This document shows, piece after piece, positions 1-64,000 of a stretch of 64,000 nt of DNA (positions are counted from its first letter, which is position 1; every line of letters begins with the position of its first letter). A model generated the notes under the pieces. The model saw only the letters and a program-made list of their open reading frames with translations, did no database searches and was not told the DNA's origin. This DNA is from Gluconobacter cadivus (GTDB lineage: Bacteria; Pseudomonadota; Alphaproteobacteria; Acetobacterales; Acetobacteraceae). A program made the position numbers and the translations under genes. The DNA is taken from the NCBI RefSeq assembly GCF_015244745.1, contig NZ_JABCQI010000002.1, positions 186,001 through 250,000 of the forward strand, read 5' to 3'.

Positions 1-602
1 CGCTCCTCGTCCGTCGCCTGAAGATCGGCCTTGGCGGCGTCATACTGGTGCGCAACACGGCCCCACAGGTCGATTTCATAGGTCGCATCAATCGCACTGC
101 GCCACTGGTTCAGCAGCGGAACCGTGGCACCATCGGCCGCGCCCTGAAGCAGCGGACCGACCGAAGCTCCGGCGGTGTTCCCCGCGGACTTCGCGATATT
201 GCCGCCCACCCGGCTGATGATCTCCTGCATTTCCTTGGTGCTGTACTGGCTGCGCTGATACGAGCCCGAGGCGCTCAGGGCCGGGAAGCGCTCGGCCCCC
301 GCCATGATGAGCTGCGCACGGCTCTGCGCCAGATTGGCGGTCGCGAGGCGGAAGGACAGGTTCTGGTTGACCAGACGGGCTTCCAGAGACGTCAGCTCAG
401 GATCGTGAAAAACCTGCCACCAGCGGCTGTCGGCCTTCATCTCGCTGATGATGCTGTCGGGCGCACCCGCCATATGGTCCGTATAGTGGGCGGGCGACCA
501 GGGTTTGGGCGCGTGATATTCAGGCCCCACCATGAGGCAGCCGGACAGGGTGAATAGGGCGCAGCCGCAAAGCAGCGCGCGGGAAGTGAAGGCTGCGCTC
601 AC
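1..602 (-). CDS. Efflux outer-membrane factor lipoprotein (NodT/OprM type), 3' end outside window
   Basis: Only the first 200 residues are in the window. A GTG start (600-602) follows an AGGAG ribosome site at 611-615. The N-terminus is a lipoprotein signal ending in a lipobox (LSGC), so the protein should be lipidated and sit in the outer membrane. The following segment reads like OprM/NodT channel proteins (MVGPEYHAP, then WWQVFHDPEL, then YEIDLWGRV). Such trimers form the outer exit of tripartite pumps. It diverges from the TetR gene, and the EmrA/EmrB genes lie on the far side of that regulator, so the three parts probably form one pump. A 19-bp operator lies just upstream. Family call is secure; substrate unknown. 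Confidence 0.85.
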   Translation of the reverse strand, partial: MSAAFTSRALLCGCALFTLSGCLMVGPEYHAPKPWSPAHYTDHMAGAPDSIISEMKADSRWWQVFHDPELTSLEARLVNQNLSFRLATANLAQSRAQLIMAGAERFPALSASGSYQRSQYSTKEMQEIISRVGGNIAKSAGNTAGASVGPLLQGAADGATVPLLNQWRSAIDATYEIDLWGRVAHQYDAAKADLQATDEE

Positions 603-635
603 AAAGAAACTCCTGAAGCGGAAATGATCTTGCAG

Positions 636-654
636 TGACCGACCGGTTCGGTCA
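636..654. promoter_or_regulatory. TetR-type operator, copy 1
   Basis: The 19-bp sequence TGACCGACCGGTTCGGTCA is a palindrome around its central G with one mismatched pair. It lies between the divergent outer-membrane factor gene and the TetR gene. A copy differing at one base lies at 4120-4138 in front of emrA. Nothing else in the region shares this sequence by eye. The simplest reading is autoregulation of the TetR gene plus control of the outer-membrane factor. Confidence 0.8.
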
Positions 655-700
655 GCATGTTAGAGAGACGACCTGACGGACAGAAGGATTTTTCGCTCAC

Positions 701-1369
701 ATGACGGGCATCACGGACGACGGCCACACGGACACTCCCGACGGGTCGGGCAACATCGATCCTGCGGGCAGCGCCAAGCGCGAACAGATCCTGAAAGGGG
801 CCGAAGCGATCTTTCTGGCGGACGGCTACGAAGGCGCGTCCATGTCTCGCATCGCGCAGATGGCCGGCGTTTCCAAGGGGACGCTCTACAACCATTTCGA
901 TGGCAAGGCGTCTCTGTTTTCCGCGTTCTTCGAAGAACAGGTCCGCTGCCGTCTTTCCCCCATCGAAGCGCTGTCGCGCGGCGGTGAACAATCCGTCCGC
1001 GTGACGCTGACCCGCTTTGCGGACATGACGGTTCACCTGCTGATTTCGCCGGTGGCGCTGGGGCTGTATCGCATCATCGTCAGCGAGGTCGACAAGTTTC
1101 CCCATCTGGCCGATACGTTCTGGCGCTACGGTTTTGGCCGGACGCTCAGCAATCTGAGCGAATATCTGGCGCGAAGTGTGGCGCAGGGAGAGCTGGACAT
1201 CGCCGACCCGAGCCTGTCGGCCGAGCAGTTCCTGCTGATGTGTCAGGCCCGCATCATCCAGCGTCGCCGCTTCGGGCTGCCGGTCGATGACAGCGATGCC
1301 GCCATCGCAGATTTCGCCGCCTTTACCGCCGACAGTTTCCTGAAGATCTACGAACCGCGCCATCAGTGA
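701..1369 (+). CDS. TetR family repressor of the adjacent efflux genes
   Basis: 222 residues. Residues about 25-72 form a TetR_N helix-turn-helix (ILKGAEAIFLADGYEGASM, then MAGVSKGTLYNHFDGK). The rest is a helical ligand domain of the AefR-like/TetR_C type. The ATG at 701 sits about 45 bases beyond the operator at 636-654. The gene is flanked by efflux genes on both sides and its 3' end overlaps the convergent emrB end by 7 bases. The matching operators at both efflux promoters point to it as local repressor of the whole pump. The ligand is not evident. Confidence 0.88.
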   Translation: MTGITDDGHTDTPDGSGNIDPAGSAKREQILKGAEAIFLADGYEGASMSRIAQMAGVSKGTLYNHFDGKASLFSAFFEEQVRCRLSPIEALSRGGEQSVRVTLTRFADMTVHLLISPVALGLYRIIVSEVDKFPHLADTFWRYGFGRTLSNLSEYLARSVAQGELDIADPSLSAEQFLLMCQARIIQRRRFGLPVDDSDAAIADFAAFTADSFLKIYEPRHQ

Positions 1370-2940
1370 CCGCCGCCTGAGGCCTGAGCCGCCTTCTTGC
1401 CGTTGGGAGACAGCAGGAAGCACAGCGGCACCACGAACAGCGCAATCACGCCAATCCAGCAGAAGACCTCGTTATAGGCCAGCATGGCGACCTGAGAGGT
1501 GAATTCCTGAAAGGTCCGGTAGAGGGCGAACTGATGCGCCTGCGCGGCCGGGAACCCGTGCGCCTCCGCGACCTTCTGCGCATTGGCAATATAGGAATTA
1601 AGCCCCGGATTGGCCGCCGTCATGTGATCCGTCACATAGGTCTGATGGCGCTGCCGGGTCTCGATGATCGCCGCCGTCGCCAGAGAAATGGCTAGGGAGC
1701 CGACATAGTTCCGGGCCATCGAGAACAGGGCGGACGCATCGGCATTCAGTTCACGCGGCAGCGTCGAATACGCGATCGTCGAGATCGGCACGAACAGGAA
1801 CGCCAGCGAGGCCGTCTGGCTGATGCGATAGAGCATCAGATGTCTGAAATCGATCGCGGCATAGAGGTTCGAGGCCTGAAACATGGCCATCCCCATCGCG
1901 AAAAATCCGAACGCGATGAGATAGCGCATCTGGATGAACTTCATCAGGATGCCCACGATCGGGATCAGACAGATCACCGCAACACCGCCCGGCGCCAGAA
2001 GCAGACCCGAAGTGGTCGCGGTATAGTCGAGCACCTGCTGGGCAAACTGCGGCACGACAATCGCCGAAGCATAGAGCGTCGCACCGACCATCGAAATCAG
2101 GAACGTCCCGACCGCGAAGTTGCGATCCCTGAAAACCGACAGGCGCACAAGCGGGTTCTTCGCATAGCACAGCCACACAATGGCTCCGAGGACGCCAATC
2201 ACACCCAGCACGGCCATGGTGACGATGAAGGGCGACCCGAACCAGTCGTCATCCTCACCACGATCGCACATGACTTCGAGACAGCCGAGGCCGAGCGTAA
2301 TCAGACTGATGCCGATCACGTCCACCTTCTCGCGCTTCATGCGTTCCCATGGCGGATCTTCGACGAAAGCCGTCACGGCCATCACCGTCAGGATGCCGAA
2401 GGGCACGTTGACGAAGAAAATCCAGCGCCAGGAGAAATTATCGGTCAGATACCCCCCCAGCATCGGACCCAGAACCGGTCCGACGATGGTGGCGATGGCT
2501 GTCAGGCCGAACGCCGCCCCACGCTTTTCAGGCGGGAACGTGTCGAGAATGATGGACTGCTGGCTGGGTTGCAGACCGCCCCCGAAGAAGCCCTGCATGA
2601 GCCGGAACACCACCAGCATCGGCAGCGATGTCGCCAGTCCGCACAGGAAGGACGAGACGGTGAACATCGTGATACAGATCAGGAAGTAGCGTTTGCGACC
2701 AAAGAACCGCGACAGCCAGCCCGAAATCGTCAGCACGATGCCGTTCGCCACCAGATAGGACGTCAGCGCCCAGGTGGCGTCATCATACGAACTGCCGAGC
2801 GATCCCGCGATATGCGGCAGCGCCACGTTGACGATGGTGGTGTCCAGCACCTCCATAAAGGCCGCCAGCGTGACCGTGACGGCCACAAGCCACGGATTGT
2901 GACTGGGTTTCCAGTCCTGATGCCCGGCAGTATCACTCAT
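1363..2940 (-). CDS. emrB: DHA2 family MFS drug exporter, EmrB-like
   Basis: 525 residues with about 14 predicted membrane helices, as in the DHA2 branch. Family signatures include the motif C region near residues 25-45 (LDTTIVNVALPHIAG), the motif A loop GWLSRFFGRKR, and MLGGYLTDNFSWRWIFFVN. It is the inner-membrane proton-driven pump that works with an EmrA adaptor. The start overlaps the emrA stop by 4 bases (ATGA), so the two are translationally coupled. Expression should follow the operator at 4120-4138. Substrates of this family are hydrophobic drugs, uncouplers or organic acids; none can be chosen from sequence. Confidence 0.9.
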   Translation of the reverse strand: MSDTAGHQDWKPSHNPWLVAVTVTLAAFMEVLDTTIVNVALPHIAGSLGSSYDDATWALTSYLVANGIVLTISGWLSRFFGRKRYFLICITMFTVSSFLCGLATSLPMLVVFRLMQGFFGGGLQPSQQSIILDTFPPEKRGAAFGLTAIATIVGPVLGPMLGGYLTDNFSWRWIFFVNVPFGILTVMAVTAFVEDPPWERMKREKVDVIGISLITLGLGCLEVMCDRGEDDDWFGSPFIVTMAVLGVIGVLGAIVWLCYAKNPLVRLSVFRDRNFAVGTFLISMVGATLYASAIVVPQFAQQVLDYTATTSGLLLAPGGVAVICLIPIVGILMKFIQMRYLIAFGFFAMGMAMFQASNLYAAIDFRHLMLYRISQTASLAFLFVPISTIAYSTLPRELNADASALFSMARNYVGSLAISLATAAIIETRQRHQTYVTDHMTAANPGLNSYIANAQKVAEAHGFPAAQAHQFALYRTFQEFTSQVAMLAYNEVFCWIGVIALFVVPLCFLLSPNGKKAAQASGGGH

Positions 2941-4043
2941 TTCACATAAACCGTCGGCTCGACAGACAGGCCAAGGGCCAGCGGAAGGTTCGGATCAAGT
3001 CCACTGTCCACCACGATCTTGACCGGGATGCGCTGGACCGTTTTCACGAAGTTTCCGGTCGCGTTTTCAGGAGGGAAGGCGCTGAAGGATTCACCCGAGC
3101 CAAGCTGGATGGAATCCACATGGCCATGCAGCTTGAGCTGCGGGTAAGCATCGACGTCGATATCCACCTTCTGTCCGGGACGCATGTGAGTGAGCTGCGT
3201 TTCCTTGTAGTTCGCCACGATCCAGACTTCCGGCTCGACGATGGAGAACATCTCCTGCCCGACCTGCATGTAGTCGCCACGCTCGACGTTACGCTGGGAA
3301 ATCCAGCCATCATGCGGAGCGCGGACTTCCGTCCATTCAAGGTTCAGGCGAGCCTGAGTCAGCTCTGCATTGGCGGATGCGAGGGAGGCCTGTTCCTGCG
3401 TGACGCGGGCATCGGCACTGGCCACGTTTTCCTTGACCGGCTCGGCCTGCGTGAGCTGACCCTGGGCCTGAAGGACGCGGGCTTTCGCCTGATCCAGCGC
3501 GGCGCGGGCATAGTCGATATCCTGCTGCGATGTGGCGGCACGGGCCACCGAACGCTGGCGACGGTAATCGGCTTCGGCCTTGATAAGTTCCGCCTGAACA
3601 GCAGCGAGGTTGCCCTGTGCCGTGACGAGCTGTCCGGGGAAGTTCTTGTGCGCCACGGCCAGCATGAGCTGATAGGCGTCAATATTGGCCTTCGCCTGAG
3701 ACACGGCGGCTTCGGCCTTGTTTAGAGAAGCAGCGTAGTCCCGGCTATCGATTCTCACGAGCAGGTCACCGGCGTGGACGAACTGGTTATCGTTCACCAG
3801 AAGCTGCGTGACGTACCCGTTGACGTGAGGGGCTATGGCGATCTTGCGACCGGCCGTGTAGGCGTCATCCGTCTCGATATTGTTGCGGGTCAGGAAAAGA
3901 TAGGCCCCGATACCCACGAGAACCAGAATCACCAGCAGGATCAACGCGATCCGGACAAGGGGATTGCGCTTTTTCTGCGGCTTTCCGTTCTTGTCGGATG
4001 TCGTGTCATCCTGCGCGTGATCGGCCTGATCGCCTTGCGCCAT
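2937..4043 (-). CDS. emrA: HlyD/EmrA periplasmic adaptor of the MFS pump
   Basis: 368 residues. A charged Lys-rich N-terminus is followed by one membrane anchor at about 28-50 (IALILLVILVLVGIGAYLFL). Then come a biotinyl-lipoyl-like half (NNIETDDAYTAGRKIAIAP), a long Ala/Gln-rich coiled coil at about 105-225, the second lipoyl half (WTEVRAPHDGWISQRNVERG) and a beta barrel. It bridges EmrB to an outer-membrane channel. It is first in a two-gene operon with emrB. The second TetR operator lies about 77 bases upstream of its start. Confidence 0.9.
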   Translation of the reverse strand: MAQGDQADHAQDDTTSDKNGKPQKKRNPLVRIALILLVILVLVGIGAYLFLTRNNIETDDAYTAGRKIAIAPHVNGYVTQLLVNDNQFVHAGDLLVRIDSRDYAASLNKAEAAVSQAKANIDAYQLMLAVAHKNFPGQLVTAQGNLAAVQAELIKAEADYRRQRSVARAATSQQDIDYARAALDQAKARVLQAQGQLTQAEPVKENVASADARVTQEQASLASANAELTQARLNLEWTEVRAPHDGWISQRNVERGDYMQVGQEMFSIVEPEVWIVANYKETQLTHMRPGQKVDIDVDAYPQLKLHGHVDSIQLGSGESFSAFPPENATGNFVKTVQRIPVKIVVDSGLDPNLPLALGLSVEPTVYVK

Positions 4044-4119
4044 AATGTTTTTCTCGCTTTGAAAACAGGTCTGTCAGATCGTGACCGGGTTGACTGTGCA
4101 GGGCCTGAAACCCTCGTAC

Positions 4120-4138
4120 TGACCGATCGGTTCGGTCA
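4120..4138. promoter_or_regulatory. TetR-type operator, copy 2, upstream of emrA
   Basis: The sequence TGACCGATCGGTTCGGTCA differs from copy 1 (636-654) only at position 8. Both have the same palindromic arms (TGACCGA and TCGGTCA). It lies upstream of emrA on the minus strand. Two near-identical 19-mers flanking one TetR gene and its efflux genes are strong evidence of a local regulon. Confidence 0.8.
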
Positions 4139-4204
4139 TCCATGACATATCGTCTCGCGGGCTTCAAGCTGGAAAAAACTGATCCGTTTCCAATTGTCCG
4201 TTCT

Positions 4205-5689
4205 TCACGCGTCTGGACGCTCGCAAAAATCCCGCAGACGCGCGAGACCCTCTTCGAACCGCGCCCGTTCGATCTCTCCCTGCGTGCTGTCGCCCAGCCG
4301 CAGCAGCCAGGACGGGTGGGCAAGCGCCAGACGCTGGACGGCATTTTCGCCCTCCCCCGCCGTCCAGAGCGTTCCGCGCCGCTCCGCCATCGCCCTGCCC
4401 GGACCATCCAGCGCCTTCAATGCTGTAGCCCCCAGCGAAACAATAAGTTTAGGCCGAACCAGCGCGATTTCCTGTTCCAGCCAGGGGCGACAGCCCGCCA
4501 CATGCGCCTCATCCGGGCTCTGATGGATGCGGCGGCGCCCCTGAAGGCGGAAGCGGAAATGCTTGACCGCATTCGTCAGATACAGCGTGCGGCGATCGAC
4601 CCCGACCTTTTCCAGCGCCTCCTGCAATACCTGCCCCGCCGGACCGACAAAGGGACGTCCGGCCAGATCTTCCTGATCGCCCGGCTGTTCGCCGACGACC
4701 ATGATCCGCGCATTGATCGGCCCCTCCCCGACGACGGCCTGCGTGGCCGCACAGTGCAGCGGACAGGCGGTGCAGGTCCGAATTTTCGCCGCCAGATCTT
4801 CAGGCGTGTCCGAAAGAGGTTGGACGGGAAGATTGTCGCGGGAGCGCAGCCGGTCGTGAAAGATCGGAGCTGGCAGAGGCACCTGTTCGGCCATGGCCCG
4901 GACGCGCGCTTCAGCCCCGGCCACAAGCTGAGGGATCAGGCGCGTTTCGGGCAGGTTTTTCCAGTACCGGCCCGGCATCTCACGGCGCATGGCTTTCGTG
5001 CGGACGCGGGCCGGATTAAACGTAGAGGCATAATAAGTGTTCCACAGATCCCCGAACCCGTCATCCAGTTCCGGCTGTTCACAGGGTTCGGCAGAACAGG
5101 CCAGATCCTTCCCGTCCCAGCGGATGGAGCCGCGAGGGGTCAGGATCATCCAGTCCATGTCCGCAAAGCGCTTGGCAAAGAACGGGGCGACCCGTTCGAG
5201 AATATGATGCTGCGGCTCGAACCATGCGAGGAACCGTCGCCGTCCCGCCTCCCCGATCTGTGCGGGCAGTTCGCGAAAGCGGACGAAAGCCGTCATCTTG
5301 TGACAGTCCTGCCGGTTCTGCCGGATCATGATCCGCGCTTTTGCGATATCGACATCCGTCGCCACATCCAGCAGATGCGGATTGCCCTGAACGCGCCATG
5401 CGATCCGATAAGCGAGCGCGAACCGGCCGGGATCGGAATGACACAGCATGTCCCGCAGCAACGCGATGCAGGACGCGCGCAATGTCACGCTTTTCAGGAC
5501 GGGCCCCTCCGTCAGCGCCACCATGCCGTCGCTGTCATTGGTCTGTTGCCCGAACAGATCCGTCTCGCCGCCCCTGATCCGCCAGTCGAGTGCTTCAGGC
5601 GGAATCGCACGCTGCAAAGCCGCGCGCGCCATCTCCCGCCAGGGCTCGAATGCGGCACTGTCCTCAAGAGTCAGAACGTAGCGTGTCAC
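4205..5689 (-). CDS. DUF4130 / UdgX fusion: uracil-DNA binding repair protein
   Basis: 494 residues in two parts. Residues about 1-250 match the DUF4130/TIGR03915 DNA metabolism family (FFAKRFADMDWMILTPRGS, then FNPAR, then EMPGRYWKNLPET). Residues about 295-494 are a UdgX-type uracil-DNA glycosylase. They show CTACPLHC (Fe-S cysteines 306 and 309), motif GEQPGDQED at 333-341, the UdgX loop GRRRIH at 384-389 whose His389 aligns with the residue that bonds covalently to the DNA, and HPS at 458-460. UdgX proteins bind uracil in DNA irreversibly. The start overlaps the radical SAM stop by 4 bases. The operon carries a LexA-type box. Confidence 0.9.
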   Translation of the reverse strand: MTRYVLTLEDSAAFEPWREMARAALQRAIPPEALDWRIRGGETDLFGQQTNDSDGMVALTEGPVLKSVTLRASCIALLRDMLCHSDPGRFALAYRIAWRVQGNPHLLDVATDVDIAKARIMIRQNRQDCHKMTAFVRFRELPAQIGEAGRRRFLAWFEPQHHILERVAPFFAKRFADMDWMILTPRGSIRWDGKDLACSAEPCEQPELDDGFGDLWNTYYASTFNPARVRTKAMRREMPGRYWKNLPETRLIPQLVAGAEARVRAMAEQVPLPAPIFHDRLRSRDNLPVQPLSDTPEDLAAKIRTCTACPLHCAATQAVVGEGPINARIMVVGEQPGDQEDLAGRPFVGPAGQVLQEALEKVGVDRRTLYLTNAVKHFRFRLQGRRRIHQSPDEAHVAGCRPWLEQEIALVRPKLIVSLGATALKALDGPGRAMAERRGTLWTAGEGENAVQRLALAHPSWLLRLGDSTQGEIERARFEEGLARLRDFCERPDA

Positions 5690-6918
5690 AAAAGATTCAT
5701 CTGCTGGGGCGCGGGGCTGAACAGGCTGCGCAGATCATGCCGGTCCGTCAGCCGGGCAGGGCTCCAACCCGGCGTCTGCACAAAGGGCCGAACTTTGCGG
5801 ATGGACACGTTCAGCCGCGCCAGATCCTCCAGCCGCACCGCCTGATGCCGCCTCGCCCTGAGAATTGCGGCCACGGCTTTCATCCCCAGCCCCGGCACCC
5901 GCAGCAGCATTTCCTTCGGCGCGCGGTTCAGATCCAGCGGAAACAACGCCCGGTTATCCAGCGCCCAGGCCAGCTTGGGGTCCAGCTCCAGATCCAGCAT
6001 CCCGTCCGCACGCCCGGCCGTCAGTTCCCCGAAAGCAAATCCGTAGAACCGGAACAGCCAGTCCGCCTGATAGAGTCTGTGCTCGCGCTGAAGTGGCGGA
6101 CTTTTCGCGGGCAGTAGGGCGGATGCATCGGGGATGGGGCTGAAGGCAGAATAATAGACGCGCCTCAGCCCATAGGAGCCGTAGAGATTGGCGCTGCTAG
6201 CCAGAATATCCTGATCGGACGCCGCATCCGCCCCCACGATCATCTGCGTACTCTGCCCCCCCGGCGAAAACCGTTCGGCCCGGCGTCCAGTATGACTACG
6301 GTCCTTGCCCGCATCAATCTTCAGCCGCATCTCCCCCATCGCCTGCCGGATACCGCCCGCTTTTTTCTGCGGCGCATACTGCTCCAGCCCCGCCACGGTC
6401 GGCATTTCCACATTGATCGACAGCCGATCCGCATAGCGCCCCGCCTCTTCCAGCAGACGCGGCGACGCATCGGGAATGGTCTTGAGATGGATATAGCCTC
6501 GAAACCCGTGCTTTAGACGCAGGTCCCGCGCCACCTGCACAAGCTGCTCCATCGTGTGATCGGACGACCGGATAATGCCTGAAGACAGAAACAGCCCCTC
6601 AATGCAGTTGCGCCGATAGAACTCCAGCGTCAGCCACACGACTTCCTCGGGCGTAAAGCGGGCGCGCTCCACATTCGAGGACGACCGGTTGATGCAGTAG
6701 GCGCAGTCATAGACGCAGAAATTGGTCAGCAGGATCTTGAGCAGCGACACGCACCGCCCGTCCGGCGTATAGGCGTGACAGATTCCGTTCCCGGTCGTGG
6801 ACCCAAGCCCCCCGCTCTTTGCGGAGTCCCGGCGCGTCGAACCGCTCGACGCACAGGAGGCATCGTATTTCGCTGCATCGGAGAGAATCGCCAGTCTCTG
6901 GGAGAGTGTTTTCTTCAT
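5686..6918 (-). CDS. Putative DNA modification/repair radical SAM protein
   Basis: 410 residues. The radical SAM cysteines are C68, C72 and C75 (CVYDCAYC), followed by a typical barrel. Near the C-terminus (about 345-365) is a helix-hairpin-helix DNA-binding motif (VPGLGMKAVAAILRARR). This matches the family (TIGR03916) that travels with DUF4130 and UdgX proteins, here in the same operon. The reaction is not known for the family. The fused partner suggests handling of damaged or modified bases. The ATG at 6918 is only 6 bases from a perfect GTTC-N7-GTTC box, so the transcript start probably lies inside or next to the box. Confidence 0.87.
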   Translation of the reverse strand: MKKTLSQRLAILSDAAKYDASCASSGSTRRDSAKSGGLGSTTGNGICHAYTPDGRCVSLLKILLTNFCVYDCAYCINRSSSNVERARFTPEEVVWLTLEFYRRNCIEGLFLSSGIIRSSDHTMEQLVQVARDLRLKHGFRGYIHLKTIPDASPRLLEEAGRYADRLSINVEMPTVAGLEQYAPQKKAGGIRQAMGEMRLKIDAGKDRSHTGRRAERFSPGGQSTQMIVGADAASDQDILASSANLYGSYGLRRVYYSAFSPIPDASALLPAKSPPLQREHRLYQADWLFRFYGFAFGELTAGRADGMLDLELDPKLAWALDNRALFPLDLNRAPKEMLLRVPGLGMKAVAAILRARRHQAVRLEDLARLNVSIRKVRPFVQTPGWSPARLTDRHDLRSLFSPAPQQMNLL

Positions 6919-6923
6919 GTCAT

Positions 6924-6938
6924 GTTCTTATTTCGTTC
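6924..6938. promoter_or_regulatory. LexA (SOS) box of the radical SAM-UdgX operon
   Basis: GTTCTTATTTCGTTC is a perfect match to the alphaproteobacterial LexA direct-repeat site GTTC-N7-GTTC. It sits immediately upstream of the radical SAM start codon at 6918, where repressor would block transcription. The repair nature of the operon supports the call. Confidence 0.72.
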
Positions 6939-7015
6939 CAGATGACGGAACGCAAGAGAAACCGTGAAATTAACCTGTTGTTTCCCGGTTTTTCGTTATT
7001 TTTGAAGGACTTTTT

Positions 7016-7043
7016 TTAACGGAACCGATTCAGCTTCCGTTAA
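7016..7043. repeat. Perfect 9-bp inverted repeat upstream of flagellin
   Basis: Arms TTAACGGAA (7016-7024) and TTCCGTTAA (7035-7043) are separated by 10 bases, about 54 bases before the flagellin ATG. It could be an operator for a flagellar regulator, or a stem in the flagellin leader RNA that affects translation. A T-rich run precedes it (7011-7017). I find no clear sigma-28 or sigma-54 promoter in the gap. Confidence 0.5.
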
Positions 7044-7096
7044 CCACTCCCCCCTATCCTGAGGCCGCAAACCTGCACCGACGGAGAACCGATTCA

Positions 7097-8725
7097 ATGT
7101 CATTGTCCATCAATACGAACACCGCGGCAATGGCCGCACTCCAGAGCCTGAACCAGACGACGGCCGACCTGAACAAGACCGAAAACACGGTCTCCACCGG
7201 CAAGTCCGTCAACACGGCCTCTGATAATCCTGCGATGTACTCCATCGCCCAGAACATGACCGCCCAGATCTCGACCCTGTCGGGCGTCTCCACGGGCCTC
7301 CAGTTCTCCGCTCAGGTGCTGAACACGGCAACGACCGGCCTGTCGAGCATTTCGAGCGCTCTTCAGTCTCTTGCCACCACCATCGGCACGAACACGACAG
7401 GCGTCGACAACTCGACCCTGAACGATGCCATCACCAAGACGCTGGCCTCCATCGACTCTGCTGCTACGGGCGCAAAGTTTCAGGGCGTGAACCTGCTCTC
7501 CGGCCAGACCGGCAACGGCACGACCTATACGAGCCTGTCGACCGCCATGGACGCACAGGGCTCCACCTTCACGCAGAACGGCTTCAACGTGACGTCCGCC
7601 GGCCTCGGCCTGACGAACCTGAGCATGGACATGTCCGGCTCCTCGCTGGCGCTGGGTAGCAGCACTTCCAATACATTGACGAGTGACGGTACTACGCCGA
7701 CTTCCCAGAGCGTTCTTCAGCTGAAGAATGAAGCTGCTGCGGGAACGGGTGGCACGATCAGCGCGGCCAACCCCTCCGTGACTTATAACTTTGTTGCTGA
7801 CAGCAAGTCTACGACATCTGGCAGCACGACCACCACCGACAACCGCCAGACGACGGCTCTGGCCATGGTGGGTGCAGCTTTCAGCAAGGCTGCCGGTTCG
7901 GATCCGACCACCGACCCCGCCGTCACAGCTTCCTTCACGCTTGGTACGGATGGAAAATTGACGGCCACAACAGGCTCGGATGTTACAATTACCTCTCAGA
8001 CAACGGCATCGGACGGATCGATCACCTATTCCCTGTCCAACGGAGATAGCCTCGTCCAGTCCAAGGACGGCAATGGCAACTCCGTCTATACCGCCAATAC
8101 GGCATTTGATGCCAATGGCAATGTCACAGCCAAGACCGTTGTGACGGACGTCGACATGTCATCCGCATCCTCCCTCAGCGCCACGGGCGGCTCATCAAGC
8201 GCACAGAGCGTCAAGCAGGTCGATCTGCTGACCGATGCCATGGAGTATCAGGGCTTCGGCGTGTCCCGCGATTCCAGCAACAACCTGACAATCGCTGGTA
8301 ACTCCATCGATGCGACCAGCACAGAGCTCAGCGTGGTTGATGCAACTGGGGAGTTTGGACAATCGACGACGCCCCCTACGGAAGGCAAAACAGATCCTAC
8401 CACCGCAGCTGACACCAAGGCGAAAAAAGCAACAGCTGTCACCGGTGCAACCGTCGTCAGCGCCGTCGTTCAGGCTGCGATCTCCAGCGTAACGCGCACC
8501 GCGTCTTCGATCGGTTATTCCAGCACGACGATCTCCAACCTCCAGACCACGACGTCCAGCCTGTCCGACGCCCTGACGACGGGTGTTGGCGCGCTGACGG
8601 ACGCTGATCTGGCAGCCGAGAGCGCCAAGCTGACCTCGCTTCAGACGAAGCAGCAGCTCGCCGTTCAGTCACTGTCGATTGCGAACTCGCAGTCGTCCAC
8701 CCTGCTTAGCCTCTTCCGCGGCTGA
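7097..8725 (+). CDS. Flagellin, long form
   Basis: 542 residues, roughly twice the usual alphaproteobacterial length. The N-terminal D0/D1 part (about 1-180; [18 protein letters not shown], then [14 protein letters not shown]) and the C-terminal part (about 450-542; ending [16 protein letters not shown]) are conserved and form the filament core. Between them is a Ser/Thr/Gly/Asp-rich region of about 270 residues that should be surface exposed. I see no Cys or Trp. It is exported by the flagellar type III apparatus. FlaF follows downstream, and a strong hairpin lies just after the stop. The start has GGAG at 7083-7086. Confidence 0.93.
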
Positions 8726-8733
8726 TCAGGTTT

Positions 8734-8766
8734 CTGAAGGGTGCTGGTTCATCCGGCACCCTTCAG
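8734..8766 (+). terminator. Strong hairpin after flagellin, no U-run
   Basis: CTGAAGGGTGC (8734-8744) pairs perfectly with GCACCCTTCAG (8756-8766), and the stem can extend by three pairs. No T-run follows, so it is more likely a 3' stabiliser or partial attenuator that sets flagellin mRNA well above flaF than a full terminator. Confidence 0.5.
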
Positions 8767-8859
8767 ACCCCCTGCCAATACGCAGGACTACTTCAGAAGC
8801 CCCTTGCTTCCTCCCCCAGAGGCTTTTGAAACAGTCTTTTCCGAAAGGAGTTTGCCGTC

Positions 8860-9282
8860 GTGACCTATGCAGCCTCACAGTATCAGAAACAGTCCGGAAG
8901 CTATCTGTCTTCGCGGGAAGTCGAGGTCATGGCGTTCCGGCACGTCAACACGCTGCTGACGCAGGCAAAAGATCATGACAAGAAGGTCGCGGCGCTGGCC
9001 GCCAATCTGAAGCTATGGAGCATTCTGTCCCTCAGCGTTGAGCGGGTCGATTGCCCCCTTCCGGCCGTTCTGCGCGACGATCTTCTCAAGGTCGGATCGT
9101 GGTCCATGCGGTATTCCAACGCGGCCTTTAATGCCCCGAAGGACCTTCAACCCCTCGTCGATATCAACAACGACATGATCGAAGGACTGTCCACCGAACC
9201 CGCGCCTTATGCCATGACGTCGCCCGCGTCTCAGGCCTATGCCGGCTCGGCCGCGAAGTCCTCTTTGGAACTTGTGGGCTGA
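8860..9282 (+). CDS. flaF: Flagellar biosynthesis regulator FlaF
   Basis: 140 residues. A GTG start (8860) has AAAGGAG at 8845-8850. The FlaF pattern is clear: YLSSREVEVMAFRHVNTLL, then LKLWSILSLSVE, then LPAVLRDDLLKVGSWSMRY, then PLVDINNDMIEGLS. In Caulobacter FlaF is needed for flagellin synthesis and secretion and works against FlbT. I do not see flbT in this window. The gene follows flagellin by 134 bases and ends at a rho-independent terminator. The last 25 residues are low complexity. Confidence 0.85.
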   Translation: MTYAASQYQKQSGSYLSSREVEVMAFRHVNTLLTQAKDHDKKVAALAANLKLWSILSLSVERVDCPLPAVLRDDLLKVGSWSMRYSNAAFNAPKDLQPLVDINNDMIEGLSTEPAPYAMTSPASQAYAGSAAKSSLELVG

Positions 9283-9312
9283 GAGTTTTCAACCGCAAAG
9301 CAGCCCCCAACT

Positions 9313-9348
9313 AAAAAAGGGCGCCGGTTCAGCCGGACGCCCTTTTTT
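9313..9348 (+). terminator. Rho-independent terminator after flaF
   Basis: A six-A run, a GC-rich stem (GGGCG with CCGG, paired with CCGG and CGCCC) and a six-T run at 9343-9348. It ends the flagellin-flaF unit. The symmetric A run means it could also work for the convergent M1 peptidase gene. Confidence 0.9.
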
Positions 9349-9398
9349 CATGCTCCAAAGTCAGGGCACACGAAACATTCTCGTGTGCCCCGGTGGCC

Positions 9399-11399
9399 TC
9401 AGGGCGTCATGGCGAGTCGGTTGTCGGAACGGTCAATATCCGGGATGACGTGATCGGGGTCGAGCGTCACGGCCTTGAGGCCGTCATGAACCGGCAGCGA
9501 GACCACAATGTCGCTACTCTGGCGCCAGGCTTCCGTCGGGATGCGGAGATCTTCCGATTTTCCGTCCGCATAATCAGCACGCAAAACCACGGGTAGCGGA
9601 AGCGCACCATAGTTACGAACCTGTACGGTTGCGGGCTTTCCAGCGTCGTGATGGACGGTTCCCAGTGCATAATCCGGGGCGGCATTGGTGAAGTACCAAC
9701 CGCGCCAGAACCATCCCAGATCCTCGCCCGCTTCGCTGCTCATCAGGCGGAAGAAATCCGACGGAGACGGGTGTTTGTAAGCCCATTCAGCAATATAGCG
9801 CCGGAAAGCCGCGTCGAAGCGGACCGGACCGAGGATCTGTTCACGCAGCAATTTCAGACCGTAAGCGCCTTTGAAATACGTCACGCTATGGCGGTATTTT
9901 TCCGAAACGCCATCAGCGGCCGTCATCAGAACCGGTGCATCCGGATCAGTCAGGACCGGGACGATATCCTGCGCGGGATTGCCGGTTTTGGGAGCAAACT
10001 CGGAATCACGCTTGGGAGCGAACTCACCATTATTGAAGTGATCGGACGCATACACGTCGATGAAGGTGTTGAAGCCTTCATCCATGAAGGCGTTACGGCG
10101 TTCGTCCGTCCCCACGATCATCGGGAACCAGCCGTGACCCAGTTCATGCGTCGTGATCCAGAAAAGCTGCGGATCGCGGTCGCTAATGCCGTCAAAAACG
10201 ATGCCCGGATATTCCATTCCCGCGCCATGACCACCCAGATTGATGGCGTTCGGCCAAGGGTATTCAAACCACTGCGACGAGAAATATTCGATGGCGTGTT
10301 TGACGTAATCTGTTGAGCGGTCCCAGCCATGCGGCCCGATCCCCTCACGCGGATAGACCGACATCGCAAGCCTCGGCACGGCATGATAGTTCGTCCAGGG
10401 CACAACAGGCGGCAAGTTGATACGCGCGGCATCCCAGACGAACGCAGGCGAAGCGGCGAACGCCACGTCGCGCGTGTTCCGCATCCCGTAATGCCAAGTG
10501 ACCTCGCCACTCTGTTTCAGATGGCTTTTTGGATCGGTGATGTCATCGAGCGTGCGGATCATGACGCGCGCATCGCTCTGCGCGGCCTGTGCAAGACGGT
10601 TCCGCTCGACGGGGGTGAGAACCTGTTCGGGGTTGAGCAGCGCGCCGGAGCCTACGAGCGTGTAGTTCCACGGCACCGTTACGCTGTAATCAAAGCTGCC
10701 ATATTCGAGGAAAAATTCCTGCCCCAGATAGGGCAGCGTGTTCCAGCCCCGACGGTCATCATAGACGCTCAGGCGCGGATACCACTGCGCGACTTCATAG
10801 ATGTCGCCTTCGCGGGTCGGCGTAACAGCGGTACGACCACCCCACGGACCGGGGATTGTGTAATGCCAGTCGATTTTCACGAAAGCCACGCCATGCGGAT
10901 CGATCGTGCGGGGCAGCGTGAGCTGCATCCGCGTGTCGGAAATCAGCGGCGTGACCTCCACTTCACGGCCACCCTGCACGACCGAAACGTGTTCGATCGT
11001 CATGCCATCGGTATGATCACCCGTCATCATGTGGCTGCCGGGAATGGCGCCGACGGCAGCGCGCGTGTCGGCGCGATAAATGTTCTGGTCAAGCTGGAGC
11101 CACAACACATCCAGCGCCTCGGGGCTGTTGTTGCTGTAGGTCACGGTTTCGGAACCATGCAGCACATGGGCCTGCGTGTCGATCCGCGAGTGAATGACGT
11201 AGTCCGTGCGGTTCTGCCAGTATTGCGGCCCCGGAAGCCCCGACCCTGAGCGATAGACGTTCGGAGCGTCGGGAAGGGTCAGGGGGGCGAAGACGGTGGC
11301 CGGGTCAGCGAGTGTTTTCGCAGTGACGGTCTCGGGCAGCAGGGCGGCGGGCACGAGTACGCCTCCCAGCAGGGGAAGCAGAAAAAGGCGCACAGACAT
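9399..11399 (-). CDS. Exported M1 family zinc metallopeptidase
   Basis: 666 residues. A signal peptide covers about 1-28. The gluzincin motif HELGH is at 418-422 and the third zinc ligand E441 lies 18 residues further, within NAFMDEGFNTF. The exopeptidase-type motif is GAGMEYPG at 392-399, with Tyr where classic aminopeptidase N has Asn (GxMEN), so true aminopeptidase activity is uncertain. The beta-rich N-terminal domain holds WQNRTDYVIHSRID. It probably degrades peptides in the periplasm or outside. It is a single gene converging on flaF; its upstream neighbour points the same way. Confidence 0.9.
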   Translation of the reverse strand: MSVRLFLLPLLGGVLVPAALLPETVTAKTLADPATVFAPLTLPDAPNVYRSGSGLPGPQYWQNRTDYVIHSRIDTQAHVLHGSETVTYSNNSPEALDVLWLQLDQNIYRADTRAAVGAIPGSHMMTGDHTDGMTIEHVSVVQGGREVEVTPLISDTRMQLTLPRTIDPHGVAFVKIDWHYTIPGPWGGRTAVTPTREGDIYEVAQWYPRLSVYDDRRGWNTLPYLGQEFFLEYGSFDYSVTVPWNYTLVGSGALLNPEQVLTPVERNRLAQAAQSDARVMIRTLDDITDPKSHLKQSGEVTWHYGMRNTRDVAFAASPAFVWDAARINLPPVVPWTNYHAVPRLAMSVYPREGIGPHGWDRSTDYVKHAIEYFSSQWFEYPWPNAINLGGHGAGMEYPGIVFDGISDRDPQLFWITTHELGHGWFPMIVGTDERRNAFMDEGFNTFIDVYASDHFNNGEFAPKRDSEFAPKTGNPAQDIVPVLTDPDAPVLMTAADGVSEKYRHSVTYFKGAYGLKLLREQILGPVRFDAAFRRYIAEWAYKHPSPSDFFRLMSSEAGEDLGWFWRGWYFTNAAPDYALGTVHHDAGKPATVQVRNYGALPLPVVLRADYADGKSEDLRIPTEAWRQSSDIVVSLPVHDGLKAVTLDPDHVIPDIDRSDNRLAMTP

Positions 11400-11432
11400 C
11401 CGGGGCGGGCCCTCCGTTGGGTAAGTTCGATG

Positions 11433-12185
11433 TTATTCCGTTATAATATCTCCAAGCGCTCCCAGATAGGAGGCAAGATCAACTTTCAGCGGCATCAGAT
11501 AGGCATTGTCGTTTTTCTGCTTCACGACACCCAGCATCCGGCGCGCAAAAGCAATGTTACCTTCAAGCGTCCCGTCGTAATCGCGCGGGAAGATCACATG
11601 ATTCATGCGCTCCCAGTACCGGCGGGATTTGTCGCCCAGAACGGGAGAGATACCCCAGAACACCGTGTCGTCCCGCAGCCAGTCCATGCAGCATTCGAGC
11701 ATCGGAATATCGAAAAGCGGCTGGGTGAAGAAGCCACACGCCCCGGCGTCGCGCTTGCGGGCGATCTCTTCAAGCTCGTGATAGGGCGCGCGGCGATAGG
11801 GATCGAACACCGCATAGACCTTCAGATGCGGGGCTTCGCGGCGGTAGCGTTCAATGATCTGTGCGGACGTGTTGGGATAGACCACCCGATCGCTACCCGC
11901 AGGCGGCGGATCTCCGGCGACGACCAGAATGGAAGTCAGCTCCGGCCGGTCCGCACCCGGCAGCGGCGCGTCCGGGGCGATGTCGGTCGCACGGACATGC
12001 GCGATCACCTCGAACGGCGTCTGTTTCACAATCAGCGATGCGGCGTCATGGCTGCGCAGATCAAAGCGGATCAGGTCCGGGACGTTCAGTATGCTGACCT
12101 GCGGCAGGTTATCCCGCACGGTCTGCACATCCGCCATCAGGGATTCCGGCGTGCGCGGAACCAGTTCAACAGAAACGCGCGTCAT
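11433..12185 (-). CDS. Methylenetetrahydrofolate reductase-like protein (short)
   Basis: 250 residues against roughly 290 for E. coli MetF. The TIM-barrel landmarks are present: SVELVPRT near the N-terminus (catalytic Glu), VVAGDPP (flavin-site Asp) and [13 protein letters not shown]. The usual LRGDPP is changed to VAGDPP. The family reduces 5,10-methylene-THF to 5-methyl-THF with FAD. The start overlaps the folD stop by 4 bases, so both enzymes of C1-folate interconversion are co-expressed. Because of the missing segment the activity should be treated as probable. Confidence 0.8.
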
Positions 12186-13105
12186 GAGGAGGCATCCGCA
12201 GACGTTGAAGAAGATGTGGCGCGAGCCGCCTGAAGCGTGTTGTGCAGCAGGCAGGCAATCGTCATCGGCCCAACGCCACCCGGAACCGGCGTGATATGCC
12301 CGGCAACCGGAAGTGCTTCGTCAAACACCACGTCCCCGACCAGACGGGTCTTGCCGTTTTCCGCTGCAACGCGGGTGATGCCGACGTCAATTACGGTCGC
12401 ACCCGGCTTGATCCAATCCCCGCGGACCAGACCGCTCTTGCCGGTCGCAACAACCAGAATATCGGCCTCGCGCGCCAGCTCCTTCGTGTTGCGCGTATGG
12501 ATATGCGCGACCGTAACTGTGCAGTTTTCCTTAAGCAGAAGCTGCGCCATCGGCTTGCCAACGAGGTTGGACGCACCGATCACCACGGCATGCTTGCCGG
12601 TCATGTCCTTGTGGACGGACTGGAGCAGCATCAGGCAGCCTAGCGGCGTGCAGGGCACGATCCCGTCGATCCCGAGCGACAGACGGCCCGCATTGACTTC
12701 GCCCAGACCATCCACGTCCTTGTGCGGCGCAATCGCATTCGTCACCACAACCGGGTCGATCTGTGCCGGCAGGGGAAGCTGGACCAGAATACCGTGAATT
12801 TTCGGGTTGGTGTTGAGCTGCGCAATCAGATCCAGCAGTTCGTCCTGTGACGTGCTCTGTGGGAGCATGTGCATGAAAGAGCGCATCCCCACGCGATGGG
12901 TTTGGATCGCCTTGTTCTTCACATAGACTTCCGACGCCGGATCGTTACCCACCAGCACCACGGCAAGACCGGGGATCGTGTTGCCCTGCTCGACGAATTT
13001 CGCCACTTCACGACCCACCTGATCGGTCAGGGCGCGGGCGATGGCCTTGCCGTCGATGATCCTTGAGGCCAGTTCGGACTGCTTCTCGGGGGACAACATG
13101 CTCAT
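12182..13105 (-). CDS. folD: Bifunctional methylene-THF dehydrogenase / methenyl-THF cyclohydrolase FolD
   Basis: 307 residues from the ATG at 13105, which has GGAGAG just upstream; an upstream ATG at 13123 lacks a good ribosome site. Landmarks are the catalytic segment [16 protein letters not shown] (Tyr, Lys), [10 protein letters not shown], the Rossmann motif [14 protein letters not shown] and the C-terminal [16 protein letters not shown]. It interconverts 5,10-methylene-, methenyl- and 10-formyl-THF using NADP. It forms an operon with the MTHFR-like gene and diverges from ltaE across about 83 bases, so folate C1 units and glycine/serine cleavage are grouped. Confidence 0.95.
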
Positions 13106-13188
13106 GGGCTCTCCGGATGACAACAGGCGGTCGTTTCAGTTACGCTGGCGAATGGGCCGTAACGGCTACAGGAACTGAGGATGGTCTC

Positions 13189-14253
13189 GTGACCGACGAA
13201 ATACGCAAGAACTTCGCCAGTGACAATGTTTCTCCCGCATGCCCCGCCGTTATGGACGCCATGATGCGCGCCAACGCGGGCAATGTGGGTTCGTATGGCG
13301 ACGATGCGCTGAGCCGGTCCCTGAATGCGCGGTTTGGCGAAGTTTTCGAAACGGAGGTTGCGGTCTTTCCGGTTGTGACGGGAACGGCGGCCAACAGTCT
13401 GGCGCTGTCTTCGCTCGTGGCGCCCTATGGCGCGGTTCTGTGCGACCAGAGCGCGCATATCAACAACGACGAAGGCGGCGCGCCCGAGTTCTTCATGCAT
13501 GGCGCCAAGCTCGTCACGCTCCCCTCCGCCGACGGTCGCATGGAGGCCGAGGCCCTGCGCACGGGACTGCGGGTCAATGCGGAGGGCGGAATCCTCAAGC
13601 CCCCCATCCACGCCCTGTCGCTGACGCAGGCCACCGAATGGGGCACGGTCTATGCGCCGAATGACCTCGCGGCACTTTGTGCGATCGCGCATGAGCATGA
13701 CGTTCCTGTCCATCTGGACGGCTCGCGGCTGAGCAACGCCATCGCGCATCTGGGCTGCACACCCGCCGAAGCGACATGGAAAGCCGGGGTGGATGTCCTG
13801 TCGTTCGGGGGTACGAAATGCGGGGCGATGGCGGCGGAAGCGGTCGTGTTCTTCGTCAATGACCGCACGCGCCCGGTGCTGAAAGATTTCGAGCGTCGCA
13901 TCAAGCGCAGCGGGCATCTGTGGTCCAAGGCCCGCTTTCTAAGCGCGCAGCTTCTGGCCCTGCTGGAAGACGATCTGTGGCTGAAAAACAGCGCCCATGC
14001 CAACGCCATGGCCCAACGCATCGTCGAAGGCCTGCGCCGTCACGCGGGTGCACAGCTTCCGTTCGAGACGCAGGGCAACGAGGTGTTCGTCATCCTGCCG
14101 GACCGGCTTGTCGAAGAACTGGAAGCAGCAGGATTTGGCTTCTATCGCTGGCCCACACCGGAAGGTGTATCGGGCACGCTCATCCGCCTCGTACCGAGTT
14201 TTCATACACGCATCGAAGACGTCGATGCGCTGCTGGCTGAGATCGCTGCCTGA
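13189..14253 (+). CDS. ltaE: Low-specificity L-threonine aldolase
   Basis: 354 residues from the GTG at 13189 (GAGG at 13177-13180; sequence MTDEIRKNFASDN). The longer open frame upstream has no family similarity. It is a fold-type I PLP enzyme. VTGTAANSLALSSL binds phosphate, HLDGSRLSNA carries the Asp, and SFGGTKCG carries the Schiff-base Lys. It cleaves L-threonine or allo-threonine to glycine and acetaldehyde. The stop is directly followed by the sdaA ATG, so the two are a tight operon. Glycine made here could feed C1-folate exchange with the divergent folD operon. Confidence 0.92.
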   Translation: MTDEIRKNFASDNVSPACPAVMDAMMRANAGNVGSYGDDALSRSLNARFGEVFETEVAVFPVVTGTAANSLALSSLVAPYGAVLCDQSAHINNDEGGAPEFFMHGAKLVTLPSADGRMEAEALRTGLRVNAEGGILKPPIHALSLTQATEWGTVYAPNDLAALCAIAHEHDVPVHLDGSRLSNAIAHLGCTPAEATWKAGVDVLSFGGTKCGAMAAEAVVFFVNDRTRPVLKDFERRIKRSGHLWSKARFLSAQLLALLEDDLWLKNSAHANAMAQRIVEGLRRHAGAQLPFETQGNEVFVILPDRLVEELEAAGFGFYRWPTPEGVSGTLIRLVPSFHTRIEDVDALLAEIAA

Positions 14254-15612
14254 ATGATCAGCCTGTTTGACCTGTTCAAGATCGGCATCGGGCCGTCCTC
14301 GTCCCACACCGTCGGCCCCATGCGCGCGGCCGCCCGCTTTGCAGAAAGCCTGTGCGATGCGCCAGACGTGGCGCGACTGCGCGTGACGCTTTATGGCTCG
14401 CTTGCCTGGACGGCGCGGGGCCATGCGACGGATCGCGCGGTCATTCTCGGGCTGGCGGGAGAAAAGCCCGACACGATGGATCCGACGCTCGCGGACGGCA
14501 TCGTGCAGTCCGTGACGCAGGCGCATCTGATCCCGTTCAACGGCCATCCCACACCGTTCAATCCGGACACGGACATCGTGCTCGACACGAAAACCGTCCC
14601 TCCGGTCCATCCCAACACGCTCCAGTTCGAGGCATTCGATTCCACAGACACCCTGCTGGCCTGCGCGCGGTTTTGTTCGGTCGGCGGCGGCTTCATCGTA
14701 CCGGAACAGGCCACCGAAACCGCGACCTACGCCCAGCCCGACATGCCGTATGACTTCACCAGCGGTACGGAGCTTCTGGAGCGCACGCAAAACACGGGGC
14801 TCGATATCGCAGGCGTCGTTCTGGCGAATGAAAGCGTCTTGCGACCCCGTGCGGAGGTCGAAGCCTATCTGGACCGGATCGTCTCCGTGATGATGGACTG
14901 CGTGGACGCCGGGCTGCACCGTTCCGGCACGCTGCCGGGGCGGCTGAACGTCCGCCGACGGGCCGCCGCACTCTACGAACGGCTCAAGGAGCAGAGCCGC
15001 AGCAATCAGCCATCCGCACACGGCATCATGGACTGGATCAGCCTGTTCGCCATTGCGGTAAACGAAGAAAATGCTGCCGGAGGGCGCGTCGTCACGGCGC
15101 CCACCAATGGGGCTTCGGGGGTGATCCCGGCGGTTCTGCGCTATTATCGGGAGTTCTGCCCCGAATATTCGCTCGACGGACAGCGCCGGTTTCTGCTGAC
15201 GGCCGCGGCCATCGGCGGTCTGTTCAAGCTCAATGCGTCGATTTCAGGCGCGGAAGTCGGCTGTCAGGGCGAGGTCGGCGTCGCGTCCTCAATGGCAGCG
15301 GCAGGGCTGGCGGCGGCTCTGGGCGCCACGCCGCTTCAGGTGGAGAATGCCGCAGAAATCGGGATGGAGCATCATCTGGGCATGACCTGCGACCCGGTGG
15401 CCGGGCTGGTGCAAATCCCCTGTATCGAGCGCAATGCGTTCGGCGCGATCAAGGCCATCAACGCGGCGTCCCTCGCCATGCACGGCGATGGCGCGCATCA
15501 CGTCTCGCTCGATCAGGTCATCCGCACGATGGCCGAGACGGGACGCGACATGAACCACCGCTACAAGGAAACATCGCTCGGCGGTCTGGCCGTCAATTTC
15601 CCTGAATGCTGA
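14254..15612 (+). CDS. sdaA: Iron-sulfur L-serine ammonia-lyase (serine dehydratase)
   Basis: 452 residues, with both regulatory and catalytic domains on one chain. The N-terminus is typical ([20 protein letters not shown]). Fe-S cluster cysteines are in GCQGEVG, MTCDP and IPCIERN. The protein ends in Cys (NFPEC). In the Legionella enzyme the terminal Cys folds into the active site and binds the cluster as an internal inhibitor; the same arrangement is likely here. It makes pyruvate and ammonia from L-serine. The ATG abuts the ltaE stop with no spacer. Confidence 0.95.
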
Positions 15613-15618
15613 AACGCC

Positions 15619-16749
15619 TCACGCTGCGGCCATAAACTCCGCAATGGCATCCGCAGCGCGTTGCGAGCCCCCCAGAAGCGGGGTGCCGAAAGTTTCCTGA
15701 AACAGACTTTCCTGCGCCGGACGATATGCCGCATGACGTTCCTGGGCGCGGGCAATGGCGGGCATGAGATCGTCCAGATCCTCCACCACTTCACCCAGCG
15801 TCCAGTGCAGGAAATACGGATCGTCCCGCCAGGGCAGCTTGCGCGGATTGAGGAAAACGCAGGGACGCGGAATGCCGAGGAACTCGTAAACCTGACTGCT
15901 GACATCGCCAATATAGAGCGCGGCCTGAGACGTGTAGGTCATGTCCAGCATGGCGGACGACCCGGTATCGACCATCACTTCAGGGCTTCGCTGCCGCTTG
16001 AGCTGGCGTTCGCGAATACCGAACCCCTTGTGAAAGGTTTTGATATGCGGTGCCACGACCAGATTGTAATCACTCTCCCCGGTCTCGCTCTGGGCCTTGA
16101 ACCCCCGGATCAGCGGCATCATCCAGCCTGATGCGGAGGTCAGTTTGCGCTGGTAATGCGGGTTATACAGCGCAAACGGGCGACCATTACCGAACGCGAT
16201 CGTCTTTTCGCGCTGTACGGCCTCGAACACATCGAATTTCGGATATCCCACGACCCGCGTGGTTTCCTGCTTCAGAAGACCCTTGTCCTGAAAATAGCTC
16301 TCGACCTTGGGGCCAGGAACGAGCGTCAGATCAAAGTCCCGCACCAGATGCTCGTCATTGACATAGCGGTCTCCAGCACCATGCATCAGCAGAATGAGTT
16401 TCGGGCCGCAAAGCCCCATGTCCTTCAGCACACCGGCTGTATATTCCGTCGCCACCACCGCATCATACTGGTTCAGTTCAGCGATGTTCTCCCGCAGGAC
16501 CACCAGCCGCTCCTGATCGAGGCGTCTTGCGCGCTTCAGAAGACGGGCTTTCAGCGATTTGGGAAAAGCCTTCAGCGGCAGGTCAGGCACGTCCAGCGCG
16601 CGACGGATGCGTGCAAGATGCGTCACCGTCTCGGGAAAGCTGTAATATTCCACCACCTCATGACCGGGGATCGCGGCCAATGCGCTGGCGACGGACGCCG
16701 TGTGGTAACACTGATAGGGTTCGGCAATATAGATGAAGGCGATTTTCAT
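15619..16749 (-). CDS. GT-B-fold CDP-glycerol glycerophosphotransferase-like protein
   Basis: 376 residues, no signal peptide. The N-terminus (MKIAFIYIAEPYQCYHT) is a Rossmann-like start. The second half has ALYNPHY, then VVAPHIKTFHKG, then MLDMTYTSQAALYIGDVSSQ and FLNPRKLPWRDDPYFLHW. The block AALYIGDVSSQVYEFL resembles the donor site of CDP-glycerol glycerophosphotransferases and UDP-GlcNAc 2-epimerase-like proteins. It is probably a polymer-making or glycan-decorating transferase. It is divergent from a flippase gene, supporting a surface polysaccharide role. Substrate unknown. Confidence 0.6.
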   Translation of the reverse strand: MKIAFIYIAEPYQCYHTASVASALAAIPGHEVVEYYSFPETVTHLARIRRALDVPDLPLKAFPKSLKARLLKRARRLDQERLVVLRENIAELNQYDAVVATEYTAGVLKDMGLCGPKLILLMHGAGDRYVNDEHLVRDFDLTLVPGPKVESYFQDKGLLKQETTRVVGYPKFDVFEAVQREKTIAFGNGRPFALYNPHYQRKLTSASGWMMPLIRGFKAQSETGESDYNLVVAPHIKTFHKGFGIRERQLKRQRSPEVMVDTGSSAMLDMTYTSQAALYIGDVSSQVYEFLGIPRPCVFLNPRKLPWRDDPYFLHWTLGEVVEDLDDLMPAIARAQERHAAYRPAQESLFQETFGTPLLGGSQRAADAIAEFMAAA

Positions 16750-16980
16750 TAATCAGATGCGTCCTGCCTGAAAAACAGGCCGGAAACCTGCGCTTTTCGG
16801 GATTAAGGCCTTCAGGAGAAGACGGGTCGCCGCAAGATCCCGTCCGCAGAAATCCTGACACCGAATATGTAATATTTTCTTCATAATCCCTGACCTTTTT
16901 GTGTCAAGAAACCTTCCCGAAATGCTACAATTCGTTACCGGCATAGACACTCTGGCGGCTTTGTGGTCAGTAAGGCCCGC
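16750..16980. other. Divergent intergenic region between transferase and flippase
   Basis: About 230 bases, more AT-rich than the flanks, with TAATATTTT near 16872. There is a small stem from CCTGcctgaaaaaCAGG at 16766-16783. Promoters for both divergent genes should lie here, but I cannot pick out convincing -35/-10 pairs. No further gene is supported. Confidence 0.4.
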
Positions 16981-18291
16981 ATGTCCGGCGAACGCTCCGT
17001 TTTCAAATCCATTTTCAAAAATGTCAGTGTTCTCACCCTCGGTCGCATTGCCAATGCGCTGTGCAGTTTCATCTATATTGCCGTAGCCGTCCGGGCGCTT
17101 GGGCTGTCCGATTTCGGACTTCTGATCCTGATCCATTCGCTGGCCTCGACCGGCTCCGTCCTGTCGCGGATGCAGTCCTGGCAGACGCTGATCCGCTTCG
17201 GCAGCGACAGCTTCAGCAGCAATGACACAGACCTTCTGCACCGGGTGGTGCATTTCTGCATCCGTCTCGACACGCTTTCGGCGGCATTCGCCATCGTGTT
17301 CGGCCTCGTGGGCGTGCAGATCTATGGCCACACTGCAAACTGGTCCGCGCATGTGCGGTTTCTGGCGGATCTGTATGTGTGCGTCAGTCCGCTGATGTAT
17401 TCAGGCTGGGCGAACGGCATCCTGCGGATGGCCGGGAAATTCCATCTCGTCCCGATCATCGACAGCTGTGCCGCCATCGCCAAGACTTTCGGCGTGCTGC
17501 TGGGCTATGTCCTGCATCTGAAGCTCGGATATTTCCTGTTCGTCTGGGCCATGACGATCGTCATCGATTATGGCTTCTACATTTATTATGCGCTGGATAT
17601 CCTGCACCGGAAATTCAAGTTCCGGTATTTCCGGGCGTTCCGGCACTGGCGCTGGCAGCTTCCGGGCATGTGGCAATTCACACGTGCGGCCAGCATCAAC
17701 CAGACGCTGGGCAATATTTCGGGCCATGTGGCAACGCTGGTGGTCGGAACAGGTCTCGGGCCGGCGGAAGCGGCCGTTTTCCGCGTCTGCCGTCAGATCG
17801 CGGACGGGATCGTCACCCCGGCGCAGCTCATCTCCCCCGTGTTGTATCCCGAACTGGTCCGGATGCGGGACCGGCAGGACTGGCGCGGCCTCAAGCGCGT
17901 GACGTGGAAAATGTTCGGTGTTCTGGGCGCATTATCCTGCGCGCTTCTGCTGCTGTCGGCCTTCTTCGGATCGACGATCTTCCGCTTCCTGCTACATGTT
18001 CATGTGCATCACACGTCGCTCTATATTTCCATCATGCTGCTGGCGGCGGTGTTCAGCCTGCTGGTCATCCCACTGGAGCCGTTGCTGATCGTCGTGGGGC
18101 ATGTGAAGTTCCTCATGAAGAACCGCACCGCCGTCATGGCGATCTATTTCCCGGCGCTCTATGTCCTGACGCGGCATTTCGGTCTGGCAGGGGCCTGCCT
18201 GTCGACAGCGGCCTGTAATGCAACGATCCTGCTGTCGCAGATTCTGGGCGTCTGGTTCTTCTACGATCGGATCGGCAAGGCGGAGCGCTGA
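16981..18291 (+). CDS. Polysaccharide flippase (Wzx/MOP superfamily)
   Basis: 436 residues from the ATG at 16981, preceded by TAAGG at 16971-16975; a GTG at 16963 would add six residues. Twelve or so membrane helices are spread along the chain, starting VSVLTLGRIANALCSFIYIAV. The early pattern RALGLSDFGLLILI matches Wzx/RfbX lipid-linked oligosaccharide flippases (GxxxFG/Y type). It should move undecaprenol-linked glycan units across the inner membrane. It is divergent from a transferase-like gene and converges on a small membrane protein. Confidence 0.82.
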   Translation: MSGERSVFKSIFKNVSVLTLGRIANALCSFIYIAVAVRALGLSDFGLLILIHSLASTGSVLSRMQSWQTLIRFGSDSFSSNDTDLLHRVVHFCIRLDTLSAAFAIVFGLVGVQIYGHTANWSAHVRFLADLYVCVSPLMYSGWANGILRMAGKFHLVPIIDSCAAIAKTFGVLLGYVLHLKLGYFLFVWAMTIVIDYGFYIYYALDILHRKFKFRYFRAFRHWRWQLPGMWQFTRAASINQTLGNISGHVATLVVGTGLGPAEAAVFRVCRQIADGIVTPAQLISPVLYPELVRMRDRQDWRGLKRVTWKMFGVLGALSCALLLLSAFFGSTIFRFLLHVHVHHTSLYISIMLLAAVFSLLVIPLEPLLIVVGHVKFLMKNRTAVMAIYFPALYVLTRHFGLAGACLSTAACNATILLSQILGVWFFYDRIGKAER

Positions 18292-18297
18292 TCCCGA

Positions 18298-18612
18298 TCA
18301 GTGCAGAAGATGCGTGGCGTGGGAAGAGTGATGGAAAACGGCATACCCCGTCACCGCCACTTCCACGAAGACCAGTTCCAAAACGAGCAGGATCTTTTTG
18401 CGGGTTGAAAGCGCCCTGAAGCGGGTCTTGATCTTCGCGTCGTCTCCGGTCGCAGCCCATGCGATGGCGGCGAACCAGCCTGCAAATGTAAAAGCAAACG
18501 CCAGATTGACCACAAACGCCTCACGCCAGTGAACTTTGCGGGTACAAAGCGCAATGATCGTTGGGAGAAAAGTCAGCGCCAGCAAAGCCAGCGCTCCACC
18601 GACGAATTTCAT
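18298..18612 (-). CDS. Superinfection immunity protein family (Imm-like) membrane protein
   Basis: 104 residues from the ATG at 18612; a longer frame would run back into degP and its terminator and is not supported. Three membrane segments are visible: FVGGALALLALTFLPTIIAL, then VVNLAFAFTFAGWFAAIAWA, then ILLVLELVFVEVAVTGYAVF. The order FLPTIIAL, then C-R/K, W..., F..N..., GW...IAWA is typical of PF14373, named after a T4 phage immunity protein but common as chromosomal genes of unknown role. It lies downstream of degP but beyond the degP terminator. Confidence 0.65.
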   Translation of the reverse strand: MKFVGGALALLALTFLPTIIALCTRKVHWREAFVVNLAFAFTFAGWFAAIAWAATGDDAKIKTRFRALSTRKKILLVLELVFVEVAVTGYAVFHHSSHATHLLH

Positions 18613-18694
18613 GACAGTAATCAGGTGCACGACAACACGGTCCCGGGCGGGTGAAAGCCCGAGAGTATTTCGGATTCGATATAAAAACAAACAT

Positions 18695-18731
18695 AAAAAA
18701 GGCGGGAAGGTCTGACCCTTCCCGCCTTTTT
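18695..18731 (-). terminator. Rho-independent terminator after degP
   Basis: Perfect 10-bp stem GGCGGGAAGG (18701-18710) / CCTTCCCGCC (18717-18726). On the minus strand it is followed by six T. It stands 18 bases after the degP stop. Confidence 0.93.
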
Positions 18732-18748
18732 GAGTTCTGACGTGCCTC

Positions 18749-20296
18749 TTACTGGGCGTCGTCGGAGCTGTCGTCGTCCGAACCGGTCGGGGAGACGGCC
18801 ACGAAAAGCTGCTGCCCGTCACGCAGGATGCGCAGGAGCGGCGGCTGCTTGCGACCCAGCGCATCATGCACCTGCGCGACGACGGCCTTGGGGGACGGCG
18901 TAACGTGATTGCCAACCGCCACAACAATATCGCCCGGACGGATGCCAGCCTGATCGGCAGGTGAACCCTGCACGACATCCGCCACGACTGCGCCCTGCAC
19001 GCTGTCGTCCAGACCCAGTTCCTGACGCGCACGCGGCGTCAGAGAGGCCAGCGACACACCCAGCTTACCAGCACCGGACTGCGCGCTGTCGGTCGCATCA
19101 CCCGAAGCATGATCCTGTGCGGACAGGTTGCCGACCGTGAAGTTCACCGTCATCGGCTTGCTGTCACGGAGCAACCCCAGCGTCGCCTGCGTTCCTGGCG
19201 CAATGGACACAACCTTCACCGCCAGATCATGACCGTTCTTGATAGGCTTTCCGTTCAGCGTGGTCACGACGTCACCGCTCTTGATGCCAGCCTTCTCGGC
19301 CGGGCTGCCCTTGGAGACGGACGCCACCAGCGTTCCGTGCGGCGGCGCGCCCGGCTCGGGGGACTGGAGGTTCAGCGCCTGCGCCATCGTGGGCGAAATG
19401 TCCTGCCCTTCAATGCCGAGATAGCCGCGCGTGACATGGCCGGTCTTTTCAAGCTGGCTCACAACGGATCTGACAGTATCGGACGGAATGGCGAACCCAA
19501 TACCGATCGAACCGCCACCATTGGGCGAAATAATCATGGAATTGATACCCACGACCTTCCCATCCTGCGTGAACAGTGGACCGCCGGAGTTGCCATGATT
19601 GATCGGCGCATCGACCTGGATGAAGTCGTTATAGGCACCCGAATGCAGGTCACGACCCAGCGCGGAGACGATACCCGCCGTCACCGTGCCGCCCAGACCG
19701 TAAGGATTGCCCACGGCAATGACCCATTCACCCGGCTGGACCTCGTCGGAATCGCCCAGTTCGATGAATGGCAGCTTGCCGGTCGGCTTAACACGCAGAA
19801 GGGCCACGTCCGTCTTCGGGTCGCGACCGATGATCTTGGCCGGAAGCGTCGTGCCGTCGTCGAGCGTGACCGTCACTTTGGTCGCACCGTTCACGACGTG
19901 GTTGTTCGTCACGACATAGCCGTCAGACGAAATGATGAACCCCGAACCGCGGGCTTCGACCGTCCGGTTGGGCTGCTGCTGTTGCGGCATCATCTGGAAC
20001 GGAAAGGGAAACGGGAACGGCGAACCCTGTCCCATACCACCGCCACCGCCGCCCGGACCGTTTTCCTCTTCTTCCGCCACGTCCGCCTTGATGTGGGACG
20101 TAATGGACACGACCGCCGGCTTCACCTGCTTGACGAGCGTGACGAAATTGGGGAGCGCCTGAACGCCCGTCTGGGGCTTGATGGCGCCGCTGGGTGCTGT
20201 GGCAGCGGGCGTTGTGTCCGCGAAAGCAAAAGGGGCCGCGACCAGCATGGTGGTTGCAGCGAGAGCGGACAGGGACGTGCGAAAGCGTGTGGTCAT
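18749..20296 (-). CDS. degP: Periplasmic Do-type serine endoprotease DegP
   Basis: 515 residues. A signal peptide ends near residue 26 (AFA). The trypsin-like triad is H133 (TNNHVV), D163 (KTDVALL) and S237 (GNSGGP). A flexible loop at about 78-110 is rich in Gly, Pro, Phe and Gln, like the LA loop of DegP. Two PDZ domains follow (about 290-385 and 415-500). It degrades or refolds misfolded envelope proteins. It is a single-gene unit ending at a strong terminator. A possible heat-shock promoter is at 20340-20368. Confidence 0.95.
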   Translation of the reverse strand: MTTRFRTSLSALAATTMLVAAPFAFADTTPAATAPSGAIKPQTGVQALPNFVTLVKQVKPAVVSITSHIKADVAEEEENGPGGGGGGMGQGSPFPFPFPFQMMPQQQQPNRTVEARGSGFIISSDGYVVTNNHVVNGATKVTVTLDDGTTLPAKIIGRDPKTDVALLRVKPTGKLPFIELGDSDEVQPGEWVIAVGNPYGLGGTVTAGIVSALGRDLHSGAYNDFIQVDAPINHGNSGGPLFTQDGKVVGINSMIISPNGGGSIGIGFAIPSDTVRSVVSQLEKTGHVTRGYLGIEGQDISPTMAQALNLQSPEPGAPPHGTLVASVSKGSPAEKAGIKSGDVVTTLNGKPIKNGHDLAVKVVSIAPGTQATLGLLRDSKPMTVNFTVGNLSAQDHASGDATDSAQSGAGKLGVSLASLTPRARQELGLDDSVQGAVVADVVQGSPADQAGIRPGDIVVAVGNHVTPSPKAVVAQVHDALGRKQPPLLRILRDGQQLFVAVSPTGSDDDSSDDAQ

Positions 20297-20339
20297 ATCA
20301 ATCCCGACTTGTTGCGAAACATCGTGGCTTATAGCGCTG

Positions 20340-20368
20340 AACTATGAACCCCGTTCCCGTTCCACAAG
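20340..20368 (-). promoter_or_regulatory. Possible RpoH-type promoter of degP
   Basis: On the minus strand CTTG (20365-20368), 18 bases, then CATAGTT (20340-20346). The alphaproteobacterial RpoH pattern is CTTG-N17/18-CYTATNT; five of the seven -10 bases agree. It lies 44 bases before the degP start. Fit is moderate; the overlapping GGAAC repeats could instead serve an extracytoplasmic sigma factor. Confidence 0.35.
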
Positions 20369-20430
20369 CTGACCGCCGGGTGAAACATCCGTAAGTTCGT
20401 GACGGACTGTGAATTTCGCCCTCCACAACG

Positions 20431-20922
20431 TCATTCTGCGATGGGTTTACGGAGTTTGCGGAAGAAGTCTTTCAGCAAGGCCGACGCCTCGCGCTCGCAT
20501 ACCCCTCCGATCACTTCAGGGCGGTGCAGACAGGACGGACGCTCGAAAATGCGCGGCCCGTGCTCCACGCCGCCGCCCTTGGGATCGTAAGCGCCGAACA
20601 CGACCCGCCCGATGCGGAAATGCACGATCGCTGCCGCACACATCGGACACGGCTCCAGCGTCACGACCAGAGTGCAGTCCGTCAGGCGCGGACTTTTCAG
20701 ACGCGCGGCAGCCTCGCGCATGGCCAGAAGCTCGGCATGGGCGGAGGCGTCATGCGCGCCTTCGACGTGATTGCGCGCAATCGCCAGAACGCGTCCATCA
20801 GGCGCAAGCACGACCGCACCGACCGGCACTTCCCCAAAGGATGCAGCCTCCCGCGCGGCCTGTAGCGCCGTCTGCATCGCCGGACCGATATCCGTGTAAA
20901 TCCTTGTCTGTCCCTGACTCAT
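20431..20922 (-). CDS. tadA: tRNA-specific adenosine deaminase TadA
   Basis: 163 residues from the ATG at 20922; reading further upstream gives only antisense of the next gene. It shows the cytidine-deaminase-type zinc site, HAELLAMREA (His and catalytic Glu) and EPCPMCAAAI (two Cys). It makes inosine at the wobble base of tRNA-Arg(ACG). The start is only 6 bases from the divergent amidohydrolase start, so their promoters must overlap the opposing coding regions. SPRLTDCTLVVTLEPCPMC is typical of TadA rather than free-base deaminases. Confidence 0.92.
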   Translation of the reverse strand: MSQGQTRIYTDIGPAMQTALQAAREAASFGEVPVGAVVLAPDGRVLAIARNHVEGAHDASAHAELLAMREAAARLKSPRLTDCTLVVTLEPCPMCAAAIVHFRIGRVVFGAYDPKGGGVEHGPRIFERPSCLHRPEVIGGVCEREASALLKDFFRKLRKPIAE

Positions 20923-20928
20923 GATGCG

Positions 20929-21663
20929 ATGATGCGGCGCATGACCCCTCCCCGTCCATCCCCTTCGCAGCGCGCGCCGCTGATCGGCCTGACGCTGGAT
21001 CATGAACCCGGCGGGCCGGGGCAGTTCTCGCGCTATCCGTTTCATGCGCTGCGGGAGAATTACCTGAGCGCCGTGAGCGATGCGGGGGGAATGCCGGTGT
21101 GTCTGGGCTATGACTGCGATGCCGAGGCCCTGATGGAACGGCTGGACGGGCTGATCGTCACGGGTGGCGCATTCGACGTTGATCCGGCGCTTTATGGTGA
21201 GACGCCTCATCCGCTGACCAGCCCGCGCCCGGCCCGCACCGCCGCCGAACTGGCGCTCCTGCGGGCCGCACTGGCGCAGGGCAAGCCGGTTCTGGGCATC
21301 TGCGGCGGCATGCAGCTTCTGGCCGTACACGCCGGAGGCACGCTGATCCAGCATCTTCCGGAAGAGCTGCAACACGAACAGCCCAACCCGCGCCACGAAC
21401 CCGGCCATGACATCGACATCGTCCCCGGCACGAAACTCGCGCGGATCGTGGGGGCGGAGCGCATGAGCGTGAACTCCTCGCATCATCAGGCCGTCCGCGA
21501 CCCCGGACGGGCCAAAATCTGCGCCCGCGCACCGGATGGCACCATCGAAGCGATCGAGCTTGATGGCCCCGGTTTTGCCATTGGCGTACAATGGCACCCC
21601 GAATTCTCCCTCGACCCCGGCGACCGTCGCCTGTATGCGGCGCTTGTGGAGACTGCACGATGA
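20929..21663 (+). CDS. Gamma-glutamyl-gamma-aminobutyrate hydrolase (peptidase C26 / PuuD family)
   Basis: 244 residues; ATG codons at 20929, 20932 and 20941 are all possible starts. Class I glutamine amidotransferase fold: nucleophile Cys in KPVLGICGGMQLL and the His-Glu pair in GVQWHPEF. GLIVTGGAFDVDP is typical of the C26/PuuD branch. This hydrolyses gamma-glutamyl amides such as gamma-glutamyl-GABA in putrescine degradation. No other polyamine genes are close, so the substrate is uncertain. Its stop overlaps the start of the pseudouridine synthase gene (ATGA). Confidence 0.85.
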   Translation: MMRRMTPPRPSPSQRAPLIGLTLDHEPGGPGQFSRYPFHALRENYLSAVSDAGGMPVCLGYDCDAEALMERLDGLIVTGGAFDVDPALYGETPHPLTSPRPARTAAELALLRAALAQGKPVLGICGGMQLLAVHAGGTLIQHLPEELQHEQPNPRHEPGHDIDIVPGTKLARIVGAERMSVNSSHHQAVRDPGRAKICARAPDGTIEAIELDGPGFAIGVQWHPEFSLDPGDRRLYAALVETAR

Positions 21664-22493
21664 CCGACGACAACACCGAAAACACCGCCCCCGAAATGCC
21701 CGAGACCGGAATGCACGAGATCCCCGGTTCCGAACCGGAAAGCTCCGGCCCGAGAGGCGAGCGTATCGCCAAGGCGCTGGCCCGCGCCGGCGTGGCGAGC
21801 CGCCGCGATATCGAGCGTATGATCGAAGACGGGCGCATCAAGCTGGGCGGACAGATCGTCACGCATCCGGCGACATTCGTGCAGCCGGGCGACATCATGC
21901 TGGTGGACGGCAAGCCCGTGGATTCCCCCGAGCGCACGCGTTTGTGGCGGTATCATAAGCCCGACGGCCTGATGACGACCCACAAGGACCCCGAAGGCCG
22001 CAAAACCGTATTCGACACGCTGCCCGAGGGCCTGCCGCGCGTCATCAGCGTCGGACGCCTTGATATCAATTCCGAAGGTCTGCTGCTGCTGACCAATGAC
22101 GGCGAACTGGCCCGCCGCCTCGAACTTCCCGGCAATGCCTGGGTCCGCCGCTACCGCGTGCGCGTGTTCGGCGTCGTGGACGAGAAGCGTCTGGCCTCGC
22201 TGATTGATGGTTTCGAATATGACGGCGTGCGTTACGGCTCCATCGAAGCCGCACTGGACTCGAAAAAAGGTGACAATGCCTGGCTCACGGTCAGTCTGCG
22301 CGAAGGCAAGAACCGCGAAATCCGCCGCGTCATGGAAGGCCTGAACCTGCATGTCAGCCGCCTGATCCGCCTATCCTACGGCCCGTTCCAGCTCGGCTCG
22401 CTCAAGGCGCGCGAACTGGAGGAAGTTCCCGGAAAAACCCTGCGTGAGCAGTTGCCGGACCTCCCGGCTCCGAAGCGTCACCGGACGCGCTGA
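21660..22493 (+). CDS. rRNA large-subunit pseudouridine synthase, RluB/RsuA family
   Basis: 277 residues from the ATG at 21660 inside the ATGA overlap with the preceding stop. An S4 RNA-binding domain is at about 35-80 (RIAKALARAGVASRRDIERM). The catalytic motif is GRLDINSEGLLLLTND (Asp nucleophile). The C-terminal REGKNREIRRVMEGL is typical of RluB/RluE/RluF. It isomerises uridine in 23S rRNA, most likely the RluB site. rsmD follows three bases after the stop, giving a small ribosome-modification operon. Confidence 0.9.
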   Translation: MTDDNTENTAPEMPETGMHEIPGSEPESSGPRGERIAKALARAGVASRRDIERMIEDGRIKLGGQIVTHPATFVQPGDIMLVDGKPVDSPERTRLWRYHKPDGLMTTHKDPEGRKTVFDTLPEGLPRVISVGRLDINSEGLLLLTNDGELARRLELPGNAWVRRYRVRVFGVVDEKRLASLIDGFEYDGVRYGSIEAALDSKKGDNAWLTVSLREGKNREIRRVMEGLNLHVSRLIRLSYGPFQLGSLKARELEEVPGKTLREQLPDLPAPKRHRTR

Positions 22494-22496
22494 TCC

Positions 22497-23096
22497 ATGC
22501 GGATTGTTGGAGGAGACAATAAGGGCCGTGCCCTGACCGCGCCGTCCGGAACCAGCACGCGCCCCACGTCTGACCGCACGCGACAGGCGATTTTCGACAT
22601 GCTCGCCCATGCGCCGTGGTACGGGCAGGAGGAGCTGGAAAAGGCCTTCGTGCTGGACTGCTACGCCGGAACCGGCGCGCTGGGGCTCGAAGCCCTGTCA
22701 CGCGGTGCGGAAAAAGCCGCGTTCATCGAACGGGATCGCAGCGCGCTCGCGGCCCTGCGGATCAATCTGGACATCTGCAAAGCCCGGGACCGTTCCCGCG
22801 TGCTGAGTTGCAGCGTCACGCATCCGCCCAAAGCCACGGAACCCTACACGCTGGTTTTTCTCGATCCGCCCTATGGCAAGGGACTTGTCGAATCGGGTCT
22901 GCGGGCGCTGGCGCGGAACGGCTGGCTGGCGCAGGGCGCGCTGATCGTGGCCGAAACGGGCGCCACGGAAGAATTTACGCCCATCATGCCACCTTCCGAA
23001 CACTTTATGCCCACACTCACGCCAGAAATCCTCTGTGAGCGTCGTTTTGGGGCGGCAAAGGTGACGATCTGGAAGCATTCCTCCACTTTTCCTTAA
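22497..23096 (+). CDS. rsmD: 16S rRNA (guanine-966-N2) methyltransferase RsmD
   Basis: 199 residues. MRIVGGDNKGR at the start and RPTSDRTRQAIFDML are RsmD landmarks. The SAM-binding motif is DCYAGTGALGLEALSRGA, and the catalytic DPPY is in VFLDPPYGKG. It methylates 16S rRNA in the assembled small subunit. It is translated right after the pseudouridine synthase and ends about 90 bases before ftsK. Confidence 0.93.
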   Translation: MRIVGGDNKGRALTAPSGTSTRPTSDRTRQAIFDMLAHAPWYGQEELEKAFVLDCYAGTGALGLEALSRGAEKAAFIERDRSALAALRINLDICKARDRSRVLSCSVTHPPKATEPYTLVFLDPPYGKGLVESGLRALARNGWLAQGALIVAETGATEEFTPIMPPSEHFMPTLTPEILCERRFGAAKVTIWKHSSTFP

Positions 23097-23184
23097 TTTT
23101 CCCTCTGTATTCAGTACCCTGTCGGCTATAGTTCAGAGTGAATTTTACAAGCCGCAATCCAGAAAACCGACGGGGTGACGAGAC

Positions 23185-25935
23185 TTGGCCGCGTTCAGCC
23201 GATCGACCAGTACAGTGCGCAACATCGTCCGCGACGCGCATGACCGGCACATGACACCGAAACTGCGAAGCGCCCTGCGCGCGCGCTGCATGGAGCTTCT
23301 CGGGCTGGTCCTGCTGATCTTCGCTGTAGCAGTCGGGATCGCGCTGTGGAGCTTCAATCCGCACGATCCGTCCTTCAACACCTCGACGGGAACGCAACCG
23401 ACGAACCTTCTGGGCCGTACGGGCGCGACCATTTCGGATGGGCTGATCCAGTGGCTCGGCCTCGGCAGCGGCATGCCGATTGTCATCCTGCTGGCCTGGG
23501 CCTGGCGCATGGTCCGCCATCACGGCATGAGCCTGCCGATCCTGCGGATCGTGGCCGCCCTTGCTCTACTGCCCGCCGCCGCCACCTTCATCGGCACGCT
23601 CCAGCTTCTCATCCCCGGCCTTCAGGTCGACTGGCCGACCGCCAGCGGTCTGGGCGGAGAAATGGGCGTCTCCTGCGCGCAGCGTCTACTGGGCGCGGCC
23701 CATGCCGAAGCCGGGGCTGCCGGAAACGCGATTGCCGTCATTCTCGTCCTGCTGCTGATGGGTCTGCTGCTACCGCTGGCGATGGGTCTTGAAGCCCGCG
23801 AATGGCGCGCTCTGGGCAAGACGGCCGTGGTGCTGGGCCGCCAACCGTTCTCGCTTGCCAAACGCATGAACGGCCCGCAAACATCCGATCATCGGCCCGC
23901 GCCCGATCCACGTCTGTATGAATTCCAGCCCAGCCCGGCCGGTGGCGCTCCAGCAGCGGATGCAACCCCCCTGTCCTTCCTGCGCCGCAGCTTCGGCAAG
24001 AGCGATCCGCGGTCCCGCCCCGAGCCCTTCGTGCCGCAGAATACCGGCTGGATGCAGCCCCCCATGGACACGCAGGACGATCCCTACAGCCAGCCAGCCG
24101 CCGAGACGCGCCCGGTCAGCCGGACGGAAGCCGCGGCCGCCCGCGCCCGCCAGATCACCGTCCCGGAAGAGGAAGACGCGCCCTCCAACCCCTATGCCGA
24201 GCGTCTGGCCCAGATTGCCCGCCAGCGCGACACGCCTCCCCCGCCCGTGCGTCGTCAGATGGACGATGAAATGGACGAGGACCTGCCCCAGAGCAGCATC
24301 GACACACCGCCCGAACCTGAGCCGCAAAAGCGTGGCCTGTTCGGAATGCGCCGTCCGGAACGTCCGCCCGAACCTGTTCCCCCGCGTCCCGCCGCGCCAC
24401 GCAATGCCGTGACGACCGGCTGGGAACTGCCCCCGCTCGCCCTGCTGAACCCGCCGCCGCCTCATGCCGTGACCGGCCCGTCACAGGAGACGTTGCAGTC
24501 CAATGCACGCCTGCTGGAGAGCGTTCTGGCCGATTATGGCGTGCAGGGCACGATCGGCGACATCCATGCCGGTCCGGTCGTCACGCTGTACGAACTCGAG
24601 CCCGCACCGGGCATCCGTTCGTCCCGCGTGATCGGACTTGCCGACGACGTAGCGCGCTCGCTTTCGGTTCTGAGCGTGCGTATCGCGACCGTACCGGGAC
24701 GCAACGTCATCGGCATCGAGGTGCCCAACGCCAAGCGCGAGACGGTCTATTTCTCCGAACTGCTCCGCACGCCGGAATGGATGAACGGAAACGGTCGCCT
24801 GCAGATCGCGCTCGGTAAGGACATCGCAGGCGTTCCGGTCTATACTGACCTTGCGAAAATGCCGCATCTGCTCGTCGCAGGCACGACAGGTTCGGGTAAG
24901 TCGGTCGGCGTGAATGCCATGATCCTGTCGCTGCTCTACCGGCTCAGCCCGGAAGAGTGCCGCCTGATCATGATCGACCCCAAGATCCTCGAACTGTCGA
25001 TCTATGACGGGATTCCGCATCTCTTAACACCGGTCGTGACGGAACCGACCAAAGCCGTCAGTGCGCTCAAATGGACCGTGCAGGAAATGGACCGCCGCTA
25101 CCGCCTGATGGCGCAGCTTCAGGTCCGTAACATCAACGGCTACAACGAGCGCGTGAACCAGCTCCGCTCTTCGGGCGAGATGGTGACCAAGCGCGTCCAG
25201 ACCGGCTTTGACCCCGAAACGGGCCGCCCGGTATTCGACGAGCAGCAAGTCGCTACGGAAAACCTGCCTTATATCGTGGTCGTCATCGACGAGATGGCCG
25301 ATCTGATGATGGTCGCGGGCAAGGAAATCGAGACGGCAGTGCAGCGTCTGGCCCAGAAAGCCCGTGCCGCCGGCATCCACGTCATCATGGCAACGCAGCG
25401 CCCGTCCGTTGACGTCATCACCGGCACCATCAAGGCGAACTTCCCGACCCGGATTTCCTTTCAGGTTATCAGCAAGTTCGACAGCCGCACGATCCTTCAG
25501 GAACAGGGCGCGGAGCAGCTTCTGGGTCAGGGTGACATGCTGTTCATGCAGGGTGGCGGGCGCATCACGCGTGTCCACGGCCCGTTCGTGGCGGATGAGG
25601 AAGTCGAGGCCGTCGTGGCGGATCTGCGCTCCAAGGGCGATCCAATCTATAACGACGATGTGGTGTCCGGGCAGGACGACGACAGCGCGGGCGGCCTGAC
25701 GGCAGGGTCCGGCTCGGGCGGTGACGGTGAAGGCACCCTGTTCGATCAGGCCGTGGACATCGTGATGCGTGAAGGCCGCGCCTCCACGAGCTTCATCCAG
25801 CGCCACCTCTCCATCGGATATAACCGCGCGGCCAAGCTGATCGACCAGATGGAAAAAGAAGGCATCATCGGTGCCGCGAACCATGTGGGCAAACGCGAGA
25901 TCCTTGTCCGCCGCAAGGAAGAGCATGAAGACTGA
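23185..25935 (+). CDS. ftsK: DNA translocase FtsK
   Basis: 916 residues from a TTG at 23185; an ATG at 23251 is an alternative. There are about four membrane segments in 30-215, then a Pro/Arg/Glu-rich linker (about 220-425), then the motor. Walker A is GTTGSGKS at 566-573 and Walker B is YIVVVIDEMADLMM. The C-terminal winged-helix gamma domain (about 850-910; AVDIVMREGRASTSFIQRHL) recognises KOPS. FtsK pumps chromosome ends apart at the septum and activates XerCD at dif. The last 11 bases overlap the next gene. Confidence 0.95.
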   Translation: MAAFSRSTSTVRNIVRDAHDRHMTPKLRSALRARCMELLGLVLLIFAVAVGIALWSFNPHDPSFNTSTGTQPTNLLGRTGATISDGLIQWLGLGSGMPIVILLAWAWRMVRHHGMSLPILRIVAALALLPAAATFIGTLQLLIPGLQVDWPTASGLGGEMGVSCAQRLLGAAHAEAGAAGNAIAVILVLLLMGLLLPLAMGLEAREWRALGKTAVVLGRQPFSLAKRMNGPQTSDHRPAPDPRLYEFQPSPAGGAPAADATPLSFLRRSFGKSDPRSRPEPFVPQNTGWMQPPMDTQDDPYSQPAAETRPVSRTEAAAARARQITVPEEEDAPSNPYAERLAQIARQRDTPPPPVRRQMDDEMDEDLPQSSIDTPPEPEPQKRGLFGMRRPERPPEPVPPRPAAPRNAVTTGWELPPLALLNPPPPHAVTGPSQETLQSNARLLESVLADYGVQGTIGDIHAGPVVTLYELEPAPGIRSSRVIGLADDVARSLSVLSVRIATVPGRNVIGIEVPNAKRETVYFSELLRTPEWMNGNGRLQIALGKDIAGVPVYTDLAKMPHLLVAGTTGSGKSVGVNAMILSLLYRLSPEECRLIMIDPKILELSIYDGIPHLLTPVVTEPTKAVSALKWTVQEMDRRYRLMAQLQVRNINGYNERVNQLRSSGEMVTKRVQTGFDPETGRPVFDEQQVATENLPYIVVVIDEMADLMMVAGKEIETAVQRLAQKARAAGIHVIMATQRPSVDVITGTIKANFPTRISFQVISKFDSRTILQEQGAEQLLGQGDMLFMQGGGRITRVHGPFVADEEVEAVVADLRSKGDPIYNDDVVSGQDDDSAGGLTAGSGSGGDGEGTLFDQAVDIVMREGRASTSFIQRHLSIGYNRAAKLIDQMEKEGIIGAANHVGKREILVRRKEEHED

Positions 25936-26716
25936 CCGCAAGGAGCGGATCCGACGGGCCAAGGCCTCGCGCAATGCCCACAAGCCGCGGCGCCTGCCAA
26001 CGCAGGCGGACTCCCCCGCCACAGAAGGCCCGCGCACGCCGTTTTATCCGGGAATGGACATTCCCGTTCTGCTGGAAACGCCCCGATTCCTGATTCTGGA
26101 CAAGCCAGCCGGACTGGCGGTGCATCCCGGCCCTTCCACGCAGGATTCCGTAGAAACCCGCCTGCTGCCGCATCCGCGCGGAGGGCCTTGGCTGGCGCAC
26201 CGACTGGATACGGACACATCCGGCTGCCTGCTGGTTGCACGGCGCAAAACGGCGCTGATCGAGGCGCAGGCAGCGTTTCAGGACCGACAGGTTCGCAAAC
26301 TCTACTGGGCGGTTGTGATGGGGACTCTGCCGCAGGACAGCGGCGAGATTGACGCGCCGCTTCTGCGGAAGTCCGGTCCCTCGGGCTGGCGCATGGTTGT
26401 GGATGCGAAAGGCGATGAGGCCCGGACGCGCTGGCGTGTGCTGGGACGCGGGAAGAGTCTGTGCTGGGTAGAGCTGGAACTGCTTACGGGACGGACTCAT
26501 CAGGCCCGCATCCATTGCGCGGAACTGGGAACGCCGATCCTTGGCGATACGGTTTACGGGGCTTCGGCAGGGCCGTCTTTACCGGGGCTGCATCTTCTCG
26601 CCCGCAGTCTGGAACTGAACCTGCCGTCCGACACACTCACCGCAGAAGCCTCCCCGCCGGATTTCATGGCGGAGACGCTGCGGCGGATGGACTGCGAGGG
26701 CGTGGTTCAGTCCTGA
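25925..26716 (+). CDS. RluA-family pseudouridine synthase
   Basis: 263 residues from the ATG at 25925, which has AAGGAAG at 25915-25921 and overlaps the ftsK end. The catalytic motif is LAHRLDTDTSGCLLVAR (Asp), the GRTHQARIH block binds RNA and PILGDTVYG is near the end. There is no S4 domain; the N-terminus is a basic tail (RKERIRRAKASR). This fits the RluA/RluC superfamily, but the target uridine (tRNA or 23S) cannot be fixed. The 3' end overlaps the convergent DUF4097-type gene by 10 bases. Confidence 0.87.
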   Translation: MKTDRKERIRRAKASRNAHKPRRLPTQADSPATEGPRTPFYPGMDIPVLLETPRFLILDKPAGLAVHPGPSTQDSVETRLLPHPRGGPWLAHRLDTDTSGCLLVARRKTALIEAQAAFQDRQVRKLYWAVVMGTLPQDSGEIDAPLLRKSGPSGWRMVVDAKGDEARTRWRVLGRGKSLCWVELELLTGRTHQARIHCAELGTPILGDTVYGASAGPSLPGLHLLARSLELNLPSDTLTAEASPPDFMAETLRRMDCEGVVQS

Positions 26717-27444
26717 ACGAGTTTCAGCGTGCCGACCACGCTGTGGATGATGACGTGATCGCGGCCATCGCCGACCTTCCCGGTGGCCGTGATCGTCCGG
26801 ACCTCTGCTGACCCGCCGGATTCTTTTTCCCAGTTCCCGATCTGCACCGTCAAGCCGAGAGACTGCTGGAGAGGCAGCGTCTTGTCCGAGTGTCGCTGTT
26901 TCAGGTGAATGTCGAACGTTCCGCCAAAGCCATGAGGCAGGTGGATCGTCATATCACCGCTGACCGTGCCGATATCAATCGTGCGCATCTGCGGCGCGGC
27001 ATCAAGCGTAAGGTTTGTATCCCCGCTGACACTGCGGATCATGACATTGTCGGTCGCATGATCAATCGTGCTGTCACCATTCATGGTGCGGATCGAGACT
27101 GCACCGTCGGAATGATCGAGCGTGATATCACCGCTGGCACTGCGGATTTCCACAGCAGCTACCGCATGATCCACATCCAGCGCGCCATTGACCGTATGGA
27201 CCTCGAGCGGCCCTCTGGACTGCTTGATATGAATGTCACCGCTGACGGTCCGGACGGACAGGGGGCCGTCTGACGTCCCGATACTGACATCTCCGCTGAT
27301 GCTGGAGAGTTTTCCACCCTCGGGCAGGGTGGACAGGGACATATCGTCTGAAATCGAGGACTGGCTTAGGGGCGCAGCGCAGACCGGAAAGGCCAGGGCT
27401 GTGCCGAGGGCGAGGACAGGAAGGGAAAGCGCGAAGCGGTTCAT
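26707..27444 (-). CDS. Exported DUF4097-type beta-repeat protein
   Basis: 245 residues from the ATG at 27444 (GAAAGG just upstream). A signal peptide ends near residue 23 (VCAA). The body is built of about 20-residue repeats with the core SxSGD followed by alternating hydrophobic residues (SISGDVSI, TVSGDIHI, SASGDITL, SVSGDTNL, TVSGDMTI). This pattern is usual for DUF4097 beta-solenoids. Function is unknown; such proteins are periplasmic or surface bound. It sits downstream of two paralogous membrane protein genes and only 19 bases after the nearer one, suggesting one operon. Confidence 0.75.
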   Translation of the reverse strand: MNRFALSLPVLALGTALAFPVCAAPLSQSSISDDMSLSTLPEGGKLSSISGDVSIGTSDGPLSVRTVSGDIHIKQSRGPLEVHTVNGALDVDHAVAAVEIRSASGDITLDHSDGAVSIRTMNGDSTIDHATDNVMIRSVSGDTNLTLDAAPQMRTIDIGTVSGDMTIHLPHGFGGTFDIHLKQRHSDKTLPLQQSLGLTVQIGNWEKESGGSAEVRTITATGKVGDGRDHVIIHSVVGTLKLVQD

Positions 27445-27463
27445 GATATGGGCCTTTCGGGCT

Positions 27464-27883
27464 TCACCGGCCTGCGACGGGACGATTGAGCAGGGCCGCG
27501 TGGACGCCGCGGGCAATGGCCCAGGCCGTGAGAATGCCCCAAGCCAGAGTCAGCCCCCAAGGCACCACCATGAACACCAGCCCAAGCCCGCCCGTAATAG
27601 CGCCCAAACCCGCGACCATGAGATGGATCGTCCCGATGGCGGTGAGGGCGAGCGCGCCGTACCAGAACATCCGCACCTGCCAGTCGAGCTGCGTCCGCGT
27701 CAGGCCCGTGGCAGAGCGGCGGCTTTTATGCGCGATCATCACGCCGATCAGGGCTGTCACGCCCGTGAAAAATCCGGCGACATACAGCGCGTAGATCAGC
27801 AGGACCAGATCGCGGCCGCTCCGGGCATCATCTCCGCGGCCGTAGCGGCTGGCAGGTTCGTAAGGGGCGTAGGATGCGTACAT
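27464..27883 (-). CDS. DUF4870-like membrane protein, tandem copy 2
   Basis: 139 residues from the ATG at 27883 (AGAGGAA upstream). A Tyr/Pro-rich N-terminus precedes three or four membrane segments (LVLLIYALYVAGFFTGVTAL, then YGALALTAIGTIHLMVAG, then VPWGLTLAWGILTAWAIA). It is clearly related to the gene at 28024-28446: both share LIYALY/LIVYALY, FFTG, and a basic loop followed by LDW/LNW then VR.FWY. I read it as DUF4870-like. Role unknown; the DUF4097-type gene follows. Confidence 0.65.
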   Translation of the reverse strand: MYASYAPYEPASRYGRGDDARSGRDLVLLIYALYVAGFFTGVTALIGVMIAHKSRRSATGLTRTQLDWQVRMFWYGALALTAIGTIHLMVAGLGAITGGLGLVFMVVPWGLTLAWGILTAWAIARGVHAALLNRPVAGR

Positions 27884-27978
27884 GAGGGAAACATTCCTCT
27901 GAGAAAAACTCGACAGCAACCTTAATGCACAAACCGTGCCAGATACGGATTTTCGGCATTCCGACGCATCGAGTCCAT

Positions 27979-28017
27979 CGGGAACTCTGAAGGAATGGCG
28001 TATCGCGCCAGTTCCCG
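27979..28017. repeat. Stem-loop between the tandem membrane genes
   Basis: CGGGAAC (27979-27985) pairs with GTTCCCG (28011-28017), and inside it TGGCG (27996-28000) pairs with CGCCA (28006-28010). There is no T-run on either strand. It may slow transcription or protect mRNA between the two paralogues. Confidence 0.4.
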
Positions 28018-28023
28018 ACGAGC

Positions 28024-28446
28024 CTATTCCGCCAATGCCCGGAAACGTTCAGGAAGTGGGCCATCTCCTGCGAGAATGCTACGCACGCCCACGATCAGAG
28101 CCACCAGCAGGACGATGTTCCAGACTGCGAAAATACCGATTGGCAGCAGGAAAAGAAGCTGACCGGGGCCGGAACTGCCGGGGGGCTCCGTCAGGAAGCA
28201 TGCCAGAAACAGAGCGGCGGAACCGACGATGAAGGCAACATCATACCAGAACAGGCGCACTAGCCAGTTCAGATGCATCCGCTCTATCCCAACGCTTGGT
28301 CGGCGCAGAAGATAGGCGACGATGACCCCCGCCAGAAGGCTGATGCCCGTAAAGAAACGGGCGATATACAGCGCGTAAACAATCAGCACACCGCTTCTGC
28401 CGATGACCGGGCTGGAGTTTTGGGAGGTTCTGGAAAATTCGCTCAA
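28024..28446 (-). CDS. DUF4870-like membrane protein, tandem copy 1
   Basis: 140 residues. The start is TTG (28446-28444) with a good GAGGAG six bases upstream. Three or four membrane segments: GVLIVYALYIARFFTGISLL, then DVAFIVGSAALFLACFL, then LFLLPIGIFAVWNIVLLVAL. It is the paralogue of the gene at 27464-27883 with the same order of motifs, so a local duplication is likely. It is first in the three-gene set that ends with the DUF4097-type protein. Function unknown. Confidence 0.62.
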   Translation of the reverse strand: MSEFSRTSQNSSPVIGRSGVLIVYALYIARFFTGISLLAGVIVAYLLRRPSVGIERMHLNWLVRLFWYDVAFIVGSAALFLACFLTEPPGSSGPGQLLFLLPIGIFAVWNIVLLVALIVGVRSILAGDGPLPERFRALAE

Positions 28447-28473
28447 GCGCGTCTCCTCAAGGAAGGTTCACAT

Positions 28474-28501
28474 AAAAACGCCCGACCAGAGAGGCCGGGC
28501 G
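28474..28501 (-). terminator. Rho-independent terminator after the sugar porter gene
   Basis: Stem CGCCCGACC (28479-28487) / GGCCGGGCG (28493-28501) with one mismatch; on the minus strand it is followed by five T. It separates the sugar porter from the TTG-started membrane gene. Confidence 0.85.
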
Positions 28502-28534
28502 CAAGATCACGCGATGGTGATATCCCGGAGGATG

Positions 28535-29962
28535 TCAGCGGCCCAGTTTGCGGAGTTTTACACCCGACATGAGCCGTTTTTCGATGACGGCGAGGGACAT
28601 CCCCCGCGTCTCCGGGACGAACAGGATCGTCAGCAGCAGGAACAGTGCGTTCAGCCCGGCGAAGAGCCAGAATGTGCCTGCCGTGCCGAGGGTCTGCATG
28701 AGGGTCAGGAAGCTCACACCGACCAGAAGATTGGTCATCCAGTTGGTGAAGGTTGAGATGGCAATGCCGAAATCACGCCCGCCCAGCGGCTGGATTTCGG
28801 AGCACAGCACCCACATCAGCGGCCCCGCCGACATGGCAAATCCGGCGCAGAAGATCATTAGCAGGAACACCGCCGCGATCTGGGAGGACTGCGTGGTCAT
28901 GCCAGTCTGAAGCAGAATGGCCAGAATACCCATGCCGAACGCCATGACCGTAAAGCCCGCATAGAGAATCGGCTTGCGGCCCCAGCGGTCGACCAGTCCC
29001 AGCGCTACGAAAGTCGCCAGCATGTTCACCAGACCGATGATGGCCGTACACCACATCTGCGACTGTGCATCGAAATGCGCTGCCGCGAGAATGTTGGGCG
29101 CGTAATACATGACGATGTTGATGCCCGCGAGCTGCTGCATCATCTGGAGCATCACGCCCAGCGCCACGGAACGGCGGAAGTTGGGATTGGTGCGGAAGAG
29201 CTTGAAACCCTCCTGCTTCGTCTCAAGCTGCTCGCGGATGGCGCGGATTTCCTTGGCAGCCGTCAGCGGGTCATCGCGCAGATCCAGTAGGATCTGCCGC
29301 GCTTCCTTGTGGCGCCCCTGCGCCATCAGCCAGCGCGGACTGTAGGGCAGGAACAGCACGCCGATCAGGAACAGAACGGCCGGAATGCCCGCCACGCCGA
29401 ACATCCAGCGCCAGTTGCCGCTATAGGAAAAATACGTGTCGGACAGGAACGCGATGAAAATGCCGACCGTCACCATGAGCTGATAGGTCGAAACCATCGC
29501 CCCGCGCGCATCTTCGCTGGCGATTTCCGACAGATAGAGCGGAGCCGTGAAGGCGGAAATCCCTACCGCGACCCCCATGACCACCCGAAAGGAAATCATG
29601 GACGCGACCGACCAGCTCATGGCGCAACCAAGCGTGCCAATAACGAAGATCGCACCACCCACGATCAGGGAATGTTTGCGCCCCAGCGTCTTGGACATCC
29701 AGCCCGCACTCAGGGCACCCGCCGCTGCCCCGGCCATCATGGAACTGACGACCCATTCCAGCGCAATGGTGGAGGCGTGGTATTCCTTGCCGAACAGGTC
29801 CAGCGCTCCTGCCACTACCCCAATATCAAGCCCGGACATGAGACCCGCCAGCGCCGCGATCACGCCAATGGCGATGATCTTGAAACGCGTTGCGTCGAAA
29901 ATGGATGTGCCGCTGTCATCCTGCGGCGAAATGGTCCCTGTCATTCCGGGCTGATCGTTCAT
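28535..29962 (-). CDS. Sugar porter MFS transporter (GalP/XylE type)
   Basis: 475 residues, 12 membrane helices. Sugar-porter signatures are complete: GLMSGLDIGVVAGAL in helix 1, GRKHSL in loop 2-3, YSPRWLM at the end of helix 6, QQLAGINIVMYYAP in helix 7, DRWGRKP in loop 8-9 and PETRG at the end. It imports a hexose or pentose with protons. No metabolic gene for a particular sugar is adjacent, so the substrate stays open. Short inverted repeats lie upstream (29987-29999), and a terminator follows. Confidence 0.9.
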   Translation of the reverse strand: MNDQPGMTGTISPQDDSGTSIFDATRFKIIAIGVIAALAGLMSGLDIGVVAGALDLFGKEYHASTIALEWVVSSMMAGAAAGALSAGWMSKTLGRKHSLIVGGAIFVIGTLGCAMSWSVASMISFRVVMGVAVGISAFTAPLYLSEIASEDARGAMVSTYQLMVTVGIFIAFLSDTYFSYSGNWRWMFGVAGIPAVLFLIGVLFLPYSPRWLMAQGRHKEARQILLDLRDDPLTAAKEIRAIREQLETKQEGFKLFRTNPNFRRSVALGVMLQMMQQLAGINIVMYYAPNILAAAHFDAQSQMWCTAIIGLVNMLATFVALGLVDRWGRKPILYAGFTVMAFGMGILAILLQTGMTTQSSQIAAVFLLMIFCAGFAMSAGPLMWVLCSEIQPLGGRDFGIAISTFTNWMTNLLVGVSFLTLMQTLGTAGTFWLFAGLNALFLLLTILFVPETRGMSLAVIEKRLMSGVKLRKLGR

Positions 29963-29986
29963 AGGCCAGTGCGTTCCTCTTGCTTA

Positions 29987-29999
29987 GTCATAAAATGAC
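29987..29999. promoter_or_regulatory. Short palindrome in the sugar porter promoter region
   Basis: GTCAT-AAA-ATGAC lies 25 bases before the sugar porter start, and CGGAT/ATCCG arms follow at about 30012-30026. The whole 87-base gap is AT-rich. These could be operator half-sites, but there is no regulator gene beside them. Confidence 0.3.
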
Positions 30000-30049
30000 A
30001 CCAATCTTTCATGCGGATGTCATATCCGTAACCTATAACACAAAACCGT

Positions 30050-31069
30050 TTACAGCGTGAGCGCACTGCGGAGATCGCCAACGGTGAACCCGTTCCAGTT
30101 CCGCATGGTCTGCGTGGCGGTTGCGTCCAGAATGTCGCGGTCTGCGGCGTCCCGACACAGCGTTTCGCCACCGAAGCGACGCAGCAGGGCGGACATTGCG
30201 ACTTCCGCAGCGCGATTGGCGCCATCATCAGTCTTGATGGCCAGACCAAGGCCCAGTTCCGGCAAAGACGCAATCATCACGCCTTCCGCGCCCATCTTCA
30301 CAAAGGCCCGCGCACCGAACCGGTCCATGATTTTCGTGTCATAGCGCCCCGTCCCGGCGACCATGAACGGATTGGCCGCCACGGCCTCACGAAGACGTGT
30401 GGCCGCACGGAAACGCCCTTCGGACAATCCGGTTCCCGCGCCAAATCTTGCAAAACCTTTCGCAAGGGCCCTCAGCGGGACGGCATAGGTCGGCATGGAA
30501 CAGCCATCCATGCCCCGGTTTGCGTCGTCATGCGGCGTGTCCATCATGGCGGCCAGCACATCCGTCACGCGGCGCTGGATCTCGTGGGACGGGTCGATAT
30601 AGCCGGTCGGATCTACGCCCTGATCGCAGGACAGGCACACCATGCCCGCGTGTTTGCCCGAACAGTTGTTATGCAGCGGACAAGCCTCCTGATGGGCAGC
30701 CGCCAGCGCGCGGCCAGCCGGTTCATAGGTCGGCCAGTGCGTTCCGCATTCCAGAGACCCGACATTCCGGCCGACCGATTCCAGCATCGTGGCCGCCATG
30801 TCGGCATGGGCTTTCTCGCCACCATGCGAGGCACAGGCGAGCGCCAGCGCATCGCTGCTCAGACCAAGACGGTCCGCAGCGCCACTTTCCACCAGTTCGA
30901 TCGCCAGCAGGGATTTGACGGTCGAACGCGGAAATACCGCAGCCTCCACATCCCCGCAGGACCAGACCACGCCACCATCGGCATCCACGACGACCGCCCG
31001 GCCCAGATGATGGGATTCAACACGTCCGCCGCGCGTGACCTCGGCCAGAAGGCCCGACTGTGCTGCCAT
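30050..31069 (-). CDS. Rhizobial-type (class 3) L-asparaginase
   Basis: 339 residues from the ATG at 31069 with GGGAGAG six bases upstream. Residues line up almost one for one with the Rhizobium etli ReAV enzyme: S49 and K52 (PRSTVK), S81 (ASHGG), C136 and K139 of the zinc site (NNCSGKH) and C190 (GMDGCSMP). Known members hydrolyse L-asparagine with two Ser-Lys tandems near a zinc site. There is no signal peptide, so it is cytoplasmic. The next gene upstream ends just inside its 5' leader. No asparagine permease is adjacent. Confidence 0.9.
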   Translation of the reverse strand: MAAQSGLLAEVTRGGRVESHHLGRAVVVDADGGVVWSCGDVEAAVFPRSTVKSLLAIELVESGAADRLGLSSDALALACASHGGEKAHADMAATMLESVGRNVGSLECGTHWPTYEPAGRALAAAHQEACPLHNNCSGKHAGMVCLSCDQGVDPTGYIDPSHEIQRRVTDVLAAMMDTPHDDANRGMDGCSMPTYAVPLRALAKGFARFGAGTGLSEGRFRAATRLREAVAANPFMVAGTGRYDTKIMDRFGARAFVKMGAEGVMIASLPELGLGLAIKTDDGANRAAEVAMSALLRRFGGETLCRDAADRDILDATATQTMRNWNGFTVGDLRSALTL

Positions 31070-31088
31070 ATGATACTCTCCCTGCCTC

Positions 31089-31544
31089 TCATGATGTTTC
31101 CGGACCGAGCACATAGCACGGACGGCCGTCCTGACGATCTGCCGTCAGCCAGGGCTGGATCAAACGCCGCCGGACACGCACGATCCCCAGATCTTCCGTC
31201 ACCGGAGCATCCGCAAGATCCTGCGCCAGATGCGCGGCCGTGCGGAACCGGAGGCCGTCCGTCAGAGACAGGCCATTTTCCACAATCATCCGGGCGCTGA
31301 CGATATCCGTCAGATGATACACAAACGCCTCCCCGGACGGAGGGCGGAACCCGACAGGAGACAGGAAACAGGCTTCGACCTCTCCCGCATCCAGATGCGT
31401 CAGCGGCGGCTTCCAGCCCAGAAGATCCAGTTGGTCAGTCGAGGCCACAGAAACGCGGGGCAGCGGATTTTCCGGGCGCGGACGACGGGACTGGGGCAGC
31501 GTTTCAAACAGCGGCGCCGACGACGGGGAACGACGGCGGCCCAT
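31089..31544 (-). CDS. Uncharacterised protein downstream of zur
   Basis: 151 residues from the ATG at 31544. The N-terminal 45 residues are basic and Pro/Ser-rich and look disordered. The rest looks folded, with PVGFRPPSGEAFVYHLTD, then ARMIVENGLSLTDGLRF and RLIQPWLTADRQDGRPCYVLG. There is no membrane segment or signal. The start lies 5 bases after the zur stop, so it is probably co-transcribed. The pattern VYHLTD...A..I...GL recalls RNA 2'-phosphotransferase or ADP-ribosyl proteins, but too weakly for a family call. Confidence 0.6.
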   Translation of the reverse strand: MGRRRSPSSAPLFETLPQSRRPRPENPLPRVSVASTDQLDLLGWKPPLTHLDAGEVEACFLSPVGFRPPSGEAFVYHLTDIVSARMIVENGLSLTDGLRFRTAAHLAQDLADAPVTEDLGIVRVRRRLIQPWLTADRQDGRPCYVLGPETS

Positions 31545-31549
31545 GCGTT

Positions 31550-32104
31550 TCAGCCTGCCGTGGTTTTCGGACGGCGTACCGGCAGGGCACCGGCTTTCTG
31601 GCAGGCCACGCACAGGCCTTCGATTTCGACGGTCGCGGACTCGGCCTTAAAGCCCATGCTTTGCGCGGCACGGGTCAGAACCGGCGCGATGGCCTCCTGC
31701 TCCAGTTCCCACGCCCGATCACAGCCTCGGCAGATCAGAAACTGCGCCCGGTGCATTCCGCCTTCGTCATGGTGGTTGCAGCCATGCGGACACTCCACGG
31801 CATGCGAACAGCCCACGAAGGCGCTCAACCGCTCCAGGCGGTGGATCAGGCTGTTTTCCAGCAGAAAATCCAGCGCCCGGTAAACCGTAGGCGGGGCGGC
31901 TTTTGGATGGGCGGGGCGCAGTCTGGCCAGAAGATCATAAGCCCCGGACGGCTTCTCGCTGGACAGGATCAGCCCCAGCACCTGCCGACGCGTCTCGGTC
32001 AGGCGCTGCCCGTTGCGCTGGCACCACTCGGCCGTGAGGTCGAGGCGCTGTGTGACTTCGGACGAAAAGACGAGCGTATCAGCAGTGGCAGAAGAATCCG
32101 GCAT
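31550..32104 (-). CDS. zur: Fur-family regulator, probably zinc-responsive Zur
   Basis: 184 residues from the ATG at 32104; TTG and GTG starts further up are possible. A winged helix covers about 25-95 (RLTETRRQVLGLIL, PPTVYRALDFLLENSLIHRL). The dimer part has HHDEGGMHRAQFLICRGC and a second CVAC near the end, giving two CxxC pairs for structural zinc. The CxxC placement, and the lack of a typical Fur HHDH motif, favour Zur. Zinc transporter genes are not in the window. The upstream neighbour ends 57 bases away and is ptsI. Confidence 0.75.
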   Translation of the reverse strand: MPDSSATADTLVFSSEVTQRLDLTAEWCQRNGQRLTETRRQVLGLILSSEKPSGAYDLLARLRPAHPKAAPPTVYRALDFLLENSLIHRLERLSAFVGCSHAVECPHGCNHHDEGGMHRAQFLICRGCDRAWELEQEAIAPVLTRAAQSMGFKAESATVEIEGLCVACQKAGALPVRRPKTTAG

Positions 32105-32161
32105 GGACGTCAATATGGCATCCCCGCGCCGCTTTGCCGAGAGACCCACGCGCAAACAGTG

Positions 32162-34033
32162 TCAGGTTGCGAACTGCCGCACCAGATCCTGGATCACGTC
32201 CGGATCGCTTTCCAGCATCACCTGTCGGCGGAGCTGGTCACAGTTTTCGAGCGTCAGGGTCCGGATCAGGCGCTTCACACGCGGCAGGGACGCAGAGTTC
32301 ATGGAAAAGGACCGCAGACCCAGACCGATCAACAGCGCCACCACGCGCGGATCAGACGCCATTTCCCCGCAGACCGAAATCGGACGGCGCGCCTTCAGGG
32401 CCGAATCCGCCGCCGCCTCGATCAGCCGCAGCACACCCGGATGAAGCGGACTGTAGCGGTCCGCCACCATGGAATCCGAACGGTCCACGGCGAGCGTGTA
32501 CATCGTCAGGTCATTGGTGCCGAGCGCCATGAAATCAGCGTGCCGGGCCAGCGTATCCACCGTCAGAGCGGCAGCGGGAGTTTCGATCATGATCCCCAAC
32601 GGCGGCAGCGGATCGGGCAACGTATGGCCTTTGCGTTTGAGGCGTCGGACCACCCGGTCATAGATCTCCCGCGCCGCAACGATTTCGTCTGCGGACGTCA
32701 CCATCGGCAGCAAAATCCGCACCCGACCGATGGCTGCGCCTTCTTCAGACTCGGCGGCCCGCAGGATCGCGGCGAACTGCGTTTCCAGCACCTCCGGCAC
32801 CCGCAGGAGCAGACGCACGCCTCTCAGGCCCAACGCAGGATTGCCACCATCCGCCACCTGCTCCGCCAGCCCCAGCCGACGCATACAGGCCCGACCTTTC
32901 TCGCCACCCCAGTCCAGCACGCGGATCGTGACGGGACGGCCGTCCATGGCCTGCACGATGGCGCGATAGGCGTCCGTCTGGCCGTCTTCGTCCGGCAGGT
33001 CTTCGCGTTCACCAAACAGGAACTCGCTGCGCAGCAGGCCAATGCCCTTCGCACCATTGCGCAGCAGCATCGGCATTTCCGCGGGCAATTCCAGATTGGC
33101 CGAAAGTTCAATGTCCTCGCCGCTCTGTAGCTGAGCAGGCAAGCGCTTGAGCCGCCCGAACGCCCGCTTTTCCCTGACCTCACACTGTGCGGCTTCCGCC
33201 GCCAGACGCAGTTCAGTTTCGTTGGGCGACAGCATGACGGTCCCGAGATGCCCGTCCACGACCAGCATCTCGCCTTCCTGAACCTGCGCCATAAGGTTCG
33301 GCACGGCGAGAATGGCGGGAATATCGAGCGCGCGCAGCAGGATCGCGGTGTGATCCGCGCCGCCCCCGCCCTGCGTGACGACCGCCGCGATGCGCGCGGG
33401 GTCGATCATGGCGACATCGGCCGGTCGGAGCTGCTCCGCCACCAGAACGGAACCGGGAGGCAGGCTGGAAAACGCGCGATAGGAGATGCCGGTCAGGTTC
33501 CGCATCAGGCGACGCCCGACTTCCTCGAACTCGCCCGCCAGACGCAGATTGGCGTCGGCGTCCTGCGCGCTGTTTTCCCGCGCCACAGCCTCAGCCATGC
33601 GAGAAACCTGCGCCGCCAGTTCCTGCGTGACATCCGAAACGGCTGCCTCCGCACAGAGCCCCTCACCCGCGATCCGCTCCCGCACCTGACGCACCAGCCG
33701 CGACGGACCGAGCATGCGTTCATAGACCGTCAGGAGGGAGGCGATTTCCGCACGCCCCTCTTCCGGCAGACCGACCAGCCGGTCGCGCATTTTCTCGATC
33801 TGATGGAACGCCCGGGCGATGGCTTCGTCCAGACGGACGTTCTCTGCCTCCGGCCCGATGGCGCTGTAGCGTTCAGTGATGTCGGGCAGCGGGAGGGCTT
33901 CAACCCGTCCGGCAGGGCCGAGTGCCATACCGGGCGTGATGGCCTTGCCCTGAAGAAACGTACTGGAGGACGCGCTGCGGCGGGGCTGTCGGGAAGAGCG
34001 GCGGCGGGGCGGCGTTTCAGTCACGCTCGCCAA
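32162..34033 (-). CDS. ptsI: Phosphoenolpyruvate-protein phosphotransferase (PTS enzyme I)
   Basis: 623 residues. An N-terminal basic extension of about 25 residues carries no GAF domain, so this is not the long PtsP form. The phosphohistidine is H228 in GGGGADHTAILLRALDIPA; most enzymes I have Ser just before that His, here Asp. The PEP domain has GTNDLTMYTLAVDR and the catalytic Cys of VCGEM. It takes phosphate from PEP and passes it to HPr. Its start overlaps the end of ptsH by 17 bases. With HprK and a mannose-type EIIA but no EIIB/EIIC nearby, the pathway is regulatory. Confidence 0.93.
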   Translation of the reverse strand: MASVTETPPRRRSSRQPRRSASSSTFLQGKAITPGMALGPAGRVEALPLPDITERYSAIGPEAENVRLDEAIARAFHQIEKMRDRLVGLPEEGRAEIASLLTVYERMLGPSRLVRQVRERIAGEGLCAEAAVSDVTQELAAQVSRMAEAVARENSAQDADANLRLAGEFEEVGRRLMRNLTGISYRAFSSLPPGSVLVAEQLRPADVAMIDPARIAAVVTQGGGGADHTAILLRALDIPAILAVPNLMAQVQEGEMLVVDGHLGTVMLSPNETELRLAAEAAQCEVREKRAFGRLKRLPAQLQSGEDIELSANLELPAEMPMLLRNGAKGIGLLRSEFLFGEREDLPDEDGQTDAYRAIVQAMDGRPVTIRVLDWGGEKGRACMRRLGLAEQVADGGNPALGLRGVRLLLRVPEVLETQFAAILRAAESEEGAAIGRVRILLPMVTSADEIVAAREIYDRVVRRLKRKGHTLPDPLPPLGIMIETPAAALTVDTLARHADFMALGTNDLTMYTLAVDRSDSMVADRYSPLHPGVLRLIEAAADSALKARRPISVCGEMASDPRVVALLIGLGLRSFSMNSASLPRVKRLIRTLTLENCDQLRRQVMLESDPDVIQDLVRQFAT

Positions 34034-34307
34034 ATCCGTCCGCGATCAGGGCTTCCAGAGCATCGAGCACCTCGACCGCCTGAGGCCCATGAGCCCGGAG
34101 CGTCACGTCTTGCCCTTCTCCGGCCCCCAGCATCATCAGTCCCATGATCGACAGGGCGGAGACGACATTGGAGCCGTGAGCAATCGTGGCTTCAGCGTCG
34201 AAGCGCTCGGCAGTCGTCACGATCTTGGCGGCGGGGCGGGCATGAAGGCCCAGATGATTGACAATGCTGACAGTACGCGGCGGAACGGACAGGGTCGTAT
34301 CACTCAT
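34017..34307 (-). CDS. ptsH: Phosphocarrier protein HPr
   Basis: 96 residues. The phospho-acceptor His22 is in NHLGLHARPAAK and the regulatory Ser53 in ALSIMGLMML, 31 residues apart as in classic HPr. Both sites are intact, so it can take phosphate from enzyme I on His and from HprK on Ser. It lies between the EIIA gene and ptsI and overlaps the latter. Confidence 0.95.
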   Translation of the reverse strand: MSDTTLSVPPRTVSIVNHLGLHARPAAKIVTTAERFDAEATIAHGSNVVSALSIMGLMMLGAGEGQDVTLRAHGPQAVEVLDALEALIADGFGERD

Positions 34308-34321
34308 TCAGCGAACTCGAT

Positions 34322-34762
34322 TCAATGAACCGGCAGCGTACAGGCACGCGGCCCTCCATGGAGGCAGGGGGCGGGAAGCTGTGACGCCACGGCGATATAC
34401 TTCCGCCCCGCCATTGTGGCCTTTTCCACGCAACCCGCAAGGTCCAGATCGCGACGTGTTTTCGCCAGCTTGACCAGCATCGGCACATTCACGCCCGACA
34501 CGACCTCAACATGCCCCGGCTCGCGCAGGGACAGCGCCAGATTAGAAGGCGAACTTCCGAAGATATCCGTCAGCACCAGCACGCCATCGCCAGTATCGAG
34601 GCGCTGGAGCAGGCGCTCGGCCGCAGGACGCAGCACGGCGGGATCGTCATCGTCCGCAACGCCGACCACGCCCACCTGAGTCTGCGGCCCCACGACATGA
34701 ACCAGCGTTTCCAGCAGGACATCGCCAAGACGTCCGTGCGTAATCAGCATGAGTCCGATCAT
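34322..34762 (-). CDS. Mannose-family PTS EIIA protein
   Basis: 146 residues from the ATG at 34762, inside a 4-base overlap with rapZ; longer readings only repeat rapZ antisense. The phospho-His is in MLITHGRLG at the N-terminus. DGVLVLTDIFGSSPSNLA is the standard mannose EIIA motif. With no EIIB or EIIC partner here it is a regulatory phosphoprotein. In other alphaproteobacteria this EIIA connects HPr state to kinases or transporters. Confidence 0.9.
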   Translation of the reverse strand: MIGLMLITHGRLGDVLLETLVHVVGPQTQVGVVGVADDDDPAVLRPAAERLLQRLDTGDGVLVLTDIFGSSPSNLALSLREPGHVEVVSGVNVPMLVKLAKTRRDLDLAGCVEKATMAGRKYIAVASQLPAPCLHGGPRACTLPVH

Positions 34763-35727
34763 ACTGTTCTGTCCTGTAAAGAAAGATCCTGTGGAGGGAC
34801 GGCCCAGCGTCGGGGGGCCACCCCTTTGCGGGCGAGTTCGCGGTGCAGAACCATCATCGGCCCGACCGGCATGGCTTTGGGGAGAATACGGGCCAGTTCT
34901 TCCACGATCGTCACCGAGCGATGGCGTCCGCCGCTGCATCCGATGGCGATGGTGGCGTATTTCTTGCCTTCCGCGACAAAACGGGGAAGCACCAGTTCCA
35001 GAAGGCTCTGGATATGGCCGAAAAAGGCGGGATAGGCCGGGTCCGACTTCACGTACTGCACAACTGCCTCATCCAGACCGGTCATGGGCTGGAGGAACGG
35101 ATCATAATGCGGATTACGCAGGAAACGCGCATCGAAAACCATGTCGGCTTCGCGCGGCAGACCTGACGGATAGGCAAAGGACATCAGCGCAACCGTCAGC
35201 CCGTCCCCACCCGAGCAGCCAAAGCGCGTCTCGATCAGCTGGCGCAGCTCCGGCGAGGGCAGGTCGGACGTGTCGATCACCAGATCCGCATTGGCGCGCA
35301 GCGGGGCCAGAAGGGCGGTTTCCTGCTCGATTCCGGGAAGAATGGTGCCGCTGGTCACCAGCGGATGGCGGCGGCGCGTGGCGGTGAAGCGACGCAGAAG
35401 GATTTCGGGTTCGGCAGTGGCGTAGAGGAGCTGCACCACACAGTCCGGCAGGAGGCGAAGGCGCTCCAGTTCTTCAAGAACGCGGGAGGCTTCGAACCCG
35501 CGACTGCGGACGTCGATTCCGATGGCCAGGTTCTGTCCGGCCCGTGAGGCGAGCGCCTGGATCAGGTTCAGAGGTGGGTTGTCCACGACCTCATGACCCA
35601 GATCTTCCAGAACCCGCAATATGGATGATTTTCCCGCCCCGGACAGACCCGTTACAATCAGGATCCGACGGGACCCGTGACCATAGCCGGATAAGGAGCC
35701 AGACTCGGGATGGTTCGCCGATGCCAT
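34759..35727 (-). CDS. rapZ: RapZ/YvcJ-type nucleotide-binding RNase adapter
   Basis: 322 residues. Walker A is VTGLSGAGKSS at about 26-36. Downstream are the family blocks SRGFEASRVLEELE, PYPSGLPREADMVFDARFLRNPHYDP-type segments and IGCSGGRHRSVTIVE in the C-terminal half. In E. coli RapZ presents GlmY/GlmZ RNA to RNase E and senses glucosamine-6-phosphate; in alphaproteobacteria the target is not settled. It sits between hprK and the EIIA gene, which is usual for this family. Confidence 0.92.
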   Translation of the reverse strand: MASANHPESGSLSGYGHGSRRILIVTGLSGAGKSSILRVLEDLGHEVVDNPPLNLIQALASRAGQNLAIGIDVRSRGFEASRVLEELERLRLLPDCVVQLLYATAEPEILLRRFTATRRRHPLVTSGTILPGIEQETALLAPLRANADLVIDTSDLPSPELRQLIETRFGCSGGDGLTVALMSFAYPSGLPREADMVFDARFLRNPHYDPFLQPMTGLDEAVVQYVKSDPAYPAFFGHIQSLLELVLPRFVAEGKKYATIAIGCSGGRHRSVTIVEELARILPKAMPVGPMMVLHRELARKGVAPRRWAVPPQDLSLQDRTV

Positions 35728-35761
35728 GCCACACTCTAGCCTTTTTTCTTTTGGTACGGAA

Positions 35762-36235
35762 CTATTTCAAACCTTCACGTTTTTTTAGCGTTTCTCCGGC
35801 CCCTGCAACCCATTCATAAGAACCGCAACAGGCTTTGAGCGCCGCCCTTATCCGGGCCACCGTTCCCGGAAAACCGGGCTCCAGACACAACATTACCGCA
35901 CCCGTCCAGGGGTCCCGGCACGATTCGGGCAGGCGGGGTTGCCCCTGCCCCAGACAGACCCGTAGATGGACCGTCGCTTTCGCAACAAAAGATGTCCGCA
36001 GGATTCCTACCCCCCGGACCTCGATCAGCCCCGCAAGTCGCGCCGGGGCCGAAGCCACCGCGCCTTCCAGCAGCACACGATCATCCGCCACGAGGTCAAA
36101 TCCTGCATCCATCAGCCGCAGAGCCAGTTCCGATTTCCCCGCGCCCGATGGCCCTGAAATCAGGACAGCTGCCCCGTTCCACGCCACACAACTTGCATGG
36201 ACCGAACCTTCAGGCAGGGATGTCGGGACAGACAT
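35762..36235 (-). CDS. hprK: HPr kinase/phosphorylase, kinase domain only
   Basis: 157 residues, half the length of Gram-positive HprK because the N-terminal domain is missing; this is the usual alphaproteobacterial form. Walker A is GPSGAGKSELALRLM. LVADDRV holds the catalytic Asp residues, and LIEVRGVGIL is the family signature. It should phosphorylate HPr at Ser53 and reverse it. It is first in the run hprK, rapZ, EIIA, ptsH, ptsI, and is separated from the ChvG/ChvI pair by two opposite-strand genes. Confidence 0.92.
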   Translation of the reverse strand: MSVPTSLPEGSVHASCVAWNGAAVLISGPSGAGKSELALRLMDAGFDLVADDRVLLEGAVASAPARLAGLIEVRGVGILRTSFVAKATVHLRVCLGQGQPRLPESCRDPWTGAVMLCLEPGFPGTVARIRAALKACCGSYEWVAGAGETLKKREGLK

Positions 36236-36327
36236 GACGGATTGCGACCTCCTCAGGAGCAGACTAAGACCTTGGGCCGGACAGGGGCATGACGGCCCCC
36301 TGACATGGATCAGGACTCAGAACCACC

Positions 36328-36678
36328 ATGGGCACATCCTTCCCCTCCCCGACCGTCACCGTACATGGAGACGAGGTTACCTGCACGGATTTCAGCGGTT
36401 TCAGCCCGGATGGGGACCGCCCCGGACGGCTGACGGATGAATGTCAGGCAGCACTGTCGGCCATTTCTCTGGCGCTGGCCGATCATGGCCTCACGCTGAA
36501 CCATACCCGACATGTCGCGGCCATGATCCGCGAGGGACAGACGTTCAACCAGTGTCAGACAGCCCTGAACGAGGCTCTGGGCGCAGCAAAACCGGCCCTG
36601 ACCTTGCGGATCGTGCAGCGTTTCCCCCTACCCGAACAGCGCATCGCTCTCAGCCTGACAGCCACACCTCACGGATAG
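36328..36678 (+). CDS. RidA/YjgF-like small protein, probably without the catalytic Arg
   Basis: 116 residues, slightly short for RidA. The order of elements fits the fold: VTVHGDEVTCTDFSG, then a helix ECQAALSAISLALADHGLTL, then HVAAMIREGQTFNQCQTALN, then PALTLRIVQRF and IALSLTATP. RidA enzymes have a conserved Arg where this one reads PALTLRI, so imine hydrolysis is doubtful. It lies between hprK and chvG on the opposite strand, upstream of a sigma-54 promoter. Fold call is by pattern only. Confidence 0.5.
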   Translation: MGTSFPSPTVTVHGDEVTCTDFSGFSPDGDRPGRLTDECQAALSAISLALADHGLTLNHTRHVAAMIREGQTFNQCQTALNEALGAAKPALTLRIVQRFPLPEQRIALSLTATPHG

Positions 36679-36777
36679 TGAACAAATACGCCACTTCATG
36701 GCGGATTTTATGATTTTGCCGAAATAATTCATTTTCAGCCTGCTGAAGATCGAATTTTTCTGACTGAAAATAAAAAC

Positions 36778-36793
36778 TGGCACGCTTCCTGCA
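36778..36793 (+). promoter_or_regulatory. Sigma-54 (RpoN) promoter of the UrcA-like gene
   Basis: TGGCACGCTTCCTGCA agrees with the sigma-54 consensus TGGCACG-N4-TTGCA at every fixed position but one. The GG (36779-36780) and GC (36791-36792) are exactly 10 bases apart, as required. Transcription would start near 36805, leaving a leader of about 43 bases. The upstream 80 bases are AT-rich, fitting activator or IHF binding. Confidence 0.75.
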
Positions 36794-36847
36794 TTGAAGA
36801 TTTCCAGACGCAATCAGCGTCGGAACCGACTTCAGGAATGTCGTGCC

Positions 36848-37207
36848 ATGACCCGTTTTTCCACTCTGCTGCTCTGCGCTCTCTCCACCGCCAGCCTCGC
36901 CCTGCCGCTTCAGGCCGCCCATGCCGCTCCCAGCGGGATCGGGACGACCAGCACGGAAATCGACCTCTCGTCGCTGGATCTCAGGACTACGCGCGACTGG
37001 ACCATCGCCAACCAGAAAATTACCCAGGCGTCCCACGCCGTTTGCCAGAAGCTCATTCAGGACAACTGGCTGGTGGACAGCGATGGCGCCGACTGCGAGC
37101 AGGACGCGATCTCCCGCGCTCATGAGGATCTTTACGTCCTGCGGGACCAGCAGCGCGCGCGCCACCAGACCGGCCATGTGCTCCTCGCTCTTTCCTCCGG
37201 AAAGTGA
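36848..37207 (+). CDS. Exported UrcA-like protein
   Basis: 119 residues from the ATG at 36848. A signal peptide ends near residue 27 (AAHA/AP). The mature part has TEIDLSSLDLRTTRDW, then a helix with two Cys (HAVCQKLIQ and DGADCEQDAISRAHEDL), which is the UrcA family pattern (beta turn, DLDL, VC, C..A). The cysteines probably form a disulfide. UrcA proteins are small periplasmic proteins of unknown role. It carries its own sigma-54 promoter and sits within the ChvGI/PTS block. Confidence 0.68.
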   Translation: MTRFSTLLLCALSTASLALPLQAAHAAPSGIGTTSTEIDLSSLDLRTTRDWTIANQKITQASHAVCQKLIQDNWLVDSDGADCEQDAISRAHEDLYVLRDQQRARHQTGHVLLALSSGK

Positions 37208-37341
37208 CGGCCATGTCCCGGCCCGCTTTTGCGGCCCTGATTCTGGCGCTGCCTGTTGCGGCAGCCCTTATTCCGGGCGCGATCGCGGGTCTGTTCCCGG
37301 AGGCCGCCATTACGGTGCAGGGAACAGGCCGGATGGCAGCG

Positions 37342-39192
37342 TCAGGACGCGCGGGGGAGCCGCACCACGAAACAGGCACCCCTGATCGCGCCGGACGCAT
37401 CCATCCGGTTCTCGGCGAACAGGTTGCCGCGCAGGGCGTGAATGATCTGCCGGCTGATCGCGAGCCCGAGGCCGGAATGCTGGCCGAAGTTCTCGGTCTG
37501 GGGGCGTTCTGAATAGAAGCGGTCGAAAATGCTTTCCAGCTTGCCGGGCGGAATCCCGGGGCCCTGATCGGTGATGGTGATTTCCACCACACTCCCCGTT
37601 CCCGGCCCGCTGCCTGCGATGTCGCGCGCACTGGCATGGAGCGCGATGATACCCTTCGGCGGCGAGAACGAGACGGCATTGCCAATCAGGTTCCGCAGCA
37701 CCTGCACCAGACGATCCTCCACGGCCAGCGCCTTGAGCGGCGGGTCCTGATCGCGGACGTCCAGACGCAGCACGGGATCGTTTTCCCGGCGGGTGGTCTG
37801 GTGCATTTCCGCAAGAATGGCGAGGAGGGCGACGACCGAAACGGGTTCAGGGCGCACGCGGGAGAGTTCGGCATCAATCCGGCTGGCGTCGGAAATGTCA
37901 GTAATCAGACGGTCCAGCCGTTTGACGTCGCTGTTGATGATCCCCATCAGCCGGTCACGACGCTCGGCGATCTGGATGCGCGGCAGCGTCTCGACGGCGG
38001 AGCGAATCGAGGAAAGCGGGTTCTTGATTTCGTGGCTGACATCGGCGGCAAAGCGTTCGATATCGTCCATCCGCGCCCAGAGCGCGAGCGCACTGCCCCG
38101 AAGCGAGCGGGCCAGAACGCCGATCTCGTCCCGACGGACCAGAAGCCGTTCAGGCACCAGATCCTTGCGCCCATCCGCCTCGCGCATGTCGTTGGACGCC
38201 CGCGCCAGCGTCAGCAGCGGACGGGCGATCGTGAGCGACAGATACCACGACAGCAGCACCGTCACGACAAGCGCCGCCAGAACCAGCGACAGGATCGAGG
38301 ACCGGACGGCAAACAGCGTGCGGTCCACTTCCGGCGCGTGGCGGGTCAGCTGGATTTCGCCCACCGTCACACCATCACGGACAACCGGCTCCACCACTGT
38401 CACGACAAGCTGATGGTCCTTGGTGCGCCGGATGAAGGGTGGCAGTTCAGCCTGCGACTGGAGCGGCCGGGCATCATGCGGACCGTCCATGGCGGTATCG
38501 TTGGTGTCGAGCGTGACTTCCTCGCTGGAGGTCAGCGGCAGGAGCGACAGCAGCCAGTCGTAGAAACTTTCCAGAATATTGTTGCGCGGCGGCTGCCACG
38601 GCGTACCGTCGGCAAGATCGGGGAGCGCATGGTCCTGTTTGCGGCGCGATGCCGTGCGGCTGTCCACGACCAGCTTGCCGTCCGGATCGAACAGCAGGGC
38701 GTGAGCATTCGGACTCGGCTCGGTCAAGCTGGCCAGAAGCGGGCGGGCCTGCGCGACATCCAGCTCCAGATTACCCCCGGGCGCGGGGTGGCCCGGCCCA
38801 TGCGCGTTCACCCTGACAGCGGACTGGCCAAGCGCGCCAGCATAGATATGCGCCTGTTCGCGCAGGGCGTTGACGTCGGTTTCCAGCAGGCCGTTCTGGA
38901 ACTGGTCCAGAAACAGCAGCGTGACGGCCAGAAGGGCGAGCGGCAGGGCGTTAAGCAGCAGAATTCGCACCAGAAGCGGAGACGCCAGACGCCGCCGCGA
39001 TAGCGAGATTTCCGAAGCCCGGGGCGGGCGCAGGCGCTTCAGGATCTTTGCGCCGATCCTCCGCAAAGACTCGCCCAGGCCCGCGCGCAGACCAGCCCGG
39101 GCCGATTCGGCACGCCGCCGGTCCCGGCCCTGTTCCAGCCGTTCGGCATCGAGAATATGGCCTGTCGGAAAAGCCTCCGAATCATCATCCAC
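37342..39192 (-). CDS. chvG: ChvG-like sensor histidine kinase
   Basis: 616 residues, longer than most kinases. A cytoplasmic Arg-rich start precedes membrane helix 1 (about 73-95, LLLNALPLALLAVTLLFL), a large periplasmic domain of about 210 residues, membrane helix 2 (near 310-335), and a HAMP domain. The H-box is AADVSHEIKNPLSS, the N-box IGNAVSF, and G-boxes TDQGPGIPPGK and GLGLAISRQI. ChvG/ExoS senses acid or envelope state in alphaproteobacteria. It is 6 bases downstream of the chvI-like gene and next to the hprK cluster, the known arrangement. Confidence 0.87.
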   Translation of the reverse strand: MDDDSEAFPTGHILDAERLEQGRDRRRAESARAGLRAGLGESLRRIGAKILKRLRPPRASEISLSRRRLASPLLVRILLLNALPLALLAVTLLFLDQFQNGLLETDVNALREQAHIYAGALGQSAVRVNAHGPGHPAPGGNLELDVAQARPLLASLTEPSPNAHALLFDPDGKLVVDSRTASRRKQDHALPDLADGTPWQPPRNNILESFYDWLLSLLPLTSSEEVTLDTNDTAMDGPHDARPLQSQAELPPFIRRTKDHQLVVTVVEPVVRDGVTVGEIQLTRHAPEVDRTLFAVRSSILSLVLAALVVTVLLSWYLSLTIARPLLTLARASNDMREADGRKDLVPERLLVRRDEIGVLARSLRGSALALWARMDDIERFAADVSHEIKNPLSSIRSAVETLPRIQIAERRDRLMGIINSDVKRLDRLITDISDASRIDAELSRVRPEPVSVVALLAILAEMHQTTRRENDPVLRLDVRDQDPPLKALAVEDRLVQVLRNLIGNAVSFSPPKGIIALHASARDIAGSGPGTGSVVEITITDQGPGIPPGKLESIFDRFYSERPQTENFGQHSGLGLAISRQIIHALRGNLFAENRMDASGAIRGACFVVRLPRAS

Positions 39193-39198
39193 GCGCGC

Positions 39199-39969
39199 TT
39201 ACTCGTCCCGGTAGCGGTAGCCGATGCCGTAGAGCGTCTCGATCTGGTTGAACTCGTCGTCCACCTGCCGGAACTTCTTGCGCACGCGCTTGATATGGCT
39301 GTCGATCGTGCGGTCATCGACATAGATGTTGTCGCCATAGGCGGCATCAATGAGCTGATCGCGCGACTTCACCATCCCCGGACGCAGAGCCAGAGCCTTG
39401 ACCAGCAGGAACTCCGTGACCGTGAGTGCAATGTCCTGCCCGTCCCACAGGCACTGATGGCGCGTCTCGTCCAGCGAGAGCTTGCCCCGCACGATGGCGG
39501 AGCCGACGGCTGCCACACCCGTGGCCTCGGCCCGGCTGGCATCCTGACGACGCAGCAAAGCGCGGATACGCTCAATCAGCAGACGCTGGGAGAAGGGCTT
39601 GGTGATGTAATCATCGGCCCCCAGACGCAGGCCCATGAGCTGGTCCAGCTCCTCGTCCTTGGACGTCAGGAAAATGACCGGCAGGTTCGAGCGCGAGCGC
39701 AGGCGCTGGAGCAGTTCCATGCCGTCCATGCGCGGCATCTTCACGTCCAGAACGGCGAGGCTGACCGGGCGCGACGTGATGCCCTGCAACGCGCTTTCGC
39801 CATCGGTGTAGGTGTGGACGGTAAATCCTTCGGCTTCGAGCGTCATCTGAACCGACGCGAGAATGTTCCGGTCATCGTCCACCAGCGCGATAATCGGCGC
39901 GGCGGAAGCTCCGGGCGGCGTCTGCGAGGCAGGCGCGGGCGGCGCGTAGGGGGTTCGGGGCGTCTCCAT
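39199..39969 (-). CDS. chvI: ChvI-like OmpR-family response regulator
   Basis: 256 residues from the ATG at 39969; an upstream start would add 37 residues overlapping the grpE leader. A Pro/Ala-rich N-terminal tail precedes the receiver (IALVDDDRN, phospho-Asp in [13 protein letters not shown], Thr in IFLTSKDEE, Lys in YITKPFS). The winged helix ends [16 protein letters not shown]. With the kinase downstream it forms a two-component pair. Its promoter must lie in the 195-base gap shared with grpE. Confidence 0.88.
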
Positions 39970-40082
39970 AAGGGGTCCGTCTGCTGAGAACTGTTGCGGC
40001 TTTTTACCTATAACCCATGATCCATGATGGCGGAAAATAGGCTTTTCAATGACATGATGCGTCGTTATGCGACGGCGCAACC

Positions 40083-40110
40083 CTTGTCTTTAGGACAATC
40101 AGCGTTATCT
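40083..40110 (+). promoter_or_regulatory. RpoH heat-shock promoter of grpE
   Basis: CTTG (40083-40086), 17 bases, then GTTATCT (40104-40110). The alphaproteobacterial RpoH consensus is CTTG-N17/18-CYTATNT; six of seven -10 bases agree. It ends 54 bases before the grpE start. The gene being a heat-shock co-chaperone makes the match credible. Confidence 0.65.
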
Positions 40111-40164
40111 CCTGAAGAAGAACGGGGCCGCATGATGGCCCGTCCCACCAAAGAAGGTCGTGAC

Positions 40165-40797
40165 ATGACAGACCACAACGCCTCGCCGGAAACGGCCCAT
40201 GACGTGCCTGAACAGGGCGTCGAGACCTCCGGTCACGAGACACCGGGCATGAACGAAACCGGCGGTGAAACGCTGGAAGAGACGACTCCCGAAGCCCGCA
40301 TCGAGGCTCTTGAAGCCGAGGTTGCGGAACTCAAGGACCGCTGGGTTCGGTCCGAAGCCGAAAGCCAGAACATCCGCGCCCGCGCCAAACGCGATATCGA
40401 GGATGCCCGCCAGTACGCCATCCAGAAATTCGCCCGCGATGTGGTGGAAGCCGCTGACAATCTTGAGCGCGGTCTGGCCTCCCTACCCGCCAAGACGGAA
40501 GGCGAAGACGTCCTCATCACGAAGCTGCGTGAGGGAATCGAAGGCACGCAGCGCTCGTTCCTCGGCATTCTCGAACGCAACGGCATCACCTGCGAAGACC
40601 CGACCGGCAAGCCGTTCGACGCCAACCTGCATCAGGCGATGGCGGAACAGCCATCCGACCAGCATCCGTCTGGCCATGTCATGCAGGCCTGGACGCCGGC
40701 ATGGCTGCTCAAGGGCCGCCTGCTGAAGCCCGCCATGGTCGTGGTCGCCAAGGGCGAACCGGCTGCGGCACCGCAGGGCGTCGACACCACGGCCTAA
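40165..40797 (+). CDS. grpE: Nucleotide exchange factor GrpE
   Basis: 210 residues from the ATG at 40165 (GAAGG upstream). The N-terminus is acidic and unstructured to about 45. A long coiled coil follows (RIEALEAEVAELKDRWVR, ESQNIRARAKRDIEDARQYA), then the beta-rich head (FDANLHQAMAEQPS, LKGRLLKPAMVVVAKG). GrpE releases ADP from DnaK. dnaK and dnaJ are not beside it. A heat-shock promoter precedes it and a hairpin follows the stop. Confidence 0.95.
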   Translation: MTDHNASPETAHDVPEQGVETSGHETPGMNETGGETLEETTPEARIEALEAEVAELKDRWVRSEAESQNIRARAKRDIEDARQYAIQKFARDVVEAADNLERGLASLPAKTEGEDVLITKLREGIEGTQRSFLGILERNGITCEDPTGKPFDANLHQAMAEQPSDQHPSGHVMQAWTPAWLLKGRLLKPAMVVVAKGEPAAAPQGVDTTA

Positions 40798-40819
40798 TTG
40801 TCCACAGGGGCGATTTTCT

Positions 40820-40857
40820 TTGCGGAACGGCAGCCGGGAACGGTTGGCGTTCCGCAA
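40820..40857. repeat. Perfect 10-bp hairpin after grpE
   Basis: TTGCGGAACG (40820-40829) pairs with CGTTCCGCAA (40848-40857), with further GC pairing inside. No T-run follows, so it is a weak terminator or an mRNA-protecting stem before the transferase start at 40878. Confidence 0.45.
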
Positions 40858-40877
40858 CACCCTGCTAAAGTCGGCTC

Positions 40878-41798
40878 ATGAGTCGCATACTTGTCATAAA
40901 ACTCGGCGCGCTGGGCGATTTCGTTCAGGCTTTCGGCGCTTTCGCGTCCATCCGGGCCGCCTTCCCCCACGCCACGCTGACCCTTCTGACGACCGCGCCT
41001 TTCGTGGATCTGGCCCGCGCCGCGCCGTGGTTCGACGAGATCCTGACGGATGACCGCCCGTCGATGCGGAATCTGCCGGGGCTGTGGCACCTGTCGCGAA
41101 AACTGCGCGGCTATGACCGGGTGTTCGACCTTCAGACCTCCGGTCGCTCCAAAACCTATTTCCGCCTCGCAGGACAGCCCGCAAACTGGTCCGGCATTTC
41201 CGATGGTTGCTGCCATCCGCACGGCAATCCGTCGCGCAACGCCATGCACACCCTTGCTCGGCTGGACGATCAGCTCCATGACGCCGGGGTCACGCCCCTG
41301 CCGCGCAGTGTTCCGCGCTGGCTTCAGGGCCATGGACCGGAGATTGCTACCCCCTATGCTGTTCTGGTGCCGGGCGCAGCCCCTCACCGCCCTCAGAAAC
41401 GCTGGCCCAGCGCCCGCTTCGCCGAAATCGCAAAATCCCTTGCCGCGAAGGGCATCCGTCCGGTCATCGTGGGAACCCGGACCGAAGCGCCTCTGGCTCA
41501 GGACATCCTGCATGTCTGCCCAGCGGCCCTCGACCTGACGGGCCAGACCACGATGGTTGAACTCGCGGGCGTGCTCGACCGTGCCTCCCTCGTGATCGGC
41601 AACGACACCGGCCCGATGCATCTGGCGGCCGCGATGGACACACCCTGCCTCACGCTGTTTGGCCCCGACAGCGATCCGCGCCTGACGGCCCCCCTCACCC
41701 TCACGTCCGGCAGAACAGAGCTGATCGTGGTGCCCGATCTGGCGATGTTGCCCGTGGAACGGGTCGAGACCTGCATGAACGCCCTGTTGTCCCGATGA
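40878..41798 (+). CDS. Glycosyltransferase family 9 (heptosyltransferase-like)
   Basis: 306 residues. N-terminal MSRILVIKLGALGDFVQ is the family signature. The donor site is in LVIGNDTGPMHLAAAMDTPCLTLFGP, with YAVLVPGAAPHRPQKRWP before it. Such enzymes add heptose or related sugars to lipopolysaccharide core. The stop overlaps the next glycosyltransferase start by 4 bases, so the two form an operon. Sugar donor not determined. Confidence 0.88.
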   Translation: MSRILVIKLGALGDFVQAFGAFASIRAAFPHATLTLLTTAPFVDLARAAPWFDEILTDDRPSMRNLPGLWHLSRKLRGYDRVFDLQTSGRSKTYFRLAGQPANWSGISDGCCHPHGNPSRNAMHTLARLDDQLHDAGVTPLPRSVPRWLQGHGPEIATPYAVLVPGAAPHRPQKRWPSARFAEIAKSLAAKGIRPVIVGTRTEAPLAQDILHVCPAALDLTGQTTMVELAGVLDRASLVIGNDTGPMHLAAAMDTPCLTLFGPDSDPRLTAPLTLTSGRTELIVVPDLAMLPVERVETCMNALLSR

Positions 41799-42850
41799 CC
41801 CGAATCCGCTGCGTCATGATGCAGAAGAACGAGGCGACCCTGCTGGAGCCTTGGATTCTGTGGCACGCGGCGATTTTCGGCTTTCCCAGCCTGACCGTAA
41901 TCGACAATGGGTCGACCGATCCCGCCGTTCTGGAGATCCAGCGCCGGTATGAAGAAAAAGGCGTGCGGATCGTCCGGGATCATGCATTGCCAAGTGATTT
42001 CCTGCACAAGGGCGAGGTCATCGCGAGCATCATCCGCCAGTGGGATGCAGAAGAGCCCTACGATTTTGCCGTCCCGCTGGATTGCGACGAGTTCCTGACG
42101 GTTTTTCTGGACCAGCTTTCGCTCGATCCTGACGTTATCCGCCGACAGTTCGACTATCTGGAGCAGGAAAACGCGACCTTCATTACCGAACGCCTACTGC
42201 TGAACGTGCCAGAGGCGCCGGATTATTACCTGCCCCAGATCGTCCGGCGCAGTCTGTTCAAAGCACGAACGATCGTCAGTCTGGACCGCGGCTTCCACAA
42301 TCCCCAAAGCCTTTATCCTGAGCGCTATGTCCGTACGCCTTTCGTGCATCTCCATCTGCACAACCGCCCCGATTATGAAGATATCCGCCGCTTTGCGCGC
42401 CAGAAACTGACTGCCACAGACACAGGCGAAGCACTGGAACACCCTGCGGACGGGACACATCTTCACTTCTATTTCCGTACGGACGCCGAGGCTTTTTCTG
42501 CCGGTTACCGGCCTGTTCCGAATATCTATGCACCCCAGATCGCGCAGCGCTTCCGCGATCTGGGCGTCGATCCGGACATCCTGCTGGGCACGGGAGAGAG
42601 CGTTCCGCACCCTCCACTCAGCATCCCGTCCGGCTTTGTGGCCCATCGGGCACGGAACGACGGGCAGCAGCACGAATATCGGGTGTTCGATCCGCTATAC
42701 TATGCCCGGAGCAATCCGGACGTGACGCAGGACGCCTATTACGGGATCTGGCCCCTCCTCCATTATGTCACGCTCGGATGGGACGAAGGGCGGCAGTCCG
42801 ATCCCGATGATGCGCCGCCTCTGGTGATCCAGACGGACAAAGCGACCTGA
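41795..42850 (+). CDS. Glycosyltransferase family 2/92-type protein with C-terminal surface-sugar repeat
   Basis: 351 residues. RCVMMQKNEATLLEPWILWH, then LTVIDNGSTDPAVL, and the metal-binding LDCDEFL are the pattern of GT2/GT92-like transferases. It lacks membrane helices. The last 60 residues carry FDPLYYARSNPDV then LLHYVTLGWDEGR, a module often attached to bacterial surface glycosyltransferases. It is coupled to the heptosyltransferase-like gene. The pair probably decorates lipopolysaccharide or exopolysaccharide. Confidence 0.78.
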   Translation: MTRIRCVMMQKNEATLLEPWILWHAAIFGFPSLTVIDNGSTDPAVLEIQRRYEEKGVRIVRDHALPSDFLHKGEVIASIIRQWDAEEPYDFAVPLDCDEFLTVFLDQLSLDPDVIRRQFDYLEQENATFITERLLLNVPEAPDYYLPQIVRRSLFKARTIVSLDRGFHNPQSLYPERYVRTPFVHLHLHNRPDYEDIRRFARQKLTATDTGEALEHPADGTHLHFYFRTDAEAFSAGYRPVPNIYAPQIAQRFRDLGVDPDILLGTGESVPHPPLSIPSGFVAHRARNDGQQHEYRVFDPLYYARSNPDVTQDAYYGIWPLLHYVTLGWDEGRQSDPDDAPPLVIQTDKAT

Positions 42851-42963
42851 AAACGGTTCGACTGTTCGTCTGGGGGTTGCGGCGGGACGGGGATTGAGGC
42901 CATTTACCCGTTCATTTTTCGGCAGAGCGATCTGCCGGTCCCACTCGCACAGGAGCGATCTCC

Positions 42964-44901
42964 ATGCCCGCCATCACACTCCCCGACGGAAGCGTCCGCA
43001 CATTCGACGGGACGGTGACGGGCACGACGATCGCCGCCTCCATCGGACCAGGCCTCGCCAAGGCCGCCATGGCGATGGAAGTAGACGGCAAGCCCGTCGA
43101 TATCAGCACCGAAATCAGCAGCGACGCGTCCGTCAAGTTCGTCACCCGCAAGGATGAGGACGCGCTGGAAATGATCCGCCATGACGCGGCGCATGTTCTG
43201 GCTGAAGCCGTGCAGTCCCTGTGGCCTGAAACGCAGGTCACGATCGGGCCGAGCATCAAGGACGGGTTCTATTACGATTTCTCCCGCGAGAAGCCGTTTA
43301 CCCCAGAGGACTTCCCGGCCATCGAAGAAAAGATGCGCGAGATCGTGGCGGCCAACACGCCGTTCGTCCGCGAGGTCTGGGACCGTGACGAGGCCATCCG
43401 CTTCTTTGAAGAGAAGGGCGAGGACTTCAAGGCCCAGCTGATTCAGGACCTGCCGGAAGACGAGCAGATCTCGATCTACCGTCAGGGCGAATGGCTCGAC
43501 CTGTGCCGTGGCCCGCATCTGCGCACCACCGGCGATGTCGGCACGGCGTTCAAGCTGATGCGCGTGGCCGGGGCCTACTGGCGCGGCGACCACCGCAACC
43601 CCATGCTGACCCGCATCTACGGCACCGCCTGGCGCGACAAGAAGGAGCTGGACGCCCATCTCCTGCGCCTTGAGGAAGCCGAAAAGCGCGACCATCGCCG
43701 CATCGGCCGCGAGATGGACCTCTTCCATATTCAGGAAGAAGCCGTCGGACAGATCTTCTGGCACCGCAAGGGTTGGCGTCTCTACACGGTCCTTCAGGAC
43801 TACATGCGCCGTGCGCAGGAGCGGAACAACTACGAAGAAGTCCGCACTCCGCAGCTCGTGGACCGTGCACTCTGGGAGGCTTCGGGCCACTGGGACAAGT
43901 ATCGCGAGAACATGTTCATCGCGAGCGTCGAGGACGAAGACAAAACCCTCGCGCTGAAGCCCATGAACTGCCCGTGCCACGTGCAGATCTTCCGCCACGG
44001 CCTGCGTTCCTATCGTGAACTGCCGCTGCGGATGGCCGAATTCGGCGCGTGTCACCGTTACGAACCGTCGGGCGCGCTGCATGGCATCATGCGCGTGCGC
44101 GGCTTCACGCAGGACGATGCCCATATCTTCTGCACGGACGACCAGATCGCGGACGAAACCGCCAAGTTCGTGGCAATGCTGGCCGAGGTTTACACCGACC
44201 TCGGATTCGAGAGCTTCCGCGTGAAATTCTCGGACCGTCCGGAAACGCGGGCGGGTTCGGACGAGGTCTGGGATCGGGCGGAAGGCGCGCTCAAGAAAGC
44301 CTGCGAAATCGCGGGCGTCGAGTACGAATACAATCCGGGCGAAGGCGCGTTCTACGGCCCGAAGCTGGAATTCGTGCTGACGGACGCCATCGGCCGTGAC
44401 TGGCAGTGCGGTACGCTTCAGGTGGACTATGTCCTGCCGGAACGTCTGGACGCCTCTTATATCGGCGAGGACAGCAACCGTCATCGTCCGGTTATGCTGC
44501 ACCGCGCGATTCTCGGCAGTTTCGAGCGCTTCATCGGCATCCTGATCGAGCAGTATGCCGGCAAGTTCCCACTCTGGCTGGCACCGACGCAGGTTGTCGT
44601 AGCGTCCATCGTCTCCGATGCCGGCGATTATGCCAACGAAGTCGCCGCGACGCTGAAGGCAGCGGGACTCCAGGTCGAAACCGACATCCGCAGCGACAAG
44701 ATCAACGCCAAGATCCGCGAACACAGCCTTGCGCGCGTTCCGGTCATTCTGGTCGTTGGTCGTCGCGAAGCCGAGGAACGCAAGGTCGCCATGCGGCGTC
44801 TGGGGGGCGCGACGCAGGAAATCCTGTCGCTCGACGAAGCCGTTGCGGCTCTCGCGAAAGAGGCTCAGGCCCCTGACATCGCGCGTGCGACAAAGGATTG
44901 A
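42964..44901 (+). CDS. thrS: Threonyl-tRNA synthetase
   Basis: 645 residues; AGGAG at 42951-42955. An N-terminal TGS domain (about 1-62) and an editing domain with [10 protein letters not shown] and LCRGPHL come first. The class II core follows, with catalytic zinc Cys in NCPCHVQIF, motif 2 ([19 protein letters not shown]) and motif 3 ([11 protein letters not shown]). The anticodon domain starts WLAPTQVVV. Length is normal. infC follows after 138 bases, the usual order. Confidence 0.97.
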
Positions 44902-44936
44902 ACGTAATCCCCTTGCACCGCGCGTAAGGCAGGACT

Positions 44937-45047
44937 ATGTGCAGAAGGAACGGGATCGGAAATGGCCGTATCCCGCCTTTCTGCGTGAAGGCGGATACAG
45001 GCTGCCGGACCCGAACGAAACTGATGACAGGAGCTGACCATAGCTAG
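44937..45047 (+). CDS. Possible 36-residue upstream ORF overlapping the infC start
   Basis: ATG at 44937 has AAGG/AGG at 44926-44933 and reads 36 codons to a TAG at 45045-45047, which overlaps the infC AUA codon at 45040. The product is Cys/Arg-rich ([11 protein letters not shown]...). Most of it lies on the hairpin at 44941-44984. It may be a leader peptide that couples translation to infC, or chance. I see no family similarity. Confidence 0.25.
44941..44984 (+). promoter_or_regulatory. Structured leader hairpin in the thrS-infC gap
   Basis: Stem GCAGAA (44941-44946) / TTCTGC (44979-44984), a small internal loop, then CGGGAT (44951-44956) / ATCCCG (44970-44975), with a 13-base loop. There is no T-run, so it is not a terminator. 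Its place before the unusual infC start suggests post-transcriptional control or mRNA processing. Confidence 0.45.
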
Positions 45048-45576
45048 ACCGCCGATGCAGGCCGCGCCCACCCGTGAAGGACCGCGCGTCAACGAGGAAA
45101 TCCGTGTTCCGCAGGTTCGTCTGATTGACGAAGAAGGCGAAATGCAGGGCATCATGACGACCCGGGATGCCATGATGCGCGCTTTTTCGGTGGGTCTCGA
45201 TCTGCTGGAAATCAGCCCGACCGCTGTTCCTCCTGTCGTGAAGATTCTCGACTACGGCAAGTTCAAGTATGAGCAGCAGAAGAAGAAGAACGAAGCCCGC
45301 AAGAAGCAGAAGGTCGTTGAGATCAAGGAAGTGAAGGTTCGTCCGGGTACGGGCGAGCATGACTTCCAGACGAAGCTCAAGGCCATTCACAGCTTTCTTG
45401 ACGAAGGCGACAAGGTCAAGATTTCCCTGCGCTTCAAGGGTCGCGAAATGGCCCATCAGGAGCTCGGCATCAAGATGCTTGAGCGTATCCGGCAGGAAGT
45501 CGAGGAAAAGGCGAAGGTGGAGCAGATGCCCCGCCTTGAAAACCGCCAGATGCTGATGGTGATCGCTCCCCGCTAA
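45040..45576 (+). CDS. infC: Translation initiation factor IF-3, probable AUA start
   Basis: 178 residues read from ATA at 45040. AGGAG (45029-45033) stands 6 bases before it, while the first in-frame ATG (45055) is 21 bases away with no ribosome site. An in-frame stop at 45025 excludes longer forms. The IF-3 N domain has [17 protein letters not shown] and the linker [18 protein letters not shown]. The C domain is intact and ends [11 protein letters not shown]. coli infC starts with AUU, so IF-3 can limit its own translation by rejecting the codon; the same logic fits here. No rpmI-rplT follows; a terminator does. Confidence 0.92.
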
Positions 45577-45598
45577 GGGAGAGGTCATCCAGAGACTG

Positions 45599-45641
45599 AA
45601 AAACCGGCCTCTCCTGAAAAGGAGACGGCCGGTTTTTTTTT
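45599..45641. terminator. Bidirectional terminator between infC and the TPR-transferase gene
   Basis: AACCGGCC plus CTCC pairs with GGAG plus GGCCGGTT, flanked by five A on the left and nine T on the right. It ends infC on the plus strand, and with the weaker run of five T on the minus strand can serve the convergent gene. Confidence 0.93.
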
Positions 45642-45653
45642 ATGCCCTGCGTC

Positions 45654-47168
45654 TTAAGCCGCTTCGGCCGCGAGATTCGTCCGATACAGCGCGACGAACT
45701 GCCGCAACAGACCCGCAATTTCGGCCACGGGGGTCTCCCAGTCTCCTGAACGTGGCTGACGAAAAATTCGCATACTGGGATACCACGGCGTCGTGGACGC
45801 GGTTTCGCCCCAGCGCCAGCAGGCGTCACTCCGCGAAATCATCCAGACCGGCAAACCGAGTCCACCCGCCAGATGCACCATGGACGTATCGACGCTGATC
45901 AGCAGATCCACACCATACAGCCGGGCCGCAGTATCGGCGAAATCCACAATCCCGTCCGTGACGTCAATCACGGGCAGTCCGGTTTCAGCAATCTGGTTTT
46001 TCGCAGCACCAAGCTGAAAACTGACGAACCGGATTCCCTCCACACCCATCAGAGGGGCAAGTTTCTCCAAAGACACACTTCGGCGGCGATCCACCTGCGT
46101 GGCGACGGAATCATGAGGGCGCGGATCACCATTCCAGACCAGCCCAACGATCAGCTCGGGCTGGTCTGGCGCCTGCGCCACGCTCTGCCGCAGCGCACCA
46201 CCAATGCGTTCCTGTTCTTCAGCAGGCACGGACAGATACGGACAGTCTGGAGCCGTGTCTGGTGTCAGACCCAGACGCATCGGCAGACCGACCAGCGGAC
46301 AATGCAGATCCAGAGGCAATGATGATTCAAGAACCGAGATGACCCTGTCAATGCCGTCCATCCGCTCCAGAAGCCGAACCAGCGTAGGCGGAACCTGCAC
46401 TATGGTCGTCGCTCCAAGCGCCTTGAGCAGGGGCACGAAACGGATGAACTGAAGCGTATCGCCATAGCCCTGTTCGTGATGGATCAGGATGGTTTTGCCT
46501 GTCAGATCCTCTCCTTCCCAATGCGGGACGGAAAGATCCGTGCGCGGCGTCTGGCTGCACCGCCAGCGCCATTCATATTCCCGCCATCCAGCCTCGAAAT
46601 TTCCGATTTTCAGAAGACTGACGGCCCGTCCGAAACGACAGACGCCGTTTTCCGGCGCCAGAGCAATGGCGCGATCATAATGGGGAAGCGACTCTTCACT
46701 CCGGCCAAGGCACTGGAGCGCGTGAGCAATATTATTGATGGCCGGAACATGATCCGGGCAAAGGGAATCGCCAGTTATGGCGTTCTCCAGAGCCTCATCG
46801 AACACGCCTTTACGAGCCTGAACCAGACTCAGATCGACGTAATAAGGCGCTTCGGACGGTTTTTGCTGAATGGCGACCTTCAGAGCCCGCTCCGCCCCAT
46901 CCAGATCGCCCCCTTCCAGACAGACAATTCCCAGACGGTGCCAGATCCGCGGGACATTGACGTCCAGATGCAGGCTCTGGAGATAGAAGCGCCGCGCCTG
47001 CTGCCAGTCCTTGAGGCGTTCATACAGACATCCCGCCAGAAATGCGGAATGCGGTTCCTCAGGGAGGGTCTGAACGCCCTCGTTCAGCTTTTCGAATGCA
47101 GCAGATACGTCGCCCGCATCGGCCAGAGCGAGAATATCCTGTGCCAGCACACAGAAAGAATTGGGCAT
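45654..47168 (-). CDS. TPR protein fused to a GT9-like glycosyltransferase domain
   Basis: 504 residues. Residues about 5-210 are TPR repeats (AAFEKLNEGVQTLPEEPHSA, RIWHRLGIVCLEGGDLDGAE, PAINNIAHALQCLGRSEE). Residues about 225-500 are a GT-B domain: WEGEDLTGKTILIHHEQGYG, VGLVWNGDPRPH and VDLLISVDTSMVHLAGGLG, the last like GT9 donor sites. This combination occurs in O-GlcNAc-transferase-like and flagellin- or adhesin-modifying proteins. AAGGAG precedes the ATG. A protein O-glycosylation role, possibly on flagellin, is a guess. Confidence 0.72.
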   Translation of the reverse strand: MPNSFCVLAQDILALADAGDVSAAFEKLNEGVQTLPEEPHSAFLAGCLYERLKDWQQARRFYLQSLHLDVNVPRIWHRLGIVCLEGGDLDGAERALKVAIQQKPSEAPYYVDLSLVQARKGVFDEALENAITGDSLCPDHVPAINNIAHALQCLGRSEESLPHYDRAIALAPENGVCRFGRAVSLLKIGNFEAGWREYEWRWRCSQTPRTDLSVPHWEGEDLTGKTILIHHEQGYGDTLQFIRFVPLLKALGATTIVQVPPTLVRLLERMDGIDRVISVLESSLPLDLHCPLVGLPMRLGLTPDTAPDCPYLSVPAEEQERIGGALRQSVAQAPDQPELIVGLVWNGDPRPHDSVATQVDRRRSVSLEKLAPLMGVEGIRFVSFQLGAAKNQIAETGLPVIDVTDGIVDFADTAARLYGVDLLISVDTSMVHLAGGLGLPVWMISRSDACWRWGETASTTPWYPSMRIFRQPRSGDWETPVAEIAGLLRQFVALYRTNLAAEAA

Positions 47169-47267
47169 GAGGGCTCCTTTTTTTCCGTGGTAGCGAAAGC
47201 GCCCTAAGAAACCCTTAAAATCCTTCTCTTTTGCGCCCTGACAAATGCCCTACCGGCAGACAAGCCA

Positions 47268-48005
47268 TTACTGCGACAGCTCTGCCTGTACGAAGACATT
47301 CACACGAACAGTCTGTTCATCAGGGCTGCGCTGCGGGGGAGCGGAATCGGCCATGCGGGCCGCCATGAGCATGACGGGGCGCGGACCCGGCTCCTGCGAG
47401 GAAATACGGATTTCACTCAGACGCACAAGGTGCAGACCGAGCGTCTGTGCGCTCTGCTCCGCCTGGTCGCGGACCTGTTTGAGGGCCGCCGTCCGGGCAT
47501 CTTTGAGAAGCTGTTCGCGGGTGGCATCGTCCAAGGACCAGTCCATCCCCTCCAGCATCAGGGACTGCGACTGGAGCTGTCCGGCCAGAGCGAGAAGCTG
47601 CACGGAATCCTTGCCGCTTAACTCAAGCTCCTGTTGGGCCGTCCAGCTTTTCGGCGCGTGCTCGGGCGTGTTCTCGTAAATGGAGTATCCCCCCGCCTTT
47701 GCTTCGATTCCTGCCTGACCACCCGCGAGTTTGAGGGCCGCAGCCATCCGGGTGTTTACGTCCTTCTGCGCCGTCGCGGCAGACGGGCTGTCGGCACGGA
47801 CGGACAGGCGGATCGTCAGTTCCGTTGGCGCGGCATGAGCGGTGCCGGTCACGTTGAAATCAAGCTGGGTTGTAGCTTGGGTTGTCGTCTGGGGCATGTC
47901 AGCGGCCTGTGCTGTGGAGAACATCCCGGAAAGGGGAAGCGGAGACACGGCCAGAGCGGCCACCAGAAGCGGGGCTGGCCGGATCAGGGAGGAAAGACGG
48001 GTCAT
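47268..48005 (-). CDS. Exported SIMPL domain protein
   Basis: 245 residues from the ATG at 48005 (AGGAG six bases upstream). A signal peptide ends near residue 36 (AQAAD). The mature part is one SIMPL (DUF541) domain: LDFNVTGTAHAAPTELTIRL, the helix TAQKDVNTRMAAAL, and ALKQVRDQAEQSAQTLGLHL. Members are periplasmic or outer-membrane proteins linked to oxidative stress and antigenicity, with no known reaction. It lies downstream of an unknown exported protein with overlapping frames avoided by this start choice. Confidence 0.82.
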   Translation of the reverse strand: MTRLSSLIRPAPLLVAALAVSPLPLSGMFSTAQAADMPQTTTQATTQLDFNVTGTAHAAPTELTIRLSVRADSPSAATAQKDVNTRMAAALKLAGGQAGIEAKAGGYSIYENTPEHAPKSWTAQQELELSGKDSVQLLALAGQLQSQSLMLEGMDWSLDDATREQLLKDARTAALKQVRDQAEQSAQTLGLHLVRLSEIRISSQEPGPRPVMLMAARMADSAPPQRSPDEQTVRVNVFVQAELSQ

Positions 48006-48075
48006 CGGATCTCCTGAAGACAGGTATCGTGTGGAACGCCCCGAAAAGGCAGCAAAGCACGTCAGCGCGGCTCGA

Positions 48076-48420
48076 TCAGCGCGGCTCCGGAGCATGTTTC
48101 AGCAGGACCAACGCCCGACGCAGGCGTTCGATCCCTGCCCGGACATGCCCCTGTGTGCACAGCAGGTTTCCCTGCGCACGCAAATGACGCGCATCTTCCA
48201 TCATCCCCAGCGCAATCGCACCGGAAGGAGCGGCCAGTTCTGCATCCACGCTTTTACGCAGCCGCGCGCAGTATTCTGCCGTTTCGGACGTGACCGAAAT
48301 CGCATCGTCTGACCGCCCGGACGGCTGGTGCTGCGCCGGATGCAGAACCGGCGACGCGGCCAGACAGCCGAGCAGACAGAAAGCCGGGAGGATCACCGGC
48401 GAAGGGAGGGAAAGGCGCAT
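48076..48420 (-). CDS. Small exported protein of unknown function
   Basis: 114 residues. The N-terminus MRLSLPSPVILPAFCLLGCLAASP is signal-like with a possible lipobox (LLGC). The mature part is mostly helical, with ETAEYCARLRKSVDAELAAP and ARHLRAQGNLLCTQGHVRAG. RAQGNLLCTQGHVRAGIERLR resembles one half of a TPR. No family recognised. The SIMPL gene follows 70 bases downstream on the same strand and the histidine kinase gene ends 58 bases upstream. Confidence 0.6.
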   Translation of the reverse strand: MRLSLPSPVILPAFCLLGCLAASPVLHPAQHQPSGRSDDAISVTSETAEYCARLRKSVDAELAAPSGAIALGMMEDARHLRAQGNLLCTQGHVRAGIERLRRALVLLKHAPEPR

Positions 48421-48478
48421 TCAGGACTGTCTAACCCATTCCAGCTAAGCGCAGAGTGGGGCTGGCATGAAACTTCCG

Positions 48479-49903
48479 TCATCCAGCTTTCAAAGCAGGC
48501 GCCACAACCGGCAGAAACAACGTCGCGGAAAGACCCTGATCCCCGTTTTTCAGTTCAAGCGCACCGCCATGCAGGCTCATGACAGCCTGTACGAGCGACA
48601 GGCCAAGCCCGGCCCCCGGCGTATTGCGAGCCGCTTCGGCACGGAAAAAGCGCTCGGAAGCGCGGCCAAGATCGTCCTCGCTCATTCCCGGCCCCTGATC
48701 CGCAACGGTAATGGCCAGCCGATCATCCCGCATGTCCACCGACAGGGTAATGGCCGTGTCGGGCGGTGCGAACTTGATGGCGTTGTCCAGCAGATTGGCG
48801 ACGGCCTGTTGCAGCAGATGCGGGTCGCCATTCACGGGCCGCACGGTCCCGGCCCTGCAGACAAGTCGTAATCCGGCATCTTCGACGGACGCCTCATAAA
48901 GCTCGCTCAGCCCTTCCAGAAGGGAGCGCACATCCAGAATCGTGAAAGCCGCCCGTCTCGCCCCCGCCTCAAGCTGTGCGATTCGCAGCAGAGCCTCGAA
49001 AATCGATGTCACCCTGTCGAGATCCATAACCGCGCGATCAATCGCGGCATGAAGTTCCTCGGCAGAGGTGGCGGTACGATTGGCGTCTTCAAGTCGGGCA
49101 CGGGCGCGGGCGATGGGGGTTCGCAAGTCATGAGCAATGGCGTTGGAAACCTGTTTGACGCCGTCCATCAGACGGTTGATCCGCTCCAGCATGGTGTTGA
49201 CGGTCTGCGCCACCAGATCGGTCTCGTTACCGGTCAGAGGTATACGCTGGCTCAGATCGCCCTGCGCCACCGCCGCCGTCGTGCGCGCGATGGAGCGGAC
49301 GACCTGCCGGAAGATCCTGCGGATCGCCAGCGCCCCGCCTGCCGCCAGAAGCGACACCATGACCCAGGCCCAGATCAGCGTATCGGTCAGAACGTGCCGG
49401 ACGAGCGGACGCCCACGGACATCGCGCCCCACGATCATCCTGAAGCCCTGCGTCAGGGCATAGGCGTGCATCTTGGCATTGGTGCGAAAGCCGTCGCGCT
49501 TGATGGCCAGCTCATAAAACTGGTCCATCTGGCTGATGACAACCGGCCATCCGGGCAGATTTCCGGCATATTTACGCCCGTCTGGGCCGACCAGAAGATA
49601 CAGCTCGTCATCATCGACGTTCTGGTCCAGCCGGTCCTGAATGGCGAGGCTGAGCGCGGGCGGTCCACCCTGTGCCCAGCGATGGGAGAGATCAGTCGCA
49701 TCGACCTGCACCGCCAGTTCCACCTGACGGTCCAGCTGGCCGGTCGTGTTCCACCAGATGAAGGACAGGAACGCCCCGGCCGAAATCACGAACACCAGTC
49801 CATAGGCCAGAGCAAAGTTCAGCCCGGCCGAACGGACCGGCCAGCGCAGGCGCCGTTTCAGGAGCAGCCAGAAACAGCGGACCTTACGCAGGAGCATTCC
49901 CAA
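48479..49903 (-). CDS. Sensor histidine kinase (EnvZ/QseC type)
   Basis: 474 residues. Two membrane helices (about 26-48 and 170-195) enclose a periplasmic domain. A HAMP domain follows (RRIFRQVVRSIARTTAAV). The H-box is SNAIAHDLRTPIARAR, the N-box NLLDNAIKFAPP, and G-boxes VADQGPGMSEDDL and GAGLGLSLV. It starts directly after the response regulator stop. IAHDLRTPL-type H-boxes are common in copper and antimicrobial-peptide sensors (CusS/PmrB), but the signal cannot be told. Confidence 0.88.
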   Translation of the reverse strand: MGMLLRKVRCFWLLLKRRLRWPVRSAGLNFALAYGLVFVISAGAFLSFIWWNTTGQLDRQVELAVQVDATDLSHRWAQGGPPALSLAIQDRLDQNVDDDELYLLVGPDGRKYAGNLPGWPVVISQMDQFYELAIKRDGFRTNAKMHAYALTQGFRMIVGRDVRGRPLVRHVLTDTLIWAWVMVSLLAAGGALAIRRIFRQVVRSIARTTAAVAQGDLSQRIPLTGNETDLVAQTVNTMLERINRLMDGVKQVSNAIAHDLRTPIARARARLEDANRTATSAEELHAAIDRAVMDLDRVTSIFEALLRIAQLEAGARRAAFTILDVRSLLEGLSELYEASVEDAGLRLVCRAGTVRPVNGDPHLLQQAVANLLDNAIKFAPPDTAITLSVDMRDDRLAITVADQGPGMSEDDLGRASERFFRAEAARNTPGAGLGLSLVQAVMSLHGGALELKNGDQGLSATLFLPVVAPALKAG

Positions 49904-50584
49904 TCAGTCCGCCCGCAGGATGTAGCCCGCATTGCGGATCGTGTGGATCATGGGCTTGTCGAACGGCTTGTCCACCTTCTGGCGCAGGCGCGAGACATGT
50001 ACGTCGATCACGTTGGTCTGCGGATCGAAATGATAGTCCCAGACGCGCTCGAGCAACATGGTGCGGGTCACGACCTGTCCAGCATGGCGGATCAGAAACT
50101 CCAGAAGACGGAACTCGCGTGGCTGAAGGTCGATCTTCTCGCCGCCGCGCTTGACGGTCCGCGACAGCAGATCCATCTCCAGATCCCCCACGACCAGCCG
50201 CGTCTGCGGCGCACTTTCGGGGCGGCCACGACGGCCCAGCGCCTCAACACGGGCCAAAAGTTCGGAGAAGGCAAAGGGTTTGGTCATGTAGTCGTCGCCG
50301 CCGGCCTTGAGGCCCGCAACGCGCTCGTCCACATCCGCCAGCGCTGACAGCAGCAGGACCGGCGTTGCATTCTTCTGACCACGCAGCGTTTCAAGAATCC
50401 GCAATCCGTCGATGCCACCCGGCAGCATCCGGTCCAGAATTACGACGTCATAGTTCTCGCTGACCGCCAGAAACAGGCCGTCCTTGCCGTTATCCGCCTC
50501 GTCAACGACATGCCCGGCTTCCCGAAGCCCCTTGAGCACGAAAGCACGGACCGTCGGATCATCCTCGACCAGCAGGATACGCAT
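49904..50584 (-). CDS. OmpR-family response regulator
   Basis: 226 residues. Receiver landmarks: ILLVEDDPTVR, phospho-Asp in VVILDRMLPGGIDG, Thr/Ser in LLLSALAD, Lys in YMTKPFA. The winged helix ends VHTIRNAGYI-like (MIHTIRNAGYILRAD). It is first in a two-gene operon with the kinase. Its operator would lie in the 100-base gap before 50686. Confidence 0.92.
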   Translation of the reverse strand: MRILLVEDDPTVRAFVLKGLREAGHVVDEADNGKDGLFLAVSENYDVVILDRMLPGGIDGLRILETLRGQKNATPVLLLSALADVDERVAGLKAGGDDYMTKPFAFSELLARVEALGRRGRPESAPQTRLVVGDLEMDLLSRTVKRGGEKIDLQPREFRLLEFLIRHAGQVVTRTMLLERVWDYHFDPQTNVIDVHVSRLRQKVDKPFDKPMIHTIRNAGYILRAD

Positions 50585-50685
50585 CGTTGTCTCTTTCCCT
50601 TCCGAACGCAGTCTCGCCGTTCCTTACAGGAAAGAATACCGGCTTGAAGGGCGCCGTCAAACGCCGTTGTTACAGAACAGACTGC

Positions 50686-50901
50686 CTAGCGGGGAATTGC
50701 GTTGTCAAACGCATCCTGCTGCGCGTCTCGCAGGGACGAGGCGCTGATCGGGCCCCATGAGAATGGGGAAGCCTCCGAAAGCCCGTCGCGATAACCGCTC
50801 TGCCCCCGCGACGGCGGCACGGCACTGCACCCGGCAAGCCCGGCCATCAGGACCAGAGCCCAAAGACTGACTGAACTGCGGGATGGCTCAGTCATCCGCA
50901 T
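50686..50901 (-). CDS. Small lipoprotein downstream of the HtrA gene
   Basis: 71 residues. A signal peptide ends in the lipobox LAGC at about residue 25, so the mature product is a 47-residue lipoprotein. Starts at 50901 or 50895 are both possible; both overlap the end of the HtrA gene. The mature part has GQSGYRDGLSEASPFSWGP and no known domain. The overlap suggests it is translated together with the protease and may be its partner or regulator. Confidence 0.6.
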   Translation of the reverse strand: MRMTEPSRSSVSLWALVLMAGLAGCSAVPPSRGQSGYRDGLSEASPFSWGPISASSLRDAQQDAFDNAIPR

Positions 50902-52144
50902 CCTGCGGACGCGGACCGATATGGATGGGCAGCGTCAAAGACTGTTTGCCGCGCCGGATGCGAAAACTCAGAACCACGCCCGGACGCGCCGCCGCGATAC
51001 TGCGCAGAAGCATCCGCGCGCTGGTGACGGGAACATTGTCTACCTGCGTCACGATATCTCCGCGCCGCAGACCGCCCTTCTGGGCCGGGCCACCATTATC
51101 GACACCGGCAATCCCAATCGCCGTGTCGCCATCATCGAGCGTGATGCCAAGCCAGCCATGTTCGGCATGGCCTGTCGCCTCGATTTCCGCGACGATGGGG
51201 GCCACGATTTCGGATGGAATGCCGAAGCCGATCCCCACAGACCCGCCCGCAGGCGTCACGATGGCGGCATTCACGGCCACGACCTGCCCGCGCATGTTGA
51301 AGGCCGGACCGCCCGAATTTCCCGGATTGATCGGGGCATCAAGCTGAATGAAGTCATCGAGCGACCCAATCCCCAGATCCCGCCCGACCGCCGAGACAAT
51401 TCCCGCCGTGACGGACGATCCAAACCCGAACGGATTGCCCGCGACGAGAATCCAGTCCCCGATATCGGTCTGCTGGCTGTCGCCCCAGGTGACATGCGGA
51501 AGCGGCTCGGGACTATCGACCTTGATGACGGCAATATCCGTCAGCGGATCGGCCCCCAGCAGACGCGCCGGCATTTCATGCCCGTTGGACAGAGAGACCA
51601 CGACCTTGTCCGCCCCACCCACGACGTGGCGGTTGGTCACGATGATCCCGGACGGATCAACGATAAAGCCCGACCCTGCGCCGACCATTTCTTCCTGCTG
51701 ACGCTTCATGCGGTCCCGGTAGCGCTTTTCCAGCGGGGTGCCACGGATCTGGGGTGGGATATGGTCGTGTCCGTCGGGGCTGTTTTGGGTGATGGCGATG
51801 TTAACCACGGCCGGGATCACCTGCCGCACCAGCGGTGCAAAACTTAAAGGACCATATTTGACCAGAAGCGGCGGCAGGGCGGGGGCCGGAGCAGGGACGA
51901 CGGCGGGCTGTGTCGGGATGCCATGCGCGTCCGTGTTTTCCCCCGCAACGGTGCGGTCGGGAATGATGGTCGGAAGCAGTTTCGGCGCGGGGGCCGGCAT
52001 GGCCGCTGGCTTCTGCGGCTGTTCCACGGGATGTGCAACGCTCTGCGGGCTGTTGCCATGACCGCGCAGAGCCAGCATCAGCCCCACCGTCACCACAGTG
52101 GCCGTTCCGGCACCGATCGCAGCAGCCTGCAGGGTGCGGTTCAT
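50888..52144 (-). CDS. Membrane-anchored HtrA-type serine protease (DegS-like)
   Basis: 418 residues. One N-terminal membrane anchor (about 7-27, AAAIGAGTATVVTVGLMLAL) is followed by a Pro/Ala-rich linker to about 95. The triad is H173 (TNRHVV), D203 (LTDIAVI) and S277 (NPGNSGGP). One PDZ domain follows (about 320-410). One anchor and one PDZ domain make it DegS-like rather than DegP-like. DegS cleaves an anti-sigma factor in other bacteria; no rseA or rpoE is next to it. A lipoprotein gene overlaps its 3' end. Confidence 0.9.
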   Translation of the reverse strand: MNRTLQAAAIGAGTATVVTVGLMLALRGHGNSPQSVAHPVEQPQKPAAMPAPAPKLLPTIIPDRTVAGENTDAHGIPTQPAVVPAPAPALPPLLVKYGPLSFAPLVRQVIPAVVNIAITQNSPDGHDHIPPQIRGTPLEKRYRDRMKRQQEEMVGAGSGFIVDPSGIIVTNRHVVGGADKVVVSLSNGHEMPARLLGADPLTDIAVIKVDSPEPLPHVTWGDSQQTDIGDWILVAGNPFGFGSSVTAGIVSAVGRDLGIGSLDDFIQLDAPINPGNSGGPAFNMRGQVVAVNAAIVTPAGGSVGIGFGIPSEIVAPIVAEIEATGHAEHGWLGITLDDGDTAIGIAGVDNGGPAQKGGLRRGDIVTQVDNVPVTSARMLLRSIAAARPGVVLSFRIRRGKQSLTLPIHIGPRPQDADD

Positions 52145-52219
52145 GGGAAACAGGACAGGAACATCGTCATACCGAATCTGCTAACACAGAATTGTTCCAC
52201 ATCCCAAGATCCTGACGAT

Positions 52220-54718
52220 TCAGCGCCCCTGCTGGGATTTCGAACGCGGTTTCGGCGGCTCTGCCGTCGCGGGGTCTTCGGGCCAGGCATGGCGGGGATA
52301 ACGGCCCCGCATGTCCCGGCGCATATCGGCCCAGCTTCCCTTCCAGAAGCCTTCCAGATCCGCCGTGATCGCCTGCGGACGCCCGGCTGGGGACAGCAGC
52401 GCGCATTGCAGGGCAAGCTGCCCATCCGCGAGTTCCGGCGTCCGGGCCGTGCCATAAAAGGCCTGCGCGCGGGCGGAAACCGTAGGAACCGCGCCGGTAT
52501 AGTCGATATCGTGCGTGCTGGCCTTCAGGGTCAGACGTGGCGGGAGCTTGCGGTCCAGCGCGGACAGATCGGCATAGTCCAGTCGCGCACGCAGGATGGA
52601 CAGCAGGTCCAGCGCCCTGACCTGCGCGAGCCGGTCACAGCCTGCAAGATACGGCTCCAGCCACTCCAGAGACACCGCCAGACCGCCGTCGGACAGGTCC
52701 GGCAGATGCGGCGCATAGGTCGCGCGGGCATGGGCCACGCGGGCCTGAAACTGACGCCCAGCCTCCGTCCATGTCAGGGCCTGTGCCGGAGTCGCGGCGA
52801 TCTGCTGCATCAGCAGGCTCTGCGCTTCCTCGGGGCTGATCTCGCCGTTGCGGTCACGCAGGACCAACGCCCCCAGACGGAGCCTGCGACGGGCGATGAT
52901 GCGGCCCGAGGTGCCGTCCAGTGTTGTTTCAACCTGCTCGCGGGTCCGGTCCAGAAGGGTCTGAGGCAGGTTTTCAGCGTCCAACGAGGCTGCGAGCGTG
53001 ATTTCCGTTGAGGTCCGTGTATGGAACGCTGCCCCGGCCAGCAATTTTTCGCGCGCCAGCGGATCATTGGCCGAAACGCGGGCACTTCCCCCGCCTGCCA
53101 GACGGAAACGCCCAAGCTCGCCTGCTGCCTGCGCCACACGATCCGGAAACCCCGCCGCCAGCAGCGCGCCCGCATGATCCGGTAAGGGAGTAAGCGGCAC
53201 GTCCCGCTCTCCCATCCGACGCAGGAAGCGTTTGGCGGACTGACGCATATGGAACAGGCTGGCCCGGTCCGCGCGCGGGTCGTCACGCTCGAACAGGGCG
53301 AAGCGTACGCGGATATCGGCTCCCGGCACAGGGCCAGAAGGGCGGTTCGGGCGTGGACGGAGCGGGTCGCGCTCTTCCAGCAGAGCCGCCAGACAGGCTG
53401 CTGTCACGCGCTCCGGCAAGGTCCGGGCCGCGCACAGCATCGCGGCCAGACGCGGATGCGTGCCGAGGGACGCCATGCGTTTGCCAAGCGCCGTAATGCG
53501 GTTGGCGTCATCCAGCGCGCCAAGTTCCCGCAGGAGTTCGCGCCCGCCCGCCAGAACGCCGGAAGGGGGCGTGTCCAACAGCGGCAGGCTGTCCGGAGCT
53601 GTTCCCATGACTTCCTGCCAGGCGGCGGTGATGAGTGCGAAATCCGTCAGATCAGCCACGAGAATTTCCGACGCGTCCTGGGGGCGCAGGCTGCGCTGCG
53701 TCATCTCCGACCACAGGCGGATGGCGATACCCGGAGACTGCCGCCCCGCACGGCCTGCGCGCTGGGTGGCAGTGGCGCGGGAAATCTTCAGCGTTTCCAG
53801 CCGCGACAGGCCCGTATTCGGGTCAAGCCGCGGGGCCCGGCGCAGACCGCCATCCACGACAATCCGCACACCGGAGACAGTGACGGACGTCTCGGCAATG
53901 GACGTGGCCAACACAACGCGGCGCGTGTCTGACGGTGCGATGGCGCGATCCTGATCCTCGGTCGTCTGTTCGCCATGCAGCGGGAAAACGGGGACTGTGC
54001 CGTCCAGCAGCGCCTGCGTGCGGCGGATTTCACCAACACCGGGCAGAAAGGCGAGAATATCGCCGTCTTCTTCCGCAAGAGCCTGACGGATCGCGCGGGC
54101 ACAGGCTTCGGGCAGGTCCCGCATGTGGGGAATGTCGCGGGTATGGCGGATGTCGATGGGGAACTGACGGCCTTCGCTCTCGATCAGCGGGGCGTTCATC
54201 AGCGTCGTGAACGCGCGACCATCCGGCGTGGCCGACATGGCCAGAATCCGCAGATCCGGCCGCATTTCGCGCTGCATGTCCAGACAGAACGCCAGCGCCG
54301 CATCCAGATCGAGCGAGCGTTCATGCACTTCATCGAACAGCACCGCACCCACACCCTCCAGCAGCGGATCAGTCAGCAGACGGCGCAGGAGCAGACCCTC
54401 GGTCACGACTTCGATGCGCGTTCTGGCAGACATGGCGGAATCGGTCCGCGTGCGGAACCCCACGAGGCCGCCCGGCTTCTCGCCCAGCGACGATGCCATG
54501 CGCGAGGCCGCGCCCCGAACCGCCACCCGGCGCGGCTCCACGAGGATCAGGCGCTGCGTGCCGAGCCACGGTGCATCCAGAAGGGCGAGCGGCGTCAGCG
54601 TCGTCTTGCCCGCACCCGGAGGCGCGACGAGAACGGCGTTGGGCTGCGTCTGCAACGTCGCCAGAAGCTCCGGCAGAATCGCCGTGACGGGAAGTTCGGG
54701 AGGAAGAATGAAGGTCAG
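52220..54718 (-). CDS. hrpB: ATP-dependent RNA helicase HrpB, non-AUG start
   Basis: About 832 residues if started at CTG 54718. The family start (LPVTAILPELLATL, like LPVAAVLPELLTAL of E. coli) lies upstream of the first common start codon, a TTG at 54655, and no ATG or GTG is available in frame. GGGGG stands about 7 bases before the CTG. Walker A is APPGAGKTT, the DEVH box is FDEVHERSLD, and motif VI is QRAGRAGR. The C-terminal HrpB domain is complete and ends with an Arg/Lys/Ser tail. It is a DEAH helicase of unclear substrate; start choice is an inference. Confidence 0.88.
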   Translation of the reverse strand: MTFILPPELPVTAILPELLATLQTQPNAVLVAPPGAGKTTLTPLALLDAPWLGTQRLILVEPRRVAVRGAASRMASSLGEKPGGLVGFRTRTDSAMSARTRIEVVTEGLLLRRLLTDPLLEGVGAVLFDEVHERSLDLDAALAFCLDMQREMRPDLRILAMSATPDGRAFTTLMNAPLIESEGRQFPIDIRHTRDIPHMRDLPEACARAIRQALAEEDGDILAFLPGVGEIRRTQALLDGTVPVFPLHGEQTTEDQDRAIAPSDTRRVVLATSIAETSVTVSGVRIVVDGGLRRAPRLDPNTGLSRLETLKISRATATQRAGRAGRQSPGIAIRLWSEMTQRSLRPQDASEILVADLTDFALITAAWQEVMGTAPDSLPLLDTPPSGVLAGGRELLRELGALDDANRITALGKRMASLGTHPRLAAMLCAARTLPERVTAACLAALLEERDPLRPRPNRPSGPVPGADIRVRFALFERDDPRADRASLFHMRQSAKRFLRRMGERDVPLTPLPDHAGALLAAGFPDRVAQAAGELGRFRLAGGGSARVSANDPLAREKLLAGAAFHTRTSTEITLAASLDAENLPQTLLDRTREQVETTLDGTSGRIIARRRLRLGALVLRDRNGEISPEEAQSLLMQQIAATPAQALTWTEAGRQFQARVAHARATYAPHLPDLSDGGLAVSLEWLEPYLAGCDRLAQVRALDLLSILRARLDYADLSALDRKLPPRLTLKASTHDIDYTGAVPTVSARAQAFYGTARTPELADGQLALQCALLSPAGRPQAITADLEGFWKGSWADMRRDMRGRYPRHAWPEDPATAEPPKPRSKSQQGR

Positions 54719-54758
54719 AACGCAGCCCCCGCACCGGCAACACCAGCCAGCAGTTTAA

Positions 54759-54834
54759 AAGTTTTTGGTGAAGCTTTTTTCAAAAAGCTTCAACGCTCTC
54801 CGCCTTTTTGAAAAAAGGCGGAACCCAAAAACTT
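54759..54834. repeat. 76-bp three-armed palindromic element
   Basis: Outer arms AAGTTTTTGG (54759-54768) and CCAAAAACTT (54825-54834) pair. Inside are two further hairpins: 54770-54791, whose arms are GAAGC plus a T-run and an A-run plus GCTTC, and 54800-54821, with CCGCC plus a T-run and an A-run plus GGCGG. Together they form a three-way junction. It lies between hrpB and the nitroreductase gene. From memory, similar elements recur in acetic acid bacterial genomes, which suggests a small dispersed repeat. Its T-runs could also end transcripts. Confidence 0.8.
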
Positions 54835-54847
54835 CTCTCTGTATTTT

Positions 54848-55678
54848 TTACCGCAACGGGAAGCCAAGTTTGTGCAGCACCGTGCGCATGACGTGCCGTC
54901 CGCTCAGGCCCTTGAAGCTGTCCACACGTTTGGCGACCGTTTCCGACCAGGCGCGCGACGTCAGGCCCTGTTCTTTCTGGTAGTCGTCCGCGATCCGGTC
55001 ATAGGCCGCGATGCCTGCGGGTTCGTTTTCAGTGCTGTAGCGCTCGCGATGCAGGACCACGTCCTGACCCAGACGCGGTTTGTGGCCGTTCTGGGCTGCG
55101 GGATCGGGTTGCCCGACACACAGCCCCACAACCGCAACAGACCGCGGCGGCAGGGACAGGAGGCGTGCCACTTCTTCGGGATGGTTCCGCAGGCCGCCGA
55201 TATAGACCGTGCCCAGCCCAAGGGATTCGAACGCGGTCACGGCATTCTGGGCAGCAATACCGGTATCGAGCGTCGCCATGAGGAAGATTTCTTCATAGTC
55301 GAGCGCCTCGTGTCCCGTCCCTGCCCGCTCCGCGATCCGCTCCAGCCGGGACAGATCCACGATCCATGCGAGAAACAGAGGCGCAACTTCGATATGCTTC
55401 TGGCCGCCACACAGTTCGGCGAGTCTGGCCCGCGTCTCCGGGTTTTCGACGGCTACGACGGACCAGACCTGAAGATTGCTGGAGGTCGCAGCCGAGGACG
55501 CCGCCGCAATCCCGGCCTCCAGCGTGCCTTCAGGCAGGGCATCCGGCAGATAGGCCCGGACCGAATGGTGCGACAGCAGCAGGTCGAGCACCGCATTGTC
55601 CGGCAGGGTTTCCGGCGGCGGCGTGCGGTACCGTGTCTGCCACAGTGCGGAAATCCGTTCGGAAGAGGTGCCCGACAT
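54848..55678 (-). CDS. Nitroreductase family NAD(P)H oxidoreductase (NfsA-like)
   Basis: 276 residues. SHHSVRAYLPDALPEGTLE is the FMN phosphate-binding start of the family, followed by SAATSSNLQVWSVV. The mid region has NAVTAFESLGLGTVYIGGLR. The C-terminal extension (about 215-276) and the longer chain match the NfsA/FRP subgroup that uses NADPH to reduce nitro compounds, quinones or flavins. It starts 22 bases after the apt stop, possibly in one transcript. Confidence 0.88.
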   Translation of the reverse strand: MSGTSSERISALWQTRYRTPPPETLPDNAVLDLLLSHHSVRAYLPDALPEGTLEAGIAAASSAATSSNLQVWSVVAVENPETRARLAELCGGQKHIEVAPLFLAWIVDLSRLERIAERAGTGHEALDYEEIFLMATLDTGIAAQNAVTAFESLGLGTVYIGGLRNHPEEVARLLSLPPRSVAVVGLCVGQPDPAAQNGHKPRLGQDVVLHRERYSTENEPAGIAAYDRIADDYQKEQGLTSRAWSETVAKRVDSFKGLSGRHVMRTVLHKLGFPLR

Positions 55679-55700
55679 ATCGTGTCCCTTATTCGTCGCC

Positions 55701-56240
55701 TTACTCGTCGTACGTCATCAGAGCGTTCAGCGGAACGTCCAGTTTGTCACGGCCTTTCAGATCCGCAAGCTCGATCAGCACGGATGCACCCACGACTTCC
55801 GCGCCCACCTTGCGCAGCAGATCGATAGAGGCAGCGAGCGTGCCGCCCGTCGCCAGAAGATCGTCCAGCACCACGACGCGCTGGCCCGGCTTGATGGCGT
55901 CTGCCTGAATGTGCAGCTCATCCTCGCCATATTCGAGGCCGTATTTCAGGGAAATGGTCTTGCCCGGCAGCTTGCCCGGCTTACGCAGCATCGTGAAGCC
56001 ACAGCCCAGACGCAGCGCGAGCGGAGCAGCAGTCAGGAAGCCGCGGCTCTCGATTCCGGCCAGCATATCGGGCTGCCACGCGGCGATCGCACGGGCCAGA
56101 CGCGCGGTGGCGACCTGCCAGGCGTCGGGCGAGCGGATCAGCGTCGAGATGTCATAGAACAGGATGCCCGGCTTCGGAAAATCCGGAATTTCGCGGATGT
56201 AACTCTTGAGATCGAGCGGCTGGGGATCCTGAAACGACAT
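55701..56240 (-). CDS. apt: Adenine phosphoribosyltransferase
   Basis: 179 residues, normal size. The PRPP-binding motif is [16 protein letters not shown]. Family segments are [18 protein letters not shown] and [18 protein letters not shown]. It salvages adenine to AMP. It lies upstream of the nitroreductase gene on the same strand. Confidence 0.96.
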
Positions 56241-56317
56241 GGTGGCACGGCTTTCATCTGGTCATGGCAAACAGCGCGGCATGTAGGGGAGTCTCCCCCC
56301 CAACTCAAGTCCCGGGC

Positions 56318-56668
56318 TCAAGTCCGGATCACGGCTGCCGCCTGTTCGATGGCGGCCAGAAGCCCGGCCCTGCGGAACGGTTTGGGCAGAACAGCCATAC
56401 CATGCGGAGCAGTATCGCGGTCTTCATAATCGCCGGACATGAGCACGACGGCCATCTGCGGATGACGCTCGCGCAGCAGATGCGCGATCTCCAGCCCGTT
56501 ATGCGATCCCGGCAGGTTGAGATCCGTCACCAGAAGATCAGGGGCGTCCTCCCCCTCCAGCGCGGCCTCCCCGTCCAGCACATGCCGGACACTCCAGCCC
56601 TCCCGCTGGAGAACCGTCTCGACCACCAGCGCAATGGCGGCATCATCTTCGACAAGCAGAGCTTTCAT
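56318..56668 (-). CDS. Single-domain response regulator
   Basis: 116 residues from the ATG at 56668; a longer frame overlaps the exporter gene upstream. It is a lone receiver: MKALLVEDDAAIALVV, phospho-Asp in LLVTDLNLPGSHNG, then VVLMSGDYED and Lys in VLPKPFRR. There is no output domain. FixJ/CpdR-like lone receivers pass phosphate or bind a partner. It follows the Bcr/CflA exporter by 13 bases. No kinase is adjacent. Confidence 0.85.
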   Translation of the reverse strand: MKALLVEDDAAIALVVETVLQREGWSVRHVLDGEAALEGEDAPDLLVTDLNLPGSHNGLEIAHLLRERHPQMAVVLMSGDYEDRDTAPHGMAVLPKPFRRAGLLAAIEQAAAVIRT

Positions 56669-56681
56669 GACGGATGTTTCC

Positions 56682-57968
56682 TTAGGAATGGCGCGGAGGT
56701 TCTGCAATGACCGGCAGGCGGGGCCGCAGCAGGGCGAAGCCCATGGCAGCAACGAAAGCAAACGCCATGAAAAGCGCCATCGGAACGGCCGTCCCGGACG
56801 GCATCAGCCCGAACAGCGCGCTCGCCACGGCACCGAAAAGATACTGCATCGTGCCCGCCAATGCCGAGGCCGAACCGGCGCGATCGGATTGTTCGGACAG
56901 CGCGCCGACCATGGAGTTCGGTCCGATAACGCCCGTGGGCGCCATGGTGATGACGAGGGCAATAATGAGCGGCCACAGGAACATCGCCTTGATATGCCCC
57001 TGCGGATCGAGATCGTAGTTCGACACCAGCGCCAGAAGCAGCAGGACCGCACAGCCCGCCAGACTGACACCCAGCGCGGAAAACAGCATCCTGCCCGTAC
57101 TGACGCGCCCCACAAGCTGCCCGTTAAGAGCAGACGCGCCGATCATGCAGATCGCGAACAGCCCGAACAGCATGCCGTAATGGAACGGCGACATCCCGAA
57201 CACGTCCTCGAACAGCATGGGCGCTGCGGTGAGGTAGGTGAAGGTTACGAAGCCCAGAAAACTCCAGACCAGACCATTCGTGATGAAGCTGCGCGTCCGC
57301 AAAATATAGGTGTAGCGTTCGATGATGGAGATGGGTCGCAGATCGCGACGGTCCTGCGGAGCGAGCGTTTCTGGAAAGACCGTCATCAGCAAAAGGGTAC
57401 AGAGCCCGCCATAAACGGCCGTGGCCCAGAAGATCATGCGCCAGTCCACAAATTTCAGCGCAAAACCGCCCAGCATGGGCGCGAGGATCGGCACGGTCCC
57501 CTGAATGACAATCAGGCGGGACATCATTTTCGACGACTCGTCCCCTTCCGTCAGGTCGCGGATACACGCATTCGGCACCACGAGCCCGGCGGACGCCATG
57601 ATGGCGGAAAAGACGCGGCAGATGCACAGAAACGTCATGCTCGGCGCCATCGCGCAGCCGATTTCGCCAAGCGTATAGCCCAGCATCCCGATCAGCAGCG
57701 GCCAGCGACGACCAAAGCGGTCGGAGATCGGGCCGATGCTGATCTGCCCGATGGCCAGCCCGATCACCCAGGCCGCCATCGTCGCACTGCCCGCACCGGG
57801 TGAGGTGTGAAGCTGGCGCTCCATTTCGGGGAGAGCCGGCAGATAGACATCCGTCGAGACCGGCCCGACAGCCGTGAAAATTCCCAGCAGAACCGGAAGC
57901 CATGCGGGCAGGGAATCTCCCCGTCTGAATCTCATGGTCTGGTCTGTCATGCGCGTCTGCCTGTTCAC
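56682..57968 (-). CDS. Bcr/CflA-type MFS drug exporter
   Basis: 428 residues, 12 helices. The pattern GPVSTDVYLPALPEMERQL at helix 1 and GQISIGPISDRFGRRWPLL at loop 2-3 is typical of the Bcr/CflA subfamily. MASAGLVVPNACIRDLTEG lies near helix 5. It should export drugs or small metabolites with protons. The lone receiver gene follows directly; the VTT gene ends 33 bases upstream. Confidence 0.88.
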   Translation of the reverse strand: MNRQTRMTDQTMRFRRGDSLPAWLPVLLGIFTAVGPVSTDVYLPALPEMERQLHTSPGAGSATMAAWVIGLAIGQISIGPISDRFGRRWPLLIGMLGYTLGEIGCAMAPSMTFLCICRVFSAIMASAGLVVPNACIRDLTEGDESSKMMSRLIVIQGTVPILAPMLGGFALKFVDWRMIFWATAVYGGLCTLLLMTVFPETLAPQDRRDLRPISIIERYTYILRTRSFITNGLVWSFLGFVTFTYLTAAPMLFEDVFGMSPFHYGMLFGLFAICMIGASALNGQLVGRVSTGRMLFSALGVSLAGCAVLLLLALVSNYDLDPQGHIKAMFLWPLIIALVITMAPTGVIGPNSMVGALSEQSDRAGSASALAGTMQYLFGAVASALFGLMPSGTAVPMALFMAFAFVAAMGFALLRPRLPVIAEPPRHS

Positions 57969-58001
57969 TTCAGGTTGCGGATTGATGGTCTGATGGCGTG
58001 G

Positions 58002-58712
58002 TCAGGGGACGTCCCGTTCCCGTGTATCCTGTCCTCGGCCATGCTGACGCAGCAGGACAGCGCCCAGCACACCCGACACGACGAACAGGATTCCCGCAAG
58101 CCCCAACTGAAGGACATGCCCGATCCGCGTCCCGGATCCGACCAGAACGAAAATCAGCGTCTGCGGCAATCCGCCCAGAAAGGTCGCGACCGAGAACGGC
58201 AGCAGCGGCAGTTCAAACAGCCCAGCCGCCGTCGAAACCAGCAGGGCGGACCCCACAGGCATCAGCCGCAGTGTCAGCACCGCCCGGAAAGGCTTTGCGT
58301 GGAGCGTGCGGGCTAGAGCGGCATAATCCGCTTCCAGCCTGTCATGCAGCCGCGCCCGGAACGCAGCAGGGGCCAGAAGCCGCGCCCAGCCATACGCCAG
58401 AACCGCCCCCAGCATATAGGCCACAGAACACAGGACAAGCCCGCCCCATAATCCAAAGGCCAGCCCCGCCGCCACGCACAGCGCCTGACGCGGTAGACCG
58501 CACGCGCTGTAGGGCACGGCCAATAGCAGGAACCACAGCGGCGCGCCCGGCGTCTCATGCCAGTGCGGAGCGTTTTCCAGCAGATGATGGATGAACGGCA
58601 GCCGCTGGAGTGCTGCCACCAGCACCAGCATCGCGCCGATCGTCAGCGCGGCACGCCACGGCACGATCTGCCGCAATGTGCGGCGCAGGTCCGGATCGGG
58701 GGGGAGAGACAT
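58002..58712 (-). CDS. VTT (TVP38/TMEM64 family) membrane protein
   Basis: 236 residues from the ATG at 58712; a longer frame (to 58817) has no matching family sequence. Six or so membrane segments; the SNARE-associated/VTT core is RQALCVAAGLAFGLWGGLVL and RLMPVGSALLVSTAAGLFEL, then ATFLGGLPQTLIFVLVGSG. This is the DedA-related fold, thought to move lipids. It diverges from the PadR gene, and the PadR operator-like repeats at 58853-58888 lie between them. Confidence 0.78.
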   Translation of the reverse strand: MSLPPDPDLRRTLRQIVPWRAALTIGAMLVLVAALQRLPFIHHLLENAPHWHETPGAPLWFLLLAVPYSACGLPRQALCVAAGLAFGLWGGLVLCSVAYMLGAVLAYGWARLLAPAAFRARLHDRLEADYAALARTLHAKPFRAVLTLRLMPVGSALLVSTAAGLFELPLLPFSVATFLGGLPQTLIFVLVGSGTRIGHVLQLGLAGILFVVSGVLGAVLLRQHGRGQDTRERDVP

Positions 58713-58852
58713 CGGGCTACCCATTCCTGCCCGATACCAGCAGCAGGCCGCCGCGGCTATGGGCCGGACCGTAAACACGTGTTCATGCTGGCGCACCCAC
58801 CGTTGAAGAATGGGCATCCGAAAAAATCATCCGGCCACATTTTCCTCTTGAA

Positions 58853-58888
58853 GATATATCGTAAGATACTATATCGTTCGATATATCG
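58853..58888. promoter_or_regulatory. PadR-type operator, AT-rich repeats
   Basis: GATATATCG occurs twice (58853-58861 and 58880-58888), 27 bases apart. Between them TATATCGTTCGATATA (58870-58885) is a perfect 16-bp palindrome, and CGATATATCG (58879-58888) is another. The cluster ends 5 bases before the AGGAG of the padR gene. PadR repressors bind such AT-rich palindromes, so autoregulation is likely, possibly with control of the divergent VTT gene. Confidence 0.7.
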
Positions 58889-58902
58889 AATAGGAGAACA
58901 TC

Positions 58903-59706
58903 ATGTTCAGACGTAAAATGGATTTTTTCAACACGGACCGTCATGGCCATCATCAGCGTGGGGGTTTCTTCGGCAGGGGCCGCCCCGTCGCGGAAGGCGA
59001 CGACCAGAAAGATGGGCGCAAGAGTGAAGGCCGGGGCGGCGAACGGCCCAATGAAAGACGGGGTGGTCGTCACTGGGGCATGGATGGCTTCGGACACCGG
59101 CATGGTGGACGTGGCGGCATGGGAGGCGGACGTTTTGGCGGGCGCTTCGGAAGAGGCTTTGGCGGCGATCTCGGCGGTGAAGACTTCACACGCGGTCGCA
59201 AGCTGACGGCCGATGAGCTTCAGCTCGTCATTCTCGCTTTGCTCGCAGAAGCCCCGGCCCATGGCTATGAGCTGATCCGGCGCCTCGAAGAGCGGTCGGG
59301 CGGATTCTACAAGCCCAGCCCCGGCGTGATCTACCCCTCCCTTACCTATCTTGAGGAAGCCGGCCTCGCCGCCGTCACACAGGAAGGCAACCGCAAGCTC
59401 TACAGCCTGACGGACGAGGGAAAAGACCACCACGAGGCTCGCAGTGAGGAAGCAGCCCGCATCCTCGACGTCCTGAGCCGTATCGGTGCCCGTATGGCGG
59501 ATGTCCGCGAGGCTTTCACTGGCGTCAACGACCTTGATCCCACACTGGGGCAGGCTTTTCACGATGCGCGTTTTGCCCTGAAATCCGCTCTGAAATCCCG
59601 CCGAGGCGCGGGTGCAGACGAACTGCGGCGGATCGTGGCGATCCTCAACCGTGCGGCAGCAGAGATCGCAAACCCTGCTTCCGATCAAAAGACATCGGAC
59701 GAATAA
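58903..59706 (+). CDS. PadR-family regulator with Gly/His-rich N-terminus (YqjI-like)
   Basis: 267 residues. AGGAG at 58893-58897. Residues 1-96 are Gly, Arg and His rich and probably unstructured (HGHHQRGG, GFGHRHGGRGG). The PadR winged helix covers about 98-175 (VILALLAEAPAHGYELIRRL, PSPGVIYPSLTYLEE). A C-terminal helical dimer domain follows. E. coli YqjI has the same layout and uses its N-terminus to bind nickel in control of the ferric reductase YqjH. No reductase gene is next to it here. The repeats upstream suggest autoregulation. Confidence 0.87.
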   Translation: MFRRKMDFFNTDRHGHHQRGGFFGRGRPVAEGDDQKDGRKSEGRGGERPNERRGGRHWGMDGFGHRHGGRGGMGGGRFGGRFGRGFGGDLGGEDFTRGRKLTADELQLVILALLAEAPAHGYELIRRLEERSGGFYKPSPGVIYPSLTYLEEAGLAAVTQEGNRKLYSLTDEGKDHHEARSEEAARILDVLSRIGARMADVREAFTGVNDLDPTLGQAFHDARFALKSALKSRRGAGADELRRIVAILNRAAAEIANPASDQKTSDE

Positions 59707-59757
59707 GGCAGGACGCGCCTCTCCCAACGCCTGCACCGATGCCGTAAAGGATGGTCC

Positions 59758-60135
59758 ATGATCGTTCAGGACCATCCCAATTTCTGCAACATGCCCGAGG
59801 ACATGCGTTATTACCGGCCGGAGCAGTTCGAGGCGGGATTCATCGAAAAATCGATGGTGTTCCTGCTACCGGAACGGCTGAGGAAGTTCCGGCGCAACCT
59901 GTGGCATGTCCGACGCAATCCCGGCGACGATGCGGTCTATATGCCGCTGTTCCGCGTCAACTGCGTCCTGCCGTCGGAACCTGCACCCATCGGGCTTCAG
60001 GGACCGTTCGACGTCTATCCCTTCTATACCCGCACCACAAAAACCCGCAGCCGCGAGCTGGATTATTACGTCCTGTTCGTCTTCCGGGACCGCATGTCGT
60101 GGATGCGCTGCAAGGCGCTGCTCGAAAAGCCCTGA
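59758..60135 (+). CDS. Uncharacterised protein downstream of padR
   Basis: 125 residues; AAAGGA precedes the ATG at 59758. No signal peptide or membrane segment. Rich in Arg, Tyr and Phe: MPEDMRYYRPEQFEAGF, LRKFRRNLWHVRRNPGDD, and PFDVYPFYTRTTKTRSREL. It is not a family I recognise. It follows the PadR gene by 51 bases on the same strand and may be controlled by it. Confidence 0.62.
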   Translation: MIVQDHPNFCNMPEDMRYYRPEQFEAGFIEKSMVFLLPERLRKFRRNLWHVRRNPGDDAVYMPLFRVNCVLPSEPAPIGLQGPFDVYPFYTRTTKTRSRELDYYVLFVFRDRMSWMRCKALLEKP

Positions 60136-60216
60136 CCCTCACGCAGCTTTGCCTTTGCGGACAGGCTCCGGCGGGTCAATGATGCACCATTCTCAACCAC
60201 CACAAGGCTCTCCGCC

Positions 60217-60510
60217 ATGCCCAAGACCCTTTACGCCACGCTCAAGGCCCTTCCCGGACAGCGCGAAACCCTGCGCGGCCTGCTGACGGCACTGGCAAAA
60301 GACGTCCGCGCCGAACCCGGCTGCGAACGTTTCAAGGTCTATACGCTCGCCTCAGACCCCGACCTGTTCCATGTGGAAGAAACCTACCGGGACGACGCGG
60401 CCTTTGCCGCCCATATGGCCACCGAGCACGGTAAGGTCTTCAACCAGACGATCACGCCGCTGGTTGAAGGCGGCGGATCAGAGGTTGTGTTTCTGGACGC
60501 GGTGATCTGA
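60217..60510 (+). CDS. Antibiotic biosynthesis monooxygenase (ABM) family protein
   Basis: 97 residues. A dimeric alpha-beta barrel fold: LYATLKALPGQRETLRGLL, then DVRAEPGCERFKVYT, then VEETYRDDAAFAAHMAT. This is the YgiN-type quinol monooxygenase pattern. Such proteins are cofactor-free and act on quinols or reactive small molecules. It stands 80 bases after the unknown gene, on the same strand. Confidence 0.85.
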   Translation: MPKTLYATLKALPGQRETLRGLLTALAKDVRAEPGCERFKVYTLASDPDLFHVEETYRDDAAFAAHMATEHGKVFNQTITPLVEGGGSEVVFLDAVI

Positions 60511-60513
60511 CCG

Positions 60514-61026
60514 CTATTTCAGATACAGATAGAACGGGATGAACCCGAAAATCGCCCAGGCGATCATGAAAATGAACGGGGCCTGATGGGCGAACAGGGC
60601 CCCGCGCTGGGCGCGGCGCATCATGTCGCGGGTCTCGTCCTCGTTCGGAGCCAATGTAAAATCGGTCAGCCCCGGGCTCCGGGTGTGGAGATGGCGCTGC
60701 TTGCCCTCCCATTTTCCGATCGCGGCATAAGCCGCTCGGATGCCCGGCAGCGCCATCAGCGCCAGCACGAATCCCAGTAGCGAAAACAGGGGCGGCAGCA
60801 GAAGCACCATGCTGTCGCCCCATCGTTTTGTGGAGCCGGTCATGGCCGTCGCATAGGCGATGACCAGAAACGCCTGCGACCCCAGAAGGGCCTGAAGACG
60901 ACCGTTCACGACTTCGGTCTCAAACCGGATTTCCGAGCGGTAAAAAGCCAGAAGCTCGTTATCGGTCGGATGCCCCTGCGCGACGATCTGGCTGGTATCG
61001 GGGGACGGTGATGCGGTGTCGTCCAT
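60514..61026 (-). CDS. Uncharacterised membrane protein
   Basis: 170 residues. A hydrophilic start (TDNELLAFYRSEIRFETEVVNGRLQ) is followed by membrane segments near 47-65, 73-95 and 148-167 (LLLPPLFSLLGFVLALMAL, PFIFMIAWAIFGFIPFYLYL), with a basic loop between. I do not recognise a family. It ends 3 bases after the ABM gene on the opposite strand. Confidence 0.6.
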   Translation of the reverse strand: MDDTASPSPDTSQIVAQGHPTDNELLAFYRSEIRFETEVVNGRLQALLGSQAFLVIAYATAMTGSTKRWGDSMVLLLPPLFSLLGFVLALMALPGIRAAYAAIGKWEGKQRHLHTRSPGLTDFTLAPNEDETRDMMRRAQRGALFAHQAPFIFMIAWAIFGFIPFYLYLK

Positions 61027-61104
61027 CGGGACCTTCGTAATATTCTCGGTCTCCGATAGCGCCCCAGAGATGTCTCAAGTTCCGCAATTTCCAGGCAGGT
61101 CGCC

Positions 61105-61683
61105 TCAGATCAGGCCTTTTGCGCGGATCAGAGCAAACGCGGCCAGCGAGACCATGCATTTCAGTTCGCCTTCACGGATCATGGTCTCGAATGCCTCCAG
61201 CGTCATGTCATGGCTGGTGATGTCTTCTTCCGTGGCTTCAAGTTCCACTTCGCCGCGTGTCAGATTGCGGGCCAGAAAAACATGCCCCTTCTGGTTCGAG
61301 TACCCGGCGCCCTGATACATCGTACCGACATGGATCATCTCGCCGGCGCGCAGTCCGGTTTCCTCGCGCAGCTCGCCCAACGCGAGTTCGACCGGATCGA
61401 CGTTCTCTTTCGTCTCCCACATGCCCATCGGCAGCTCCAAAAGCCGCTCGCCCACCGGATAGCGAAACTGCTGGATCAGCGTGACCTTCCCGTCAGCATG
61501 CAGGGGCAGGATCACAACGAACTCGCCCCGCTCCACGATGCCATAAAGGCCCTGCTTGCCGTTGGGATGGACGATGATGTCCTCACGCAGGGCGGTCCAG
61601 GGATTGCTGTAGGCCAGCCGGGTCGAAAGCGTCTGGAAACCGGCGTCCCTGCGGGCGTCTTCGATGGTCTTATCGGTGCTCAT
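61105..61683 (-). CDS. Nudix hydrolase, ADP-ribose pyrophosphatase-like
   Basis: 192 residues with AGGAG upstream. The Nudix segment is ELPMGMWETKENVDP then ALGELREETGL; the final half (GELREETGL) fits the box with Gly for Arg, and the spacing is longer than usual. The N-terminal strand region and QQFRYPVGERLLELP match ADP-ribose pyrophosphatases. Substrate likely a nucleoside diphosphate linked to another group. It diverges from dinB across 50 bases that hold an SOS-like box. Confidence 0.82.
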   Translation of the reverse strand: MSTDKTIEDARRDAGFQTLSTRLAYSNPWTALREDIIVHPNGKQGLYGIVERGEFVVILPLHADGKVTLIQQFRYPVGERLLELPMGMWETKENVDPVELALGELREETGLRAGEMIHVGTMYQGAGYSNQKGHVFLARNLTRGEVELEATEEDITSHDMTLEAFETMIREGELKCMVSLAAFALIRAKGLI

Positions 61684-61694
61684 GGACGGCTCCT

Positions 61695-61709
61695 GATCTT
61701 GTTTCGTTC
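61695..61709. promoter_or_regulatory. Near-consensus LexA box between nudix and dinB genes
   Basis: GATCTTGTTTCGTTC fits GTTC-N7-GTTC with one mismatch in the first half. It shares the second half and much of the spacer with the perfect box at 6924-6938. It lies 25 bases before the dinB ATG, and dinB is a common SOS gene. Confidence 0.55.
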
Positions 61710-61733
61710 TTTCGAATCGGCGACACTCACATC

Positions 61734-62825
61734 ATGGAGCAACGCCGGATCGTGCATATCGACATGGACGCATTTTACGCGTCTGTCGAACAGCGGGACG
61801 ACCCCTCCCTGCGCGGCCGTCCGCTCGCGGTTGGGCGGGGCGAAGCGCGGGGCGTGGTCGCGGCCGCAAGCTATGAGGCAAGGCGCTTCGGCGTCCGCTC
61901 GGCCATGCCGTCGGTTACGGCCAAACGCCTCTGCCCTGAACTGGTGTTTGTCCCCGGACGCTTTGACGTCTATCGGGCTGTTTCGGCCCAGATTCATGAC
62001 ATTTTCTCCCGCTACACACCGCTGATCCAGCCGCTGTCGCTCGATGAAGCCTATCTGGACCTGACGGACCATCTGGGCGCTTATGGCTCGGCCACATTGG
62101 TCGCGGACCGCATCCGCGCGGATATCCACGCCGAAACCGGCTTAACCGCCTCGGCTGGCGTGTCCTACAACCGATTTCTGGCCAAGCTGGCCTCGGATTA
62201 CCGCAAGCCCGACGGGCTGTTCGTGATTACGCCCGCCATGGGGCCGGATTTCGTCGCAGCGCTGCCCGTGGATGCGTTTCACGGCATCGGTCCGGCCACC
62301 GCCCGGAAAATGCGCGCCCTCGGGATCGAGACAGGCGCGGACCTGCGGACACACGATATCGAGACCCTGACCCGGCATTTCGGCAAGGCGGCGGCCTTCT
62401 ATTACGGCATCTCACGCGGCATTGATCATCGTCCCGTCGTTGTGAACCGGGAGCGCAAATCCCTCGGAACCGAGCAGACCTATCTTCAGGATCTGACCGC
62501 CGAACCCGACGCACACATGGCCCTGACGCAAATCGCCGCCAAGCTGTGGGGCAGTCTGCAACGGCGCCAGCTTCAGGCTCGGACCGTAACACTGAAGGTC
62601 AAATACGCCGATTTCCGCCAGATTACCCGCGCCCGCACGCTGCCTGCACCGGTTCCGTCCGAAGACGTCCTGCTGCAAACGGGCCAGAGCCTCATGATGC
62701 CGCTGTTTCCTTTTGTGCCGGGCGTCCGTCTGCTGGGCCTGACCCTTTCGGGCTTTCATGCCCCCGCCCCCACGTCGTCCGACCAGATGGAACTGCTGTT
62801 CCGAGACGCGCCCGACCCCTCATAA
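61734..62825 (+). CDS. dinB: DNA polymerase IV
   Basis: 363 residues. Catalytic acids are D10 (HIDMDAFYASVE) and D104-E105 (SLDEAYLDLT). The palm and finger parts are intact, and a helix-hairpin-helix covers the FHGIGPATARKMRALGI region. A sliding-clamp motif QMELLF lies near the C-terminus. It is an error-prone Y-family polymerase that copies past lesions. An SOS-like box precedes it and it diverges from a Nudix gene. Confidence 0.95.
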   Translation: MEQRRIVHIDMDAFYASVEQRDDPSLRGRPLAVGRGEARGVVAAASYEARRFGVRSAMPSVTAKRLCPELVFVPGRFDVYRAVSAQIHDIFSRYTPLIQPLSLDEAYLDLTDHLGAYGSATLVADRIRADIHAETGLTASAGVSYNRFLAKLASDYRKPDGLFVITPAMGPDFVAALPVDAFHGIGPATARKMRALGIETGADLRTHDIETLTRHFGKAAAFYYGISRGIDHRPVVVNRERKSLGTEQTYLQDLTAEPDAHMALTQIAAKLWGSLQRRQLQARTVTLKVKYADFRQITRARTLPAPVPSEDVLLQTGQSLMMPLFPFVPGVRLLGLTLSGFHAPAPTSSDQMELLFRDAPDPS

Positions 62826-62941
62826 GCGCCCTCCACGCGGAATTTATGACCCAAAGACAGGGCCGCCCTCGTGACGGCACCCGTCATCTGGCCTATGCCA
62901 TGGGGGATCTTTTCACAGATAAGCCTCAGGAGAGCAGAGCC

Positions 62942-64000
62942 ATGACCGCGCAGGAAACGTCGGCGGCCTCACCGACGAAACGCGTTCTTGCCGTCGTCCT
63001 GTTCAATCTGCTGGTCTATATCGTGATCGGCCTGCCCAATGCCGTTCTGGCGATTTTCGTCCATCAGGGGCTGGGCTACAGCACCACTGTCGCGGGCATC
63101 ACGTTCTCGCTCCAGTATTTTGCGACCTTCGCCGCACGCCCCTCCGCCGGACGACTGGTGGACCGGATCGGCCCCAAACCCGTCGTCATCGGCGGACTTG
63201 TCACCTGCGTGCTGTCGGGACTGCTGATCGCAGGGTCCGGGCTTTTAGCCGCCACGCCGCTGCTCTCTCTGGCTGTGCTGCTGTCCAGCCGCCTGCTGCT
63301 GGGCTGGGCGGAAAGCTGGGCCGCGACCGGGGTAATCGTCTGGAACATCCGTCGCGCCGGGGCGGAGAATACCGCCATCGCCATTTCATGGAACGGCATC
63401 TGCTCCTATGGCGGAATCGCGCTGGGCGCACCGGTCGGCGCGAAACTCTCTCTGCTGGCCGCGCCTTATGGCGGGCTGGTCTCGGTCGGTATCCTCTCGG
63501 CCGCCCTCCCCCTGTTCGGCCTTGCGATCATCGGATTTTATCCCGCCGTCGAACCCCTTCCCGCGACCAGCAAGCCCATCGCTTTTTCGCGCGCCCTCAG
63601 ACTCGTTCTGCCGCATGGATCGGCGCTGGCGGCCGGGTCCATCGGATTTGGCGCCATCTCGTCGTTTCTGGCCCTGTATTATTCCGTCCTGCACTGGGAG
63701 GGCGCCGCCACTGCACTGGCGGTTTTCGGGTTCATTTTCGTCGTCATCCGCTTTTTCTTCGCCTCACAGATTGCGATCCGTGGCGGCGTGTTCGTAGCGA
63801 TCGTCTCGCTGCTGGTGGAAGCGCTGGGACTCGCCACGCTCGGCCTGTTCCAGACGCCGTTCGCAGCCCTCGTCGGGGCCGCGCTGACGGGAGCAGGCTT
63901 TTCTCTGCTCTTCCCCGCACTCGGCGTTCTGGCCGTCAATAGTGCCGGTCCGGAGAACCGCGGGGCGGCACTGGGCGCCTATTCCATCTTCATTGATCTT
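62942..64000 (+). CDS. MFS transporter, 3' end outside window
   Basis: 353 residues visible; the frame is open to the last base. The ATG at 62942 has AGGAG about 8 bases upstream. At least ten membrane helices are visible. The loop 2-3 motif is ARPSAGRLVDRIGPKP, and AESWAATGVIVW and AISWNGICSYGGIALGAPVG are like the YhhS/arabinose-efflux group. Probably an exporter. Substrate not determined. Confidence 0.85.
   Translation, partial: MTAQETSAASPTKRVLAVVLFNLLVYIVIGLPNAVLAIFVHQGLGYSTTVAGITFSLQYFATFAARPSAGRLVDRIGPKPVVIGGLVTCVLSGLLIAGSGLLAATPLLSLAVLLSSRLLLGWAESWAATGVIVWNIRRAGAENTAIAISWNGICSYGGIALGAPVGAKLSLLAAPYGGLVSVGILSAALPLFGLAIIGFYPAVEPLPATSKPIAFSRALRLVLPHGSALAAGSIGFGAISSFLALYYSVLHWEGAATALAVFGFIFVVIRFFFASQIAIRGGVFVAIVSLLVEALGLATLGLFQTPFAALVGAALTGAGFSLLFPALGVLAVNSAGPENRGAALGAYSIFIDL

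Follow-up and report, generated by a model that had tools for sequence, protein, structure and literature searches.

A predicted LexA box ahead of a radical-SAM and DUF4130-UdgX operon in Gluconobacter cadivus, with its conservation in relatives and its replacement outside the class

The operon and its upstream box

The window, meaning the whole stretch of 64,000 nucleotides of Gluconobacter cadivus DNA that was analysed, contains a two-gene operon on the minus strand, in which a radical-SAM gene (5686-6918, 410 amino acids) is followed by a gene encoding a DUF4130-UdgX fusion (4205-5689, minus strand, 494 amino acids, GTG start), the two overlapping by 4 bases. The first-pass annotation had counted a trio of genes here, which becomes two genes with three parts, because DUF4130 and UdgX form one protein. 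In an NCBIfam scan, the radical-SAM protein scored 548.2 bits against TIGR03916 (putative DNA modification/repair radical SAM protein), above the cut-off of 343.5; we take COG4277 to correspond to this family. The CxxxCxxC radical-SAM cluster motif (C68/C72/C75, encoded at 6694-6717 on the minus strand) was invariant in 34/34 aligned sequences, and the predicted structure, which is of moderate confidence, shows a radical-SAM barrel. No spore photoproduct lyase (SPL) family was listed for this protein at E<=0.001 in NCBIfam and Pfam scans.

The DUF4130 part of the fusion (residues 12-249, encoded at 4943-5656, minus strand) adjoins the TIGR03916 gene, and scored 196.3 bits against TIGR03915 in the NCBIfam scan, where the cut-off is 112.25. 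As a single sequence it had no match among PDB sequences at E<=1, its profile had one match, at E=1, and the 50 matches listed by a fold search were all UDG-type. The UdgX part (residues 251-483, encoded at 4241-4939, minus strand) scored 282.2 bits against TIGR03914, above the curated cut-off of 189.95. It carries an RRRIH loop (residues 385-389, encoded at 4523-4537, minus strand) containing the presumed cross-linking histidine, H389, as the counterpart of the KRRIH loop with H109 that is described for UdgX in the available text of PMC10359453, with arginine replacing the first lysine. Both R387 and H389 of the loop were invariant in 54/54 sequences, and the same 54-sequence alignment found Q335 to be nearly invariant within the GEQPG motif at 333-337. 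By score, loop and GEQPG motif, this part is a member of the UdgX family, and is predicted to capture uracil-derived AP-DNA covalently.

The UDG fold and cross-linking loop are common to this part and to the UdgX of M. smegmatis (6ail, 8iil and others), and a structural alignment with 8iil gave 45% identity and a TM of 0.91 on the target. However, the M. smegmatis protein in the crystals consists of one UDG domain, about 190-230 residues long, whereas the UdgX described here is fused to DUF4130, and a radical-SAM gene shares its boxed operon.

The box in question is an exact GTTC-N7-GTTC site at 6924-6938, reading GTTCTTATTTCGTTC on the plus strand and GAACGAAATAAGAAC in the orientation of the operon, on the minus strand, and is predicted to be a LexA (SOS) box. 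The exact site upstream of the radical-SAM start was thus as first annotated, although it is separated from the ATG by five bases (6919-6923), rather than the six originally given. The motif is named as the alphaproteobacterial LexA motif in the available text of PMC8565304.

The single site has by itself no significance, because 1.66 matches were expected in the window, against the one observed, and 123 (68 + 55) were found in the genome, where the pattern read backwards occurred 26 times. At least one match was also present in 85/100 shuffled windows. Hence the box might be a chance match to a pattern with only eight fixed bases that is common in the genome, as is also suggested by several of 27 inspected genomic sites falling inside long open reading frames. 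Set against this are the placement and spacing of the site in other genomes.

Conservation and exchange of the box

Boxes were sought from -150 to +60 around the start codon projected from the alignment. In a first set, comprising the best 80 of at least 594 confirmed stretches in a named genome collection, and therefore leaning to close relatives, because the best-matching stretches were taken, the exact GTTC-N7-GTTC preceded the ortholog in 78/80 loci. Other spacers (n=0-6, 8-15) were found in 0-5 of these loci (0-4 between -150 and +60), and the remaining two (L037 and L038) had only a one-mismatch site, at -44. From their titles, we assign the loci of this set to Acetobacteraceae, Rhizobiaceae, Rhodobacteraceae, Caulobacteraceae, Sphingomonadales and other genera.

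The second set covered the family itself, in which the radical-SAM gene was found at E<=1e-50 in 113/299 genomes. Leaving out three partial matches (G120, G146 and G178), 110 loci were read, including that of the studied genome (L113). For three of these (L194, L204 and L215) there was no N-terminal BLAST segment, such that they stand outside the 107 usable loci and were read separately, all three having the exact box. The first-pass annotation had proposed such a search of Acetobacteraceae, and had named an absence of conservation in relatives as grounds for refuting SOS control; instead, the box ahead of the operon proved to be conserved, occurring exactly in 88/110 loci (85/107 plus the three read separately). 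Other spacings were found in 0-6 of the 107 loci, and the n=7 spacing in 0/107 in a coding-sequence control (+200 to +1100). The two sets overlap in kind, with Gluconobacter, Asaia and Acetobacter present by title or likeness, and all counts are of loci, rather than of events, related genomes being non-independent.

The exact box was missing from 22/110 Acetobacteraceae loci, of which 13 had the box with one mismatch (against 0-7 such sites at other spacings), four, all from one genus, had GAAC-N4-GTTC, and five had no recognisable box. Asaia and similar loci carry the box in reverse, at -39; both its place and its orientation have therefore turned over, with the motif kept. Separately, some of the one-mismatch versions resemble the second site of the family's lexA promoters, GTTG-N7-GTTC. 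The conserved placement ahead of the radical-SAM gene therefore makes the box more than a chance occurrence, with both sets, the scarcity of other spacings and the empty coding control together rendering a chance match exceedingly improbable.

Beyond the class, the radical-SAM gene was sought by profile in 398 Pseudomonadota genomes and turned up in 84, of which 29 were from non-alphaproteobacterial classes. None of these 29 loci had GTTC-N7-GTTC. Instead, 19/29 had CTGT-N8-ACAG, the E. coli-type LexA box, just ahead of the gene (other spacings, 0-1), and another five of the 29 had CTGT-N8-CCAG, leaving five with neither kind of box, three of which, from one family, share an inverted repeat instead. 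Conversely, CTGT-N8-ACAG was found in 0/187 loci of the alphaproteobacterial sets. Because the E. coli-type box replaces GTTC-N7-GTTC outside the class, the simplest reading is that it is the regulation itself, beyond a mere DNA word, that would have been kept.

Predicted promoter anatomy and LexA regulon

The studied genome encodes lexA, with an exact box upstream. LexA was encoded in 26/28 of the Acetobacteraceae tested, which had been picked as 22 genomes without, and six with, the exact operon box. Among 23 readable lexA promoters (the studied genome and 22 of the family), 18 had the exact box, with four of 27 lexA loci left out, as the start motif was not located. In the studied genome, 27 stretches were chosen around box-like sites and 10 adjoining open reading frames, next to exact boxes, were scanned. 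Three of these box neighbours encode a UmuD-like S24 peptidase, a YdjM-like protein and the C-terminal part of a Y-family polymerase, all three being kinds of protein linked to SOS, and the other seven matched different families or none. The recA of this strain has GAAC-N6-GAAC, a box that is one base short.

A profile of 149 alphaproteobacterial boxes, all GAAC-oriented and aligned in the direction of the gene, such that the half-sites are fixed by selection, reads GAAC-A-TATAAT-GAAC, with the frequencies at spacer positions 6-11 being T.81 A.89 T.64 A.48 A.49 T.62. In the same 149 loci, TTG is enriched at -18 to -16 relative to the box (T.56 T.48 G.37), placing 17 bases between the -35-like hexamer and the TATAAT-like hexamer. 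Except for the TTG (at most 0.34), the bases immediately adjacent to the box (0.32 and 0.65) and small bumps downstream (at most 0.26), the flanks of the profile mostly carry less than 0.2 bits. Box orientation was also strongly skewed, reading GAAC in 151 and GTTC in 15 of 166 sites, as would follow from the half-sites framing a -10 element. In the 151 GAAC sites, the distance from the final base of the box to the projected start has a median of seven positions, with quartiles of 6 and 15.5 and extremes of 46 before and four after the start.

Based on the sequence and the 149-locus profile, the inferred -10 hexamer of the window is AATAAG (6927-6932, minus strand), which overlaps the box, and the inferred -35 hexamer is TTGCGT (6950-6955, minus strand), 17 bases before AATAAG, with the TTG enrichment falling at about the matching place. 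The embedded promoter in this strain rests on the profile of its relatives, because the window's own hexamers match the consensus poorly, and a strict consensus promoter scan of the site found none. The LexA half-sites appear to frame a -10 element, with an mRNA that would be nearly leaderless. Given a TATAAT-like hexamer between its half-sites, LexA would therefore cover the promoter.

This anatomy also bears on whether the box is a genuine LexA site that serves not the operon, but the divergent flagellin gene (7097, plus strand). Both genes share the intergenic stretch at 6919-7096, and a flagellin match was found in 9/190 loci searched, including the studied genome. However, the box also precedes the radical-SAM gene where no flagellin was found, its end, in the GAAC-oriented sites, is at a median of seven positions from the projected radical-SAM start, and it overlaps the inferred operon promoter. 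Control of the flagellin gene rather than the operon is consequently highly improbable. SOS, or damage, control of the operon itself is very probably real, the interpretation originally put forward being supported by the conserved box, its E. coli-type replacement outside the class and the boxed lexA.

A proposed role in DNA repair

Taking the embedded promoter and a joint repair role as one reading, the best explanation is that this is, in all likelihood, a LexA-repressed DNA-repair operon. LexA would sit on the -10 element between the two GAAC half-sites until its RecA-triggered cleavage, upon which transcription would begin a few bases from the start codon. The resulting mRNA would be nearly leaderless, and would give rise to both the radical-SAM protein and the DUF4130-UdgX fusion together. 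The radical-SAM enzyme, with DUF4130 as a putative DNA-handling partner, may act by radical chemistry on a base that is damaged or wrong. In operons that include it, UdgX would excise uracil, or the product of this chemistry, and stay on the abasic site via its histidine. The abasic site, bound in this way, would be spared from cutting during the SOS response.

The distribution of UdgX speaks to how far these steps belong together. A boxed radical-SAM gene and DUF4130 occurred without detected UdgX in 8/80 and 7/107 loci, absence being judged by tblastn in the flanks read, and genome-wide only for eight Acetobacteraceae. These eight, seven boxed and one not, lack UdgX in the operon; six have UdgX above the cut-off elsewhere, and in the other two none was found above the cut-off anywhere in the genome, one of them (G295) being 99% complete. 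In Gluconobacter, the genomes with the operon all carry UdgX (3/3, two genes each), and those without it have no UdgX above the cut-off (0/4). Hence radical SAM and DUF4130 look like the controlled core, and the UdgX step would not be needed everywhere, because boxed DUF4130-bearing loci without UdgX occur. Judged by gene content, UdgX is linked to the system, yet not essential.

These same observations weigh on an alternative in which the operon is SOS-controlled, but radical SAM and DUF4130 directly reverse a base lesion, as SplB does with the spore photoproduct, leaving UdgX as a later and separate backup. This is a credible alternative, if one falling short of even chances. The boxed loci without UdgX favour it, as does the nearly complete G295 genome, whereas the UdgX found elsewhere in six of the eight Acetobacteraceae, the co-occurrence of operon and UdgX in Gluconobacter, and the lack of any SPL family at E<=0.001 in the NCBIfam scan argue against it. 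Returning to joint repair, we tentatively propose, as a possible but somewhat unlikely history, that radical SAM and DUF4130 would be an old SOS core of Pseudomonadota, with LexA control rebuilt when the motif changed, to which UdgX, as a domain that captures uracil-DNA covalently, was added in many lineages, such that SOS would induce a programmed DNA-protein cross-linking step, shielding the lesion-derived abasic sites that radical-SAM activity leaves behind.

SOS control of such operons is already published, a point that the first-pass annotation did not raise, and the operon described here is another case. A 2021 paper (PMC8565304; see also its references 7 and 65) states, in its available text, that a UDG repair operon, COG1573-COG4277, had been reported to be under SOS control in Verrucomicrobia and Alphaproteobacteria. 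That LexA-controlled operon (Verrucomicrobia, Alphaproteobacteria, Bacteroidetes) is, like the present one, described there as comprising two genes, with a UDG-superfamily protein and a putative role in base-excision repair. However, the available text of PMC8565304 treats other LexA motifs (Bacteroidetes), whereas the Gluconobacter operon has GTTC-N7-GTTC. Relative to the COG1573-COG4277 operon, as presented in the same text, the box of the present system appears to enclose a promoter element, and some of the operons lack UdgX. The present analysis adds breadth, the exchange of one motif for another, the anatomy of the promoter and the finding that UdgX is optional. In the literature searched, no paper was found that brings together UdgX, LexA and "SOS response".

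Two further systems invite comparison. SPL, as presented in the source text available, likewise belongs to the radical-SAM proteins and has ties to both DNA repair and SOS, although the protein studied here matches TIGR03916, with no SPL family listed at E<=0.001. SRAP (HMCES/YedK) shields abasic sites covalently, with a fold and chemistry unrelated to those of UdgX. It is a comparison only of how the proteins would work, through covalent capture of abasic sites and a link to SOS, as far as the source text available extends. For UdgX itself, the available text of PMC10359453 describes a proposal that it protects AP sites, with the adducts being resolved RecA-dependently, and calls its role "largely unknown".

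UdgX serves in genome-wide methods, and an acetic acid bacterium that grows readily would, in its SOS-induced state, offer a concrete setting in which to probe its role. Radical SAM, DUF4130 and UdgX would moreover be separable in such work, since UdgX is missing from some of the genomes that encode the other two. That the box is kept in most of the relatives examined, and exchanged for another outside the class, suggests that it is during DNA damage that cells would want this set of proteins.

Variant sites before the radical-SAM gene

Directly 5' of the radical-SAM start, four loci of the Acetobacteraceae genus g18 (L186, L188, L189 and L205) carry GAGAACAAACGTTCT, a GAAC-N4-GTTC palindrome occupying the place of GTTC-N7-GTTC in other loci, and resembling the Gram-positive LexA box. 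The ordinary box was nevertheless retained before lexA itself in all three of the four g18 genomes where this gene was found. Before the radical-SAM start in three loci of family f46, from Pseudomonadota outside Alphaproteobacteria (L290, L302 and L313), no LexA-type box of either kind was found, but these loci have in common an inverted repeat, TCTCAT-CCA-ATGAGA, which is possibly the site for a different regulator. In four loci of genus g4 (L169, L193, L201 and L203), the radical-SAM match is separated from the start of the DUF4130 match by 0.7-1.9 kb, a larger gap than in most loci.

A second UdgX gene

The Gluconobacter cadivus genome encodes a second UdgX of 421 aa (L283, 832-2097; G000:C4 near 170458), which contains the RRIH loop and an N-terminal part that, judged by sight, is similar to a degenerate DUF4130. 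No exact LexA box was found in this locus. Among the Gluconobacter genomes tested, two UdgX genes were present in those bearing the operon (3/3), and none above the cut-off in those lacking it (4/4).

LexA-type boxes at other genes

In the G. cadivus genome, exact LexA-type boxes also occur at L257 (G000:C5:46965), L262 (G000:C8:143747) and L273 (G000:C11:67169), where they stand before the genes for a YdjM-like protein and for a UmuD-like S24 peptidase, and lie near the C-terminal part of a Y-family polymerase. In lexA promoters of Acetobacteraceae (L223-L231, L233, L234, L236, L238, L239, L243, L247 and L248), a second, variant site, GTTG-N7-GTTC, often GTTGCC...TTTGTTC, stands close to the exact box wherever the latter exists. 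Across the genus Gluconobacter, recA has an exact N7 box in 11 of 19 genomes, no box in one, and a GAAC-N6-GAAC box, one base short, in the other seven (L280, L318, L320, L321, L324, L325 and L328). L280 is the recA locus of G. cadivus (G000:C1:619749), and with this N6 box, LexA control of recA may be weaker in this strain.
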